From Oceanospirillum multiglobuliferum (GTDB lineage: Bacteria > Pseudomonadota > Gammaproteobacteria > Pseudomonadales > Halomonadaceae): a stretch of DNA of 64,000 bases. The position numbers and the translations under genes were made by a program. This document shows, one piece after another, positions 1 to 64,000 of this stretch. The stretch covers positions 1 through 64,000 of the forward strand of contig NZ_FUXG01000008.1 in the NCBI RefSeq assembly GCF_900167095.1, written 5' to 3'. How positions within the stretch are numbered: the stretch's first letter is position 1; every line of letters begins with the position of its first letter. The notes beneath the pieces are model-generated. The model saw only the letters and a list, made by a program, of their open reading frames with translations. It made no database searches and was not told where the DNA came from.

Positions 1-2
1 AG

Positions 3-281
3 TTGGAGTACAAGTCTAAAGCGCAAGGTAAGCATCTGGTTAAAATCGACCAGTGGTTTGCCAGCTCCAAGACCTGTTCTTGCTGTGGACACAAGGTAGA
101 CACCCTGCCGTTGTCGGTTCGCATCTGGGCATGCCCGGCTTGTTCGGTAGAGCTAGATCGCGACATCAACGCCGCGATCAATATCCGCCAGCAGGGTGTT
201 ATCAAACTAAAGGCCGAAGGACTGTCGGTTCCTGCCAATGGAGGCTTGCGTAAATCCGGCCACGCGCCGGTTGCTGCCTGA
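3..281 (+). CDS. tnpB: TnpB (IS605 OrfB) RNA-guided nuclease, C-terminal part; 5' end outside window
   Basis: About 92 C-terminal residues of a TnpB/OrfB protein. Visible are the four-cysteine zinc finger (CSCCG, then CPAC about 20 residues later) and the last RuvC acidic motif (DRD-INAA-NI), both diagnostic of the family. The frame is open to the first base, so the apparent TTG start at 3 is only an in-frame codon of a longer protein (full TnpBs are about 350-450 aa). TnpB proteins are RNA-guided nucleases that help retain the element. Their guide (omega) RNA usually comes from the tnpB 3' end and the right end of the element. The fragment is antisense to the extended C-terminus of the helicase gene. 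Confidence 0.9.
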   Translation: MEYKSKAQGKHLVKIDQWFASSKTCSCCGHKVDTLPLSVRIWACPACSVELDRDINAAINIRQQGVIKLKAEGLSVPANGGLRKSGHAPVAA

Positions 282-2460
282 GAAGTTGGAAGCCTCGCCC
301 GAAAGGGCGGGGAGCAGTCACCCCTCTTCCAAAAAGCTTGTGCTTTATTTGGTCACCTATTTTATAGGTTAGCTTATTCTCTAGGGACGTATCGACTGAT
401 GACAAGGTGCCATAGCTGGCTATTGAGACCGTTTGACTACCGACCCTGAAGTTTAAGGCATTCAGTTGTAAATATTGCTGTACTAAAGGGGCTTTTTGTA
501 CGACTAAACCAAGATCTTTTTCCGGCTGCTTGAGCTGAGTAACCGTATTCAAACAGTCGGTTAGCGACATTTCGCCGATAAAGCGGCTCACCTTTTTTCG
601 TTTATCTTCAATTAAACCAGTATCTGTGAGTAACCAGAGCATTTTTTGGGCACGTGTCATGGCGACATAAAATAGTCTGCGCTCACTTTCTTCATTATGC
701 TTATTAAAATCACTGAGGTTTTGATAGCAAGGGAATTGCCCCTCTGTTAAACCTGCTAGCACTACATAAGGCCACTCTAAGCCTTTGGCTCCATGAACTG
801 TGCTGATGATGATGCCTTGATCGGACTCCAAGCTTGCGCCTGCCTCACGCTGCCAACGCACTTGTTCTAATAGTGCTTGTACAGACATACGTTGCTGTCT
901 CAGGTAATTGACTAAACCTTGCAGCATGCGCTTGCGCTCTTCTGCTTGATCGCGGGTTGCTGCTGCTTTTTCAATCAGTTCAAACGCTTCTGTTTCTTGT
1001 AGTAATCGTGTTGTTAAAGGGCCAACCGCTTGCTCTGCTGATTCTTTCTGCAATTTCTGCAAAAGCGTTAAGCGTTTTAGTAATCGTTTTCCGCTGTAAG
1101 GCTTAAGACTCAGGCTTTTACAAATGGCTTTAGGGTCAAGGCCATTCACAGCCACCAGCTGCTGAATACGCTGCTGCTCTTGTTGTGATAAAAATAGAGG
1201 CGGAAAGCTGAGTAATGCAGTAAGTGTTTCCGGCTGAATCGGTGCCTGTACAGGCGCAACCACTAAGTCTAAATAGGCCAAAAACTGTGTGATAAGGGGT
1301 TGATTAAAGACAAAGTGCCCTTGCTGTAACAGCTTGAAAGGGATCTGCTGTTGCAAAAAAGCTAATTGTATGGGGACGCTTAAAGCCCAGCTACGTACTA
1401 ATACTGCACACTGATGAAAGCCTTGTTCAAGCCCTGTCTGCTTTATCAGTGGTAACAGCTCTACAAGCTGGTCTAGCTGTACAATATCAGTATCGGAGTG
1501 TTGAGCAGTTGCCAAACAAAGCTGCGCTTCACGTTCTCGATTTTCATTAATCAGATGGTTTGCAGCCAAGGCAAGGGTATGGCCGTAACGGAATGAATAA
1601 CTCAGGGCATAGCTTTCAGGATTAGGAAACTGTTCTGCAAACTCTGACAGCATAAACTCAGGGCGAGCTCCCCGCCACTCATAGATGCATTGATCCACAT
1701 CTCCAACGACCATCACCTGAGCGCGTGCACCTGCTAGAACCGACAATAGATAATGTTGAATACCGTTAATGTCTTGGTACTCATCGACAATCACTTGGTC
1801 TAAGTGATTGCTGATACGGGCTTTCAGCTCTGGTTGGCTTAATAGCGCCATCACAGGGCGATAGAGCAGATCTGAAAAGGTCATTACGCCTTGATCTGCC
1901 ATAAGCTGTTCAAGTTGCTCAAAAGCACTGACAAAATAGAGCTGGTCGTCTGGTAGCGCCAGCTGTTTGAACTGTGTTGCTGCGGGGTCTAGGTCTGCTT
2001 TAACTCGCTCAACAAATTGAGAGAAAGCCTCTAGATGATCAAGGTCAAGCGCGGTGCGGCGGCTTTGTTCATCACAATCCGCAAGCGCTTGTGTGATCGC
2101 TTGGCGCATCAAACGCTCATAAGACCAACCTTCTTGTATCAACTTTCTCCGCTGTATTACACCCCAATTGCTTAAGGTGTCACATAAACGATGGCCGACA
2201 GAGTGGAAGGTGCGAATATCAGGTAGTGGCTGTCCATAAGGTGCTAACCGCTGAATTTTATGGGTAAAGTCTTCCTTAGCCGCGCGGTTATACATCAACA
2301 CCATAATTCGCTTGGGCTGAAAACCCTGCTGTAATAAAAACAGTACGCGATGTACCAATGTGGTGGTTTTACCGGAGCCTGCAACAGCCATGACCCGAGC
2401 ATGACCTTTGCCATGTTCAACCACCTGTTGCTGCTGATTTGTTAGTACAGGAGGCTGCAC
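202..2460 (-). CDS. UvrD/Rep-family superfamily 1 DNA helicase, C-terminus replaced by IS sequence
   Basis: A 752-codon frame with the SF1A helicase set: Walker A (AVAGSGKT near residue 31), Walker B with DEYQD, motif V (HGAKGLEW) and motif VI (YVAMTRA). The family unwinds DNA with 3'-5' polarity in repair or replication restart. Near the end it shows the UvrD-type closing segment (GD-IKHKLFGRGV), after which the frame runs about 40 residues into the inserted IS element and stops at 202, antisense to tnpB. About 711 residues are native and the last few dozen are probably lost. The start is a GTG at 2458-2460, directly after the stop of the DUF1285 gene, so the two are probably translationally coupled. 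The helicase core is intact and may still be active. The specific paralogue is not assigned. Confidence 0.88.
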   Translation of the reverse strand: MQPPVLTNQQQQVVEHGKGHARVMAVAGSGKTTTLVHRVLFLLQQGFQPKRIMVLMYNRAAKEDFTHKIQRLAPYGQPLPDIRTFHSVGHRLCDTLSNWGVIQRRKLIQEGWSYERLMRQAITQALADCDEQSRRTALDLDHLEAFSQFVERVKADLDPAATQFKQLALPDDQLYFVSAFEQLEQLMADQGVMTFSDLLYRPVMALLSQPELKARISNHLDQVIVDEYQDINGIQHYLLSVLAGARAQVMVVGDVDQCIYEWRGARPEFMLSEFAEQFPNPESYALSYSFRYGHTLALAANHLINENREREAQLCLATAQHSDTDIVQLDQLVELLPLIKQTGLEQGFHQCAVLVRSWALSVPIQLAFLQQQIPFKLLQQGHFVFNQPLITQFLAYLDLVVAPVQAPIQPETLTALLSFPPLFLSQQEQQRIQQLVAVNGLDPKAICKSLSLKPYSGKRLLKRLTLLQKLQKESAEQAVGPLTTRLLQETEAFELIEKAAATRDQAEERKRMLQGLVNYLRQQRMSVQALLEQVRWQREAGASLESDQGIIISTVHGAKGLEWPYVVLAGLTEGQFPCYQNLSDFNKHNEESERRLFYVAMTRAQKMLWLLTDTGLIEDKRKKVSRFIGEMSLTDCLNTVTQLKQPEKDLGLVVQKAPLVQQYLQLNALNFRVGSQTVSIASYGTLSSVDTSLENKLTYKIGDQIKHKLFGRGVTAPRPFGRGFQLLRQQPARGRIYASLHWQEPTVLRPLV
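293..312 (+). repeat. Right-end hairpin of the IS element
   Basis: An 8-bp stem (cctcgccc with gggcgggg, one G-T wobble) closed by a GAAA tetraloop lies 11 bases after the tnpB stop. In IS200/IS605 elements such imperfect hairpins are recognised by the TnpA transposase, and the same RNA segment can form part of the TnpB guide-RNA scaffold. No downstream T-run is present, so it is not an obvious intrinsic terminator. Confidence 0.7.
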
Positions 2461-2461
2461 C

Positions 2462-3028
2462 TTATAGCTTACCCAGTGACCAAAACTGCCCAGCGCTTAA
2501 AACCCCTAAATGGGTTTCATCTCCAATGGTTTGCTCAACGGCTTGCTCTATAAGCTGATAAAACAGGTTGCGGTGCAAACGACCTTCTAACGCATCTCGC
2601 ACTAACAGATAAGGTATAGGTTCATCTTGATCATTTAGTGTTACGTGTAACGGATGCGCTGTATCCAGAGGTACAATGTCGCCAACATTGGTCAAAAAGA
2701 CCAGCGTATCATCAGAATAATTGTGCTCAGTAAGCTGTTGAGTGATTAGAAAAGGAGCGTCTTCAACTTGAATGCCAACTTTCTCAACGGGAGTCACCAA
2801 AACATAACCATGCTCTGGATCTTTACGTAGAATCGTTGAAAACATGCGTACTAAAGGCGCTCGGCCAATAGGGGTTCCCATATAATACCATTGCCCATCA
2901 CGGGCAATACGCATGTCAATGGCACCACAAAAATCAGGGTTCCAAAGATGAATCGGTGGTAAACCTTTTTCACCTTGATTGGCTTCGATCTGCTTGGCTA
3001 AGTTAAGCGGAGAGAATGACAGGCTCAT
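2462..3028 (-). CDS. DUF1285 family protein
   Basis: A soluble protein of about 188 aa matching the DUF1285 family of proteobacteria. The N-terminal part has the characteristic block PPIHLWNP, then a D-MRI-RDG-WYY-GTPIGR-LV-MFS stretch, followed by a second beta-rich part. No catalytic motif or membrane segment is visible and the function is unknown. I chose the ATG at 3028 because a GGTGA Shine-Dalgarno-like sequence sits about 6 bases upstream; a GTG at 3040 would add four residues. The stop is two bases before the helicase start, suggesting one transcript. Confidence 0.85.
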   Translation of the reverse strand: MSLSFSPLNLAKQIEANQGEKGLPPIHLWNPDFCGAIDMRIARDGQWYYMGTPIGRAPLVRMFSTILRKDPEHGYVLVTPVEKVGIQVEDAPFLITQQLTEHNYSDDTLVFLTNVGDIVPLDTAHPLHVTLNDQDEPIPYLLVRDALEGRLHRNLFYQLIEQAVEQTIGDETHLGVLSAGQFWSLGKL

Positions 3029-3095
3029 AAAGTTCACCAATGTATTGGGCTAGTTGAGGGTAATATTGTAAACTCACCGCCTAAAAACTAGCAGT

Positions 3096-3911
3096 TTAAA
3101 AGCTAAAAGTCGCCCAAACAGGGCAGTGATCTGAGGGCTTCTCCATTGCCCGAATCTCATAATCAATACCTGTCGCACTGCATTTGGCCATTAATGACTC
3201 AGTGACCATCAAAGTATCAATTCGTAGACCACGCTTTGGCTCATCATCAAACCCTTTACTGCGATAATCAAACCAACTGTACTGGCTACTATCATCTGGG
3301 TGTTGAGCGCGGTAGCTATCAATTAAGCCCCAGTTTTCTAAACGGGCAAACCACTCACGTTCTTCAGGTTGAAAGCTGGCTTTACCTGTTTTCAACCAAC
3401 GCTTACGGTTGACTTCTCCTATACTGATGTCAAGATCAGTTGGCGATATATTGAAATCACCCATGATGACTAGAGCCTGCTGCGGACTGTACTCCGTTTC
3501 TAATAACCGTTGCAGGTCTTGGTAAAAGCGGCGCTTGGCAGGAAACTTCGTTTCATGTTCAACGTTTTCCCCTTGCGGGAAGTAACCATTCATTACTGTA
3601 ATGACAGAACCATCCGCAGCGGTGTACTCTGCGCTAATCATGCGGCGCTGTGCATCATCAGCATCTGTCGGAAAGCCTTTGCGCACATTCTGAGGTGCCT
3701 GTTTAGACATCAACGCAACACCATAGTGGCCTTTTTGGCCATGAAACACCACTTGATAACCCATCGCTTCAATATCAGCGAGCGGAAAAGCACTGTCCTC
3801 CACTTTAATTTCTTGCAATCCAATCACATCTGGCGCTTGCTGATCAATTAAAGCTTGTAGCTGGTGAAGACGTGCCCGTAAGCCGTTAACATTGAAACTA
3901 ATGATTTTCAT
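3096..3911 (-). CDS. xthA: Exodeoxyribonuclease III
   Basis: 271 aa, close to the 268 aa of E. coli XthA. It carries the full EEP-nuclease set: N7 (SFNVNGLR), E34 (GLQEIK), the NGYFPQG loop, GDFN-S-TD and a C-terminal SDHCPVW. The enzyme cleaves 5' to abasic sites and removes 3' blocking groups in base-excision repair, in the cytoplasm. It lies seven bases after the small basic-protein gene and probably shares its transcript. A purine-rich AGAGGG sequence overlaps that gene's stop region and serves as the ribosome binding site. No abnormality seen. Confidence 0.97.
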
Positions 3912-3917
3912 GCAGTA

Positions 3918-4124
3918 TTAACCCTCTTTCTTACTGATGCCAGAGCGCTCAAGCTTTTTGGCTGCTTGTTCTTTGCGTTGTTTGGCTTTTTTCTTTTGAA
4001 ATGCAGATTTAGGTTTATTGGCATCATCCGCCCTTTCATGACGCCATTCACGGTAGTCATCTTTTTTACCTGTGCGGATATTAGCTTTGCCTTTCAGCGA
4101 GCGGGTTTTCTTAATACGGGTCAT
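3918..4124 (-). CDS. Small highly basic protein of unknown function
   Basis: About 68 aa from the ATG at 4124 (a GTG at 4139 would give 73). The protein is extremely rich in Lys, Arg and Gln, with predicted helical charged stretches (KKKAKQRKEQ) and no hydrophobic core or signal peptide. That suggests a nucleic-acid or ribosome-associated, possibly disordered, protein, but I do not recognise the family. It lies immediately before xthA on the same strand with a 6-base gap, which supports real translation and co-transcription. Confidence 0.6.
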   Translation of the reverse strand: MTRIKKTRSLKGKANIRTGKKDDYREWRHERADDANKPKSAFQKKKAKQRKEQAAKKLERSGISKKEG

Positions 4125-4344
4125 GGTGATTAGCTTCACTGTGCGCTTGAGGAAAAAACAGCAGGCTCAGGTTACCTGAGGGGCAAGCATTTTAGGCTAC
4201 CCAAGCCAAGGTTACAATGATGATAGTAAGCAGGGCGATAATTGAACGAGGCTAACAGACCTTTTAGATCATCTTTTAAAGCTTGAAGGAGGAGCACTAG
4301 TTTAAATGCAACCTAGAAAGCAAGGTATACTGCCTAAATTCTAT

Positions 4345-6735
4345 CTAAGAGCTTTCTAAAACAGTGGCAGGTAAGTACTTGGCTTCAAACTCTGCCAGTG
4401 GCAGTGGCCGGCTGAAGAAAAAGCCTTGAAACTCATCAACACCCAGATCCTTTAGCATCTGGATTTGTATTTCGTTCTCAACCCCTTCAGCATTAACCCA
4501 CAAACCTAAACCATGTCCCAGCTCAAGAATAGTTTTAATGATAGCCTTATCTTGTGGGTCTTCATGCATATCCATCACAAAGCTGCGGTCGATTTTAAGT
4601 TTATCAACGGGCAATCGTTTTAGATAACTTAATGACGAGTAGCCTGTCCCGAAATCATCCAGCGCAATTTTAACCCCCAGCTGTTGCAATAGCGTTAATG
4701 TACTGTAGACATTATCTAGGTTGGCGATCATATTTTGCTCGGTAATCTCGATGCAAAGCGTCTCCGGTGGAATGCGGTATTTGGCAATAACTTTCTGCAC
4801 AAACTGTGCAAAATCTTTTTGATTCAATCTATTCGCTGAAATGTTGACCGATAGTACAGGTGCATCTATACCTTGATGCACCCACATACTGATCTGCTGA
4901 GTGGCGGTTTCTAAAACCCAATCATCAAGCTTAGTAATTAAGCCTGTTTTTTCAGCGATAGGAATAAAATCAAAAGGAGGGATTAAACCGCGCTCAGGAT
5001 GTGGCCAACGCACCAATACTTCGGCGCCAATTAAGGCTTCAGTGCTCGCATTGAGTAATGGCTGATAGTACAAGCACAGCTGATTGTCAGCGATGGCAAC
5101 TTTCAGCTCTTTCTCTACTTGTTGCTCTTTTTCAACTTCCAGCTGCATTTCAAGCGCAAAAAAGGTGTAACGGTTACGCCCTGATGCCTTTGAGCGATAA
5201 AGCGCCAAATCTGCATAGCGGAAAAGTTGCTGATGCGCATCACCCTCTTCGATAACCTCTTTGGCTTCAGGGTAAATAGCAATGCCTGCGCTTACCGTAC
5301 AGATGATCTCACCGTTATCAAACTCAACGGGTTTCTGTAGCTCTTCCATTAAAATATTGAGGCGTGCTGCAATTTCGACGCGATCGCTGACGTTCGGTAA
5401 GATAATTGCAAACTCATCACCGCCTAAACGGAAAAGCTGCCCTTTACCCACAATCAATTCTTGCAATCGATGTGCCGTTTTAATCAGCAACATATCACCC
5501 GTGGTATGACCTTGGGTGTCGTTAATGTCTTTAAAATTATCCAAATCCAGTAATATTAAGCTTAGTGCGCCTAACTCACCGTCTTCTACATCGCCCAGCA
5601 GCCTGCCTAGTTCATTTAGAAAGGACACCCTATTAGGCAGGGTCGTTAAGCTGTCAAAATGTGCTAAATACTGGATACGCTCATGAGAGCGCTTATTGTC
5701 AGTTACATCAACCACAGAGCCTTCAATATGCTCAGGCATCTCCTTAGTGGCTGCGATTAAACGATTGCTGACCGAGACCCATTTTTTACGCCCATCTCTA
5801 GTGCAAATCTCCACTTCATTTAAAGTGAAATAACCTTCACGACGTAGGCGATTCATTGCCTTTAACCATTCGTGGGGGCGCACATAAACCTGTTTACCAA
5901 TATGTTTGACTTGTTCGATACATTGCTCTGTGGACTCATAGCCTAAGATACGAGCAAGGGCAGGATTCACGTTGATGTAACGACCATCTAAAGTGCTTTG
6001 ATGCAGGCCTGCTAAAGAATTTTCAAAGATGCTGCGAAACTTATCTTCAGCGGTTATCAATGCCCTCTCTGCATTCTTTTGCGAAGTAATATCATGGACT
6101 GTACCAACAACTGACTGCGTTAGGCCATCTTTACCTTTAATAGCGCGGCCATTTAAACGAATCCAAAGACTCTGACCGTCTGTTCGTTTCATGCGTAGTT
6201 CCATACCGCGCACTTGACCAAACTGATCTAAGAGTTTGATAAACTCAGTACGATCTGCTTGGTCAACATAAAGGTCTGTAGCCAAGTTTTCAATCTGTTC
6301 GCTCATAGCGGTAGCGTTGGCATAGCCAAAGGTATCTGCTAAAGCCTGGTTGGCATAAATCAACTTGCCTTGTCTATTGGTTTGATAAACCCCATCCACC
6401 GAGTTTTCTAGAATAGTTCGATAGCTTTCTCTGTCTGTTAAGTTATAGGCAAACAATAACAGTCCGCGTTCAGAAACCGATACTAACTGCCAACGCAGCA
6501 CCAAGGCTTCCGAATAAGTGGCGTCATATACACTGCCGACTTCTGCATGGGGGTTTGAAAAAATCTGTAGCCTAAAAGGTGCAGGTATCAAATAGGCGCA
6601 AGGCTCTATCTTAAGCTCCATGAGTAATTTCTTGGCGGCCTCATTAGACTCAAGGCAGTCCCCTTCATGCGATAGCAGAAGCATCGGTAAAGGTAAGTCT
6701 GTGAAGTCCGTTTGCGCCAGAATAGATGTACTCAT
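4345..6735 (-). CDS. PAS-PAS-PAS-GGDEF-EAL c-di-GMP signalling protein
   Basis: About 796 aa, no transmembrane segment, so probably cytosolic. The N-terminal third holds a degenerate PAS-like region and two clear PAS/PAC modules (about 105-345). Next comes a GGDEF domain with intact GGDEF at about 438-442 and no RxxD inhibitory site (GKGQ at that place). The C-terminal EAL domain reads E-V-L at about 572-574 instead of EAL, but keeps the FIPIAEKTG, DDFGTG-S-L-YLK and KIDRSF blocks expected of an active phosphodiesterase. It could make, break or only bind c-di-GMP; the substitution is conservative, so hydrolysis is plausible. Start: the ATG at 6735 is preferred to the in-frame TTG at 6750. No close operon partner. 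Confidence 0.93.
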   Translation of the reverse strand: MSTSILAQTDFTDLPLPMLLLSHEGDCLESNEAAKKLLMELKIEPCAYLIPAPFRLQIFSNPHAEVGSVYDATYSEALVLRWQLVSVSERGLLLFAYNLTDRESYRTILENSVDGVYQTNRQGKLIYANQALADTFGYANATAMSEQIENLATDLYVDQADRTEFIKLLDQFGQVRGMELRMKRTDGQSLWIRLNGRAIKGKDGLTQSVVGTVHDITSQKNAERALITAEDKFRSIFENSLAGLHQSTLDGRYINVNPALARILGYESTEQCIEQVKHIGKQVYVRPHEWLKAMNRLRREGYFTLNEVEICTRDGRKKWVSVSNRLIAATKEMPEHIEGSVVDVTDNKRSHERIQYLAHFDSLTTLPNRVSFLNELGRLLGDVEDGELGALSLILLDLDNFKDINDTQGHTTGDMLLIKTAHRLQELIVGKGQLFRLGGDEFAIILPNVSDRVEIAARLNILMEELQKPVEFDNGEIICTVSAGIAIYPEAKEVIEEGDAHQQLFRYADLALYRSKASGRNRYTFFALEMQLEVEKEQQVEKELKVAIADNQLCLYYQPLLNASTEALIGAEVLVRWPHPERGLIPPFDFIPIAEKTGLITKLDDWVLETATQQISMWVHQGIDAPVLSVNISANRLNQKDFAQFVQKVIAKYRIPPETLCIEITEQNMIANLDNVYSTLTLLQQLGVKIALDDFGTGYSSLSYLKRLPVDKLKIDRSFVMDMHEDPQDKAIIKTILELGHGLGLWVNAEGVENEIQIQMLKDLGVDEFQGFFFSRPLPLAEFEAKYLPATVLESS

Positions 6736-7086
6736 GAAAAACTTAAACAACCTCTTGAATAGTAGTAGGGGTTAGCCTATGAGGTAATGACACAAAGTAC
6801 AACACTAAGGCTACAAATAAATTGTTCACTCAAACAATTTGTTACAATTCATTGTGTTAGAGCATCTGGCTTACACAACTTTACATGCGCTCAAGATAGA
6901 GCCCGCAAGCAGCTTTATATACCATAAAGCCAAAACTTATGGCAATTCAGCTTAGGAGTAGCACCAGATTCCCCCCTATCCTGTAACGTTTATTATTACT
7001 TGCTGGCCTTAGCGCCTTAAAATTCCGTTCCACGCCACTCTGTATTAGAATGTGCGACCCTATATTTACTTTGCCAGCGAGTTATT
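6736..7086. promoter_or_regulatory. Divergent intergenic region between the GGDEF-EAL gene and the DUF2185 gene
   Basis: 351 bases without a convincing gene; it must hold divergent promoters. An 8-bp inverted repeat with a 6-base spacer (aaattgtt and aacaattt, 6819-6840) is the only strong symmetry, followed by related acaatt repeats. It could be an operator or an RNA hairpin. No confident -35/-10 pair was identified. Confidence 0.35.
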
Positions 7087-7506
7087 ATGCGAACACCTCA
7101 TATCGACGACGCAAAAAATCCTGATTTGGAAACCAATCAAACTAAAAATGGTTTTCTGTGTCTGGTCTCTAAACTGGTAATTGATGAGAAACTCCCGATT
7201 CGTTTTATGTATAAAACGGTACCCGATCACCTAAATGACACGGGCTGGCGCATGTATACTGGGTATGAAACAGAAGACTTTCTCGAAGATGAGCTACTGA
7301 ACATGATACCTATGCCTGTCGAAACCATGTGTAAAGCTGATCCGACATTAACCAAGCTTGTAGAATATAACGCAGGCACAGTTTGGGAGCGTCACCCCGG
7401 CGCAGATGAGAATGGCTGGGAGCGAGTGTATGATTATAAAATCCCTTCTCCTCAGGTTGACGTCAGTATCACCAATGATGCAGATGAGTTTAACAGTCTG
7501 AAGTAG
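7087..7506 (+). CDS. DUF2185 (Imm33-like) domain protein
   Basis: 139 aa, soluble. The region 23-95 matches the DUF2185 pattern: G-L-VSK, then P-RFMYK-VP, D-GWRMYTGYET, and the acidic -DDF/ED-LLN-IP block. Some relatives are listed as polymorphic-toxin immunity proteins (Imm33), but many are stand-alone housekeeping-like proteins, as here, with no toxin gene nearby. The function is unknown. The ribosome binding site is weak (gcgag before the ATG). It lies 107 bases upstream of purC on the same strand and could be co-transcribed with it. Confidence 0.75.
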   Translation: MRTPHIDDAKNPDLETNQTKNGFLCLVSKLVIDEKLPIRFMYKTVPDHLNDTGWRMYTGYETEDFLEDELLNMIPMPVETMCKADPTLTKLVEYNAGTVWERHPGADENGWERVYDYKIPSPQVDVSITNDADEFNSLK

Positions 7507-7613
7507 TCAATATATAAAGACCTGAGTATTGAGCATAGAATAGCGCCTGACTCAGAAGCCACTAAATGCTTAGCGATTGAATCTAAAACATCACTTAAAC
7601 GGGACAGTTAACA

Positions 7614-8735
7614 ATGAGTCTTGATAATTCAGGGAACTTGGCAAATAAAGTTCTAGCGGTAAATAATGATCTGCCTATTCGTACCCATCAGCCTGTTCAT
7701 AGTGGAAAAGTTCGCTCTGTTTATTGGCTAACTGAAGCCGATAGCAAGCGCCTGATTAAAGAGAAAGGCTACAACGTTGTCCCTGATGCGCCTCTCGCTA
7801 TCATGGTGATTAGTGACCGTATTTCTGCTTTTGACTGCATCTGGCATGGTGAAGGTGGTATGAACGGCGTACCAGGTAAAGGGGCTGCGCTGAATGCAAT
7901 ATCTAATCATTGGTTCAAGCTATTTCGTGAACAAGGTTTGGCCGATAGTCATATTCTAGACATTCCACACCCTTTTGTTTGGATTGTACAGAAAGCACGC
8001 CCAGTTATGATTGAGGCAATTTGCCGCCAATACATTACAGGGTCAATGTGGCGCTCATATACAAAAGGCGAGCGCGAGTTCTGTGGTATTGCAATTCCTG
8101 ATGGTCTACAGAAAGATCAGAAACTGCCTGAACTACTGATTACACCTTCAACCAAAGGTATTTTGAAAGGTATTCCAGGCGTGCCAGAGGCCGATGATGT
8201 CAATGTTACTCGCCAGAACCTTGAACAGAACTTCTCTGCGTTCAACTTCCGTAGTGCTGATGATATCGACCGTTATGAAACCTTATTAAAAGAAGGCTTT
8301 GGTGTTATCAGCAATGAGCTTGCCAAGCTAGATCAAGTGTTTGTTGATACTAAATTTGAGTTTGGTTACGTCACTGATGCCTCTGGTACAGAAAAGCTAA
8401 TCTATATGGATGAAGTAGGCACACCTGATTCGTCCCGCATTTGGGATGGTGCGGCCTATCGAGATGGTAAGGTAGTTGAGAACTCTAAAGAGGGCTTCCG
8501 ACAGCTGCTGCTAAACTATTTCCCTGATCCAGATATTCTATTGAATAAAGACCGTATGCCAGAGCGTCAAGGTTTAGCCCGTGACAACGCGCTACCTGAA
8601 TCCGTTCTGATGGCTGTATCAAAAACCTATATTGATATTGCTGAGAAAATTACAGGTGAAAAGCTAAACCTATCTGATAATCCAAAAGCAGAGATCATCG
8701 AAGTTCTACGTGAACAATATGGTTTGATTGATTAA
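7614..8735 (+). CDS. purC: Phosphoribosylaminoimidazole-succinocarboxamide synthase
   Basis: 373 aa, the long form of SAICAR synthetase found in several marine gammaproteobacteria and longer than the 237 aa E. coli enzyme. Recognisable blocks are SGKVRSVY near the N-terminus (nucleotide-binding strand), [37 protein letters not shown] and the C-terminal [12 protein letters not shown] segment. It joins aspartate to CAIR using ATP in de novo purine synthesis, in the cytoplasm. A single-gene or DUF2185-purC transcript ends in the hairpin at 8768-8791. Confidence 0.96.
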
Positions 8736-8767
8736 TCACGTCCTGATCAAAGCAAGCTCTTGATGAT

Positions 8768-8791
8768 AAAGCCGCCAAGGATGGCGCTTTT
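8768..8791 (+). terminator. Intrinsic terminator after purC
   Basis: Stem aaag + cgcca pairing with tggcg + cttt, one bulged C and an AGGA loop, with the 3' arm running into a short T-rich stretch. It ends directly at the stop of the convergent acyltransferase gene. Confidence 0.7.
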
Positions 8792-8792
8792 A

Positions 8793-10232
8793 TTAATCTG
8801 TTTTGTTTACTTCTGCATCAGGTAACGAGTTATGATAGTACTCGAACATTTTTTGATAGCCTAACATTGGCAAGTAAAATCCTGCTGAATTTCGTACCAA
8901 CATACCCCGCTTTCTAAGGGTGTATAAGCCTTGTGCTATAGCCTGATCTAGATCGCCATCAGGCATCAATAAGTAAGCTCCTTGTTTCTTCAAGTTATGC
9001 AAAATCTGATTAGCTTCCACTTTTATCTCTAAACTAGTACGTGCTTGCTGCATGTCTTGTAGAAAAATACCCGACAAAACAGATACAGGTAAAACAGGGA
9101 TCTGCTTCTTAATCTCTCCCGCAAGCTGCTCACCTAATTGATTGATTACGGCAATCCGTTCGTCCTTGCTTAAAGTTGTGATGTCATCAATATTTTGGTC
9201 ATTTAGCCAGCGTTTTAGAGAGATAGGCTCGCCAAAATTAACGCAAGCATAACCAAAGGGCTTATGCCGATGCGGTAACAAATGTACTGACAACTGAGCA
9301 AAAAACTGCACAAAAGACCAAAGCGAATAAAAGCGGTTTTTTTCTTTAAAACTACCATTTTGGTGAGCCAATAGTGTTTTATCCTCTGGTATCTTGTCGT
9401 AATTCAAAGCAGAGGGAATAAAAACAATATCTTGACACTCTTCATGCCCCATCGCTTTGATCACGTAATTTAACATCCCTAATTTCAAGGGCTGCATTTT
9501 ACCATCACGACTTAACCCCCCTTCAATAAACAAGCCTTGAGGCACGCAGTTTGAAACTGCCGTGTATACGTAGCGCTCCAGTAACTTACGATACAGCGGA
9601 TTACCACTTTCTCGTCGAATAATATAAAAGCCAATTGCGTGTAAAATTTGCCGAAAGGGCCAGCCCCTAGCCCATTCACCAGCAGAGAATGAAATAGAAG
9701 AACGCTTTGAGGCTAAGTAAATTAAAAACAGAGGGTCAAAATTAGAACGGTGGTTCGACACTAGTACGACACAAGCATGTTTGTCTATACGATCATAAGC
9801 GGTTTCAGCGGAATAGCCGACCTGTATACGGTATAGAAAACGTAGAAATCCACGCGCTAGCCAGTAGCCGACTCGAAAGTAAAGCAACAAATTGAACGAA
9901 GGCACCAGCTCAAATGCATATCGTCTAGCCTTATGCCAGCTTTCTTTGAATTGTAGCCCTGATTGTTCTGCATCTTGTGTAATAGCCGCCACCACGGGAG
10001 GATCACTTAATAAGCGTTCAATCCAAGATAATCGGTTTGATAAGGCTTGGGGGCGTAAACCATGAGCTAATTTTTCATCTAGTAGGTGGTACGTATGTAA
10101 TGTTCGTTGGTAATACAGCCAATGGATAAGAGGGTAAATAATGTAATGAATAATACCCGCAGTGGCCCAAAAACTTAATACAAGTACAAGCCATATAGGA
10201 AGCTCGACGCTGCTTATTAGCGTGTGAAACAT
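8793..10232 (-). CDS. PlsB-like 1-acylglycerol/glycerol-3-phosphate acyltransferase family protein
   Basis: 479 aa with an N-terminal transmembrane helix (about 12-34). The acyltransferase blocks are NHRSNFDPL (catalytic His and Asp, about 159-167), then I-RRESGNPLYR, then FIEGGLSRDGK, which resembles the glycerol-3-phosphate-binding block of PlsB. E. coli PlsB is about 807 aa, so this is a short relative. It probably acylates glycerol-3-phosphate or a related polyol at the inner membrane; the substrate is not established. It follows an alpha/beta hydrolase gene on the same strand with a 63-bp gap, suggesting a lipid-related pair. Confidence 0.82.
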   Translation of the reverse strand: MFHTLISSVELPIWLVLVLSFWATAGIIHYIIYPLIHWLYYQRTLHTYHLLDEKLAHGLRPQALSNRLSWIERLLSDPPVVAAITQDAEQSGLQFKESWHKARRYAFELVPSFNLLLYFRVGYWLARGFLRFLYRIQVGYSAETAYDRIDKHACVVLVSNHRSNFDPLFLIYLASKRSSISFSAGEWARGWPFRQILHAIGFYIIRRESGNPLYRKLLERYVYTAVSNCVPQGLFIEGGLSRDGKMQPLKLGMLNYVIKAMGHEECQDIVFIPSALNYDKIPEDKTLLAHQNGSFKEKNRFYSLWSFVQFFAQLSVHLLPHRHKPFGYACVNFGEPISLKRWLNDQNIDDITTLSKDERIAVINQLGEQLAGEIKKQIPVLPVSVLSGIFLQDMQQARTSLEIKVEANQILHNLKKQGAYLLMPDGDLDQAIAQGLYTLRKRGMLVRNSAGFYLPMLGYQKMFEYYHNSLPDAEVNKTD

Positions 10233-10295
10233 AGTGAAACCCTTTTTTGTTTTTATTGTTGTTTTGACTTTGTTTATTGCTTCAGTGCAATAGTA

Positions 10296-11675
10296 TTAGC
10301 GATTGAGAATACCCCAGAGCTGTAATAGCGGCTCATGGTCACGAATCAAACCAAGAGGCACAGTAAAATGCCCCCTCTGGTAAACAAATCGGTTCACAGC
10401 AGGTACTTGCCAAAGATCTAAATGCTGATTACCTGAGGCAAAAGGGGTTACCGTATCTTCAGAGCCTAATACGCTAACAATATGGTTAGGTGGCATCACA
10501 GGCTCTCCGTAAGGATCAAGCCGTTCTAGCCAGCTGCGTGCTAGCTCTTTATTCCAGCCTTTATCACGCAGTGCATCAGACAACCCCCAAATTTTTGATA
10601 AAGCACCATCTAAGGCCGCTTCCGCAATATGGGTGCAATGAGTCACCATATACAAAGCATCGGGCCGTAATATTTCTGGCCAATCTTTTGCACGTACCGC
10701 CACAGACTTAGCTGTTTGTGCTCCTAAGCTACTACCACCAATCGCTACTTTTCCTGAGCTTGTTTCGCGACTCCATGCAATCCAGTTTGCCCACTCTTTG
10801 GTTTGGCTACTCAAAAACTCAATCAAACCTGCAGGAGAGGTCGACAATAGTCGCTCGCCACCAAAACGACCCGGTAACACTCTGCGACCGTGCCAAGGTG
10901 CCTCTGGTCGAATGACACGAATTCCCATGCGATTCAATGCAGCTACTTCATTAATTAAATTGTGATGGTGATCAAACTCAATAAAAATGCCATGGCCGAA
11001 AATTAATGTCGGTGGATTTTCAACACCGTAAGGTTCATGGACACGAGCATAGGCCATATCTTGCATATCTTCAGAATAAAAGCGTAACCAGTAGTTCTTA
11101 CCCTCAGGTACATTAATTGAACGAGAGCGCTCCACTTTCGCTCGCTGCTTGGGCAAGGCAAAGCACTGCTCTAATTGGCCGGGCTGACCATACTGTTGTT
11201 CAATTTCCTCTGGTGTCGGTGGTTCTAGCGCGATCGCTGACTTAACATATTTACGCAGTGGCATAAACTGCTTACGCATCATCAAATACGCAGTACGGGT
11301 ATCAAGACGCATCTCTTCTATGATTTGTAAACGTTGCTCTGAAACCTCCTCTTCTCCGAAAAAGTAGGTTTGCCAAAGCTGCTCTGTCATCTCATTTTTA
11401 AGTCGCACATGCTCATAAACATCAAGTAATCGACGTATTTTGGCAACTTTTGATGCAGGGGGTTGAATAGGCGCTTCATGAATAAAACGTTCAACAGAGC
11501 CCTCTGCAACATGAGCCGCAGCCCAGAGCCTAGAAAGTGGAAAAAAGAACTTTTGTAATCCTTGCAAAATCAAGGCATCAGCCCAAGGCTGGGTCACCAA
11601 TCGGCTAAAAGGCGACTGTAAAAAGCGCATGGTGTGGTCAGAGGCAACATAACGAGGGCGGCTCACCATAAACAA
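10296..11675 (-). CDS. Alpha/beta-hydrolase family protein
   Basis: 459 aa with a long N-terminal part (1-215) of no recognised domain and a C-terminal alpha/beta hydrolase fold. The oxyanion region is FGHGIFIEFDHH, the nucleophile elbow is GGSSLGA (Ser), the acid is in GSEDTVTPF and the catalytic His in QRGHFTV. No signal peptide is visible. The substrate is unknown; the PlsB-like neighbour on the same strand suggests a lipid or fatty-acyl ester. Confidence 0.8.
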   Translation of the reverse strand: MFMVSRPRYVASDHTMRFLQSPFSRLVTQPWADALILQGLQKFFFPLSRLWAAAHVAEGSVERFIHEAPIQPPASKVAKIRRLLDVYEHVRLKNEMTEQLWQTYFFGEEEVSEQRLQIIEEMRLDTRTAYLMMRKQFMPLRKYVKSAIALEPPTPEEIEQQYGQPGQLEQCFALPKQRAKVERSRSINVPEGKNYWLRFYSEDMQDMAYARVHEPYGVENPPTLIFGHGIFIEFDHHHNLINEVAALNRMGIRVIRPEAPWHGRRVLPGRFGGERLLSTSPAGLIEFLSSQTKEWANWIAWSRETSSGKVAIGGSSLGAQTAKSVAVRAKDWPEILRPDALYMVTHCTHIAEAALDGALSKIWGLSDALRDKGWNKELARSWLERLDPYGEPVMPPNHIVSVLGSEDTVTPFASGNQHLDLWQVPAVNRFVYQRGHFTVPLGLIRDHEPLLQLWGILNR

Positions 11676-11813
11676 TATTATCCTTTAACTTTTTACAAGC
11701 GACACAATTAATCAAACAAGTATCATGTTCTTGTATCAAATAGGCAAGTATAGGATTGTGTGAAATATCGGGTTATGGGGCTAGATCAATAAAGGAGGAT
11801 GATTAGTTAACAT

Positions 11814-11857
11814 CTTAGGCTATGTACTCCTCGTCGCTACAGAGTACATAACCTAAG
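11814..11857 (-). terminator. Long hairpin 3' of the chemoreceptor gene
   Basis: Two 16-base arms (11814-11829 and 11842-11857) pair with a single C-A mismatch around a 12-base loop, 15 bases past the stop of the 11872-13494 gene. There is no T-run after the stem on the minus strand, so it may be a transcript-stabilising or processing hairpin rather than a classical terminator. Confidence 0.5.
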
Positions 11858-11871
11858 CAAAGATAGACTCT

Positions 11872-13494
11872 CTAGGCTGTGAACTTAGCCAGCTGATTTT
11901 TCAATGCAACGGCAGAGTGTTGCAAGCGCTCTGCAGCATCTGATATTTCATTTGTACTATTAGTATTGTGATGAGTTTGAGATTCAACATTACCCATAAG
12001 GCTTAATACATTACGTGTACAGCTTAGTACTTCTGATACATTGGTTGAAGTTTGATGCATTTTATGACGCGTACCATGCATTGATGAGGTACTTTCTGTA
12101 ACACGTTCAAGCGCCGTATTAGACTCTGTCAGTAGCTTATCAAACTGGCCTGCGCTATTTTTCATTTTGCCTGCAATACCGCCAATTGATACGACAATAT
12201 TGCCGATAATAGAGCTGGTTTTATCTAAGCTATCTTGTGTACGTGTTGCTAACTGGCGAACCTCATCAGCAACAACAGCAAAGCCTCGACCATGCTCACC
12301 TGCACGGGCAGCCTCAATGGCAGCATTAAGCGCCAATAGATTAGTTTGATCAGCAATACCACTGATCACTGATAACACCTCGTTGACGCCTTCAGCTTGA
12401 CGGGACAATTGATCTAATTCCTCTGAAAGCGCTGACTGCGAACGCGTAGTGTACTCAATAGTTTCAGCAACCTTCTTAATAGCTGCCTGTCCTGCATCCA
12501 AACGTTCAACTGAGCGCAACACTTCAGCAACCGCATTAGACAGCTCTGTATCGGAGGACTCCAACAGTTGCCCTGTTGACATTGCATGTTGGCGCACTTC
12601 ATCAACTGCAGACACTACCTCTTGCGCTCGGATACTCATTTCATGGCTACTGGCTTGTAGCTGATCAGCAACAGCAGCTGTTTCCCATGCGTTTCGAGCG
12701 GTATTTGCCAGAGCACTTTGTAATTCAGTCATTAAGTTATTAAAGTCTTTTAATAACAAGCCAATCTCATCAGGGCCTGTTTCAGCACGCAGAGAAAGGT
12801 CTCGACTACTGGCAACCCTGCGCATTAACTCCTGTGCTGTAGCTAACGGTTTTAATACACTAGCAACCAAACCATAGGTAATAAGTGATGCAATCACAAA
12901 AATCACAAAGCCAATACCACAAGAAGTTAGCAACGTTGCCATTAGCTCGGTGCTGATTTGAGTAATAGCAATATCAGCACCCGCAACAAACTGCTGCCCT
13001 GTTGTCGTTGTGTAAGGGATAAAAATCGAACGAAACTCACCCCACTCATCCTTATATTCATCAAAAACGGGCTGCTGTGTTCTAAATGCCTCTGCAATAC
13101 CGTCGCTAGGGTCTTTATATATAGAGAGCTTCTCGCCTAAATCACCTTTATCAATTTCCTCTTTTTCAGGTGTGTCTAGAACAAACGCAATGCCTTCTGG
13201 TTTTTGCACCATTGTGTAAATATAGGTCACATTGGTTGATTGCAGTAGGTTATACACTCGGCGCTGCAAGCTATCAGACTCTTGCTGAGTGAAACTGCCA
13301 TTTGCTACTCGGTCATATAGAGACTGATCGGTGAGATGAGCAACTGTACGGGCTGCAAAGCTGAGTTGACTGTCTATTTGATGGTATAAATCAGCTTTAC
13401 GCACTTGATAAAGGTAAGCGGTATAGCTAGCAACGGCTAAGGCATTAAGCAATAGCACGACAACCAACAGGCGGGCGCGAATAGTAACAAACAT
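11872..13494 (-). CDS. Methyl-accepting chemotaxis protein with periplasmic sensor
   Basis: 540 aa. Two membrane helices (about 8-27 and 188-212) frame a periplasmic sensor of about 160 residues that looks like a single CACHE-type fold. HAMP follows at about 213-266, and then the cytoplasmic signalling domain with the hairpin tip ([30 protein letters not shown]). It senses an unknown ligand and controls CheA. No C-terminal CheR-docking pentapeptide is seen (it ends NQLAKFTA). The ribosome binding site is AGGGAA seven bases before the ATG. A single-gene unit. Confidence 0.93.
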
Positions 13495-13804
13495 GATTAT
13501 TCCCTAAAACATGTTAAACGGAGTTGCAAATGATAGAGTTTAGGTCGCTCTAGAGCAGCTAAGAAAAAAACAGCCGCAAGAGCGAACACCTATTGTAGAG
13601 TTAGGGGCAATACTAGTTAGTCACAGAAAGAGTGCAACTGTTTTGTTGCTATATGTTAATAACGTCAGTACAAAAAACACCCAAAGGTGTATAGAAAAAT
13701 GTCAGGTTGAGACTCTAGCTACTTTAAGCCTGTATGCAGGAGGCGGCCGATAATAGATGCTTCATATCTCTGGGCGAGAAATCAAAACACTTTTGTTCAG
13801 GTGT
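13495..13804. other. Intergenic region between a chemoreceptor gene and a GGDEF-EAL gene
   Basis: 310 bases without a gene, upstream of the chemoreceptor and downstream of the GGDEF-EAL gene. It holds a 10-bp palindrome (gctctagagc, 13547-13556) about 50 bases before the chemoreceptor start. A short hairpin (aaacac with gtgttt, 13785-13806) overlaps the GGDEF-EAL stop and could help terminate that transcript. No clear promoter. Confidence 0.3.
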
Positions 13805-16288
13805 TTATTTATCTTCACAGCCAAAAAACTCAACTTTTGGCAGCTTAAAGCCCTCTGTTATCATTTGTGTGCAACGTGAGGCTTCAACCGGAGGGCTAAA
13901 CAGATAACCTTGTATCAGATGACAGCGTAGCTGTGCTAGAAATGCCAGCTGTGTTGCTTCTTCTACGCCCTCAGCTACCACTCTCATACCTAGGCCATGC
14001 GCCATTTGAATAATAGACTTTACCATCACTGATTCATCACGATGATGACAGATATCCATAATAAATGAGCGGTCAATTTTTAGTTTATCGATAGGAAATT
14101 CTTTCAAGTAGCTCAGCGAAGAAAAACCAGTACCAAAGTCATCAAGTGCTAAGCTCACCCCCAGAGCTTTGAGTTCGTGTAACCTATTTTTGACCCATTC
14201 AAGCTGCTTAACTGCAACACTTTCTGTAATTTCAAGCTCTAGCCAGCGTGCAGGTAACCCCGTATTTTTTAATGCTTGCTGTACTTGGATAATAAAGTCA
14301 TCTTGACTGAACTGTATGTTAGAAACGTTAACAGCCATCTTTACAGGCTTGCCTGCATCAAGCCACTCTTTGGCTTGCATGCAAGCTTGGCGTAATACCC
14401 AGTTGCCAATAGGTATAATAAGCTGGGTTTCCTCTGCCAAAGGGATGAAACGAAAAGGTGGCACTATGCCTTTTTCTGGATGACGCCAGCGAATGAGTGC
14501 TTCGACACCAATTACCATGCCATTGTCTGGGTTGACCTGTGGTTGGTAGACCAAAAATAACTGCTCTTCTTTTAATGCGGTACGCAGATCCTGTTCCATT
14601 TCCAGCTTTTGTTTGGCTTGCTCTGTATGGTCTGGTTCGCAGCTTCTAAAGCAGTTGCGCCCAGCCTGCTTCGCCTGAAATAAGGCCATATCTGCGTGCT
14701 GTACCAGAATTTCGGAGCGCTCACCATGCATAGGAGAGATGGCGACGCCTATACTCAAAGTAAGGTTTAGTGTTCTATCTTTTAATGCGATAGGGTGTTG
14801 AGAAAAATGAGTAATTATTTGCCCAGCTAGTTGTTCCGCACCGTATAAGTTTAATCCTGATGCAGCAACAATGAATTCATCACCTCCAAAACGACTCACT
14901 AGAGCGTTTGGTGGTAACAAGGTTTGTAGTTGTCGGCTGACTGTTCGAATCACCTCATCACCAAAGCTATGACCGAGAGAGTCATTCAAGGTTTTAAAGC
15001 GGTCAATATCAATAAATAACACTGCTAAAGGTTGATGCTTACCTAATAAAATAGCCAGCGATTGCATAAAATCTAAACGATTAGGTAGGCCTGTCAGTGT
15101 GTCATGGTAGGCTAGGTGACGAATTTGCTCCTCTTGTTGCTTATACTGAGTGATATCTCGAGTTGCGCCACGCATCCCAGAAACAGTTCCGTCCACGCCA
15201 AAAATTGGTACTGCGCTACTTTTATACCAGTGTTCAACGCCTTTCGAACTACGGCGGCGAAACTCTAAGTCATGGAATGGAATGCCCTTTTCTATAGCAC
15301 CTAAAAAGACGCTTTTAACACGCTCCATATCTGCATCTGCAACAAACTCAAAGCAAGAACGACCAATATAATTTCTTTCTGCTGGATGGCGGTTTTGGTC
15401 TACATCTGCATCTTGCTTGTGATTCTCTTTTGATAAATAGCTATAACATGCCTGTGAATCAGACTCCCAGACGGTTTCATCAAAGGCTACGATCACGTCA
15501 CGAAAGCGTTGCTCGTTATCAGAAACTTGTTGATAAGCAACAACTAATTCTGAATAAATATCTAATAGTTCTCCAGAAAATAAATGTACATCTTCTTTGC
15601 TCAAATCTCGGGTTCTGATTTTTGTTAGAAATAACTTCAAATTCCTTTGGAAGCGACCAAATACTAATTGTGTCCCTAGCATACCCATAATCAGAATTGC
15701 AAATATCAAGGGCAGCTGCTTATCTAAAGCCGCTAATAGCATCTGTTGGAAACTTTTAGCAGAGATATTAACCCAGATATGACCAACGACTTCATTGTCT
15801 CGGATAATAGGGCGAATCGTCGCTATCACTTGCGTTTGCCGAGTTTGGGAGTAGTCACTAAAGCGATATGGTTTGGCTGTTCTATAAACAACTCGAGATT
15901 TAGAGTTTGGAGAAATATCAATTAAACCAGCCTCATTAAAATTCGGGCCGAATGCAACAATTCGATTGAGTTTTTTCGAGTAATAACCCGCACCATACCC
16001 AGGAAATGCCTTTGTAATATGGGTGATATCAGGTTGTAGTTGAGCATTGATATCTGCAAGTGTTTTTTCGGTGAGGTCATCTGCCGTGATAGTTGAAAAA
16101 ATATTCTTATTTCCGTCTAGCTCATCCTCAAGCATTTTAGCTAGTGCGCCTGTTAAATAATATTGCTCCTCCTCTAGAGCAACGCGCATCTGCCATAACT
16201 GCATTGCAAAGGTTGCCGCAGCAGCCATTACAATTAATAAAAAAGTCAGGAGATAGAGACGATGTTTTGTCGAAAAATAGCGAGTCAT
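13805..16288 (-). CDS. Membrane PAS-GGDEF-EAL c-di-GMP signalling protein
   Basis: 827 aa. Transmembrane helices at about 10-30 and 192-210 enclose a periplasmic sensor of about 160 residues. A cytoplasmic PAS/PAC module (about 258-382) precedes a GGDEF domain with intact GGDEF at 468-472 and no RxxD inhibitory site (PPNA), and an EAL domain with canonical E596-A-L and DDFGTGFSSL and KIDRSF blocks. Both activities are possible, and phosphodiesterase activity is the more secure prediction. The last residues (GFKLPKVEFFGCEDK) lie outside the domain. It appears to be a single-gene unit. Confidence 0.93.
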   Translation of the reverse strand: MTRYFSTKHRLYLLTFLLIVMAAAATFAMQLWQMRVALEEEQYYLTGALAKMLEDELDGNKNIFSTITADDLTEKTLADINAQLQPDITHITKAFPGYGAGYYSKKLNRIVAFGPNFNEAGLIDISPNSKSRVVYRTAKPYRFSDYSQTRQTQVIATIRPIIRDNEVVGHIWVNISAKSFQQMLLAALDKQLPLIFAILIMGMLGTQLVFGRFQRNLKLFLTKIRTRDLSKEDVHLFSGELLDIYSELVVAYQQVSDNEQRFRDVIVAFDETVWESDSQACYSYLSKENHKQDADVDQNRHPAERNYIGRSCFEFVADADMERVKSVFLGAIEKGIPFHDLEFRRRSSKGVEHWYKSSAVPIFGVDGTVSGMRGATRDITQYKQQEEQIRHLAYHDTLTGLPNRLDFMQSLAILLGKHQPLAVLFIDIDRFKTLNDSLGHSFGDEVIRTVSRQLQTLLPPNALVSRFGGDEFIVAASGLNLYGAEQLAGQIITHFSQHPIALKDRTLNLTLSIGVAISPMHGERSEILVQHADMALFQAKQAGRNCFRSCEPDHTEQAKQKLEMEQDLRTALKEEQLFLVYQPQVNPDNGMVIGVEALIRWRHPEKGIVPPFRFIPLAEETQLIIPIGNWVLRQACMQAKEWLDAGKPVKMAVNVSNIQFSQDDFIIQVQQALKNTGLPARWLELEITESVAVKQLEWVKNRLHELKALGVSLALDDFGTGFSSLSYLKEFPIDKLKIDRSFIMDICHHRDESVMVKSIIQMAHGLGMRVVAEGVEEATQLAFLAQLRCHLIQGYLFSPPVEASRCTQMITEGFKLPKVEFFGCEDK

Positions 16289-16480
16289 GGCTTATCCATC
16301 AGCGCTTTATTTGAGGGTAGTCATATACTAACTAAAAAAGCCCATAATTCCTGTATTTAATATATGGTTTTTTGTAACCAAAAAGCTCTAGAGATAAATA
16401 TACTTCATTTCATCATTTAGAAAATAACTACTTGCGGCTCTGAGCTCAAAGCAAGTGGAAATGAATGATATACAGCTCTC

Positions 16481-16520
16481 AAAATAAAAATAGGCCACAT
16501 GTTAGAAACATGTAGCCTAT
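16481..16520 (-). terminator. Intrinsic terminator after the symporter gene
   Basis: Stem of ataggc + acatgt with acatgt + gcctat (one C-A mismatch, loop tagaa). On the minus strand it is followed by a T-rich tract (plus-strand a-run at 16481-16490). It lies about 30 bases past the symporter stop. Confidence 0.8.
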
Positions 16521-16551
16521 GTAACTTGCACTTGCAAACCTGTAAGTAAGG

Positions 16552-17944
16552 TTAGCCGATCAGGTTGTAAACAAACACAATGATTACAGCTACCGGAGTC
16601 ACATAACGGACTACGGTGTAGAACAGGTTAAAGCGGCTTTCTGTCATTTCAAGCTCAGTTGCCACTTCGTCTTTCTTCATGATCCAGCCGACATACAGTG
16701 CCGCCAGCAAGCCTGCCAATGGCAGCATGATGTTAGCAGTTAAGTAGTCTAGAAGATCAAAAATGGTTTTGCCTTCAAAAGCAGAGAACATACCCAGTGG
16801 GTGGAAGCCTGACCACTCGTTCAGCGACAGAATAGACGCAATACCCAAGAACCATACAGCAACACCTGCTGTTAACGTTGCAGTCGTACGTGTAAAACCG
16901 CTGCGCTCTTCTAGCCATTCAACTGAAGGCTCTAGCAGAGAGATTGCAGAAGTCAGTGCAGCAAACACCAGCAGTACGAAGAACAGAGTGCCGATCAGCG
17001 TACCCATTGACATGTGACCGAACGCCAGTGGTAAAGACTGGAAGACCAGGGCCAGCACCCGGCTCCATGCCGTTTGCAAATACGATTGGGAAGATCGCCA
17101 TACCTGCAACCAGTGCCACAACGGTATCCATTACACCAACCGCCATAGAGGTTTTGGCAATTGAGATGTTGCGATCTAGGTATGAACCGTAAGCCATCAT
17201 CACGCCTGTACCTAAGCTCAGTGTGAAGAATGCGTGACCTAGCGCCGTCAGGAAACCTTCGGTGGTGAGCTTAGAGAAATCAGGGGTAAATAGGAAATCA
17301 ATACCACGACCAAAAGAGCCAGTTGTCATTGCGTAGATCACCATGATCACCAGAATCGCAAACAGCGCAGGCATCAGGTAAGTGACCGCTTTTTCAAGGC
17401 CGCCTTTTACACCACGTACCACGATGAACATGGTCACCGCCATAAATACGCTGTGCCAGAATAGTAGCGACACTGGGTCAGACAACATACCGCCAAACAG
17501 TGCGCCAATATTTTCACTGGTTTCACCAGTAAACGCACCGCTCACCGATAGGCCCACGTAGTTGATCGCCCAACCACCAATCATGCTGTAGAACGACAGA
17601 ATCAAGAACGCCGCTAAAGTACCCAACGCACCAATAGAGATCCAGCCCTTACTAGCATTATGGCTTTTCACCATATCACGCATACTGGCGATAGGACTTT
17701 TGGCACCTTTGCGACCCAGTAACACTTCGGCCATTAAAATAGGCAAGCCCACTATTGCGATACAAGCCAAATAGACCAGTACGAAAGCACCGCCACCATT
17801 TTCACCAGTGGTGTAAGGGAACTTCCAGATGTTACCTAAACCAACCGCAGAACCTGTTGCGGCCAAAATAAAAGCCCAGCGTGATGACCAGTGCTGGTGT
17901 GTCCCACCTGCCGCTGAAGCAGCTGTAGTTGTTGTATTAGACAC
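16552..17944 (-). pseudogene. SNF-family Na+-dependent amino-acid symporter, frameshifted
   Basis: Two overlapping frames together give one neurotransmitter:sodium symporter (LeuT/SNF fold, about 12 membrane helices). The upstream frame starts at the GTG at 17944 behind GAGGAG and carries the Na+/substrate signature near its N-terminus (WAFILAATGSAVGLGNIWKFPY). It reads correctly through GAGPG at about 17055. The sequence then continues in another frame as LVFQSLPLAFG...AALTSAISLLE, ending in the normal C-terminus at 16552. The family sequence at the join should be GPGLVFQ; the DNA reads as if one of two tandem TGGTC repeats were lost (-5 bp). Whether this is mutation, phase variation or a sequencing error cannot be told. 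It follows the leucine-type dehydrogenase gene by about 70 bases, suggesting uptake plus oxidation of an amino acid. Confidence 0.88.
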
Positions 17945-18016
17945 TTGTTTCTCCTCGGGTTTAACAATGAGTATGCCTAAGCGTTTGAGATGACGACGCT
18001 TAGGCAAAATTAAAAG

Positions 18017-19111
18017 TTAAGCGACTTGGTGTGTTAGGTTGGATAACCGACCTTCTGGATTAGAAAAACGTTCTTTAGCCACCTGATCAGCGACGACCTG
18101 AGTGCTACGCTGTTCGCGGTCTGCGCGAGCGAAAATCTCTGTCAGCGTGTCGTGAATCGACTCGATGTGCTGATTGAGTGCGCCTGCGTTTTGATTCCCC
18201 AAATGCTCGTAGCACACATCAATGATGCCGCCCGAGTTAATGGCATAATCTGGTGCATATAAAATACCGCGTTGACGCAGTTGCTCACCGTGAATAGGTA
18301 GTTCAAGCTGGTTATTGGCCGCGCCGGCAACAACAGTGGCCTTGAGCTGGGCGATCGAGTGGTCGTTTAGTACGGAGCCAAGTGCACAAGGTGCAAATAC
18401 ATCGACAGGTAGGCTGTAAATCTCATCAGCCGCTACAGCGGTTGCGCCAAGTTCATGCACGCAACGCTGTACCATATCGTCATAGATATCAGTTACCCAA
18501 AGTTCTGCACCTGCGTCTTTAAGCTGCTTGGCTAAACGGAACCCCACGTTGCCTACCCCTTGGATCGCAACTTTTAAGCCTGCTAGGTCGGAGCGACCTA
18601 AACGATACTGAACCGCAGATTTAAGGCCGATAAACACGCCATAGGCAGTAGAAGGTGATGGATCTCCGCTGCGCTGGAGGCCGTCCACTCCGATTTTGTC
18701 CTTGATACCTGCAACATAGCGGGTTTCTTCTGCCATGACTTTAAGGTCTGGAACGCTTGTGCCCGAATCTTCAGCCGTGATGTAACGTCCGCCCGCAGAC
18801 TCAATCAATCGACCCATCGCTCGCATCATGTCAGCGGTTTTGTGCTGGCGAGGATTGCCAATAATCACCGCTTTACCGCCGCCTAAAGGCAGGTTAGCAA
18901 GCGCTGATTTATAGGTCATACCCCGAGACAGACGCAGTACATCGCGTACCGCTTCTTCGTCAGAGCTGTACGGCCACATACGGCATCCGCCCAATGCTGG
19001 GCCAAGATTGGTGTTGTGAATGGCGATGATGGCTTTCAAACCGGACTGGGGGTCGCAGCCAAAGATAACCCGCTCGTGGTCATCAAAATCGGGATGGCTA
19101 AATACGTTCAT
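18017..19111 (-). CDS. Leucine dehydrogenase-type Glu/Leu/Phe/Val dehydrogenase
   Basis: 364 aa from the ATG at 19111, which has an AAGGAG Shine-Dalgarno seven bases upstream (the frame extends further but without a better start). Motifs: [32 protein letters not shown] with the catalytic Lys region, and a Rossmann GVGNVG for NAD. The enzyme reversibly deaminates branched-chain amino acids to 2-oxo acids. The family is best placed as leucine dehydrogenase by length and motif, though valine or phenylalanine specificity cannot be excluded. It is first in a two-gene unit with the SNF symporter. Confidence 0.9.
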
Positions 19112-19591
19112 GGCGTACTCCTTTCTTATTAAATCGGCTTTTGGCCTTATGTTCAGTTTCGCTTTTGGCAAAATCTGGCACCCATGCTGTGTCAGTTGTT
19201 TAAAGCTTAGCTCAGATTGAGCGGCCTTATTGGTGCAACCGAAGTGGTCAGTTGAAAACGGAGGGTGTTGTTTTCAACCGTGCATACACAGAATTGAGGC
19301 AAAAGATTAACACATTGTATGCCAACAATTAAAAACCTATATTTTTCAATAGTTTAGTCATTTTTAGCATGACTCATGCCATATGGTTATGAGACTTTGG
19401 TGTTACCAGAGTACACGCCTATGTTACCAAATAGACTCAGGATGATTAAACTGAATATTCAAAATTATCAGGTCATGCAACTATTTTTCTATCATAAATC
19501 AGATTATTTAATTTGTTTTTAATTGAGACGTATCTGTAGTAGTGGAAAGACCTATAATGAAGGCAGGGATAGCTATCAACGGGGATTACTC
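19112..19591. promoter_or_regulatory. Divergent intergenic region upstream of leucine dehydrogenase and the CHASE-GGDEF gene
   Basis: 480 bases without a supported gene. It contains a perfect 9-bp inverted repeat (gttgaaaac and gttttcaac, 19251-19278, 10-base spacer) about 140 bases before the dehydrogenase ATG. A perfect TATAAT (19553-19558) about 34 bases before the cyclase ATG has no good -35 partner. The middle is AT-rich with no strong symmetry. Confidence 0.4.
19251..19278. repeat. 9-bp perfect inverted repeat upstream of leucine dehydrogenase
   Basis: Arms gttgaaaac and gttttcaac separated by ten bases. The position and spacing suit either a protein operator or a short RNA hairpin in the dehydrogenase leader. 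The binding protein is unknown. Confidence 0.4.
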
Positions 19592-21199
19592 ATGATTTAT
19601 TCAACAGCTCAAAAGCGATACTCAAGCAGATTAAGCTATGCGGTATTAATAACGGGGATTATGTTGTCACTATCTCTTGCATGGGAGGTTGATCGTATTA
19701 AACAAGATACGTTTAATGTTCAACTTACGGCAGATATGAAGGCATTATCACACCACTTGTCTCGTGAGCTATTGATTAACTTTGAGTCACTGTATGAGCT
19801 GAAAGGATTTGTTGATAATTCAGAACAACTGGATCAACAGGCTTTTAATAATGTGGCAACAGGTACTTTGGCACGCCATCCGCAGATACGCTATTTACAA
19901 TGGGTTGCAGCCCTACCTTTATCAGCCCAAACAAACATCCCTTTAATATTGCAGAACCAGCGCTACCAACTATCAAATACCGCTATTTCCTCTAATGAAG
20001 TACGCGTCTATCCCTTAATTTTTTCCGCTCCAAATTTAGGTGAGGTTAATCGGCTTGGGCAGGATGTTGGGCGTATTCCTGAGTTGAATAGCGCGTTTCA
20101 AACAGCTGTAAACAAGGGGCAGCTTGTCATGTCATCACCCTTTATCAAAACTAGAGGAGATATATCAGAAAAAGTTTTTGTGGTGACATTGCCTGTTTTT
20201 CGAGGTGAATCAGGAACCCAAACTGCACGTAGTGAAAATATAAAAGGCTTTATTGTCGCAGGCTTTAATATGAACAGCATTATTCGAGAGGTGATGTCTG
20301 GATCAAGACTATCAGGACTACATTTAAGCTTAATTGATCTCACCGCCCTTGAAGAGCAGTTTCAAGAGTCTGCCACTCTTTATCAGCAACAGCCTGCCAC
20401 ACCACCTATGACTGAATATCAACAGCGTTTCTCTTTAAGCAATATCGGCAACCATCAGTGGCAACTGCTTGTTGCACCATCAGAGGGTTTTGTTAGCGAA
20501 AACAAAAGCGACCTAGCCTACATCGTTATGTTGTTTGGTTTAGTGGTAACAGGACTACTATCAGCTTATTTAAGAATGACATCTAAACGAGCCTTTGAGA
20601 TTGAAGAAATAGTCACACAAAGAACCCATGATTTGCATGAAGTTACTAAGCAGCTGAAACACATTTCACAAACAGACGAATTAACAGACATTGCTAACCG
20701 TCGCCATTTTGATCATGAGTTTGATCAAGAATGGAAGCGCACAAGACGAGAGCAGCAGCCTATATCGCTGGTGCTCTTTGATCTTGATTTTTTCAAGCAA
20801 TACAACGATCACTATGGCCATCTTCAAGGAGACGAGTGCCTCATAAACATCTCAGAGTTAATTAAATCGGTTATCAGTCGACCTGGCGATCTTTTTGCTC
20901 GTTTTGGTGGGGAGGAGTTTGTTTTATTGTTGCCAAATACACCTATTGAAGGTGCTATGAAGATAGCTGAAGAGTGCAGGCAGCTAGTTGAATCGATCTC
21001 AATTCCACATCAAAAATCATCAATTTCTGAGGTTGTCACTATCAGTGCTGGTGTCTATACATTAATACCTAATGGGGAAATTGATAGAGATCAAATGCTA
21101 GATTTAACAGATCAAGCCCTATATCTGGCCAAAGAGCAGGGTAGAAATAGAGTCGTTAACGGATTGTTGGCAAAAATTGAAATCAGGCCGAGTAAATAG
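19592..21199 (+). CDS. CHASE-domain diguanylate cyclase
   Basis: 535 aa from the ATG at 19592 (GGGGAT upstream); a longer frame from a TTG at 19523 has no better signal. A membrane helix (about 13-32) is followed by a periplasmic CHASE-type sensor (IRYLQWV block, about 50-270), a second helix (about 308-330), a short coiled coil and a GGDEF domain with GGEEF at about 439-443. The RPGD directly upstream (ISRPGDLFARF) matches the RxxD inhibitory site, so product feedback is likely. Predicted to make c-di-GMP on binding an unknown periplasmic ligand. Single gene. Confidence 0.92.
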   Translation: MIYSTAQKRYSSRLSYAVLITGIMLSLSLAWEVDRIKQDTFNVQLTADMKALSHHLSRELLINFESLYELKGFVDNSEQLDQQAFNNVATGTLARHPQIRYLQWVAALPLSAQTNIPLILQNQRYQLSNTAISSNEVRVYPLIFSAPNLGEVNRLGQDVGRIPELNSAFQTAVNKGQLVMSSPFIKTRGDISEKVFVVTLPVFRGESGTQTARSENIKGFIVAGFNMNSIIREVMSGSRLSGLHLSLIDLTALEEQFQESATLYQQQPATPPMTEYQQRFSLSNIGNHQWQLLVAPSEGFVSENKSDLAYIVMLFGLVVTGLLSAYLRMTSKRAFEIEEIVTQRTHDLHEVTKQLKHISQTDELTDIANRRHFDHEFDQEWKRTRREQQPISLVLFDLDFFKQYNDHYGHLQGDECLINISELIKSVISRPGDLFARFGGEEFVLLLPNTPIEGAMKIAEECRQLVESISIPHQKSSISEVVTISAGVYTLIPNGEIDRDQMLDLTDQALYLAKEQGRNRVVNGLLAKIEIRPSK

Positions 21200-21317
21200 T
21201 CTAAATAATCACACACTCCCATATCTGAACTTTTATACTGAAACAGCTTAGGGGTGATCTAAGTCAAGATTACTATCATCCCTATTGCCTAGCTAGTCGA
21301 TCTAATCTATAAACAGG

Positions 21318-21346
21318 TTTACATATATTAATAAGCCTCATGTAAA
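21318..21346 (+). promoter_or_regulatory. Candidate sigma-70 promoter for the C45 hydrolase/kinase operon
   Basis: TTTACA (21318-21323) and TGTAAA (21341-21346) are separated by exactly 17 bases, about 105 bases before the first start codon. The match is moderate (5/6 and 4/6). Confidence 0.35.
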
Positions 21347-21451
21347 GCGTTACCGTAAAGAATGTTCATATTTTTCCAATCATTGATCGGAAAATGCCGA
21401 AATACTTTTTGCTCAGTGCTTATTGGCGTAAAAAATAAAAGGGAATTTATA

Positions 21452-22888
21452 ATGAACGAATCATTTCAACACTCTACGATCTTAAGCAAAGGCAGTATTG
21501 ATAATGTGCAAGGTGTTAAGATCATTAAGCTATCTGGTAACTCCTATGAAATTGGTTTTCAGCATGGTTACCTTTTAGCAGACAATATTCGGTTGATGAT
21601 AGAGCAAACATTACCTGCGGCAGCTGCCGTTATTGCAAAAACATTGCATAGTGATTTCGATACAGCATTTGAAAAAATGCAACGCGCAGCGAAGCTGGCC
21701 CGTCCTTATCTGCCTGAGGAGCTTGTCGCTGAGATGAGGGGGATTGCTGATGGCGCAAATGCTGCGGGTTATTCAACAAATTTTGAGACTATCCAGCTAT
21801 GGAATACCATGTATGACCAGTGGTGTATCTATGCTCATCCACATTATTGGGATATAGATAATCCAGAGCGTAAAGGCCAATACCCTAATGGTAAGGCTGG
21901 TACTCATGTTCTAGCTGGAGCGGGATGCAGTAGCTTTTCAGCATGGGACGAATCCGCAGGTGGCGATGGAAAGCTTATTTTTTGTAAAAACGAAGACAAT
22001 CTGAATCTCCCTGCTCAATTAGAAAACCGCTACCTTTTTGTTGTTAACCCTGATATTGGTAATGCCCACTTATACCTATGCTTTCCAGGCATGATTGGTA
22101 TGGATGGTGGTTTTAACGATAAAGGCATTACCATGATGACGCAGTATAGCGCCTCTATCCATGAAACGATGGAAGGCTGTGGTATAGGTGTTTTTACACG
22201 TTTGCTGCTGACTCATGCGAATAATTTAGATGAAGCCAAACAAGTATTCTTTGATCATCCCCGTTGTACAGGCATCGCTTATCACTGTGCTGATGCCATT
22301 AATAAGAAAGCCTGCGTAGTAGAAACCTCTGCAAAAATGGTGACAGTTCGCGACCCAATGCCTAACTTTTCTCGGCTATGGCAAGCGAATGATTCAATTT
22401 GCTACCCGGGTTATCAAGCTTATTACGGCTACAACATGGTAGCTGATCAGCAGCTAGTATATGAGCTTGCTGATGTGAGTAGTATTCAGTCTTATCTCGA
22501 TAGTATGAAAGCGCCATACAACATGGTTGTGCCTGCACCCTGCCGATTTGAACGTTATGATCAGTTACTTCAGAACTATTATGGCGAAATTGATGTGAAT
22601 GCTGCTATCAGTATTGTGAGCGACCGTTTCGATCCTTACACCAAAATGACGCGCCCGAAAGATGCGCCATCTTATACCAATAATATTATGGCCAGTATCA
22701 GTGCGAAATATCCTGAAGACCTCTTCACAGAAAGCCCTAATGGCAGCTTCAAAGCTGGAGTCGCCAATCTGTGGAGCCTAATTGCCTATCCAGAAACAGG
22801 AGACTTTTGGTTGGCAATTGAAGACTTTCCTGCGAATCAAGGTGAGTTTCATCAATTTAATTTAAATAACTTACTGGGTCGAAAGTAA
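21452..22888 (+). CDS. C45-family autoproteolytic acyltransferase/amidohydrolase
   Basis: 478 aa. It matches the C45 (acyl-CoA:6-aminopenicillanate acyltransferase-like) Ntn-hydrolase group: an N-terminal SYEIGFQHG block, ELVAEMRGIADGA, then the Cys159 nucleophile in AGAGCSSF, followed by GKLIFCKNEDN and GMIGMDGGFNDKGI. Such proenzymes self-cleave just before the Cys and then act on amide bonds of acyl-peptides, beta-lactams or phospholipid-like amides. No signal peptide is evident, so cytoplasmic location is likely. The ATG at 21452 fits the family N-terminus better than the longer frame from 21362. It is first of four same-strand genes (binding protein, hybrid kinase, GGDEF regulator) spaced by 3-28 bases. 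The substrate is unknown. Confidence 0.82.
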   Translation: MNESFQHSTILSKGSIDNVQGVKIIKLSGNSYEIGFQHGYLLADNIRLMIEQTLPAAAAVIAKTLHSDFDTAFEKMQRAAKLARPYLPEELVAEMRGIADGANAAGYSTNFETIQLWNTMYDQWCIYAHPHYWDIDNPERKGQYPNGKAGTHVLAGAGCSSFSAWDESAGGDGKLIFCKNEDNLNLPAQLENRYLFVVNPDIGNAHLYLCFPGMIGMDGGFNDKGITMMTQYSASIHETMEGCGIGVFTRLLLTHANNLDEAKQVFFDHPRCTGIAYHCADAINKKACVVETSAKMVTVRDPMPNFSRLWQANDSICYPGYQAYYGYNMVADQQLVYELADVSSIQSYLDSMKAPYNMVVPAPCRFERYDQLLQNYYGEIDVNAAISIVSDRFDPYTKMTRPKDAPSYTNNIMASISAKYPEDLFTESPNGSFKAGVANLWSLIAYPETGDFWLAIEDFPANQGEFHQFNLNNLLGRK

Positions 22889-22916
22889 CTCGAACCTGTC
22901 AACCTCGGAGATAAAA

Positions 22917-24356
22917 ATGTCCTTTAGAGCTGGCTTGCTGTCTGCGCTTATATTCATTTCAACCAGTTTGAGTTTTTCACTTTATGCCGCGTCAAACTCA
23001 AAATCAGAGCAAGCCGTTGCACATGCACAGCAGTATCGTGGCACCACATTAAACGTGGTGTGGAATAAAGGACTGATGTCAAAAGAGGTGTTGCTTTATT
23101 CTGGACCATTATGGGAGCAGCTAACAGGGATAAAGATCAACGTGATTGAACTGGCTATCCCAGAGGTTTATCCATCAGTTGAGAAGGAACACTTTAAGCG
23201 ATCAGGCAGTTACGACATCATCAGTATTGTACCGAATCGACTGCCTGACTATATTAACCTTGATGCATTAGAGCCATTGGATGCTTTCCTAGATCAGTAT
23301 CAGTACCGCAATGATTTAGACGATATTACCCCTGCTTTTCGTGACAACTGGATGAGTGTGAACGGCCAAATTTACAGTATTCCAGACGATGGCGATGTGT
23401 TGCTGCTGTACTATCGGAAAGACCTGTTTGAAGACCCTAAAAACAAAGCGGCCTTCTTAAAGCAGTACGGCTACCCCTTGGCTCCACCCAAGACTTGGCA
23501 TGAATTTGATCAAATTTCAGCTTTCTTCTCAGTAACTTATGCCCCTCAAATGTACGGTAGTGCATTTATGCACCAAGAGCTGTCTCATTATTTTTTCTCT
23601 GAACAATTCCGCATCAACGGCGGTGTTTTCTTTGATGCCAAAACAATGCAAGCAAAAATCAACTCTAAAGAGGGGCTGAAAACTTTAGAGCAAATGATTG
23701 CGCGCCAAAGCTCAATGCCTCCTGGTGTTGAAAACTGGAGTTTTATGGATGTGCTGGGTGCCTTTATTCATGGACAGCTGGCAATGACAGAGTTTTGGCC
23801 GCCAATGGGGCGCTGGGCGGAAGGCTACGGTAAAGACTCTGAGCTTTTAGCTTGGGTACCTAAAAGTCTTGTAGCAGGAAAAGTAGGATATGCCCCCTCC
23901 CCCGGAGGACATGGCGCATTAGCCGCAGGCTTTGGCTTATCTATCGCAAGTACCAGCAACAATAAAGATGCGGCTTATTTGTTCATACAATGGCTCAGCA
24001 GCCGAGAGGTCAGTTTGAATCGTGTGCAAACGCCCTATAGTCTGCGCGATCCGTATCGGATCAGTCATTACAATAGTGCCAGTTATAGGAATTTATGGCC
24101 AAGTGCAGGTGACTATCTAGATACCTTGCAAAAGTCCACCAAAAATGGGCTGTTAGATCTCTCTCTGTTACAGATCAACTTGTATGAAAAATCATTAATG
24201 GAGGGTTTAAAAGCAGCATTCACTCGAAAAATAGAACCTCAGCAAGCACTTGATCACATCGCACGTCAATGGAACCAAATTACGCAGAGTATTGGTGTTG
24301 AAAAACAGCAACATTATTACAAAGAATGGATGAGCAAGCCTTTAGCTTATCCTTAA
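22917..24356 (+). CDS. Periplasmic solute-binding protein (ABC family 1 type) in a signalling operon
   Basis: 479 aa with a signal peptide (hydrophobic core about 7-22, cleavage near YAAS). The mature part looks like an extracellular solute-binding protein of the sugar or oligosaccharide class: LNVVWNKG, GPLWEQLTGIKINVIE, IPDDGDVLLLYYRKDLFEDP and a later GGHGALAAGFGLSI. There are no permease or ATPase genes beside it; it lies 16 bases before a hybrid histidine kinase. In known systems of this shape (for example LuxP-LuxQ or CVE-type), a binding protein presents its ligand to the kinase's periplasmic domain. That role is inferred. The ligand is unknown. Confidence 0.85.
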   Translation: MSFRAGLLSALIFISTSLSFSLYAASNSKSEQAVAHAQQYRGTTLNVVWNKGLMSKEVLLYSGPLWEQLTGIKINVIELAIPEVYPSVEKEHFKRSGSYDIISIVPNRLPDYINLDALEPLDAFLDQYQYRNDLDDITPAFRDNWMSVNGQIYSIPDDGDVLLLYYRKDLFEDPKNKAAFLKQYGYPLAPPKTWHEFDQISAFFSVTYAPQMYGSAFMHQELSHYFFSEQFRINGGVFFDAKTMQAKINSKEGLKTLEQMIARQSSMPPGVENWSFMDVLGAFIHGQLAMTEFWPPMGRWAEGYGKDSELLAWVPKSLVAGKVGYAPSPGGHGALAAGFGLSIASTSNNKDAAYLFIQWLSSREVSLNRVQTPYSLRDPYRISHYNSASYRNLWPSAGDYLDTLQKSTKNGLLDLSLLQINLYEKSLMEGLKAAFTRKIEPQQALDHIARQWNQITQSIGVEKQQHYYKEWMSKPLAYP

Positions 24357-24372
24357 CAATGGATGTGATTAG

Positions 24373-27300
24373 ATGTTTTCTAATATGAGAATCAGAACAA
24401 AGGCGGTGGCTTACACCATTTTTGTTGTTTTATTTACAGCGGCAGTCTCTTTGGTAGGCTCTTTGATCATCAGTATTAGTCAGACTACTGAGGACAATCA
24501 CCAACGCCTAAATACTGCAAGCTCTATGTTTATTCGTAGTTTTAACCGTCTACCCAGCCAGTTAAACGCACGTTATGAGAATTTTCAGCAGCAAGAAAAT
24601 CTTGCAATTCAAACTCTGAAAACAATTGAAGCAGGTTGGAGCTTAGAAGTAGGGTTGGCATTTACGGGCAATTTTGACCTATATGATAAAATTCTACTAG
24701 GTGATCAAACATTAGAACAGTTAGCGTTTTACTACGCGCCAAAACTGGTGGGAGAGGAAAAGCTAGCGCTGTACTACGACAATAAAATTGGTGCTTTGGT
24801 ACAGATTGAAGAGCAGCAGCATTTTAAACGCCTGCCGATTGGTCGCCAACAGATCAAAAACCCAAATATATTTCCTGAGCGCTACAAGCCCTCCGACGAA
24901 TATGCCTTACAGGTGCGAGGCAATGATATTGTATTAATCGCAGAAAAGTCTTACTCCATTGAAACCGCAACCGACCCATATCCTAAGCATATTGGTACTT
25001 TTGTATTCACTAAAGCGGTAAATCTAAATCTTGAGGCACTGAACAAGGAGTTGGGCGTCGTCATTAACCTCTACGACATTAATGGCAAAGCCGCCTCAGG
25101 CGAGGTTGAGATGCCGGATTTAGATCTCAAGCAAAACTATAGCTTCAATCAACTGACGCTTTTGAGTGATAAACAACAACAAACTTATGATGCCATTTTG
25201 GTCCCCTTAGTTGTGAATCGCTCAACGGTAGGCTACGTGTCTGTGAGTATCTCGCAGTCTCTTACCATGCAGCGCATTTTTGATACTTTAAGCCTGTTTG
25301 GTTTATTGGCCTTAATCACAGTCGGCGCGGTAACACTGCTATCAGGACTATTAGTGTCACGCTGGAGTAACACCATTGCAAAGCTTAGCCGAGTCGTAGA
25401 TGAGTTTGCTAAAGGCAATCTCAACGAACCAATCGAGGTTAAAGGTGACGACGAACTGGGCGCACTTGCCAGTAATTTTGCTGTAATGCGCGATTCCCTT
25501 AAAGATCAAATGAGCCAGCTGCAAAGTAAAAGCGAAGAGCTGGCTGAGATGAATAACAACCTTGAGCAGATGGTGGCGCAACGTACTGAAAAGTTAAACC
25601 TGTTACTAACAGAGCTAGAAGCCGCTAAAAATAAAGCCGAAGGCGCAGCCCAAGCTAAGTCTAACTTTCTAGCCAACATGAGTCATGAAATCCGCACTCC
25701 CATGAATGCTGTCATTGGCTTGAGTCGCTTGCTGCTAAATACCAAGCTCGACGAGATGCAAAGTGATTACCTTAATCGTATCCAAGAAGCATCTGACACT
25801 TTATTGGCGGTGATCAACGATATTCTTGATCTGTCTAAAATTGAGGCTAACAAACTTGATCTTGAGAACACAGAGTTTGAGCTAGAAAATGTAATTAAAA
25901 AAGTGGTGAATGTTTGTGCTTACAAGCTTCATGAGAAAGACCTAGAACTGGTGGTTGATATAGCGCCTGATGTACCTTATGTACTATACGGTGACCCTCT
26001 ACGCCTGCAACAGATCTTAATCAACCTTACAAGTAATGCCGTTAAGTTCACCGAAACGGGTAGCATTTATTTCCATATTTCTCGCCTAGAGGCTGAAGAT
26101 AATCACATTAAACTTCAATTTCATATCAAAGATACTGGTATTGGTATGACAGAAGAGCAGCGTAACAAGCTCTTCTTATCGTTTTCTCAAGCTGATGAAT
26201 CTGTTACCCGAAAGTATGGTGGCACAGGGCTAGGTTTAGCCATTTCTAAACAATTAACTGAGATGATGGGTGGTTCAATTTGGGTTGAAAGCGAGTTGGG
26301 CAAAGGTTCTAGCTTTACTTTCACCGTCGTATTGGAGCATCAGCCACAGGTCAATAGTGGGCAGCATTTAGTTAAGTTAGCGCAGGCGAAGTTAAAAACC
26401 CTAGTCGTAGATGACTCTGACATCGCCCGTAAAGTGTTATTAGAGCTACTGAATGCACTGGGTATAGAAGCTGACAGCGCTCATGACGGCCAACAGGCAG
26501 TGGATAAGGTGATTGCCGCAGACCAAGCCAACGACCCATACGAGCTGATTCTTATGGATTGGAAAATGCCGAGAATGGATGGCATTAACGCCGCTAAGCA
26601 AATTCAAGCCCGCGTAAAGCATGATGCACCACATATATTAATGGTTTCAGCTTATGATAAAGATAAAGCCAAGCGCTTAGGTCTAGAGGCAGGTATCAAA
26701 CGGTTTATTGAAAAGCCTATCAGTCAATCCTCTCTTGTGGATGCCATTGTCAGCATGACTAGAGGTCAATATGACTTCTATGATCAGAATAACGTTATAA
26801 ACGCCAGCGTCCCAGATCTTAGCCAATATCGTTTGTTACTAGTAGAAGACAACGAAGTTAATGAAATTGTTGCAAGAGGCTTTTTAGCCAGCACTCACGC
26901 ACAAATAGACAGCGCACAAAATGGGTTAGTCGCACTACAACGTTTACAAGAGCAGCACTATGACCTTGTTTTAATGGATATTCAAATGCCCGAAATGGAT
27001 GGTTTAACCGCTGCAGGTAAAATCAGAAATGAGCTAGGTTTAAAAGATTTACCTATTTTGGCAATGACAGCTCATGCCATGGCGGGTGACGCGAAAAAGA
27101 GCCGCAATGCGGGGATGAATGACCATATTACAAAACCGCTCAACCCAGACATCCTCTTTACCAAACTCGCACAGTATTTAGGGCAACATATCCCTGTAAA
27201 TACAGCGCAAGATACCGCTCAAAGACCCATGAGTGCGTTAACAGCAGAGCAGGCATTACAGTTAGACCAGCTTAAAACTCAAACCTCACTTGAGGTTGAT

Positions 27301-27918
27301 GTTGCCATCTCGCGCCTTCAAGGCAATGCAACGCTTTATTTAGAACTAGTCACCTCCTTTTGGCAGGAAAAACAGCAGAAACAGCAGCAGTTAAAAGCAT
27401 TTCTCGATCAAGAGAGTTGGGATAGTCTTTATCGTGAAGCCCATACCCTAAAGTCAAATGCTGAATATATTGGCGCATCTCTGCTTTCGAACGCAGCAAA
27501 ATCATTAGAGCTAGCAGTAACACAACAATCTTCAGATATTGAGTGGCTACTAACACAAGTTTTAAATGAATTGGAACTGCTTTTGACCCCTTTAAATAGA
27601 GTGTTGAATCAACAAACACTAAATAAAAACAAAGACACCGATAAAAATCAGCCTCAATTGACCCCGATGACTGACGCAGAGCAGAGTAATATTGTTGAAT
27701 TACTGCAACAGTTGAAACCTCTGCTACAACAGAATAATACAGATGCAGAAGCACTTGCGGACTCATTGTTTGACTTAACTAGGCATACCTCAGTCGCCAA
27801 CTTAGGCGAATGTTTGTACGAATTAATCAATGATTTTGAGTTCAGCGCAGCACTTGAGTGTTTAGTTCAAATCGAGCAGCAAATCAAAATAATAACAACT
27901 GAGACACAGCGCGTTTAA
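24373..27918 (+). CDS. Hybrid sensor histidine kinase (HAMP-HisKA-HATPase-REC-REC-HPt)
   Basis: 1181 aa. Membrane helices at about 10-34 and 306-328 flank a 270-residue periplasmic sensor. HAMP follows (about 325-380), then a coiled coil and HisKA with phospho-acceptor His438 in [11 protein letters not shown]. The HATPase N and G boxes are DTGIGM and GGTGLGLAI. Two receiver domains have Asp729 (LMDWKMP) and Asp869 (LMDIQMP), and a C-terminal HPt carries His1024 ([13 protein letters not shown]). This is a full internal phosphorelay. The output partner is probably the REC-GGDEF protein encoded three bases downstream. The binding protein upstream is the likely input. Confidence 0.95.
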
Positions 27919-27921
27919 TCT

Positions 27922-28878
27922 ATGAACCCTAAAGATATGCTTCCAATACAAACTAACCATTCAGAACATAAGTTCACTATTTTGTGTATTGATGATGAAA
28001 CTAGCAATCTCAAAATTCTCTCTACATTATTGAGAGGCGATTACCAAGTTATCGCCAGTAAGCAGGCGTCAGAAGGGTTAGCAAAAGCCATTGAAACGCA
28101 ACCCGACTTGATTTTACTTGATGTGGTGATGCCTGAAATCAGCGGCTTTGAGCTTATTGTGCAGCTGAAAAACCACCCAAACCTGCACAATACACCTGTC
28201 ATTTTTATAACTGGCTTACAATCTCCAGCGGATGAGGCGATGGGCCTAAAGCTGGGAGCCTGTGACTATATTCATAAGCCTTTTAATGCCAGCATTGTAT
28301 TAGCAAGAGTTAAGACTCACTTGGAAATTGTGCGCCAGCGGCGATTATTAGAGCGCTATGCCAATATAGATACTTTGACGGAGCTACCTAATAGAAGAAA
28401 ATGGGATTTAGATACAGCGGAGCGCATTAAGGTTTACAAGCCCCATCCAGAACTATCATTTGTTGGCATCATAGACATTGATCACTTCAAACTTTATAAC
28501 GACCGTTATGGGCATCAAAAAGGCGATACTGTTTTAAGGAAAGTCTCTAATCAAATTGCGCAATACCTGCATGCATTTGGTGGTCATCTGTATCGTTGTG
28601 GAGGTGAGGAGTTCTTTTTTTTCCTGCCTACCACTCAAGAAACCTCTATAGAAAAGCTACTACAAGGCTGCTTACAGGCAGTACGTGCTCTTGCACTCGA
28701 ACACGAGGACTCACCTACAGCACCTATTGTCACCGTTAGTATTGGCGTGGCAACTTGTTCATTTGCTAATGCTGCGGAGGTCAATAGCGCACTTAATCAA
28801 GCCGATCAACTCTTGTATCAAGTAAAACACAGTACTCGCAATGATTATTGCTGTAATGTTCAACTCCAAAATAGCTAG
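27922..28878 (+). CDS. Response regulator diguanylate cyclase (REC-GGDEF)
   Basis: 318 aa. The receiver domain (about 14-135) has Asp67 in LLDVVMPEI, the conserved Thr/Ser-Lys region (HKPF) and the acidic pair near the start (IDDE). The GGDEF domain (about 150-310) has an intact GGEEF at 227-231 and the DIDHFK-YND metal/GTP block. The RxxD inhibitory site is absent (AFGG at that place). Phosphorylation by the adjacent kinase should raise c-di-GMP. The last gene of the four-gene operon; no clear intrinsic terminator follows. Confidence 0.94.
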   Translation: MNPKDMLPIQTNHSEHKFTILCIDDETSNLKILSTLLRGDYQVIASKQASEGLAKAIETQPDLILLDVVMPEISGFELIVQLKNHPNLHNTPVIFITGLQSPADEAMGLKLGACDYIHKPFNASIVLARVKTHLEIVRQRRLLERYANIDTLTELPNRRKWDLDTAERIKVYKPHPELSFVGIIDIDHFKLYNDRYGHQKGDTVLRKVSNQIAQYLHAFGGHLYRCGGEEFFFFLPTTQETSIEKLLQGCLQAVRALALEHEDSPTAPIVTVSIGVATCSFANAAEVNSALNQADQLLYQVKHSTRNDYCCNVQLQNS

Positions 28879-29038
28879 GCTCCTACGTATGTTTTTACCA
28901 AGAGCCTCTATATTTGATAATCCCTTACCGGGAGTTTTGTTCAAGCGTTATCTTTGACTTCAATATTGTACCGTGCCACTTCCCATTACCCTTAAATAGA
29001 TAAATAGGGGTGGCACAGTTATGAATATTTAAAAATGG

Positions 29039-31015
29039 CTATACGCTGAATTGCTGTACCATATTTTCTAAGCGGTGAGACAGATCAGACAATGTTTGGC
29101 TGCTTTGCTCAACTTTATGGGAGGCTAAGGCAGTTTCAGAGTAACGTTGTCGAATATGACTAACATTCCTATTAATTTCTTCAACCGTTACGCTTTGCTG
29201 TTCTGTAGCGGTTGCAACTTGAGTATTCATATCTGTAATTTTGACAATAGACTGGCTGATCTCATCTAGTGCTGTTTGAGCATTGTCGGCATGTTGTGTA
29301 CTTTCTCTCACCTGATCAAAGCTATGCTGCATGACCTTGATAGTTTGATCTGAGCTTAGGCGTACACGACTGATCACCGCCTCAATCTCTCGGGTTGAGT
29401 CTTGAGTTCTCTGCGCTAATGTACGCACCTCATCAGCAACCACCGCAAAGCCCCGCCCCTGTTCACCGGCACGAGCAGCCTCAATCGCCGCATTTAACGC
29501 AAGTAGGTTAGTCTGCTCTGCGATAGTACGAATAACGTCAACCATACTTTCAATATCTGCGGTATCAGCACTTAGGCTGTTCACTGTTTTACTTGAATGC
29601 GCTAAATCTTGTTCCAACTGACGAATGGCTGAAATGGACAAACCTACAACGCTTCGACCTTCCGCCGTTTGCTGATTCGTATTATCAGCTTGTAGCATAG
29701 CATCAGCTGCATACTGTGCTACCTCTTGCACAGTGCTATGCATCTCTTCCATTGCAGCCGCTAGCATTTCAACTTGTTGGTGCCCCTCACTAATGTCGTG
29801 CTCCATTTGATGAGAGACTTTTAGCGTATTGTCAGCAGAGGCTGACAATTGCGTACTGGCCTTACGTACCTGCTGAATAATTTCAACAAAGGCATCCAAC
29901 ATGTTGTTAAAAGAATGAGCGGTTTGTCCAATTTCATCACGACTGAAGACAGGGATACGTGGTCTCAAATCGTGCTGCTGTGCAATTTTCATAATCATCT
30001 GATTTAGATTGATGAGCTGCCCTGAAATAATACGAATCACGCTCAGGCTTAATAAAATAATCGCTGCGACCATACCGATCTGTATTCCCGCAAGGGTGAT
30101 TAGACTATTCTCTGTAGCAAGCGCTTTTTGCTCAACGCGTTGTATGAGTGTATTAGAGCCTTGTTCACTCAGCCGATACAGCTGCTCTCTCCAGCTTTGG
30201 CTAAGCTTATGCCAGTTTTCTTTAGATTGGCCTATCCCAAAATTACCATCTAGGTATATCTGACGTATGCTGCCATGTAGCTTATTGATCTCTTGACGAG
30301 TTTGGCTCTTTTCGATCTCTAGCAATGCTGCTTTGAGTGATGAGTCATCAACCAGATCCGAAAATGATGTTAGATAAGTCGCTTGCTCACTAGAGAGTTT
30401 GATAAAACGTCCATAATAGCCATCAGGGAAAGAGTCATTACTGAAAGTGTGACTTAGAATCCACTCCTCCTGTGCCGCACGCACTTGCGCAGATAGAAGC
30501 ATTGTTAATGCATTTGCAATAGGTGCGGTCTCACTATGAGTATTCATTCGACTTAATTGGTCGACAACATTTTTGATCTCTGTAATGAGTGCAACATAAC
30601 CCTGTGACATTTTTATCGGGTCTTTATGCTGCTGAGCCTGAGTTCTAATTTCAAGCAACTTTTGAAGTGAAATCTCTAGCTGTTGTAGCTGACGTTGTAG
30701 GTCGGCATGACTGAGCTGTTGTACTGCGACCTGCATAGCTGATCGAAAACGCTCAAGCTGCTGGTCTGTGCGCTGCACGGTGTAGGCAGTATCAGTGTCA
30801 GATTGATAGCTACTAGCTTCATTCATAAGCTCATACGAGGTATGAACACTTTCCGTCAACAATTCGGTCGAGAATTGTAGCTGTTTCATCTCCTGGTTAA
30901 GTTTTAAACGATCATAAAAAGTAATGCCTGCGTAGTAGAGCATGCCCGCTAAAGGCAAGAGTAATACAGCAAACAGCTTGACTCTAATAGATAAGTCTTT
31001 GATTTTCTGCAGCAT
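29039..31015 (-). CDS. Methyl-accepting chemotaxis protein with NIT-like sensor
   Basis: 658 aa. Helices at about 12-30 and 307-329 frame an all-helical periplasmic domain of about 275 residues. Its second half ([15 protein letters not shown], then GYYGRF and QATYLTSF) resembles the NIT (nitrate/nitrite-sensing) domain. HAMP and the signalling domain follow ([30 protein letters not shown]). The ligand is not proven; the NIT likeness is the only clue. The gene is divergent from nothing and ends 160 bases after the cyclase operon, on the opposite strand. Confidence 0.92.
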
Positions 31016-31307
31016 ATAGGTAGATCCGGGTTCTGTCGCTTTGCGCTAATTTATTGTTTTTAGAATGACCATATAGTCATGCTGTAGACTATAGTATAAA
31101 TTTTAATGTGATACATAATTCTTTTTGTTTTTATTTATTATGAATCGAAAAAGGATAGACAAAATTAGAAGTGGAAACTGCCGATGTAGCATTGTGATTA
31201 GGCTAGTTGAGACAACAGAAGTTTAAGAGACGCTATGCACTTATAAGATCAAAACACTTTACTCAAGTGCACAGCTATTTATGAATGGGGGGGTAAAGCA
31301 TTATCGC

Positions 31308-32285
31308 TCAGCGTTTCCAACGAAACTGTTGCCATTGCAGCTGCTGTGGAAGATCCATAAAGCTCCAAGCAACTATACGACTTACTTTTTGCCCTTGTTG
31401 CATCTCTATGGTTTGAACTTGTTTGGCATTAACTGCTTTTAATGCTTGATAAAGTGCGGGTAAATTTTCTTTTTTAGAAACTAGACTGCTAAACCATAAG
31501 CATTGCGCTGCATACTCGGAGCTTTCTTTAACCATCTGCCGCAAAAATGCAATTTCCCCCCCTTTGCACCAAAGTTCGGTTTGTTGGCCGCCAAAGTTAA
31601 GCGTTGGTTTTTTATTTGTTTTCGAGGAAGGCTCTCGGCTTAGGTTTAAATTACGTAGTTTACGCTCAGTACCTGCACTAGCCTCTGCTTCTGAGCTATG
31701 GAAAGGAGGGTTACACAATGTCAAATCAAAGTGTTCACCAGCCTGAATAATATGTTTGAATATTTTCTGGCTATCGGTTTGCAGGCGATACTCGATTTTG
31801 CCTGATAAACTTTGATTGGCTCGTATTAGCTGCTTCGCACAGTTCACTGCAATAGGGTTAATATCAGACCCCACAAAAGACCAGCCGTAGCTTTGGCTGC
31901 CAAGAATAGGGTAAACGCAGTTAGCTCCAGCACCAATATCCAATACTTGAATATGCTTACCCCTCGGGGGCTGTTTGGCATGCGGTTGTGCTAATAAGTC
32001 CGCTAAATAATGGATGTAGTCAGCACGCCCTGGAATTGCAGGGCATAAGTAGCCTTCTGGTATATCCCAAAAAGAAACGTTGTAGTACTGCTTCAGTAAT
32101 GCTCGATTAAGGTGCTTTACTGCTTCGGGGTCTGCAAAGTTAATAGAATGATGCCCTTTCGGTGTGACAACAACAAAAGGTTTTAAGTCTGGTAGTAGGG
32201 CCACTAATTGGTCAAAGTCATAACCTTGATTGTGGGGGTTTCTGGGATGTAATCCATTTTTTAAAACTTGCTGTTTTTTAACCAT
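31308..32285 (-). CDS. rlmF: 23S rRNA (adenine(1618)-N6)-methyltransferase
   Basis: About 325 aa from the ATG at 32285, which has AAGG seven bases upstream. In-frame ATGs at 32300 and 32324 lack such a signal. Shared features with E. coli RlmF (YbiN): [46 protein letters not shown], the SAM-binding [12 protein letters not shown] and the catalytic NPPFHSS. It methylates N6 of A1618 in 23S rRNA. It is convergent to the chemoreceptor's upstream region and divergent from the M50 protease gene. Confidence 0.95.
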   Translation of the reverse strand: [325 protein letters not shown]

Positions 32286-32384
32286 TACACCTTGACTCAT
32301 TATTAACTTTTTAAGCGTGCGCATTGTAACAGCCTAAGCAATATTATCTACGTTAGGGCATAATAGCGCCCTACTCTAAGCTCG

Positions 32385-33488
32385 ATGGCGTACGTAACTG
32401 TGGAACTATTAAAAACTGATTTTTTGGGTCAACCCTTGCGACTAGAAGCCTCTATGGCAGGCTGGCAAATACTATATTGGGGCGATCAGCCCGTTGCAGG
32501 TAAAGATGCTGACGGTCAAGCTGATGGAGACTTCAGTTTGAGTTTTGATCTCAAAGATCCTGATAATGGCAATGTATTACACTGCACGGTTGATTTTCAG
32601 GTCAGTTGGCAGCCTTTTCTATTCAGTTATCAACTGAAAATAAATAATGACACTATCCATGAGGGACTGCGTAGCACTAAAGATATTGAACGCCAGATAC
32701 CTACAATTAAGCCCCAAACTAAGCAAAAGCCGAGCATGGTAGGCTTGCTCTCATTGGGTTTTAAACTCTTAAAAAGTGCAAAAATAATTAAGGTTGTCTT
32801 GGCTGGTGCGAGCTTGGCTGCATATTCATGGCTGTTCTCTCTACAATTTGCATTAACTCTAATTGCCTGTTTGGTGATACATGAGTATGGCCATATCCGA
32901 GCTATGAAATATTTTGGCATGCCAACCAAAGGCATCTACCTGATTCCTTTTATGGGAGGGCTTGCGCTCAGTGATGGCAAAATAAACACTCGTTGGCAAG
33001 ATGTGGTGATCTCTTTGATGGGGCCATTCTTCGGCCTTGGGATGTCAGTTTTAATGCTGATCGCCTATTGGATAACAGGTAATCAGTTCTTTGCTGGTGT
33101 TGCAGCGTTCAATAGTTTGCTCAATCTGTTTAACTTGTTGCCTATTTTGCCGCTCGATGGAGGGCATGTTCTAAAAAGCATTAGCTTCTCTATGAACAGC
33201 GTAACTGGGTTGATTTTATGTGCGCTTGGTGCCGCATTGGGGATTGCAATCAGCTATAGCTTTGGTTTGGCATTATTGGGCTTTTTGTTGTTGGTTGGCA
33301 GTGTTGAAATTTTCTTCGAGTGGAAAACACGCCATGCGAGTCATTTGCTGCCATTAGATCGTTATGGCCAGATTGTTTCAGCATTATGGTATGTTGCGAC
33401 CGTAGCAGGGCTGGTTGCTATTATCATATATTTTGCTGGTAGTGGTGATGCAGTCTTAGGCTTACCGCTTAAAATATTAAATGCTTAG
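32385..33488 (+). CDS. Site-2-protease family (M50) membrane metalloprotease
   Basis: 367 aa. A soluble N-terminal domain of about 130 residues (beta-rich) precedes five or more membrane helices. The zinc site is HEYGH (166-170) and the second motif is LPLDGGH (about 260-266). The family cuts transmembrane substrates such as anti-sigma factors or signal-peptide remnants. The long N-terminal extension is not RseP-like (no PDZ recognised), so the substrate is unknown. The start is the ATG at 32385, with no strong Shine-Dalgarno. It ends in a shared bidirectional terminator. Confidence 0.88.
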   Translation: MAYVTVELLKTDFLGQPLRLEASMAGWQILYWGDQPVAGKDADGQADGDFSLSFDLKDPDNGNVLHCTVDFQVSWQPFLFSYQLKINNDTIHEGLRSTKDIERQIPTIKPQTKQKPSMVGLLSLGFKLLKSAKIIKVVLAGASLAAYSWLFSLQFALTLIACLVIHEYGHIRAMKYFGMPTKGIYLIPFMGGLALSDGKINTRWQDVVISLMGPFFGLGMSVLMLIAYWITGNQFFAGVAAFNSLLNLFNLLPILPLDGGHVLKSISFSMNSVTGLILCALGAALGIAISYSFGLALLGFLLLVGSVEIFFEWKTRHASHLLPLDRYGQIVSALWYVATVAGLVAIIIYFAGSGDAVLGLPLKILNA

Positions 33489-33521
33489 TTTATTATTTGA
33501 AACTAAGAGACTTTTCGATAA

Positions 33522-33555
33522 AAAAGCGCCTGTTAGTCATCTAACAGGCGCTTTT
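33522..33555. terminator. Bidirectional intrinsic terminator between the M50 protease and astC
   Basis: A perfect 15-bp stem (33522-33536 with 33541-33555) with a TCAT loop, flanked by A-run and T-run on the two sides, lies between two convergent genes and should stop both transcripts. Confidence 0.93.
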
Positions 33556-33573
33556 GCTTTATCACGTAGAATG

Positions 33574-34821
<1,248 letters not shown>

Positions 34822-34896
34822 TCAGCCTATCAGTTTGGCTGAAGTATGAATATTGTTATGAAAAACCGCTAGATACAGTATCAATAAAAGTTCGGC

Positions 34897-34951
34897 ACTA
34901 TAACATAGGCAGATTTACATATGAGCGACATAAATTTGCGCTAAGCTGACA
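34897..34951 (-). promoter_or_regulatory. ArgR-type tandem operator and -10 element upstream of astC
   Basis: On the minus strand the sequence reads TGTCAG-N8-AA-N5-TGTCGC-N8-AA (34951 down to 34915). That matches the Pseudomonas ArgR consensus of two direct repeats TGTCGC-N8-AA-N5; the second half-site is exact. Twelve bases further is TATAGT (34902-34897), a 5/6 match to the -10 box, with no TTGACA at -35. The operator would overlap -35, as expected for ArgR activation. The consensus is recalled from Pseudomonas literature; the matching is seen here. Confidence 0.68.
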
Positions 34952-35000
34952 TTTAACAAAGATCCGAAGCAATATTAGACATAAGTCGGTATCCTAGGGG

Positions 35001-35006
35001 TATAAA
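35001..35006 (+). promoter_or_regulatory. Candidate -10 element for argR
   Basis: TATAAA lies 35 bases before the argR start. TAGACA (34976-34981) is the nearest -35 candidate, with a long 19-base spacer. Transcription would diverge from astC. Confidence 0.35.
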
Positions 35007-35041
35007 CTTTAGTCAAATAATCGTGCAAAGGAGATTGTCAT

Positions 35042-36082
35042 TTGGTCAGCACCGTCGATGCTCAGTCTAAACAGAGCCGCCCTCCTTTAAAGTACGGCTT
35101 TTTGCTTTTACCCAACTTCTCATTGATTGCTTTTTCATCTGCGATAGAGCCTTTGCGGATGGCAAACTGGGTAACGGGCGACGAGTGCTACGAAACGATA
35201 TTGATCAGTCACGACGGTGAACCTGTTGCCAGTAGTTTTGGTGTTAAAACTATCGTCGATTGCAGTCTGGATAATATTCCGATGTTAGATGCTGTATTTG
35301 TGTGTGGCGCTAGTCCCATCGCCCGCACAGGTAACGATGCCATTATCGCTTGGCTTCGGAAACAGCGTCAAAGTGGTATGGCTATTGGCGGTATAGGCAC
35401 AGGTTCTTATCTTCTCGCCTGTGCAGGTTTATTAAATAACCATAAAGCGACCATCCACTGGTGGGATATTGAAAGTTTGCGTGAAGACTTTCCACTAACA
35501 CAGGTTACCAATAATTTATTTGAGATTGATAATAAGCGTTATACCTGTAGTGGTGGTACTGCTGCGATGGATATGATGCTGTTTCTGATCAGTCAGCGAC
35601 ACAACATGGATTTGGCCGCATCTATTTCTGAGCAGTTTGTTTGTGAACGTATGCGCGCCAGTGATGATCAACAACGCATTCCACTTAAAGCGCGTATAGG
35701 CGTTAGCCAGCCTAAACTCATTGAAGCGGTACAATTAATTGAAGCTAACATAGAAGAACCTCTCAGTGCGGATGATTTAGCACGTCATGTCGGTGTCTCT
35801 AGGCGTCATTTAGAGCGCTTATTTAAAAAGCACTTACAAACAGTACCTTCTAAGTATTACCTTGAGCTACGCTTAGATCGTGCTCGTCAGATGCTCAGGC
35901 GCACAGATAAGTCGGTATTACAGGTGGGCCTAGCCTGCGGTTTTTCCAGTGCTTCTCATTTTAGCACCGCTTATCGTAGTCATTATGGCTTAACCCCGAG
36001 GGAGGAGCGTAAAAAACTCAGCGAAGTAGAAAGTCATGAGTTAAATGTTACCTCCAGATCAATTTTGCTAGAAAATCATTAA
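35042..36082 (+). CDS. argR: AraC-family arginine regulator (GlxA-type, ArgR of Pseudomonas type)
   Basis: 346 aa. An N-terminal DJ-1/PfpI-like domain (KYGFLLLPNFSLIAFSSAIEPLR, about 17-195) is followed by a C-terminal AraC DNA-binding domain (two HTH units, VSRRHLERLFKKH and GFSSASHFSTAYR). This is the architecture of Pseudomonas ArgR, an arginine-responsive activator of the aru/ast and aot genes. That it sits between astC and aot-like genes, with matching operators on both sides, supports the name. The start is TTG at 35042 behind an AAGGAG eight bases upstream; no better ATG exists. Related GlxA-type paralogues include carnitine (CdhR) regulators, which cannot be fully excluded. Confidence 0.8.
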   Translation: MVSTVDAQSKQSRPPLKYGFLLLPNFSLIAFSSAIEPLRMANWVTGDECYETILISHDGEPVASSFGVKTIVDCSLDNIPMLDAVFVCGASPIARTGNDAIIAWLRKQRQSGMAIGGIGTGSYLLACAGLLNNHKATIHWWDIESLREDFPLTQVTNNLFEIDNKRYTCSGGTAAMDMMLFLISQRHNMDLAASISEQFVCERMRASDDQQRIPLKARIGVSQPKLIEAVQLIEANIEEPLSADDLARHVGVSRRHLERLFKKHLQTVPSKYYLELRLDRARQMLRRTDKSVLQVGLACGFSSASHFSTAYRSHYGLTPREERKKLSEVESHELNVTSRSILLENH

Positions 36083-36175
36083 TTTTTAGTGTTATCAATC
36101 AGATAGAGATGATTTAAACTATAGGCACTTAATGTCTTTATTGTAGAAATACTCCAGTAGATCACCCTGATAGGG

Positions 36176-36231
36176 GGTCGCTTGAGGTGAATTCAATGGC
36201 CGATTTTGAAAATATACAACACGGCTATTCT
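36176..36231 (+). promoter_or_regulatory. ArgR-type tandem operator and -10 element upstream of aotP-like gene
   Basis: The plus strand reads GGTCGC-N8-AA-N5-TGGCCG-N8-AA (36176-36212), matching the spacing of the ArgR tandem repeat. The first half-site is 5/6, the second weak. Thirteen bases later is TATTCT (36226-36231), so the geometry to the -10 box nearly equals that at astC. An extra half-site-like TGTCTT-N8-AA occurs at 36133-36148. Confidence 0.55.
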
Positions 36232-36336
36232 GATACTCTCAAATTAAGATCGACTACCTTAGACCGTACCACAAGTTTCTCGTAGAACCTTGGAGCGCAC
36301 CGTAGTCTCATATCAGGCAACCTAGAGAAGAATAAC

Positions 36337-37107
36337 ATGCCAGAAAATAGCGTCATTTGCTTAAAGAATATTCATAAATCCTTTGGTGACCTGAAAGTCT
36401 TAAAAGGTATCGATCTACAAGCCCATGAACATGATGTGATCTCAATTATTGGTTCCAGTGGTTCTGGCAAAAGCACTTTTTTACGCTGCATCAATCTACT
36501 GGAAACACCTACAGAAGGGGAAATTTGGATCACGGGCGAGAAGTTAAAGTTAGCCCGCAATAAGAAGGGGGACTTAGATGCCTCTGATCCTCGTCAGCTG
36601 GCCGCTATGCGTGCACGGGTGGGTTTTGTATTCCAAAACTTCAACCTCTGGCCCCATAAAACACTGCTAGAAAACATTATTGAAGGCCCAACTCAAGTAT
36701 TGGGTAAAAGCAAAGATGAAGCTATCGCTTATGCAGAGCAGCTTTTACGCCGTGTCGGCTTAGAAGAGCGCAAAGACTTTTACCCAAGCCAAATTTCTGG
36801 TGGTCAACAGCAACGTGTTGCTATTACCCGCACCTTAGCAATGGACCCACAGTTAATTCTGTTTGATGAGCCAACCTCTGCACTTGATCCTGAACTGGTC
36901 GGTGAAGTACTAGGCGTGATGCGCGACTTAGCAGGCGAAGGTAGAACTATGCTGATCGTAACTCATGAAATGCAGTTTGCACGGGAAGTGTCTAATAAAG
37001 TGATGTTTCTACATCAAGGTCAAGTAGAAGAGTTTGGTCATCCTGATCAAGTTTTTGGTAACCCTACCTCTGAACGCTGTCGTGAATTTATTTCTTCTGT
37101 TTACTAA
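36337..37107 (+). CDS. aotP: Basic amino-acid ABC transporter, ATP-binding subunit
   Basis: 256 aa, of the HisP/AotP class. Walker A is GSSGSGKST, the Q-loop is FQNFNLWPHKT, the signature is SGGQQQR and Walker B is LILFDEPTSALDPE, ending with the H-loop THEM. It energises arginine/ornithine/histidine uptake with the two permeases downstream (spacings 40 and 2 bases). No periplasmic binding protein is encoded here, although aotJ normally heads this operon in Pseudomonas. It starts at the ATG at 36337, behind a GAGAAG sequence. Confidence 0.92.
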   Translation: MPENSVICLKNIHKSFGDLKVLKGIDLQAHEHDVISIIGSSGSGKSTFLRCINLLETPTEGEIWITGEKLKLARNKKGDLDASDPRQLAAMRARVGFVFQNFNLWPHKTLLENIIEGPTQVLGKSKDEAIAYAEQLLRRVGLEERKDFYPSQISGGQQQRVAITRTLAMDPQLILFDEPTSALDPELVGEVLGVMRDLAGEGRTMLIVTHEMQFAREVSNKVMFLHQGQVEEFGHPDQVFGNPTSERCREFISSVY

Positions 37108-37147
37108 GCAGAACAGCTTTCATTCTTTTTGATTTGAGGTACTTCTG

Positions 37148-37834
37148 ATGTTTGATCTCAAAGGCTTTGGTGATCAACTGCTAGCAGGCACAATGGTGAC
37201 AATTGAGTTGGCTTTGGCCAGTTTGGTTGTGGGTTTGTGTTTGGCAATTTTAGCAGCCACCGCACGTTTATCTGATAACTGGTTTGCTCGAAATATCGCA
37301 CTGGCTTATACCAGCGTGATTCGCGGTATTCCTGAGTTGTTAACCGTTTTAATCATCTACTTCGGTTCTGCCACTGCGATTATGGCCGTAGCAAGACTAT
37401 TTGGTTACGATGAATATATCGAAATTAGCCCATTTGTAGCCGGTGTGATTGCATTAGGGCTAACCTTTGGCGCTTATGCCAGCGAAGTGTTTCGTGGGGC
37501 AATTATCGCCATTCCAAAAGGCCAGCGTGAGGCGGGTTTAACTATTGGTATGTCACCGCTCAAGATTTTTTGGCGCATCACTTTGCCCCAAGTTTGGCGC
37601 TTGGCTTTACCTGGTTTAGGCAACTTATTTCTAGTGCTGCTGAAAGATACTGCGTTGATTTCGGTGGTTGGTTTGCACGACCTAATGCGTAAAACCACTG
37701 AAGCGGTAAGCTACTCAAAAGAGCCATTCTTGTTTTACAGTGCTGCTGCCTTTATCTATTTAGCACTCACCATCCTAACGATGGTTTTTATCCACTTTAT
37801 GGAAAAACGTAACAGTCGTTGGGGGGATAAATAA
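37148..37834 (+). CDS. aotQ: Basic amino-acid ABC transporter permease (HisQ/AotQ-type)
   Basis: 228 aa with five predicted membrane helices. The EAA loop (AIPKGQREAGLTIGMSPLKIFWRI) is characteristic of polar amino-acid permeases. The N-terminal LAGTMVTIELALASL and IRGIPELLTVL blocks fit HisQ. It pairs with the next permease to form the transmembrane channel. It is the second of three transport genes in an operon ending at the terminator near 38540-38578. Confidence 0.92.
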   Translation: MFDLKGFGDQLLAGTMVTIELALASLVVGLCLAILAATARLSDNWFARNIALAYTSVIRGIPELLTVLIIYFGSATAIMAVARLFGYDEYIEISPFVAGVIALGLTFGAYASEVFRGAIIAIPKGQREAGLTIGMSPLKIFWRITLPQVWRLALPGLGNLFLVLLKDTALISVVGLHDLMRKTTEAVSYSKEPFLFYSAAAFIYLALTILTMVFIHFMEKRNSRWGDK

Positions 37835-37836
37835 TT

Positions 37837-38526
37837 ATGGATTTTAACGTTATCATTCAATACTTTCCGCGTTTGCTGGAAGGTGCAATGACCACTCTAG
37901 AGTTGGTGGTGGTTTCAGGCCTAATCGGCTCGTTGCTTGCCTTGCCTCTTGGTCTTGCCCGTCACTCGCATCGCCCTTGGTTATATGCTCTGCCTTATGC
38001 CTACATCTTCTTCTTCCGTGGCACGCCCTTGCTGGTGCAGATCTTTTTGGTGTACTACGGTTTAGCTCAGTTTGAATTTGTGCGTGAGAGTGCGCTTTGG
38101 CCTTATCTCAGAGAGCCGTATTGGTGTGCGATTATCGCATTTTCACTGAATACCGCTGCTTATACCGCAGAAATATTGAGAGGGGCGCTGGGTAACGTAC
38201 CCAGAGGTGAGATTGAGGCCGCCAAAACTATTGGTATGCGTAGGGTGATGCTTTACCGTCGTATTATGCTACCAAGAGCATTTGGAATGATCATGCCTGC
38301 TTATGGTAATGAGGTGATTCTTATGCTGAAAAGTAGTGCCTTGGCCTCGACAATTACATTGTTAGATCTAACGGGGACTGCACGTACTATTATCGCCAGA
38401 ACTTACACCCCAATTGAAATTTTCTTAGCTGCTGGCTTTATCTACCTAATGCTAAGTTTGATCATCATCCAGTTCTTCCGCTTTTTAGAGAAGCGTAGTA
38501 ATAGACACTTGGTCAGTACTCGCTAA
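37837..38526 (+). CDS. aotM: Basic amino-acid ABC transporter permease (HisM/AotM-type)
   Basis: 229 aa with five predicted membrane helices and an EAA-like loop (NVPRGEIEAAKTIGMRRVMLYRRI). The FFRGTPLLVQIFLVYYGL block is typical of HisM-type subunits. It begins two bases after aotQ, implying coupled translation. Third and last gene of the transport operon. Confidence 0.92.
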   Translation: MDFNVIIQYFPRLLEGAMTTLELVVVSGLIGSLLALPLGLARHSHRPWLYALPYAYIFFFRGTPLLVQIFLVYYGLAQFEFVRESALWPYLREPYWCAIIAFSLNTAAYTAEILRGALGNVPRGEIEAAKTIGMRRVMLYRRIMLPRAFGMIMPAYGNEVILMLKSSALASTITLLDLTGTARTIIARTYTPIEIFLAAGFIYLMLSLIIIQFFRFLEKRSNRHLVSTR

Positions 38527-38539
38527 CTTTCTCGCTTCA

Positions 38540-38578
38540 GCGCTATTGAAGTTGTCTATTTGATAACTTCAATAGCGC
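38540..38578. terminator. Hairpin terminator between aotM and the EamA exporter gene
   Basis: A 14-bp perfect stem (38540-38553 with 38565-38578), extendable by three pairs, with a TATTT loop. A T-rich CTCTTCTTT follows on the plus strand. It lies between convergent genes, so it may serve both. Confidence 0.8.
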
Positions 38579-38585
38579 CTCTTCT

Positions 38586-39467
38586 TTATCGCCTATTAAC
38601 CAAATAGATGCCTGCTGCAACCAATCCCAGCGCTATTGCAAAATCTAAGCTTAAAGGTTCGTTCAAAATCAACCACGCGAATAACACACCAAACATCGGC
38701 GTCATAAAGCTAAAAGTGGCAATCCGAGAAGCTTGATAGTGACGAATCAACCAAAACCAGCCTAAGTATGATAAGAATGCAACCACCACAATTTGAAATA
38801 GCATGGCAAGCGTAACACTTTGATCAAGCATAAAGATGCCTTGCTCACCCATTAACACTGAAGCGACAGGCAAAATCACCGCAGAGATACCAAGTTGATA
38901 GAGCAAAATACGTGCAGGCGAACTGGCTGCTTGTGGGCTGGCTTTAATCACCAATGTGGTTGCACCCCAAAGAATAGCTGCACCTAAAGCCAAAAGATCT
39001 CCCATTAAGCTGTGTATGCTGGAGGTGTTAGCCTTGTCTGAAAAAGCTAAAACAACCCCAACAAAAGCGCACATCATGCCGAAAAAATGTGCCGGACGCA
39101 TGCGGTCAGTGGGCAACAGAATTTGCGCGCCTATGGCGACAACAAAAGGAGAAGTGTATAGGAAAATGGTCGCCCGAGCGGCTCCGGTATATTCCAAAGC
39201 GATATACAGCAACAAAAATTCAGCCGCAAATAAAAGCCCTGCCAATATACCCCAAAGTTCAGCGCCATCTCGTTGCCAAATTTTTTCGCCTTTGTAACGC
39301 ATCCATAACATCAACAGAGCAGCAGCGCCGATAGAACGTAACCCCGCCTGCATTACGGGAGAGATCCCTTCAAGGGCAAATTTAATCGCGATCTGTTGTA
39401 AACCAAAGTTAATACAGAGCAAAGTTAACAGGCCAATGGCCAGCGCATCTAATCGTTTTGCGATCAT
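38586..39467 (-). CDS. EamA/DMT-superfamily transporter
   Basis: 293 aa from the ATG at 39467, which has AAGG upstream; the longer frame adds an unlikely N-terminus. Ten predicted membrane helices in two EamA repeats, with family blocks such as INFGLQQIAIKFALEGISPVMQAGLRS, FLLLYIALEYTGAARATIFLYTSPF... and the second-repeat GDLLALGAAILWGATTLVIK. Members export amino acids, sugars or other metabolites; the substrate is unknown. It is next to the rraA gene on the same strand. Confidence 0.88.
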   Translation of the reverse strand: MIAKRLDALAIGLLTLLCINFGLQQIAIKFALEGISPVMQAGLRSIGAAALLMLWMRYKGEKIWQRDGAELWGILAGLLFAAEFLLLYIALEYTGAARATIFLYTSPFVVAIGAQILLPTDRMRPAHFFGMMCAFVGVVLAFSDKANTSSIHSLMGDLLALGAAILWGATTLVIKASPQAASSPARILLYQLGISAVILPVASVLMGEQGIFMLDQSVTLAMLFQIVVVAFLSYLGWFWLIRHYQASRIATFSFMTPMFGVLFAWLILNEPLSLDFAIALGLVAAGIYLVNRR

Positions 39468-39585
39468 GATCAGCCTTAAAAAAAGATAGGGAGCCGCAGA
39501 ATAAAGGGTAGGCCAGATTATTACCAGAGAGGAGGACAGAGAATGGTTGTTCAGGCCGAGAAACCTGAACAACCAAAATGCCAAA

Positions 39586-40077
39586 TTAAGCTTCAGGCAT
39601 AGTCAAAGCTTCAGGAGATACGATAATGCCATTGTTATCGGCATAAACGAACTCACCCTGGCGGAAGGTTACACCGCCAAATGTTAACTCAACACCCAAC
39701 TCACCAATGTCTTTTTTCTCGCTTTTCATTGGGTGAGAGCCTAGTGCTTGAACGCCTAGATCTAACTCAGCCAGCACGTCAACATCACGTACACAGCCAT
39801 ACATAATAATGCCTTCCCAGCCGTTTTTAACGGCTTTTTCTGCCAGCATATCGCCTAGCATTGCACAGCGGAATGAACCACCAGCATCTACAACCATCAC
39901 CTTACCTTCGCCCGGCTGATCAACCATTTGCTTAACTTTTGAGTTGTCTTCAAAGCACTTGATCGTAACAATTTCACCACCAAACGAGCTAATACCGCCA
40001 AAGTTAGTGAAAATTGGCTCAACAGCCTTAACCAAATGCGGATAAGCATCACATAGATCAGGTGTTACATACTTCAT
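39586..40077 (-). CDS. rraA: Regulator of ribonuclease activity A
   Basis: 163 aa, near-identical in layout to E. coli RraA (161 aa): [66 protein letters not shown] and [17 protein letters not shown]. RraA is a trimeric protein that binds RNase E and inhibits it. The start ATG has GGGAG nine bases upstream. A 7-bp hairpin lies in its 5' leader (40106-40123). The divergent neighbour is rnb, another RNA-decay gene. Confidence 0.96.
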
Positions 40078-40408
40078 ATTTTAAACTCCCATTGCCCTTT
40101 TTAATTAACAGCCAAAGCTGTTATCTACGATTAACAGAACACACTGTGCCAATATGCCCTGCTGATTGCTTTTATAATGTGCCGCAGGCATTTTCACACA
40201 AGCGTTGGCAAGGGTCACTTGGTCAAAGGTAATAATTGAGCATGAAACACCTTGATTTAGAAAGAATAAATAGACTAACCCTATTAATTTCAGAGGCTTA
40301 TTTGTCTTTTTCTAAGCATATGATCTGCTTTAAAAGCGGAAACTTATTGGTTTTGTCATGTATCCGAACTATTATTTCCGCCTTTCTTAAGCGGCCAGAC
40401 AGATCCCA
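40078..40408. promoter_or_regulatory. Divergent intergenic region between rraA and rnb
   Basis: 331 bases. It holds a hairpin in the rraA leader (taacagc with gctgtta, 40106-40123) and a perfect TATAAT at 40173-40178 on the plus strand without a good -35. TTGGCA and TAATAA (40205-40235) have a long 19-base spacer. An open frame inside it (40236-40442) overlaps the rnb start and shows no family or RBS, so it is not called a gene. rnb probably has a long 5' leader. Confidence 0.4.
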
Positions 40409-42400
40409 ATGTTACAAAACAGTGAATTACTCAAGCAGCTAAAACAACAGATTCAGGAAAGTGTGCCTAAAATTGAAGGCACAATTAAAGCCACTGAAAA
40501 AAGTTACGGCTTTTTAGAGACCGATAAAGGTAAAAGTTACTTTGTCGCGCCTCCTGAAATGAAAAAAGTGCTGCACGGGGATCGTGTGATTGCCAAAGTA
40601 ATATCAAAAAATGGCAAAGACTCGGCAGAACTAGAATCATTGGTCGAACCAGCGCTCAATCGCTTTATTGGTCGAGTCACTTTTTACAAAGAACACCTAC
40701 AAGTATTGCCTGACTACCACCTGCTAAATCGGGCATTGCCTGCTGTTGCTCCAGACCTAAAAGAGATTGAGTTTAAGGAAGGGGATTGGGTTGTCGCTGA
40801 ATTAAAACAGCACGCGATGAGTCAGAATCGCTTTCAGGTTTGCATTACTCGTTGGATAGCCCGTGACCAAGATAACGGTTTACCTTGGCTGGTTGCCTTG
40901 GCAAAACACCAGTTGCCAACAGATGCACCACAGGCAGAAGAAGGTGCACTGGTTGAACTGCCAGACTGTAGCCATCGCCGTGACCTAACCGCATTGTCAA
41001 TGTTTACCATAGACAACCACAGCACCCGAGACATGGACGATGCATTGTATGCAGAAGCTTTGGCAGAGGGTGGCTGGCGCTTAGTCATCGGTATTGCTGA
41101 CCCTAGTGCCTACGTAGCGGAAGGTAGCACGCTAGATAAAATTGCCCGTGAGCGTGGTTATACCACCTATCTACCGGGAAAAAACGTACCGATGTTACCG
41201 CGTCAATTAAGCGATGAACTTTGCTCATTGCAGGCACATGTACGTCGACCTGCGTTGTGTTGCGAAGTGCTAATTGGCACTGACGGCAGTATAACGGGTA
41301 CCCCAAGCTTCTTTACCGCTTGGATCGAATCTAAAGCGAAACTCAGTTATGACGAAATTTCAAACTGGTTAGAGCTAGGCGAGCCGCTATATCATGACAT
41401 CAACCTGCAAACTCCTTTGCAAGCTCTAAAAGAATTGGCCGAGGCCAGCAATCTATGGCGTCAAAACAATGCAGTTGTATTCACTGATCGCCCTGATTAT
41501 CGCTTTCGTTTTGACGCTGAAGGCAAGGTTTTCGCTGTAGTGTCTGACCCTCGCCGCATCGCACACCGCATGGTAGAAGAAGCAATGGTAGTGGCTAATA
41601 TTTGCGCCGCACAGTTTTTAGCCAAGCACAATGTCGGTTTGTTCAATACCCATATCGGGTTTGAACCTGAAAAACTGGCCGAAGTGGTTAGCCTACTAAT
41701 AGAAAACGGTTATAGCACAAGCGTTGAAACCTTAGGCACCATTGAGGGCTATAGTGCTTTCCGTCGCCAGTTGCAAGCAGACAACAACCTTTGGTTAGAA
41801 ATGCGCCTACGTCGCTATCAAGGTTATGTATTAACCCAGAATCACCCCGCTCCGCATTACGGTATGGGTTTGTTGGGTTATGCCACATGGACTTCGCCAA
41901 TTCGTAAATATAGTGACTTGCTGAACCATCGCCTAATTAAAGCCATCTTGTCTGATGAAACTCCTGTTAGTCCAGCGCCAGAAGTGGGTGAAAAGCTAGA
42001 TCAGCAGCGTATAGCCAGCCGTGTTGCAGAACGCGATGCTAGCCAGTGGTTATATTGCCAGCTGCTCACCTCCGCGGTAGAGGCTGAAACTGTTTTTGAG
42101 GGTGAAATTTTTGATATTAGCCGTGGCGGTATGCGAGTGCGTTTGGTGGAAAATGGTGCTACACCTTTTATCCCCGGTGGCATGATTCATAGTGAACGCA
42201 AAGAGATGACCTTAGATAACCACTCGGGCTGCATTATGATCAAAGGCAAGGCAGTTTATCGTCTAGGCGACTTAGTGACTGTACAACTGATCAAAGCAGA
42301 CGAAGTGCGCCGTAGCTTGATCGGCAAGTTGGTGTTACCTGTGGAGGATAAGGCAGCAATCCCTGATGAGACTCAGCAACAAACAGAGGTTACTGAATAA
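40409..42400 (+). CDS. rnb: Exoribonuclease II
   Basis: 663 aa (E. coli RNase II 644). The N-terminal cold-shock-like domains open with LLKQLKQQIQESVPKIEGTIKATEKSYGFLE, as in Rnb. The RNB catalytic centre has STRDMDDALY and the surrounding acidic residues, and PGKNVPMLPRQLSDELCSL. A C-terminal S1 domain (about 565-645) follows, and a Gln/Thr-rich tail. It degrades RNA 3' to 5' to nucleotides in the cytoplasm. Its length and N-terminus separate it from RNase R, which is about 800 aa. Upstream is a long leader shared with the divergent rraA promoter region. Confidence 0.95.
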   Translation: MLQNSELLKQLKQQIQESVPKIEGTIKATEKSYGFLETDKGKSYFVAPPEMKKVLHGDRVIAKVISKNGKDSAELESLVEPALNRFIGRVTFYKEHLQVLPDYHLLNRALPAVAPDLKEIEFKEGDWVVAELKQHAMSQNRFQVCITRWIARDQDNGLPWLVALAKHQLPTDAPQAEEGALVELPDCSHRRDLTALSMFTIDNHSTRDMDDALYAEALAEGGWRLVIGIADPSAYVAEGSTLDKIARERGYTTYLPGKNVPMLPRQLSDELCSLQAHVRRPALCCEVLIGTDGSITGTPSFFTAWIESKAKLSYDEISNWLELGEPLYHDINLQTPLQALKELAEASNLWRQNNAVVFTDRPDYRFRFDAEGKVFAVVSDPRRIAHRMVEEAMVVANICAAQFLAKHNVGLFNTHIGFEPEKLAEVVSLLIENGYSTSVETLGTIEGYSAFRRQLQADNNLWLEMRLRRYQGYVLTQNHPAPHYGMGLLGYATWTSPIRKYSDLLNHRLIKAILSDETPVSPAPEVGEKLDQQRIASRVAERDASQWLYCQLLTSAVEAETVFEGEIFDISRGGMRVRLVENGATPFIPGGMIHSERKEMTLDNHSGCIMIKGKAVYRLGDLVTVQLIKADEVRRSLIGKLVLPVEDKAAIPDETQQQTEVTE

Positions 42401-42524
42401 GCATACTTTTTAAATCTCGACTTAAGCTTTAAAGCAAGGACTATTTATTGCATTGGATAGTCCTTCCTATTATCTGGCTTAATATAAAGAGGATTTCAAA
42501 TATTCACATGGCGGGACAATAGCA

Positions 42525-43037
42525 ATGTTTTTAACAAAAAACAGATTCAAAAAAACACTTTTAGCTTGTACTGCGGCAGGCCTTTTACTAAGTGGACAAG
42601 TTGCTTTAGCACACAGTCATCACTGTAAAGACACTGAATTAAGTAAGCTAATGGAAGGCATGAAGGATGATTTAAAAGGGTATGTGGCGGCATTTAAATC
42701 TTCCAAAACTGAAGAGATGCAGATCCGAGTACAGCAGTTGCTAGATGCCACTATAGCAGCTAAAGACCAAATACCTCTGAAGCTGCAAGAAGCACAGCCT
42801 ATGCCTAATATGAAAGCCGATGAACATAGCAATATGGCAAATATGGCGGGCATGTCTCATGGCGAGCATATGGAACATATGCGTTATTTAGAAGGCATAG
42901 ATAAACTAAACCAACTACTAGCGGATCTACAAGCCGCAGGTACGGATAGCAATAAAATTAAACCGTTGCTAGGTGAAATTAAACAACACAGCAAATCAAG
43001 CCATGAGGCGTTCCGAAAAGAGTGTAAGCACTCGTAG
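42525..43037 (+). CDS. Cytochrome b562-family periplasmic protein with Met/His-rich insert
   Basis: 170 aa with a signal peptide (about 1-29, cleavage after ALA). The mature protein aligns with the cytochrome b562 four-helix bundle. M43 (in LMEGMKDDLKGY) fits the axial Met7 position, and H160 (SSHEAFRKE) fits the axial His102 near the C-terminus. Between helices 2 and 3 there is an insert of about 25 residues (roughly 97-121) with seven Met and three His, absent from E. coli b562. The insert suggests copper or other metal binding. There is no CxxCH, and Cys34 and Cys167 could form a disulfide. Electron transfer or metal handling is likely; function not proven. Confidence 0.75.
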   Translation: MFLTKNRFKKTLLACTAAGLLLSGQVALAHSHHCKDTELSKLMEGMKDDLKGYVAAFKSSKTEEMQIRVQQLLDATIAAKDQIPLKLQEAQPMPNMKADEHSNMANMAGMSHGEHMEHMRYLEGIDKLNQLLADLQAAGTDSNKIKPLLGEIKQHSKSSHEAFRKECKHS

Positions 43038-43057
43038 TGTGTACCAAGCTTATATAA

Positions 43058-43080
43058 ACAAGGGCTGAAACAGCCCTTGT
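43058..43080 (+). terminator. Hairpin after the cytochrome b562 gene
   Basis: A perfect 10-bp stem (acaagggctg and cagcccttgt) with an AAA loop, 20 bases after the stop, followed by atttat. A moderate intrinsic terminator. Confidence 0.7.
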
Positions 43081-43111
43081 ATTTATCATATTAGTGCTAT
43101 AGTGAAGTTAA

Positions 43112-43138
43112 TAAATGGGTTCAGGGATGAGCCAAGTT
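43112..43138 (+). promoter_or_regulatory. Weak candidate sigma-28 (FliA) promoter for the dCACHE chemoreceptor
   Basis: TAAA (43112-43115), then exactly 15 bases, then GCCAAGTT. The spacing fits the FliA pattern, but only about four of eight -10 bases match GCCGATAA. Confidence 0.25.
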
Positions 43139-43167
43139 GTTATGCTCATAATAATAGGCACTAGACT

Positions 43168-45048
43168 ATGAAAATTTCCCAGAAAATCGCACTATTAGCC
43201 TCGGTGACCATAGTGGTTACCTTTACAGCTTATTCATGGCTGCAATATCAAACTGTTAAAAACACTTTATTAGAGAAAACCCAACAAACCACTCAAGAGG
43301 CAGCTACAGTGTTGGGCTATCAAATCACTAACTGGCTTAATGCCAAGTTAGGGCTAATTGATTTAATGGCGCAGACTATTGATCAAGATTTCAATGCTGA
43401 CACTATTCAACGTACTTTTGATCTGCCCATGTTAAAAAAGGAGTTTATTTTAATTTTTGGAGGGTTAGAAACAGACGGTAAACGTATTACCAACGATGTG
43501 AGTTGGAACCCCCCAAATTGGGATGCTCGAAAACGTCCTTGGTATCCCTACGCAAAAAACAACAAGCAGGCGGTACTGACAGACCCTTATCCTGATGCAG
43601 CAACCAAAGAGATTTTAATTTCAGCGGTAGCCAACTTTTCAAAAAACGGCCAGTTTATGGGAGCATTTGGTGGAGATTTAAGTTTAAAAACAGTTTCTGA
43701 CGCACTGAATAAACTTAACTTTCACAACACAGGTTATGCATTTTTGGTAGATGCTAAAGGCAGTATCATCAGCCACCCTAATGCCGATTTAAACAGCAAG
43801 TCTTACAGCACACTTTTTGATGGCCAATCTCCTACTATGTCGACAGACCTACATGAAGCTAGTGTTAATGGCGATCAAGTTTTAACAGCTTTTTACAAGC
43901 TGGAGAACTTATACGGCAGTAATTGGCTGGTAGGTGTAGTACTGAATAAACAACAGGTAATGGCTGAAGCAAACAAACTAGGTATTACCGCAGTGATTGC
44001 TACACTGATTAGTGCGCTAATATGCAGTGCTGCGCTTTATATCACCTTAACCAAGCAGCTGGCACCACTGCAAAATTTACGCAAATCCCTACAAGAGATT
44101 AACAGTGGTGAAGGGGATTTAACTCGCCGTTTACCTGTTGGCCGCTTAGATGAGTTTGGGCAAGTATCGACTGACTTCAATCGGTTTGTTGAATATCTGC
44201 AAGGATTAATTGTTCAGATTAAGCAGATCACCTCAGAAGTGAGAGACAACAGCGCTTTAATCTCTGACTCTGCATCAGGCGCTTCTGGTCATCTAACGGC
44301 ACAACTGTATGAATTAGATCAGCTGGCAACGGCAATGAATGAGATGTCGGCCACAGCACAAGAGGTCGCACAAAATGCTCAACATGCCGCAGATGCAGTC
44401 AACCAAGCAGATGCAGCTGCCGCAGCTGGTGCTGATGTAGTGGCGCACACCAGCTCGGCTATCGAATCGCTGTCTAATGATATGGAAGGGGTGGTAAAAA
44501 CCATCAACGATTTAGCCAGCTATAGCAATAATATTGAGTCTATATTGACGGTGATAACAGGCATTGCTGAACAAACTAATCTGCTGGCACTCAATGCCGC
44601 TATTGAAGCCGCCCGTGCAGGAGAAACAGGTAGAGGCTTTGCGGTTGTGGCGGATGAGGTGCGCGCCTTGGCTTCTCGTACCCAGCAGTCGACAGAAGAG
44701 ATTAAAAATATGATTCAGCAGTTGCAATCTGGGGTTAGAACTGCAGAAAGCACTATTCTAAAAAGCCGAGATCGTGCTAAACAAACTCAACTTGAAGCCA
44801 GTAAAGCCAATGAGGTGTTAACCAGTATTCGCACGAGCATCTCTGACATAAGTCAGATGACGATTCAGATTGCCACGGCGGCTGAGCAGCAAAGCGCAAC
44901 AGCGGAGGAGATCAACAGAAACGCGTCTAATATTCGTGACTTAGGGCAGTCGGTGGCAGATGGCGCTAAAGACCAAGAACAAAGTTGTAAAACAATGGCA
45001 GGATTGGCCTATCAGCAAGATGACTTGTTAGGCAAGTTTAAAGTTTAA
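43168..45048 (+). CDS. Methyl-accepting chemotaxis protein with dCACHE sensor
   Basis: 626 aa. Helices at about 8-27 and 268-292 enclose a double-CACHE periplasmic sensor. The ligand-pocket line reads W-D-A-R-K-R-P-W-Y, then [13 protein letters not shown] and GGDLSL. This nearly matches the amino-acid-binding motif of dCACHE receptors, in which the first aromatic residue is normally Tyr (here Trp), with Arg, Trp-Tyr and a later Asp. HAMP and the signalling domain follow ([20 protein letters not shown]). Likely ligand: an amino acid or related amine, by inference. Confidence 0.93.
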
Positions 45049-45109
45049 CAAAAACTGTACGCCCCACATTTTGCTTCTTGCGGTATGCATTGATGCAAAA
45101 CAGTACAGG

Positions 45110-45143
45110 CAGGGCTGAGATTTTATACTCAGCCCTGTTTTTT
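45110..45143 (+). terminator. Intrinsic terminator after the dCACHE chemoreceptor
   Basis: A perfect 10-bp stem (cagggctgag and ctcagccctg), an 8-base loop, then six T residues. It ends 20 bases before the stop of the convergent CoA-transferase gene. Confidence 0.92.
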
Positions 45144-45163
45144 ATAGATCGAGCCGACAACAG

Positions 45164-46204
45164 CTATTTCAATCTAAACGGTGGGCTAAGCTGTTTTAAT
45201 TCACCTTGCTTCTGTGTCACACCACGAGCAACAAGTTGAACATGGTGCTGCGCTTCATCAAAAGACAATACTGGCTCTACACAAGCATCGACCTCTGAGA
45301 AAACTTCACACCAATGAGAGAACGAGTGGCGAAGGAAGGCTTCTGCAATGGCTTTTTTCACTTTGGCTTGGCTTTTAGGTCTAAAGTCTGTACAAGCTTC
45401 TGTTAAGCTTTCTAGATTTAAACAAGCCAGTAAACTTTTCTGAAACTGTGGTTCTAAGCTGCCAACGGCCATATAGCGCCCATCTTCTGTTTCATAGTAG
45501 TCGTAAAAAGTACCGCCATTTAACCAGCCTGTTTCCGCCTCAGGTTGCTCACCGCCTGCTAATGCAGTAGCGCCTGCCATTGCGTTTAGAGCGAAGGCTG
45601 CATCAGTCATACTGATGTCTATATATTGCCCCTCACCTGTTGTTTGACGATGTATCACGGCGGCTAAAATAGCCATTACAGCATGGTGAGATCCACCTGC
45701 AACATCTGCAATCTGCATCCCTTGTGGCACTGGTGCATGGCCCTTTCTACGGCTGTAATGTACAAGCCCACTGAGGGCTAGATAGTTAATATCATGGCCA
45801 GCACGATCACGATAAGGGCCAGATTGGCCGTAGCCTGTAATGCTGCAATAGATGATTTTAGGGTTAATGGCCTTAAGTTCTTTATAACCCACGCCCAATC
45901 GAGACATAACCCCCGGTCGAAATTGCTCGACAATAATGTTGTACTCTTGAACCAGTTGATGCACTTTAGCAACAGACTTAGGGTCTTTTAAATCTAGTGC
46001 TAAGTGATTCTTTTTTTGGTTGAGTTGACGATAGGCCGCAGATTGTCCATCAATTTGAGGCTCTAAGCCTTTGACTAGATCAGGGCGGGTTGGAGACTCA
46101 ACAGATAAAACTGTAGCGCCCATATTGGCTAGCAACATTGTGGCGTAAGGGCCAGGTAATAATGTGCTGAAATCTAAAATTTTCAACCCTTGCAAAGCTT
46201 TCAT
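45164..46204 (-). CDS. CaiB/BaiF-type CoA transferase, alpha-methylacyl-CoA racemase-like
   Basis: 346 aa from the ATG at 46204 (AAGGG eight bases upstream; the TTG at 46210 is not needed). Class III CoA-transferase fold: GLKILDFSTLLPGPYATMLLANMGA at the N-terminus, VEQFRPGVMSRLG-GY, ITGYGQSGPY. The GHDINYLALSG block carries the Asp-type catalytic residue of racemases (AMACR), and GSLEPQF is also AMACR-like. It likely epimerises 2-methylacyl-CoA or transfers CoA. Substrate unknown. No operon partner within 50 bp. Confidence 0.82.
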   Translation of the reverse strand: MKALQGLKILDFSTLLPGPYATMLLANMGATVLSVESPTRPDLVKGLEPQIDGQSAAYRQLNQKKNHLALDLKDPKSVAKVHQLVQEYNIIVEQFRPGVMSRLGVGYKELKAINPKIIYCSITGYGQSGPYRDRAGHDINYLALSGLVHYSRRKGHAPVPQGMQIADVAGGSHHAVMAILAAVIHRQTTGEGQYIDISMTDAAFALNAMAGATALAGGEQPEAETGWLNGGTFYDYYETEDGRYMAVGSLEPQFQKSLLACLNLESLTEACTDFRPKSQAKVKKAIAEAFLRHSFSHWCEVFSEVDACVEPVLSFDEAQHHVQLVARGVTQKQGELKQLSPPFRLK

Positions 46205-46263
46205 GTACAACCCTTTTTAGTTTTTATAATTTGAGACTTATCAGTGCGGATAAAAATTATGGT

Positions 46264-47307
46264 TTAGGCTTTATCTGCTAGGCGTTTTTGTATTTCGATT
46301 ACTTGAGGTAAAACTCTTTTAAACGCCTCTACAACATTAGGGTCAAAGTGTTTACCTTTTTGCTCTTCAAATAGTGCTAAGGCTTGTTCTGTTGACCATG
46401 CTTTTTTGTAGGGGCGAACAGAAATCAATGCATCATAAACATCTGCAATACTGGCAATACGTGCGGTAATGGGGATGTTTTCTCCTGATAAACCTTCAGG
46501 ATAGCCGCTGCCATCCCATTTTTCATGGTGGTAAAGCGCCACCTCTCTTGCAACTGTGAGTAGTTCTGAGTCAGGGTGTTCTAAAATTTGTGCACCAATC
46601 AGAGGATGAGATTTAATCACTTCAAACTCTTCATCGGTCAGCTTCCCTGGTTTACATAATATGGCGTCTGGAATACCCAGTTTACCAATATCATGCATAG
46701 GTGCTGCGGATGCTAATGTTTCCGCATTTGCAGGGCTGAAACCCAACTCTAATGCGACAAGCCGAGTATATTCAGCCATACGCTGCACATGTAAGCCTGT
46801 TTCATTGTCTTTGTACTCTGCGGCTAAGCCTAGTCGTCTAATCAATTCTTTTCTTGAGTTAGCCAGCTCTTGGGTTCTAGCTTCAACTTGAGCCTCAAGA
46901 TTTTTCTGCTGATTAAACAAAGCTAAGTGTGTTTTTACGCGGGCCAAAACAATAGGTGGGCTAATAGGCTTTGTAATATAGTCTACTGCACCAAGCTCTA
47001 AACCCTTGGCTTCATCACCGACATTACTCATAGCGCTGATAAATATAATGGGAATATGCTTGGTTCTTGCATCTGCTTTAAGCCGACTGCACACCTCATA
47101 ACCATCTATACCGGGCATCATGATGTCCAGTAAAATCAGATCCGGCAGAACTCCAGAGTAGATTCGATTCAATGCCTGCTCGCCATCTTTGGCTACAATC
47201 GTACGGTAATTGTCCTTTAATAAACCTACCAGCACACTGATATTTACCAAAGTATCATCAACGATTAAAATCGTTGCTTTGGTTGCTAAACTCTCCTGAG
47301 ACTGCAT
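46264..47307 (-). CDS. Response regulator c-di-GMP phosphodiesterase (REC-HD-GYP)
   Basis: 347 aa. The receiver domain (about 12-130) has Asp61 in LLDIMMPGIDG. A short coiled coil leads to an HD-GYP domain with HDIGK (His205-Asp206), HHEKWDGSGYP (GYP at 268-270), IADVYDAL and KGKHFDP. The HD-GYP core is complete, so it should hydrolyse c-di-GMP, as RpfG does. I chose the ATG at 47307 because AAGGTGA, overlapping the kinase stop, lies eight bases upstream. It is the last gene of the cytochrome-kinase-phosphodiesterase operon. Confidence 0.94.
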   Translation of the reverse strand: MQSQESLATKATILIVDDTLVNISVLVGLLKDNYRTIVAKDGEQALNRIYSGVLPDLILLDIMMPGIDGYEVCSRLKADARTKHIPIIFISAMSNVGDEAKGLELGAVDYITKPISPPIVLARVKTHLALFNQQKNLEAQVEARTQELANSRKELIRRLGLAAEYKDNETGLHVQRMAEYTRLVALELGFSPANAETLASAAPMHDIGKLGIPDAILCKPGKLTDEEFEVIKSHPLIGAQILEHPDSELLTVAREVALYHHEKWDGSGYPEGLSGENIPITARIASIADVYDALISVRPYKKAWSTEQALALFEEQKGKHFDPNVVEAFKRVLPQVIEIQKRLADKA

Positions 47308-47320
47308 TCTGATGATCACC

Positions 47321-50300
47321 TTAGCTCATACGTTGTTCAAAGTTAGCAAGGAGCGCTAGCGCTTGGTCAAAATCGAAGCTTTCAACTAACTCTAACGCTG
47401 CCATTGTTTGGTTAAGCATCTCTTCATTAGATTGCACCAAGGCCATTAGCTCTGGCAGTTGATCTAAAACGTCTGTGTCCCCTTCTGTAAGCATGGTGCG
47501 GATAGTGCTTAACAAAGGTTTGACTACATCCATGTCAATTTTAGCGTTTTCTATTGGCATCAATGCATTACGAAACTGTTGATCTGTTTGTTCTTTAATA
47601 CCTTGCGACTCTGAAAGCTGCTTCTCTTCCATGCAATGCAGAACATTCTCAATAACCTGTATCAGTCTGTGCTCTAAAGGCTCTAAATTCTGATCACTAG
47701 GAAGTTGTTGACTCAAGAGCATTTTTTCAACTTTAGCGGCTTCATCTGCAACATAGGTCATGCCCAAAGTCGCAGAAGTACCTTTCAGAGTATGTAGCCA
47801 TAGTGCCAAAGCTTCCCATTGGCCTTCTGACATCATCTGGCGAGCAGGTTGAATATTGTTCTGATAGTCGACGCAGAACTGATGCATTAGCTTTTGTAAC
47901 AGTTTTGTATTTCCACCTGTTGAGCGCATCGCAAGGTTAAGGTCTACACCTTCTAGATAACAGGGCATATCAGGCTCAATATTATCGGTTAAGCCTGAGT
48001 CATGTACTGCAATAGTACCCGATATAACCCTAGGTTCGACCCACTGTATTAATATGGTTTGTAAACGTTTTGGATCAATCGGTTTAGATATGTGATCTGA
48101 CATGCCTGCATCTAAACAGCGCTGTACATCTTCAGCCATTGCATGGGCTGTCATCGCAATAATAGGTGGTGTTTTGGGCAACCTCATTTGCAGAATTTGC
48201 TGGGTGGCTTGAATACCATCCAATTGTGGCATCTGAATGTCCATCATGACTAAATCAAACTGTTGCTGCTGTATTAATTCAACTGCAGACCGACCATTGT
48301 CAACCAATGTTATCTCAAGGCCGTAAGGTTCTAGTAGACCTTCTATTACCTCTTGGTTAATGCGATTATCCTCAGCGATTAATAACTTAGCACCTAGCAG
48401 GCCATTAATTTCATCACCTTCTCTGAAAAGGCCACGCACAGTTTTTACTGTTTTGAGCCGTTCTCGGCGCTCAGATAAGGTTTGAGCAACGGTATCAACT
48501 AAGTGAGAAGCTGTTACAGGTTTAAGTAAAACTGCATCAATAAGTTCATGATTGATCTGTCGTTGTAAATCTTCACCACCGTGAGCTGTAATTAAAATAA
48601 TGGCGGGTTGAGTACTCAGGGATGAGTTATGACGAATCGCTTTAGCAACGGTAAAGCCATCCATGATGGGCATTTTCCAATCAACAATTACCACATCAAA
48701 GGGCTGTTCTCCTTCCGCCTCTGTATTGACAAGACGATTTAAACCATTGGGAGAGCTAGCTTCACTCACTACTGTTATCCCTTGAGATCCAAACTGAGCT
48801 ACTAAGGACTCAAGCATAGTTTTATCATCATCAATGCATAAAACACGCACTTTACTCAGGTCGATGGGCTGTTGCTTTTCGTGATGATGCACACCAGCTT
48901 TAATGGTAAAGAAGAATTCACTGCCAGTACCAACAGTCGAGAACACGCCTATATTCCCACCCATCAGCTCTACCAGCTGCTTACAAATGGCCAATCCAAG
49001 ACCTGTACCACCATACTTTCGTGTAGTAGAACTATCTGCTTGTGAGAAGGCTTTAAATAGTCTTTTTTGCTGCTCATCAGATAAGCCAATACCTTGATCT
49101 TTTACAGAGAAACGCAGTTCATGTTCAGCATTACTGCTTGATAGTAGCGATACTTGAATATGAACTTCACCTTTATCAGTAAATTTAATTGCATTATTAA
49201 CAAGGTTTAACAATACCTGCCCTAGGCGTAAGGCATCACCCTCCATCTGATTGGGTACATTGTCAGCAATATCAAAAATAAGTGGGATATTCTTTTCTTC
49301 TGCTTTAACTCGGGCAACATCTGCTAAGTGATTTAAAACATTGTCTAATCGGAAGGGAATGTGCTCAACCTGAAGCTTGCCAGCCTCTATTTTAGAAAAA
49401 TCTAAAATATCATTGATAATTCCTAACAGGTTCTGAGCTGAGAACTGGATCTTGTCGATGTAATCATCTACTTTTTTATCTTTGTTTTGCAGGCGTGCCA
49501 AATGACTCATACCGATAACTGCATTCATCGGTGTACGAATCTCGTGACTCATATTGGCTAAGAAATCACTTTTTGTTTTATTGGCAACTTCGGCTCGCTC
49601 TTTCTCTGCGGTTAACGCTTTCTCAATCTCTTTCTGTGGCGTAATGTCTGTGCGAATGGACATTAACTCTTCAATCTCACCGTCTGCATTTAAGATGGGT
49701 ACAACAGTTGCGTTAACCCAATACAGCGTGCCGTTTTTGGCACGATTGCACACCGCACCATGCCAGACCTGTCTTGATAATACGGTTTGCCAAAGCTGTG
49801 TAAAAAAGCCCTTAGGATGTACGCCAGAGTTAATCACTGCATGACTGCGGCCAAGTAACTCTTGTGCGTTATACCCGCTGATTTCAATAAACTTTTGGTT
49901 TACGTAAGTGATTTGACCTTTGCTATTGGTGGTGCTGACAATTGCGTGTTGATCAAGCGCAGTTTTAAAAGAGTCTAGACGGTTAAAGCTGGTTAATAAT
50001 TCATCTCGTGTTTTTTTCAGCCGGTACAACACCAATACCATAATGCCCAAAAGTATAAAAATAGCGAAAATCAATGCAGATTTGCTATATCTTTGTTGCT
50101 CTAGGGTATCAATAAACCATTGGCTTAAAATTTGATCAAACTGGTTCAACTCTGTAAGCGCTTGGTTTTGATGCAAGATTTGTAGCTTTATTTGTAAGTT
50201 TGAAGCATGTTCAATAATTTTTTTGGAGTGATCCTGAATATGCTGAAATGCCATTTGAGCTTCAGCATAGGGTAGTGTGCGAATATTAATAGCACTGGTT

Positions 50301-50890
50301 GTTAGTGCACTATTCAAATCTATAGACGATGTATTAGATGGTTCAGCGCTGTATTTTAGCACCTTGACAACTAAGCTGAGCAGGTCGTTCTCAAGCTGTT
50401 TTTTTGTATTTACAGGAATGGGAGCGTTATGAATCTCTTGTAAACTTTTAGGGTAGCGTTTATCCAGTAAATGTATTTCAAGGGAAAACAGCGCAGAGTA
50501 TGAGGCCAGCTCTAAAAGATGCTTGCGTGTACGCTCGATAGCCTGTTCATACTGATCCCATTTGCTGTTGACCTGACTAAAATCATGCTCTCGATGCACC
50601 TGTAATATTTGCCGCACATGCTGAATACTGTTGTCCAGTTTTTGTAGCTGCTGTTGTAACTGTTCGGGATTAGGATCTCCCGTTGCAGAGGCTAGCTCTG
50701 AAGCATAGGAGTTTAAACTGCTAAGCAGCATTTTTTGCTTAATAGTTTCTTGTTCTAAGCTCTTGATATGATTGTCGTAAACGGGATCTATAAAGAAAAC
50801 CAATAATGGTATCAGCAATAAGAGCCCTGTTAGACTTGCCCATAAAATGCTGTCAAATAAACTGCCAAAAAAATGCTTAATGCGGGGCAC
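47321..50890 (-). CDS. Hybrid sensor histidine kinase (PAS-HisKA-HATPase-REC-REC-HPt)
   Basis: About 1189 aa from the GTG at 50890, which has GGTGAGG upstream; it overlaps the end of the cytochrome gene by 14 bases. Helices at about 14-34 and 273-293 enclose a helical periplasmic sensor. A PAS/PAC domain (about 300-425) precedes HisKA with His449 ([11 protein letters not shown]), then the HATPase ([15 protein letters not shown]). Two receivers have Asp737 ([11 protein letters not shown]) and Asp884 ([11 protein letters not shown]), and the HPt has His1033 ([13 protein letters not shown]). A complete relay, probably phosphorylating the HD-GYP regulator encoded next. The upstream cytochrome is the likely input. 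Confidence 0.94.
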
Positions 50891-51809
50891 GAAAAACCTC
50901 ACCAGATGAATCTGATATAGAACTGGAATGCGTAGAAAGAAAACGGGCTATCTTATCGGCTTCATCTTGGCTTAAAGCACGATAGCTATAAGTCTTTGCC
51001 ATAAAGTCAATGGTATTAATCAGAGAGATTTCACGGCCATCATGTAAATAGGGTGCAGTAAAGGCAATGTTGCGTAAGGTTGGCACTTTACGCCATACCT
51101 TTTCATTGTTGATCTGAACAGGTGCGGTCGTAAGACCACCTAACTCTGATCCGCTATGACAGTGGTTGCAACCATGTTCCATAAACAACTGATAGCCAGC
51201 CCGTTCTTCTTCAGAAAGAGCTTTTGTATCGCCATTTAAGAACTGGTCATACTTTGACTCACTGAACTCCAAGTCAAGCAGATATTGCGCAATGACCTGA
51301 TAGGCTGAACCTGCGCTAAGACGACCAAATAGCTGGTTAAAGTTAGTTTTTAAAACATCATCACTTTGCAGTACAAACAGCAGTTTGGCGGGGGTCACAT
51401 TCATGTTGTTTTGAAAGCAATGTCTGATTTGATTCACTAAGTTAGGATCCTGACGTTCTATGCCAAATACAATTTGATGATTAAGGCGTACTAAAGCAGG
51501 TGCATTATAGCGGGTTGCTTGCCCTGTAAAAGTACGATTAAACTGCTTCGAAGAGGCAAAGCTACGGCTGGCTTGATGGCAGCTGCTACAGCTAATGTTA
51601 TTGACGCCCTGCGTTTTAAAATCAAGATTAAAGAGTAAACGTCCTGTTTCGGCAGCCTTTTCGCCGCGGTGCAGTTGCGTTATAGATTCGGCATGATCGC
51701 CCCATGCCTTTGGCAGGATGAAAAACATGATGAAGCATAGCAGTACAGCAAGCTTTCGGCATGCTGTACGAAAAGTTTGCGTTAAGGCCGTCAAGAGATA
51801 AAAATCCAT
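50877..51809 (-). CDS. Di-haem cytochrome c peroxidase/MauG-like protein
   Basis: 310 aa. A signal peptide or membrane anchor (hydrophobic core about 20-35, ending PKAWGD) is followed by a cytochrome-c-peroxidase-type fold with two haem motifs: CSSCH (about residue 77) and CNHCH (about 213). The neighbouring segments (LFNLDFKTQG, RYNAPALVRLNHQIVFG, W-KVPTLRNIAFTAPYLHDGRE) match the CcpA/MauG family. It may act as a periplasmic peroxidase or a redox sensor. Its 3' end overlaps the kinase start, an arrangement that favours a sensor role (inferred). Start ATG at 51809 has only a weak ribosome binding site. Confidence 0.88.
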   Translation of the reverse strand: MDFYLLTALTQTFRTACRKLAVLLCFIMFFILPKAWGDHAESITQLHRGEKAAETGRLLFNLDFKTQGVNNISCSSCHQASRSFASSKQFNRTFTGQATRYNAPALVRLNHQIVFGIERQDPNLVNQIRHCFQNNMNVTPAKLLFVLQSDDVLKTNFNQLFGRLSAGSAYQVIAQYLLDLEFSESKYDQFLNGDTKALSEEERAGYQLFMEHGCNHCHSGSELGGLTTAPVQINNEKVWRKVPTLRNIAFTAPYLHDGREISLINTIDFMAKTYSYRALSQDEADKIARFLSTHSSSISDSSGEVFRAPH

Positions 51810-51961
51810 AAGCTCATTTACAGAGGCGCACCATTATCCATATTAGAAGTATGATTTAAACCTAAACATTAGCTGGTTACGACTTTAATATCTGTTACGC
51901 TCAGCTCAACGTGGCAATATCTAAAGCAGTACTGTTGCATTTGGCCATTTAAATTACATAT

Positions 51962-52570
51962 CTAGGCTTGTGGTCGTTTCAAGCTGAAAGTCTGGTTACT
52001 CTCGCTATACCTGTGACCACCCAACTTAGCAATTAAGTTCCATGCGTCCATATTCACGCGACCATTTTGCCAGACATTGTCATCAATATGGATGTTGACG
52101 ATTTCACCTAGTACCAAATTACCTGCTAATGGGCCATCACCTAAGCGTTGAACGCTGTGTAAACGACACTCAAACCATGCTAATGCTTCCTTTATAGCGG
52201 GGCTTGACCCTGACGCAACTCTTAAAGGTGTTAAGCCAGCTAGCTCAAACTCGTCGACCTCGGCAGGTAAATCTGCACTGGTTTGATTCATCTGTTCGGC
52301 ATGGCTTTTGTCGACCATATTCACGACAAAATGTTTACTGGCTTTTAGATTGATTAAGCTGTCTTTCTCTTCACCTTTGGCATTCAGTAAAACGGAGAAG
52401 CTGATGATAGGAGGGTTAACACTGGCAACATTAAAGTAAGAGAAGGGTGCTAAGTTATTGATCCCTTCAGCGCTTTGTGTTGAGACCCATGCAATTGGGC
52501 GAGGGTAAACTGTGCTTCCTAAAAGATTGATGGTTTCAATGGGGGAAAGTGACTCGGTTGCAATATCCAT
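51962..52570 (-). CDS. Flavin reductase family (FMN-binding) protein
   Basis: 202 aa. The flavin-reductase-like FMN-binding fold shows N-terminal STVYPRPIAWVST and G-NNLAPFSYFNVAS-NPPIISFSV. These proteins reduce flavin with NAD(P)H, sometimes supplying an oxygenase, or act as related FMN enzymes. There is no oxygenase partner adjacent. It lies downstream of the crotonase gene on the same strand but behind a strong terminator, so probably has its own promoter. Confidence 0.85.
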   Translation of the reverse strand: MDIATESLSPIETINLLGSTVYPRPIAWVSTQSAEGINNLAPFSYFNVASVNPPIISFSVLLNAKGEEKDSLINLKASKHFVVNMVDKSHAEQMNQTSADLPAEVDEFELAGLTPLRVASGSSPAIKEALAWFECRLHSVQRLGDGPLAGNLVLGEIVNIHIDDNVWQNGRVNMDAWNLIAKLGGHRYSESNQTFSLKRPQA

Positions 52571-52612
52571 AATTTAGGCTCTATTGAACGGTGATGATAA
52601 ATGAAACTGTAT

Positions 52613-52641
52613 AAAAAAAGCCGCACAAGGCGTTGTGCGGC
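52613..52641 (-). terminator. Intrinsic terminator after the crotonase gene
   Basis: A perfect 9-bp stem (gccgcacaa and ttgtgcggc) with a GGCG loop, followed on the minus strand by seven T residues. It closes the minus-strand phenylacetate-associated operon. Confidence 0.95.
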
Positions 52642-52687
52642 CAAAGCAAGGTGAAAGGTTTATAATCGTGAATCAGGATAAGGTTGA

Positions 52688-53473
52688 TTAACGATTTTTG
52701 AACTCAGGCTTACGTTTTTCAACAAAGGCTTTCATGCCTTCTTTCTGATCTGCGGTGGCAAAAGTAGAAGCAAAAGCGCGACGCTCAAAACGTAAACCCT
52801 CTTGCAGGCTGGTTTCAAAAGCCACGTTAACCGCCTCTTTAATCATATAAACGGTTGGGCGTGACAGTTTTGCGATTTTACCAGCGACTTTTAGAGCTTC
52901 TTCTTCTAGCTGATCCGCAGGAATAATTCGGCTTACCAAGCCTGCACGTTCTGCTTCTTCAGCATCCATCATGCGACCTGTCAGACACATTTCCATCGCT
53001 TTAGCTTTGCCAATTGCTTTGGTTAAACGCTGTGTACCACCCGCACCTGGCATTGTGCCAATATTGATTTCAGGCTGGCCAAATTTGGCGGTATCGGCGG
53101 CCAAAATAAAATCACAGGCCATAGCCATTTCGCAGCCACCGCCTAATGCGAAGCCGGCCACTGCGGCAATAATAGGCTTACGTGCTGTATTTAAGCTGTC
53201 CCAACCATCACGACGGTTGTAAGGGAAGTCTGCGAGAAACAGATCAATAAACTCTTGGCCTTCCATGTCTTTAATGTCAGCACCTGCGGCAAAAGCTTTG
53301 GCATTACCTGTGATGACCATTGCGCCAATATTGTCATCCGCTTGGAACTGTTCAATGGCTTGGCCTACCTCTGAAACCAAAGCATTGGACAAAGCATTCA
53401 GCGCTTCAGGGCGATTGAGTTGAATCCAGCCTACTGCACCACGGGCTTCAGCAATGATATTTTGATAAGACAC
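52688..53473 (-). CDS. Enoyl-CoA hydratase (crotonase family)
   Basis: 261 aa. The oxyanion-hole block is AFAAGADIKDM and the hydratase glutamates are visible in GGGCEMAMACDF and GQPEINIGTMPGAGG. It hydrates trans-2-enoyl-CoA in the cytoplasm. It is similar to PaaF-type hydratases but a separate gene from the paaF at 57671, and ends the minus-strand paaN-paaY unit. It may serve phenylacetate or fatty-acid oxidation; assigned only to the family. Confidence 0.9.
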   Translation of the reverse strand: MSYQNIIAEARGAVGWIQLNRPEALNALSNALVSEVGQAIEQFQADDNIGAMVITGNAKAFAAGADIKDMEGQEFIDLFLADFPYNRRDGWDSLNTARKPIIAAVAGFALGGGCEMAMACDFILAADTAKFGQPEINIGTMPGAGGTQRLTKAIGKAKAMEMCLTGRMMDAEEAERAGLVSRIIPADQLEEEALKVAGKIAKLSRPTVYMIKEAVNVAFETSLQEGLRFERRAFASTFATADQKEGMKAFVEKRKPEFKNR

Positions 53474-53545
53474 AGTGTGTTCTCCACTTATTCGTTTGCA
53501 GTGATTGTTTTTTGTAGTTAGGGGACGAACGCGCGAGTTAACGAA

Positions 53546-54151
53546 TCAGTCTTGCTGTTTAACCGCGTATAAAGGTTTCACATCAGGTATATCAATGCGC
53601 TTTCGATCTGGTTCAACCTCAGTTAAAGGTGCTACCTTCTGCATAGTTTGTAAGCTACGAATCGAAAGGTTTTGATATTCAGCAGTGCCTTTACCCTTCC
53701 ACTCGATCTCTTTGTCGGATAGCTCTCGGATAATTTTAGCTGGCGTACCTGCCAATAATGAGCGGGGAGGGCAATCAAAGTCGGCTTTAACAAAGGCGCA
53801 AGCAGCAACAATTGAGGCTTCACCAATACGAGCATTGTCCATCACTACGGCATTCATACCGACCAATGCATTTTTACCGATATAACAACCGTGTAACACT
53901 GCGCCGTGGCCGATATGACCGTCCACATCCACAACGGTTTCTGTACCAGGAAAACCGTGCATCACACAGGTGTCTTGCACGTTTGCACCCTCTTTAATTA
54001 CTAGACGACCAAAATCACCCCGTAAACAGGCATTAGGGCCGATATAGCAGCGTGGGCCGATGATGACATCACCAATTAGAACGGCGGTAGGGTGTACAAA
54101 AGCGGTAGGGTCAACAACAGGAACGATGCCATCAATGCTATAGACTTGCAT
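53546..54151 (-). CDS. paaY: PaaY, hexapeptide-repeat thioesterase of phenylacetate catabolism
   Basis: 201 aa. The left-handed beta-helix of hexapeptide repeats (gamma-carbonic-anhydrase fold) opens with [27 protein letters not shown], and has the metal-site histidines in [12 protein letters not shown]. The C-terminal tail with [10 protein letters not shown] is PaaY-like. PaaY hydrolyses CoA esters such as the 2-hydroxycyclohepta-triene-type dead-end product. It follows paaN at 127 bp on the same strand, with a hairpin between. Confidence 0.93.
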
Positions 54152-54231
54152 AAAGGAATCCTTTGTTTGAGAAGGTTTCTTAACTCAAAAGCCTGTTAAT
54201 ATCAGATTGATTTTGTCTGAGGCTTGAGCAA

Positions 54232-54259
54232 TAACGGCCAGCGTATACGCCAGCCGTTA
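54232..54259 (-). terminator. Hairpin between paaN and paaY
   Basis: Arms taacggc and gccgtta pair around an inner gcgta/tacgc palindrome. No T-run follows on the minus strand, so it may be a processing or partial terminator site. Confidence 0.45.
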
Positions 54260-54278
54260 GATTCAGAGCAATACGCGC

Positions 54279-55946
54279 TTACTGATGGCGACGGCTTTGA
54301 ACAGTGATGAAACGACGTGATACAAAGGCAATATCAGTCAAAGATGCGTTAGAGGCTGGGTTGCCACCTGTGGCATGGAAATCACTGAATGCAGCCGATT
54401 GATTGACAAAAACACCACCATCTAGGTTGCAAGACAGGGCTACACCCACATCCATTGCCAACTCTTCAGCTTGCTCTAAAACAGCAGCATCTGTTGAGTA
54501 AACACCTAAGGTGATAGCGCCTTTTTCGCTAATCACTTCGCCTGCTAACTGCAAGCTGTGCTCAGTGCTGTCAGTGGCAATAATGAAAGAGACTGGGCCA
54601 AAACGCTCTTCGCTGAACGTTTCTTTATCTGCCGCATCCACTTTTAAAATCAGTGGAGTGTGAACGCGCGCATTCGGGAACTGTGGATGTTCAAGCTTGG
54701 TGCTGGCCAATACCACTTCACCCAATGCTTCACACTCTTTAATACGGGCTTCAGTTGCACAAGACTGTATTGCACCTAGCACCATAGTTGCACGGTCAAT
54801 ATCAGACAAGAACTTGGAAGTAGCAGTTGCTAGGGTTTGTGCTACATCATCAAAGCTCATTTCACCGTCAGCAGTTTTAATGCCTGTGCGAGGTACATAA
54901 ATTGCCTGAGTTGTAGTACACATTTGGCCTGAATATAAACTCAGCGTAAACGCAAGGTTACGGGCAACAGCCTTAATGTCCGTTACACTGTCGATTACAA
55001 CAGAGTTTACACCGGCTTTCTCAGTGAACACCTGTGCTTGGCGTGCATTGTCTTCTAACCAAGTACCGAAGAAGTTAGAACCCGTAAAGTCGATCAGTTT
55101 GATATCTTTATGGGTCGCCAGCTCTTTGGTGATAGGTGCTTCAGCAGTATCAACAACCATAGACACCAAGTAAGGCGGGAAGCCTGCTTCTTTTAATACG
55201 TCTTGCGCGATCTTGATTGAAACGGCTGCTGGCAAAATGGCTGCAGGGTGTGGCTTCACAATCACAGGGTTACCCGTAACAAGAGAAGCGAATAGACCTG
55301 GATAAGTATTCCAAGTTGGGAAGGTTGAACAACCTACAACCAATGCAACACCGCGTGGAACGATGTGGAATTTCTTTTCCAGTACCAACGGATCATGTTT
55401 GCCTTGTGGCTTAGTCCAAGTTGCGCTTTCAGGTACTTCTTTCATAGCGCGATAGGCATAAGCAACGGCTTCCAGACCACGGTCTTGAGCGTGTGGGCCA
55501 CCTGCTTGGAATGCCATCATAAAGCCTTGACCTGAGGTGTGCATAACACCATAAGCGATCTCAAAGCTGTTTTTGTTTAGGCGATCAAGAATTTCCATAC
55601 AAACGCCAGCACGGGTGTCTACACCCGCATCACGCCATGCTTTCATCGCTTTTTTCATTTCAGGGATCAATACGTTGTGATCAACCTGAGGATAGCGCAC
55701 ACCCATTTCAATACCGTAAGGTGAAGGCTCTCCCGCTACTTCACCTGTAATGCCTGGCATTTCAAGCTCGAAATAGTTGCCTAGAGTCGCTTTGAAAGCT
55801 TCCTCACCTTTCTGATTGGCATCTTCACCATAAACGCGTGGGCTTGGGTTTTCAGAGTATGGCGTCCAATAGTCGCGACTCTGAATAGCGTTTAACGCTT
55901 GCTCTAATGTATTTTGGTGACGCTGGAAAAATTCATTTTGACTCAT
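54279..55946 (-). CDS. paaN: PaaN, phenylacetate-pathway aldehyde dehydrogenase
   Basis: 555 aa, of the PaaN (TIGR02288-type) family of aldehyde dehydrogenases. N-terminal PaaN-specific part, then VGCSTFPTWNTYPGLFASLVTGNPVIVKPHP, the Glu region TEKAGVNSVVID, and catalytic Cys343 in SGQMCTTTQ. It oxidises the ring-opened 3-oxo-5,6-dehydrosuberyl-CoA semialdehyde. It lacks the C-terminal MaoC-like hydratase domain of PaaZ (about 680 aa), so the oxepin-CoA ring-opening step must come from another protein. It lies between flavodoxin and paaY on the minus strand. Confidence 0.93.
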   Translation of the reverse strand: MSQNEFFQRHQNTLEQALNAIQSRDYWTPYSENPSPRVYGEDANQKGEEAFKATLGNYFELEMPGITGEVAGEPSPYGIEMGVRYPQVDHNVLIPEMKKAMKAWRDAGVDTRAGVCMEILDRLNKNSFEIAYGVMHTSGQGFMMAFQAGGPHAQDRGLEAVAYAYRAMKEVPESATWTKPQGKHDPLVLEKKFHIVPRGVALVVGCSTFPTWNTYPGLFASLVTGNPVIVKPHPAAILPAAVSIKIAQDVLKEAGFPPYLVSMVVDTAEAPITKELATHKDIKLIDFTGSNFFGTWLEDNARQAQVFTEKAGVNSVVIDSVTDIKAVARNLAFTLSLYSGQMCTTTQAIYVPRTGIKTADGEMSFDDVAQTLATATSKFLSDIDRATMVLGAIQSCATEARIKECEALGEVVLASTKLEHPQFPNARVHTPLILKVDAADKETFSEERFGPVSFIIATDSTEHSLQLAGEVISEKGAITLGVYSTDAAVLEQAEELAMDVGVALSCNLDGGVFVNQSAAFSDFHATGGNPASNASLTDIAFVSRRFITVQSRRHQ

Positions 55947-56057
55947 AGCAGTATTCTCTCCTGAAAAACTCGTATCACATTATTATTTTGAGCAGAGTGA
56001 TACTATAAAGATAATTAATAAACAGTTTTAAAGCAGTGTAAACTTGTTTGGTTAGAG

Positions 56058-56507
56058 TTAAAGCTCTTTTAGCCACTCATTGACCCATTCTAACGCATCT
56101 TCATCTGGTAGCGGCTGTGTGCAAGCGTCGATTTCTAAGCGCTCACCCACTTTAACGGCACCTAATGAGGCTAGTAGTACGTCCATATCCTTACCTGCTT
56201 GACAAAAAGTCTGATGGTAAGTTTGGTCGCCTAAAGCGATAACGCCATATTTAATATGTGATAAATCTGGCTTTTGTTCTTTAAGTGCATCGTGGAACGG
56301 AATAATGTTGTCTGGCAATTCACCATCACCATGAGTAGAAGTACAAATGAGGATCACTTCTCTATTTTCAATGTCGAAGCTATCTAGATCAGCCTCTTCT
56401 ACTAGTTCACACTCATGCCCTTGACTCAGCAGTTCGTCGTTTAACGTGTCTGCCACCATTTGAGATTGGCCGGACTCTGTACCAACCACAATTACGATAT
56501 TAGTCAT
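56058..56507 (-). CDS. Flavodoxin (MioC-like)
   Basis: 149 aa. The flavodoxin FMN phosphate loop is GTESGQSQ near the N-terminus, with STHGDGELPDN and GDQTYHQTFCQAGKDMD at the isoalloxazine loops. It is similar to MioC and short flavodoxins, carries one or two electrons and acts in the cytoplasm. It heads the minus-strand unit with paaN, paaY and crotonase. Its place suggests an electron supply to a phenylacetate-pathway enzyme, though this is inferred. Confidence 0.9.
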   Translation of the reverse strand: MTNIVIVVGTESGQSQMVADTLNDELLSQGHECELVEEADLDSFDIENREVILICTSTHGDGELPDNIIPFHDALKEQKPDLSHIKYGVIALGDQTYHQTFCQAGKDMDVLLASLGAVKVGERLEIDACTQPLPDEDALEWVNEWLKEL

Positions 56508-56700
56508 AGAACCTCACAGGGATCTGTGCTTGATGCTAGATCAGCCAGTTGTCAGTTTTTATTGTTTGCAAGGAGACACCCCTCGTTTATTTGCTCAAGA
56601 TACACCATATTTTGCGATACCGAAACCCTTGTATGCAATTTAACTCTTGTATCCCTTTCTAGGAATACGGTAGTCTTAAGGGAACAGAAAAAAAACAATC

Positions 56701-56712
56701 ACGTCCGGACGT
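56701..56712. promoter_or_regulatory. 12-bp perfect palindrome in the divergent phenylacetate promoter region
   Basis: ACGTCCGGACGT (56701-56712) lies 46 bases before the paaA-like start and 193 bases before the flavodoxin start. A 12-bp perfect palindrome here is a plausible operator for a regulator not encoded in the window. No PaaX- or PaaR-type gene is seen. Confidence 0.4.
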
Positions 56713-56758
56713 CTTAGTACCCACGGGCACCTTAAAGAATTAAGCGGGAGAAGCGACT

Positions 56759-57532
56759 ATGACCGCGGACATCCAGATTCTGATCGACCGTATATCCAAA
56801 GGTGAAAAAGTTTCACAAAGTGACACACTGCCGACAGGATACCGTAATGAATTGATGCGCCTTATGGTGGTTTTTGTTGATTCAGAACTTGCAGGGGCAG
56901 CAGGGTTTGCCTCTCAAATCAACTCAGCACCGGGTGTTAAAGAAAGCATTCTTGCTTCTAGCATCGTTTCTGAGAAGTTTTCCAGTGCCGATCGCATTCT
57001 TAACCTATTAAAAGGTTTTGGTGTTGATCCTCAACTATACGTAGCCTCGCATGCTTGGTCTGCTCGGGTTGCTCGTAGCGTTGATCTAGGCCAGCGCCGC
57101 ATCGGTGGTGATAAGCGCCTGAATGTATTCCACTACCCGCTACAAGGTTGGGTGGATTCGTTGGTGATGAACTTAATGATGGGTACAGCCTCTCTAACAC
57201 AACTGCGTGAGTTACAAAATTGCTCATATCAGCCGTTAGCAGATGAAATGGCTCAAATTTTAAAAACTGAGTCTGCTCATACCGAGGCCGGTGAAGAGGG
57301 CTTAAATCAAGCCATTTCCAATGCATTCTCTACAGATGAAGCGCAAAACAGTGTGAATTACTGGTATCCACGTGTTAGAGCTGCTTTTGGCCGTGCAACG
57401 TCTGATCGTGCTGACCTGTATCGCAAATTAGGTTTGATGCGTAGTTCAAATGTTGATCGTTTAGCGGCATGGGAAGGTGAAATTAATGATCGGTTAACCC
57501 GATTAGGCTTAACTGTTCCTGAACTAGACTGA
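56759..57532 (+). CDS. PaaA/PaaC-family (PF05138-type) protein with altered di-iron site
   Basis: 257 aa. It aligns with the catalytic subunit PaaA of phenylacetyl-CoA epoxidase: YRNELMR, D-SE43-LAG, a second Glu72 (IVSEKFS), WVD133, and E171-SA-H174 (KTESAHTEAG), ending LGLTVPE. PaaA has two ExxH pairs; here the first reads E72-x-x-Ser75, so one iron-ligand His is absent. At 257 aa it is also shorter than the 309 aa E. coli PaaA. It may be a catalytic variant, a non-catalytic structural partner (as PaaC is), or have new function. It begins the plus-strand unit but is followed by two hairpins before paaF. Confidence 0.7.
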   Translation: MTADIQILIDRISKGEKVSQSDTLPTGYRNELMRLMVVFVDSELAGAAGFASQINSAPGVKESILASSIVSEKFSSADRILNLLKGFGVDPQLYVASHAWSARVARSVDLGQRRIGGDKRLNVFHYPLQGWVDSLVMNLMMGTASLTQLRELQNCSYQPLADEMAQILKTESAHTEAGEEGLNQAISNAFSTDEAQNSVNYWYPRVRAAFGRATSDRADLYRKLGLMRSSNVDRLAAWEGEINDRLTRLGLTVPELD

Positions 57533-57541
57533 TTCGTACCT

Positions 57542-57614
57542 CTGTTTTCTATATTTTAGAAAACAGAAAACAAAAACCGCAGCGTTAAATTGGAATTAAC
57601 GCTGACGGTTTTTT
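57542..57614 (+). terminator. Tandem hairpins after the paaA-like gene
   Basis: The first hairpin is a perfect 10-bp stem (ctgttttcta and tagaaaacag, 57542-57566). The second, 57574-57611, pairs aaaccg + agcgttaa with ttaacgct + cggttt and ends in a T-run. The second is a good intrinsic terminator, which separates the paaA-like transcript from paaF. Confidence 0.8.
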
Positions 57615-57670
57615 GTCGTGCGCCTTAAAGCTCCAATACTGCAATGGGGTTGCTACAAGTGATAAACGAA

Positions 57671-58444
57671 ATGACTTTCGAAACAATTAAAACAAGCTCT
57701 GCAAAAGGTGTTCTAACGGTTACTTTGAACCGTCCTGAAGCCTTTAATGCACTTAATACATTGCTACTAAAAGAACTTGCCGACCTACTTGAGCAAGTTG
57801 AACAAGACCATGAGATCGGTGCCGTAGTGGTAACTGGTGGTGCAAAAGTGTTTGCGGCAGGGGCTGACATCAAAGAGATGGCTGCACTAGATGCTGTAGG
57901 CGTAATGAATGATGCTCGCCCAAAACACTGGCGTCGTATTTATCAGTTCTCTAAGCCATTAATCGCGGCTGTCAATGGCTATGCCTTGGGCGGCGGTTGT
58001 GAGTTAGTGATGCACTGCGATATCGTCATTGCAGGCGACAACGCACTATTTGGCCAGCCTGAGATTAATCTAGGTATTATCCCTGGAGCAGGCGGTACAC
58101 AGCGCTTGATTCGAACTGTGGGTAAACCTCTGGCGATGAAAATGGTACTAAGCGGTGAAATGATCGATGCTAAAACCGCCTTAAGCGCAGGTTTAGTAGC
58201 TGAAGTAACCATTCCTGAGAAAACCATTGAACGTGCCACTGAGCTAGCTCAAACCATTGCTCGTAAGCCACCTATCGCGGTACGTTTAGCCAAAGAAGCC
58301 TTGCTCAAAGCCTTTGAAACTGACCTAGAGTCAGGCTTAAACCTTGAGCGTAAATCTTTTACCTTGCTGGCTGCGACTGAAGATCGCCAAGAAGGTATTG
58401 CTGCTTTTATGGAAAAACGTAAACCCAACTTTAAAGGATGCTGA
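57671..58444 (+). CDS. paaF: 2,3-dehydroadipyl-CoA hydratase
   Basis: 257 aa from the ATG at 57671, matching the E. coli PaaF length (255 aa); the ATG at 57644 lacks a ribosome binding site. Very close in layout to PaaF: VTLNRPEAFNALN, KVFAAGADIKEMA, LIAAVNGYALGGGCELVM, the GQPEINLGIIPGAGG glutamate block and LLAATEDRQEGIAAF. It hydrates 2,3-dehydroadipyl-CoA to 3-hydroxyadipyl-CoA. It overlaps nothing but lies four bases before paaG. Confidence 0.93.
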   Translation: MTFETIKTSSAKGVLTVTLNRPEAFNALNTLLLKELADLLEQVEQDHEIGAVVVTGGAKVFAAGADIKEMAALDAVGVMNDARPKHWRRIYQFSKPLIAAVNGYALGGGCELVMHCDIVIAGDNALFGQPEINLGIIPGAGGTQRLIRTVGKPLAMKMVLSGEMIDAKTALSAGLVAEVTIPEKTIERATELAQTIARKPPIAVRLAKEALLKAFETDLESGLNLERKSFTLLAATEDRQEGIAAFMEKRKPNFKGC

Positions 58445-58447
58445 TCC

Positions 58448-59239
58448 ATGTCTTTTAACAATATCGAATTCGTAATTGAGGATGGCGTTGCCATTCTGAC
58501 CTTCAACCGCCCTGATAGCTTGAACAGCTTTAATGCTGAAATGCATGCTGAAGTGCGTGAAGCTTTAAAAGAAGTGAAGAAAAACGCAGAAGTACGTGCG
58601 CTGGTCATTACAGGTAATGGTCGTGGTTTCTGTGCAGGTCAAGACTTAAGTGATCGTAACGTTGCGCCAACGGCAGAAGCACCGAATTTAGGTGAGTCGA
58701 TCGAGAAAAACTACAACCCTATGATTCGTACCATTCGAGCCTTAGAGATGCCGGTAATATGCGCTGTAAACGGTGTGGCGGCAGGTGCAGGTGCCAATAT
58801 TGCACTGGCTTGTGACATTGTTTTTGCGGCACGCTCTGCAAAATTTATTCAAGCATTCTGCAAAATTGGTTTGATTCCTGATTCAGGTGGTACTTGGACG
58901 CTACCAAACATGGTTGGCCAAGCCCGTGCTATGGCATTGTCTATGCTGGGTGATCGTGTTTCAGCAGAGCAAGCGGAACAGTGGGGCATGATCTGGAAAG
59001 CGGTTGACGATGAAGACGTGAAAAATGTCGCTATCGAAACGGCTAAGCAACTGGCAACACAGCCTACAAAAGGCTTAGCACTAATCAAGCGTGCGATTCA
59101 TGCCTCTGCCACCAATACAATGGATGAGCAGTTAGATCTTGAACGTGACTTGCAAACCATCGCGGGCCGCACAGAAGATTATCGTGAAGGCGTAGCCGCA
59201 TTTATGGCAAAACGCCAGCCAGAATTCAAAGGCCGTTAA
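58448..59239 (+). CDS. paaG: 1,2-epoxyphenylacetyl-CoA isomerase
   Basis: 263 aa, crotonase fold. LTFNRPDSLNSFN, GRGFCAGQDLSDR, and the catalytic Asp in IGLIPDSGGTW, which is characteristic of PaaG and replaces the hydratase glutamate. It converts the ring epoxide to oxepin-CoA and also shifts double bonds. In the paaFGHIJ operon; the spacing is a few bases on both sides. Confidence 0.95.
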   Translation: MSFNNIEFVIEDGVAILTFNRPDSLNSFNAEMHAEVREALKEVKKNAEVRALVITGNGRGFCAGQDLSDRNVAPTAEAPNLGESIEKNYNPMIRTIRALEMPVICAVNGVAAGAGANIALACDIVFAARSAKFIQAFCKIGLIPDSGGTWTLPNMVGQARAMALSMLGDRVSAEQAEQWGMIWKAVDDEDVKNVAIETAKQLATQPTKGLALIKRAIHASATNTMDEQLDLERDLQTIAGRTEDYREGVAAFMAKRQPEFKGR

Positions 59240-59240
59240 G

Positions 59241-60782
59241 ATGACCGTAGCAATGAACCCTTTAAGTAAAAATGATGTGGTTGCGGTTATCGGTGCAGGC
59301 ACTATGGGCGCAGGTATTGCACAAGTTGCCGCACAGTTTGGTCACAGCGTACTGTTGTTTGATAAAGCGGAAGGCGCCGCACAAGCGGGTCTCGACCGTA
59401 CCGCCAAAGGTTTGGTGCGTTTGGTTGAAAGCGGCAAAATGAGCGCTGAGGCAAAAGATGCCCTGTTGGCACGTATTCAGCCAACAGAAACTATTGCAGA
59501 TTTAGCGTCTGCACGCTTGGTGATCGAAGCGATTGTTGAGAACTTAGCGGTTAAACAAGCGGTGTTTTCAGAGCTTGAAGGCTTATGTGCTGAGAATACT
59601 ATTTTAGCCACTAACACCTCTTCAATCTCTGTGACTGCGATTGGTGCAGGTCTGAAGCGCCCTGAAAATCTAGTCGGCATGCACTTCTTTAATCCTGCGC
59701 CAGTCATGAAACTGGTTGAAGTGATCAAAGGCTTAGCGACTGATAACCAAGTGGCGCAGCAGGTGTTTGATCTGGCTCAGGCTTGGGGCAAACACACTGT
59801 AATGGCAAAATCGACTCCCGGTTTTATTGTCAACCGTGTGGCACGTCCATTCTATGCAGAAGGCCTTCGGGTGCTGCAAGAAGGTGGCGCTGATGAAGCC
59901 ACAATTGATGCCATCGCCCGTGAAGCAGGTCAGTTCCGCATGGGGCCATTTGAGCTGATGGACTTGATTGGTCATGATGTGAACTATGCTGTGACCTCTT
60001 CTGTTTTCGATGCTTACTATGGTGACCAACGTTTTCTACCTTCTTTGATTCAGAAAGATCTGGTCGAAGCGGGTTTCCACGGTCGTAAAACGGGTCGTGG
60101 TTTCTATGACTATGCAGCAGAGGCCGTAAAGCCAGAGCCTAGCACTTTTGATCTGCAAGATGCGCCAAACGCCGTGACGGTTGTAGGTAATCTAGGGGTT
60201 GCCGAAGCTTTGGTGGCTCGCATTGAATCTGCGGGTATCAGCCTAACGCGGACTACAGGTGTTGAAGATCAAGCGGGTGAAATTCAAATTGGCAGCTTAC
60301 GTTTGGCGCTGACCGATGGTCGCATGGCGACAGAGCGTAATGCAGCGCAACCTGACCAAGAGTGGGTGCTGTTTGATCTGGCGTTAGACTACAGCAAAGC
60401 CACGCGCATCGCTTTGGCTGCTGCAGATCAGGCTTCTGAACTGGCGCTTAAACAAGCCGCTGGTTTATTCCAAGCCTTAGGCATGAAAGTATCTGTCATT
60501 GATGATGTTGCGGGTATGGTTCTGATGCGTACCGTGGCAATGCTAGCTAACGAAGGCGCAGATGCGGTTAACCAGCAAGTGTGCGATGTGGCCGCAGTTG
60601 ATATTGCGATGCAAAGCGGCGTGAACTACCCAAAAGGCCCTCTGGCTTGGGCGGATCAAGTGGGCTTAGCTCACGTTCATCAAGTGCTGTGCAATCTTGT
60701 GATCACTTATGGTGAGGACCGCTATCGTCCATCGCCGTTGCTACGTCGCAAAGTATTTGGAGCGCAAAACTTCCATGGCTGA
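59241..60782 (+). CDS. paaH: 3-hydroxyadipyl-CoA dehydrogenase
   Basis: 513 aa. N-terminal NAD Rossmann VIGAGTMGAGIAQVAAQFGH, then NTSSISVTAIG, GMHFFNPAPVMKLVEVI with the catalytic His, and the N-terminal 3HCDH domain. A second C-terminal 3HCDH-like domain (about 400-500) gives the two-domain form. It oxidises 3-hydroxyadipyl-CoA to 3-oxoadipyl-CoA. It begins two bases after paaG's stop and its end overlaps paaI by eight bases. Confidence 0.94.
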   Translation: MTVAMNPLSKNDVVAVIGAGTMGAGIAQVAAQFGHSVLLFDKAEGAAQAGLDRTAKGLVRLVESGKMSAEAKDALLARIQPTETIADLASARLVIEAIVENLAVKQAVFSELEGLCAENTILATNTSSISVTAIGAGLKRPENLVGMHFFNPAPVMKLVEVIKGLATDNQVAQQVFDLAQAWGKHTVMAKSTPGFIVNRVARPFYAEGLRVLQEGGADEATIDAIAREAGQFRMGPFELMDLIGHDVNYAVTSSVFDAYYGDQRFLPSLIQKDLVEAGFHGRKTGRGFYDYAAEAVKPEPSTFDLQDAPNAVTVVGNLGVAEALVARIESAGISLTRTTGVEDQAGEIQIGSLRLALTDGRMATERNAAQPDQEWVLFDLALDYSKATRIALAAADQASELALKQAAGLFQALGMKVSVIDDVAGMVLMRTVAMLANEGADAVNQQVCDVAAVDIAMQSGVNYPKGPLAWADQVGLAHVHQVLCNLVITYGEDRYRPSPLLRRKVFGAQNFHG

Positions 60783-61230
60783 TCAACAGACTTTAGATGC
60801 TGCCAAGACATTGGCTGAGAACTGTGCCCATGCCATGTATCAACGTGACTATGCCGCCATTGCCCTTGAGATGAAAATTCTTGAAGTGGATGCAGGCTTT
60901 GCTCGTCTAAGTATGGTGATTCGCAAAGATATGTCTAACGGTCATGGCATGTGTCACGGCGGTATGATTTTTAGTTTGGCGGATACAGCGTTTGCTTATG
61001 CATGCAACAGCTATAACACGACTACTGTTGCTGCGGGCTGCAATATTGAATACATCGCTCCGGGTATGTTGGGTGATACTTTAATTGCAGAAGCGCGAGA
61101 GGTAACGGTCAGTGGCCGCAGCGGTATTTATGATGTCGCTATCCGCAATCAAGATGGTAAAGCCATCGCTTTCTTCCGTGGAAAATCGCGCCAAATTAAA
61201 GGCACGGTTATCCCTGATCAGGAGTCTTAA
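60775..61230 (+). CDS. paaI: Phenylacetate-pathway acyl-CoA thioesterase
   Basis: 151 aa from the ATG at 60775, which overlaps the paaH end by eight bases. Hotdog fold with the family catalytic block HGGMIFSLADTAFAYACN and VAAGCNIEYIAP. PaaI hydrolyses hydroxylated phenylacetyl-CoA by-products and frees CoA. The ribosome binding site is GGAG about twelve bases upstream. Confidence 0.94.
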   Translation: MADQQTLDAAKTLAENCAHAMYQRDYAAIALEMKILEVDAGFARLSMVIRKDMSNGHGMCHGGMIFSLADTAFAYACNSYNTTTVAAGCNIEYIAPGMLGDTLIAEAREVTVSGRSGIYDVAIRNQDGKAIAFFRGKSRQIKGTVIPDQES

Positions 61231-61231
61231 A

Positions 61232-62440
61232 ATGAAAGATGCTTTTATTTGTGATGCGATTCGCACCCCTATTGGCCGTTATGCAGGCACCTTAGCCTCT
61301 GTACGTGCAGATGATCTTGGTGCAGTACCTTTAAAAGCACTGATGGAGCGCAACCCATCAGTTGACTGGTCAAAAGTTGAAGACATCATCTACGGCTGTG
61401 CAAACCAAGCAGGTGAAGACAACCGTAACGTAGCGCGTATGTCGGCACTGTTGGCGGGCTTGCCGACCACGGTTCCGGGCACCACCATTAACCGTTTGTG
61501 CGGTTCGGGTATGGATGCACTGGGCATGGCGGCGCGTTCAATTAAATCAGGCGAAACTGATCTGATGATCGCCGGTGGCGTTGAGTCCATGTCGCGTGCA
61601 CCGTTCGTAATGGGCAAGGCAGAGTCGGCTTATTCACGTACACCAAACGGTTTATATGACACCACCATCGGCTGGCGTTTTATCAACCCATTGATGAAGG
61701 CTGAGTTTGGCGTCGACACTATGCCAGAAACAGCAGAAAACGTGGCAGAGCAGTTCAACATCTCCCGTGAAGACCAAGACGCTTTTGCACTGCGTAGCCA
61801 ACAGCGTACTGCTGCCGCACAAGAGAAAGGTATTTTTAACGACGAGATCGTCCCTGTTGTGATCCCTCAGCGTAAAAAAGACCCTATCGTTTTCGCGCAG
61901 GATGAACACAACCGTGCCGACACTACTCTGGAAATGCTGGCAAAACTGCCAACGCCTTTCCGTGCAGGAGGTTCGGTAACCGCAGGCAATGCTTCTGGTG
62001 TTAACGATGGGGCTTGCGCCATTTTGGTCGCATCTCAAGAAGCCGTTGAGCAATATGGCTTAACCCCTAAAGCCCGTATTGTAGCGATGGCAACTGCGGG
62101 TGTAGAACCTCGTATTATGGGGATTGGCCCTGCGCCAGCCTCTAAGAAAGTATTGGAAAAAGCAGGCTTAACCATTGATCAGATGGATGTGATTGAGTTA
62201 AACGAAGCCTTTGCATCTCAAGGTTTAGCGGTTCTACGTGAACTGGGCTTGCCGGATGATGCGCCTCATGTCAACCCTAACGGTGGTGCTATCTCTTTAG
62301 GACACCCGCTAGGCATGAGCGGTGCGCGCTTGGTGACCACTGCAATGTACCAATTGCACCGCACTGGCGGTCGTTATGCACTGTGCACCATGTGTATCGG
62401 TGTGGGCCAAGGGATTGCGATGATTATTGAGCGGGTTTAA
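61232..62440 (+). CDS. paaJ: 3-oxoadipyl-CoA/3-oxo-5,6-dehydrosuberyl-CoA thiolase
   Basis: 402 aa from the ATG at 61232, two bases after paaI. Thiolase signatures: [15 protein letters not shown] with the acyl-enzyme Cys, [27 protein letters not shown] with the catalytic His, and [10 protein letters not shown] with the second Cys. It cleaves 3-oxoadipyl-CoA to succinyl-CoA and acetyl-CoA, and the dehydrosuberyl form earlier in the pathway. Last gene before the long hairpin. Confidence 0.95.
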
Positions 62441-62449
62441 CCGATCCGT

Positions 62450-62480
62450 TGTTTTGGGCTGTGATGCACAGCCCAAAACA
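62450..62480 (+). repeat. Long perfect hairpin between paaJ and paaK
   Basis: A 14-bp perfect stem (tgttttgggctgtg and cacagcccaaaaca) with a three-base loop, ten bases after the paaJ stop. No T-run follows. It could be a stabilising or attenuating RNA hairpin in the operon rather than a terminator. Confidence 0.75.
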
Positions 62481-62562
62481 GACAAGCTATAAAAATTATA
62501 ACGACCGAAATGACACAGACCTAACGACAACTATTATAAGAAGAATATTGGAGAGAATAGCA

Positions 62563-63870
62563 ATGATTCTTGACAGACCCTTGAAAGGCTCGCTAGACCC
62601 TATGGAAGTTGCCAGCATTGATCAACTGCGTGCTCATCAGCTGGAGCGTATGCGTTGGAGTTTAATTCACGCCTACAACAACGTCCCACACTATAAAAAG
62701 GCTTTTGATGAAAAAGGGGTTCACCCTTTTGATCTGAAATCACTGGATGATCTCGCCAAATTCCCATTTACGGGCAAAAACGATCTGCGTGAAAACTACC
62801 CGTTCAATATGTTCGCAGTACCGATGAATGAAGTAGTACGTGTACATGCTTCAAGTGGTACTACAGGTAAGCCAACCGTTGTGGGCTATACCCAAAACGA
62901 CATCAACGACTGGGCCAATGTTGTGGCTCGCTCTATCCGTGCCGCAGGTGGTCATGCGGGCGATAAGGTGCATATCTCTTACGGTTACGGCCTGTTCACT
63001 GGCGGTTTGGGTGCTCATTATGGTGCAGAGCGTCTGGGTTGTACCGTTATTCCAATGTCAGGTGGTCAAACAGAGAAGCAAGTACAACTGATCCGCGACT
63101 TCAATCCCGATATCATCATGGTTACGCCATCGTACATGCTGAATTTGGCAGATGAGATGGAGCGTCAGGGGCTGAACCCTCATGAGTTGGCGTTGCGTTG
63201 TGGTATCTTCGGTGCTGAGCCTTGGACAGGTGAGATGCGCCGTGAACTAGAAGCGCGTTTAGGTATTGATGCAGTCGACATCTATGGTCTATCTGAAGTA
63301 ATGGGTCCAGGTGTGGCTCAAGAGTGTATCGAAACTAAAGACGGCCCAACCATTTGGGAAGATTATTTCTATCCAGAAATTATCAACCCAGTTACAGGTG
63401 AAGTACTGCCAGATGGTGAGTACGGTGAGCTGGTGTTCACGTCACTCACTAAAGAAGCGATGCCAGTGATTCGTTACCGTACACGTGATCTAACCCGTCT
63501 GTTGCCAGGTACTGCGCGCCCAATGCGTCGTATAGACAAGATCACAGGTCGTAGCGATGACATGCTGATCATTCGTGGTGTGAATGTGTTCCCAACACAG
63601 ATTGAAGAGCAAGTGCTGAAAATGCCAGCGCTGGGTGGTCACTATGAGCTGACTGTCTTCAAAGAGGGTAACTTAGACCACGTTGAAGTGCGTGTTGAAT
63701 TGAAAGAAGCAGGTGTGAGTGATGGCACTAAGGCTGAGATTGCAGCTGAACTGCAACACCACATCAAGTCTTATATCGGTATTAGCACTAAAGTGAAAGT
63801 GGCCGATTTAGGCACTTTGGCGCGCTCAGAAGGCAAAGCCAAACGCGTTACTGATTTGCGTAACGCTTAA
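62563..63870 (+). CDS. paaK: Phenylacetate-CoA ligase
   Basis: 435 aa from the ATG at 62563 (GGAGAG upstream). The adenylate-forming signature is SSGTTGKPTVVGYT. The N-terminal RMRWSLIHAYNNVPHYKKAFDE and C-terminal DMLIIRGVNVFPTQIEE are those of PaaK. It activates phenylacetate with ATP and CoA, the first step of the pathway. It lies about 120 bases after paaJ, with a hairpin between, and ends in a strong terminator. Confidence 0.96.
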   Translation: MILDRPLKGSLDPMEVASIDQLRAHQLERMRWSLIHAYNNVPHYKKAFDEKGVHPFDLKSLDDLAKFPFTGKNDLRENYPFNMFAVPMNEVVRVHASSGTTGKPTVVGYTQNDINDWANVVARSIRAAGGHAGDKVHISYGYGLFTGGLGAHYGAERLGCTVIPMSGGQTEKQVQLIRDFNPDIIMVTPSYMLNLADEMERQGLNPHELALRCGIFGAEPWTGEMRRELEARLGIDAVDIYGLSEVMGPGVAQECIETKDGPTIWEDYFYPEIINPVTGEVLPDGEYGELVFTSLTKEAMPVIRYRTRDLTRLLPGTARPMRRIDKITGRSDDMLIIRGVNVFPTQIEEQVLKMPALGGHYELTVFKEGNLDHVEVRVELKEAGVSDGTKAEIAAELQHHIKSYIGISTKVKVADLGTLARSEGKAKRVTDLRNA

Positions 63871-63880
63871 TCAAAATCAG

Positions 63881-63907
63881 CCCCGTATGCCATGCATACG
63901 GGGTTTA
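63881..63907 (+). terminator. Intrinsic terminator after paaK
   Basis: A perfect 10-bp stem (ccccgtatgc and gcatacgggg) with a CAT loop and a following ttt. It lies 11 bases after the paaK stop. The last 93 bases of the window hold no further feature I can support. Confidence 0.88.
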
Positions 63908-64000
63908 TCCCGCGTGCTTTTGATGCCCACTTCACTTACCCAATCGTTTCTCTCGTGGTACTAGTCCCTTAATCAGATGGGACAGTAAGGCTCTGATATT

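Follow-up and report, generated by a model that had tools for sequence, protein, structure and literature searches.

Two ArgR-type tandem operators flank a gene encoding an AraC-type regulator in the 64-kb window (the whole stretch of Oceanospirillum DNA analysed here), and this regulator has the neighbours of Pseudomonas ArgR, astC and aotPQM; both operators are conserved in relatives and are followed, at two different distances, by conserved −10-like hexamers. Judged from sequence comparison, it is probable that the regulator is a Pseudomonas-like ArgR that uses the two operators and activates astC and aotPQM from these two spacings. On this reading, the AraC-type protein encoded at 35042–36082 would be this ArgR and would bind the direct-repeat operators on either side of its gene, arginine being the probable co-inducer. 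It would activate the catabolic astC, which is divergent from argR, as well as aotPQM, the arginine/ornithine transporter genes downstream. The system resembles that of Pseudomonas ArgR, an AraC/XylS-family regulator of aot and aru operons, in domain type, neighbouring genes, tandem half-sites, and 5-bp spacer (PMC10963909), and our reading would add an Oceanospirillum-like genome that lacks the hexameric ArgR to the range of this system. Among the titles and abstract openings listed from the open-access literature, none reported an ArgR of the AraC type for these genera, and none reported the spacing rule.

Operators flanking argR and the surrounding genes

The genes and operators of the region are, in order of position:

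33574–34800, minus strand: astC/aruC, catabolic succinylornithine transaminase (TIGR03246, 696.3 bits against a cut-off of 609.95)
34915–34951, minus strand: operator O1 (astC/argR), ArgR-type tandem half-sites TGTCAG-CTTAGCGC-AA-ATTTA-TGTCGC-TCATATGT-AA
35042–36082, plus strand: argR, AraC family, with a DJ-1/PfpI-like N-terminal domain and a TTG start (PF12833, PF00165, PF01965)
36176–36212, plus strand: operator O2 (upstream of aotP), tandem half-sites GGTCGC-TTGAGGTG-AA-TTCAA-TGGCCG-ATTTTGAA-AA
36337–37107, plus strand: aotP-like ABC ATPase (HisP/ArtP-type matches below the equivalog cut-offs)
37148–37834, plus strand: aotQ-like permease (top match ArtQ, 217.4 bits, below cut-off)
37837–38526, plus strand: aotM-like permease (top match ArtM, 202.4 bits, below cut-off)

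Since the same genome carries a separate argD on another contig (C25), with argF next in order, we assign the transaminase to the catabolic AstC type; no convincing operator was found in front of this argD-argF pair. The aotP-like ATPase shares 62% identity with the AotP encoded in a Pseudomonas-type aot operon. Unlike in Pseudomonas, argR of the window is oriented divergently to astC and lies ahead of aotPQM rather than after aotP, and no aotJ is present between aotP and aotM. The aotPQM-like operon (36337–38526) contains no gene for a periplasmic binding protein; two related loci (L006 and L008) show a gap between aotP and aotQ that is roughly the size of such a gene. Further genes of the succinyltransferase pathway are located on contig C41, where astB and an AstA-type gene were identified and a second AstA-type gene and astD were read from translations; in this cluster (L146, 335–7802), the two AstA-type genes, astD, and astB lie together with genes for an M20 peptidase and a solute-binding protein. 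No convincing operator was found in front of this astA-D-B cluster.

Both operators exist as the initial annotation had described them. We scored operators by the number of matches at the 16 fixed positions of the tandem TGTCGC-N8-AA-N5 pattern. O1, with 14/16, is the top tandem match on both strands of the window, while O2, with 12/16, is equalled by five other places (both strands); ten Markov-shuffled 64-kb controls contained on average 0 places with a score of at least 14 and 5.2 places with a score of at least 12, so that O1 is distinctive by itself and O2 depends on conservation. When each intergenic region was shuffled 2000 times, the observed best score was reached in 0 and 0.2% of the shuffles. 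A scan of the whole genome with the bare pattern, allowing up to three mismatches, is useless alone, since the reversed pattern yielded more matches (508 + 579) than the pattern itself (232 + 269).

We compared 71 loci encoding relatives of the regulator, 21 of which have astC divergent from argR. An O1-type site on the astC strand scored at least 12/16 in all 21 and at least 13 in 20 of these, the lone locus at 12/16 being L022; besides the operator itself, an alignment of the window with the 21 relatives showed two conserved blocks, CTGT and TTTT..TGATACT. A site with at least 12/16 lay no more than 560 bp upstream of argR in 53 of the 71 loci, and one with at least 13 in 35 (21/35 and 8/35, respectively, in the Marinomonas subset). 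O2 recurs in six relatives spanning five genera, aligned in L001, L002, L006, L008, and L013 and, in L023, represented by a similar site recognised by its score; no aligned O2-type site was found in 36 of the 42 loci, mostly from Marinomonas, that have aotP after argR. In L067 and L068, the operator precedes an aotJ-like gene rather than aotP. This comparison of orthologous intergenic regions, which the initial annotation had proposed, thus found the half-sites of both O1 and O2 conserved.

A sequence-only model (R1) was built from 39 relatives' operators, with the window sites left out. On the 3.5-Mb genome, with 150 of 556 first-look candidates scored, it placed O1 first (E = 8.4e-4) and O2 second (E = 0.02), a ranking that is not a blind discovery because R1 includes orthologues of both; the two again ranked first and second within the window. 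Four of 31 control loci were matched, two with a window-type argR (L161 and L176) and two that are candidates from the same genome as the window (L155 and L156). There was no match at any GbdR- or CdhR-type locus of this control, nor in L153 and L164, two of the four loci around copies at least 60% identical to the regulator. Both Pseudomonas-type loci were without a match at E up to 5; partial operator sites are visible in Pseudomonas. The conserved operator set may be used for regulon prediction. A perfect 16/16 operator is located in Marinobacterium halophilum (L014, 9715–9751) between genes that, from their translations, are antiporter-like and gdhB-like, and 15/16 operators in L018 and L019 also precede a gene that is gdhB-like by translation. 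A 13/16 operator in Terasakiispira (L057, 4019–4055) lies between astC and a gene of AstA type, as judged by its translation.

Spacing between operators and promoters

The promoter elements considered in the window are:

34877–34882, minus strand: conserved astC −10, GATACT, 32 nt past O1 (−10-like hexamer here in 20 of 21 astC operators)
34897–34902, minus strand: TATAGT, 12 nt past O1, the astC −10 of the initial annotation
34901–34906, minus strand: weak −35-like ATGTTA, 18 nt before the conserved astC −10
34990–34995, plus strand: argR-side −10, TATCCT, 38–40 nt from the distal operator edge
36226–36231, plus strand: TATTCT, 13 nt past O2, the aotP −10 of the initial annotation
36234–36239, plus strand: conserved aotP −10, TACTCT, 21 nt past O2, at the same offset in relatives

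Distances were measured from the 3′ end of the operator to the base with which the −10 hexamer begins; hexamers were scored with rough weights of our own making. Among the 21 astC operators scored, window included, the hexamer is at 32 nt in most (33 in L008), with a single exception at 21 nt in L016; L022, left out of this set, also has a hexamer near 32. The −35-like element at astC reads CTGTT in most relatives and coincides with a conserved cTgt block in the alignment. At the aot operators of relatives, the hexamers at offset 21 are TACTTT, TAATTT, TACCTT, TACTGT, TAAGTT, or TAAGGT, and the Pseudomonas-type aotJ region has TAGAAT at 21. The mean −10 score peaks at 32 for the 21 astC operators and for 15 argR-divergent operators in front of another gene; it peaks at 21 for two Pseudomonas-type aotJ sites and two aruC sites and for 13 operators labelled aot at the time, of which three (L014, L018, and L019) actually precede the gdhB-like gene (by translation, with no family search). 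Toward argR, a −10-like hexamer 38–40 nt from the operator is present in 16 of 20 astC-type rows (window included) as compared to one of seven others.

Upstream of argR, 57 of the 71 regions have a hexamer scoring at least 5.6 within 1 nt of 32, and 12 of these 57 by count, eleven by name (L008, L014, L037, L046, L048, L057, L058, L059, L063, L064, and L065), also have one near 21 that scores at least 5.6, so that these loci can be assigned to either class; a hexamer near 21 only is found in L016, L023, L024, and L033. In a hand-picked set of 29 operators, about one per genus and promoter, the top −10 of 23 lay no more than 1 nt from either spacing, 21 or 32, against 4.0 expected (L014 is among the six misses), a comparison in which the two windows were chosen after the spacings were first scored and related promoters are not independent, the AgcS site described below being the only one scored afterwards.

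The conserved −10s thus lie 32 and 21 nt past O1 and O2, respectively; the difference of 11 bp corresponds to roughly one turn of the helix, and a shift of this size also occurs between orthologous promoters: astC has 21 rather than 32 nt in Marinobacter (L016, one genome), and gdhB has 21 rather than 32 nt in two Kistimonas-type loci (L023 and L024). With the conserved −10s as reference, the aotP operator would end at about −34 and cover the −35 region, as in class II promoters, and the astC operator, in the same orientation, would end upstream of this by one helical turn, at about −45 and ahead of the weak −35. The initial annotation had both operators overlapping the −35 position and both promoters activated in class II fashion; by the conserved promoter elements only the aotP operator overlaps −35, and class II for both promoters is not supported. 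The −35-like element of astC, ATGTTA, is a weak match to TTGACA.

The 21-nt spacing at aot is also that of the Pseudomonas-type aot operon, whereas the Pseudomonas-type aruC site lies one turn closer to its −10 than the astC operator does. AraC-family activators of the MarA type likewise act from two kinds of promoter position, including a class II position overlapping the −35, as described in PMC10268841; the class I sites described there are distal and reversed, whereas the operators of the window have the same orientation and are 11 bp apart in position. These promoters provide natural pairs with which to probe the tolerance of an AraC-family activator for a shift of one helical turn.

Identity of the regulator and alternative readings

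The regulator is the single copy of its kind in the 3.5-Mb, 98.75% complete genome (the next best protein is 26% identical), and its closest relatives are Oceanospirillum proteins, with 88% identity in O. beijerinckii. For comparison, we used two genomes with argR between aotP, aotQ, and aotM and astC (tblastn), in which aotJ, aotO, and genes of the aru type were recognised among the open reading frames; we take the argR product of these aot-argR-aru loci to be Pseudomonas ArgR. The window regulator is 43% identical to this protein. In its DNA-binding domain it shares 65% identity with the Pseudomonas-type ArgR, 56% with a GbdR-like protein, and 51% with a CdhR-like protein, and the corresponding values for the N-terminal sensor domain are 32%, 43%, and 44%; the Pfam matches of the Pseudomonas-type ArgR are the two DNA-binding models alone. 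Arg_repressor_C, the family of the hexameric ArgR, had no match in the genome of the window and matched in 8 of 14 control genomes; the regulons of hexameric ArgR in gammaproteobacteria also have arginine genes as targets (PMC5343134), through a protein of an unrelated family.

From 115 distinct proteins we computed a quick tree of 86 (with Marinomonas thinned) and a careful tree of 46. The 46-protein tree joins the window clade with the Pseudomonas-type ArgR and two more rows (96/91), on a long branch, and GbdR-like proteins form a separate clade in these trees. The AU test rejects a grouping of CdhR with either the window clade (p = 0.019) or the Pseudomonas-type ArgR (p = 0.04) and does not reject the window clade with the Pseudomonas-type ArgR (p = 0.332), the window clade with GbdR (p = 0.213), or the Pseudomonas-type ArgR with GbdR (p = 0.255). 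CdhR, GbdR, and SouR share with ArgR a half-site motif of 21-bp period; as reported in PMC5806209, CdhR operators consist of direct GGTCGC-type half-sites with a 15-bp spacer, those of GbdR, SouR, and ArgR being very similar. CdhR and GbdR belong to the same protein group as the window regulator and differ in serving carnitine and betaine catabolism. Because of this sharing, the half-site motif alone cannot identify an ArgR, and the identification is carried by the gene context (67 of the 71 relatives' loci contain astC and/or aot genes) and the DNA-binding domain. The best reading of the regulator is thus that of an ArgR of the AraC type; a relationship to GbdR is compatible with the tree.

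It is unlikely that the regulator is instead a DJ-1–AraC protein of the GbdR or CdhR kind that senses another metabolite, with O1 and O2 as its operators. This reading draws on the shared half-site (PMC5806209), on the closer N-terminal domains of GbdR- and CdhR-like proteins, on the AU result for GbdR, and on the best NCBIfam match, which is GbdR (NF052371) with 406.8 bits; that score, however, is under the curated cut-off of 480 (the Pseudomonas-type ArgR scores 312.7 on the same model), the DNA-binding domain is closest to ArgR, a window-type copy occurs alongside GbdR-clade copies in each of three genomes (G034, G097, and G103), and the arginine genes recur beside the relatives' genes as stated above.

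Two further alternatives concern the sites rather than the protein. The initial annotation gave both operators nearly the same geometry, with TATAGT and TATTCT as −10s and thus equally spaced class II promoters. Each of these hexamers is the top-scoring −10-like hexamer in its downstream region of the window and outscores the conserved −10; nevertheless, we consider it quite improbable that they are the real −10s, since the elements at 32 and 21 are conserved across genera and these two are not: TATAGT is absent from the corresponding place of all 20 other astC operators scored, and TATTCT from that of the 12 further operators classed as aot at the time, the place of TATTCT being occupied in five aligned relatives by TAATTT (twice), CAATTT, CGTTTT, or CCTTTT. 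Neither the equal geometry nor the two −10 assignments are supported. That the sites serve repression instead of activation, or that the aotP site is a chance match, is very unlikely. Pseudomonas ArgR also represses carA (PMC4997734), and O2 by score alone does not stand out in the window; against this, O2 is conserved in the intergenic alignment, the placement of the operators ahead of or across the −35 region suits activation, as do the weak −35 boxes, and the aot and aru operons of Pseudomonas are activated with ArgR (PMC8871633).

Possibly rewired and additional candidate targets

In nine loci (from Marinomonas, Zooshikella, Motiliproteus, Kistimonas, and related loci), the gene divergent from argR belongs to one family of about 1,600 residues, identified in L017 by PF05088 as the NAD-glutamate dehydrogenase gene gdhB, with astC located beyond it where the locus reaches that far. 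Six genomes of the same genus as the window show no convincing operator upstream of gdhB and have astC behind the retained operator and promoter. In Pseudomonas, gdhB is reported to be arginine-induced (PMC9028604; PMC8871633). It is about as likely as not that a single AraC-type activator would work at two set distances from the promoter, with its operator in the same orientation and shifted by one helical turn, that orthologous promoters would switch between these distances, and that its regulon would have been rewired around a retained operator–promoter cassette (serving gdhB, with astC beyond, in other genera and astC alone in Oceanospirillum) and would have recruited the DUF3461 gene.

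The gene encoding a DUF3461 protein (PF11944) is a candidate new target of the regulator, as suggested by the sequence upstream of it. It is present in six of six same-genus genomes and is preceded by a TGTCNT-N8-AA-N5-KGTCGC site that scores 9.1 to 17.6 in four of these and 1.8 in G145, scores that random 460-bp pieces reach in 1.1% (9.1) and 5.1% (1.8) of cases; in G149 the site is seen by eye in the upstream sequence, the scan having chosen another place. The best −10 lies at 20–22 nt in the five scored sites, and in the genome of the window, the site (G000:C21:118691-118729; L085 and L187) is followed by TATAAT 21 nt on; a site upstream of this gene was among the weaker matches of R1 in that genome. 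The upstream neighbours, judged by translations, are of three kinds among four genomes. Among 20 DUF3461 loci outside the genus there was no convincing site, the nearest being in G103 (score 4.1, −10 at 21). Of 145 genomes of the order, 13 encode an ArgR copy with 60% identity or more; DUF3461 occurs in all 13 and in 8 of the other 132, a co-occurrence that shared descent may explain. Among the titles and abstract openings listed from the open-access literature for DUF3461, UPF0325, or YaeH, most of which concern an unrelated acronym, none showed a link to arginine; the candidate site offers a testable link between this family of unknown function and arginine metabolism.

Another operator-like site (G000:C38:8005-8043, in L155; PWM score 19.9, E = 0.12) is located about 336 bp upstream of a gene encoding an AgcS sodium:alanine symporter and has TATAGT 32 nt on.
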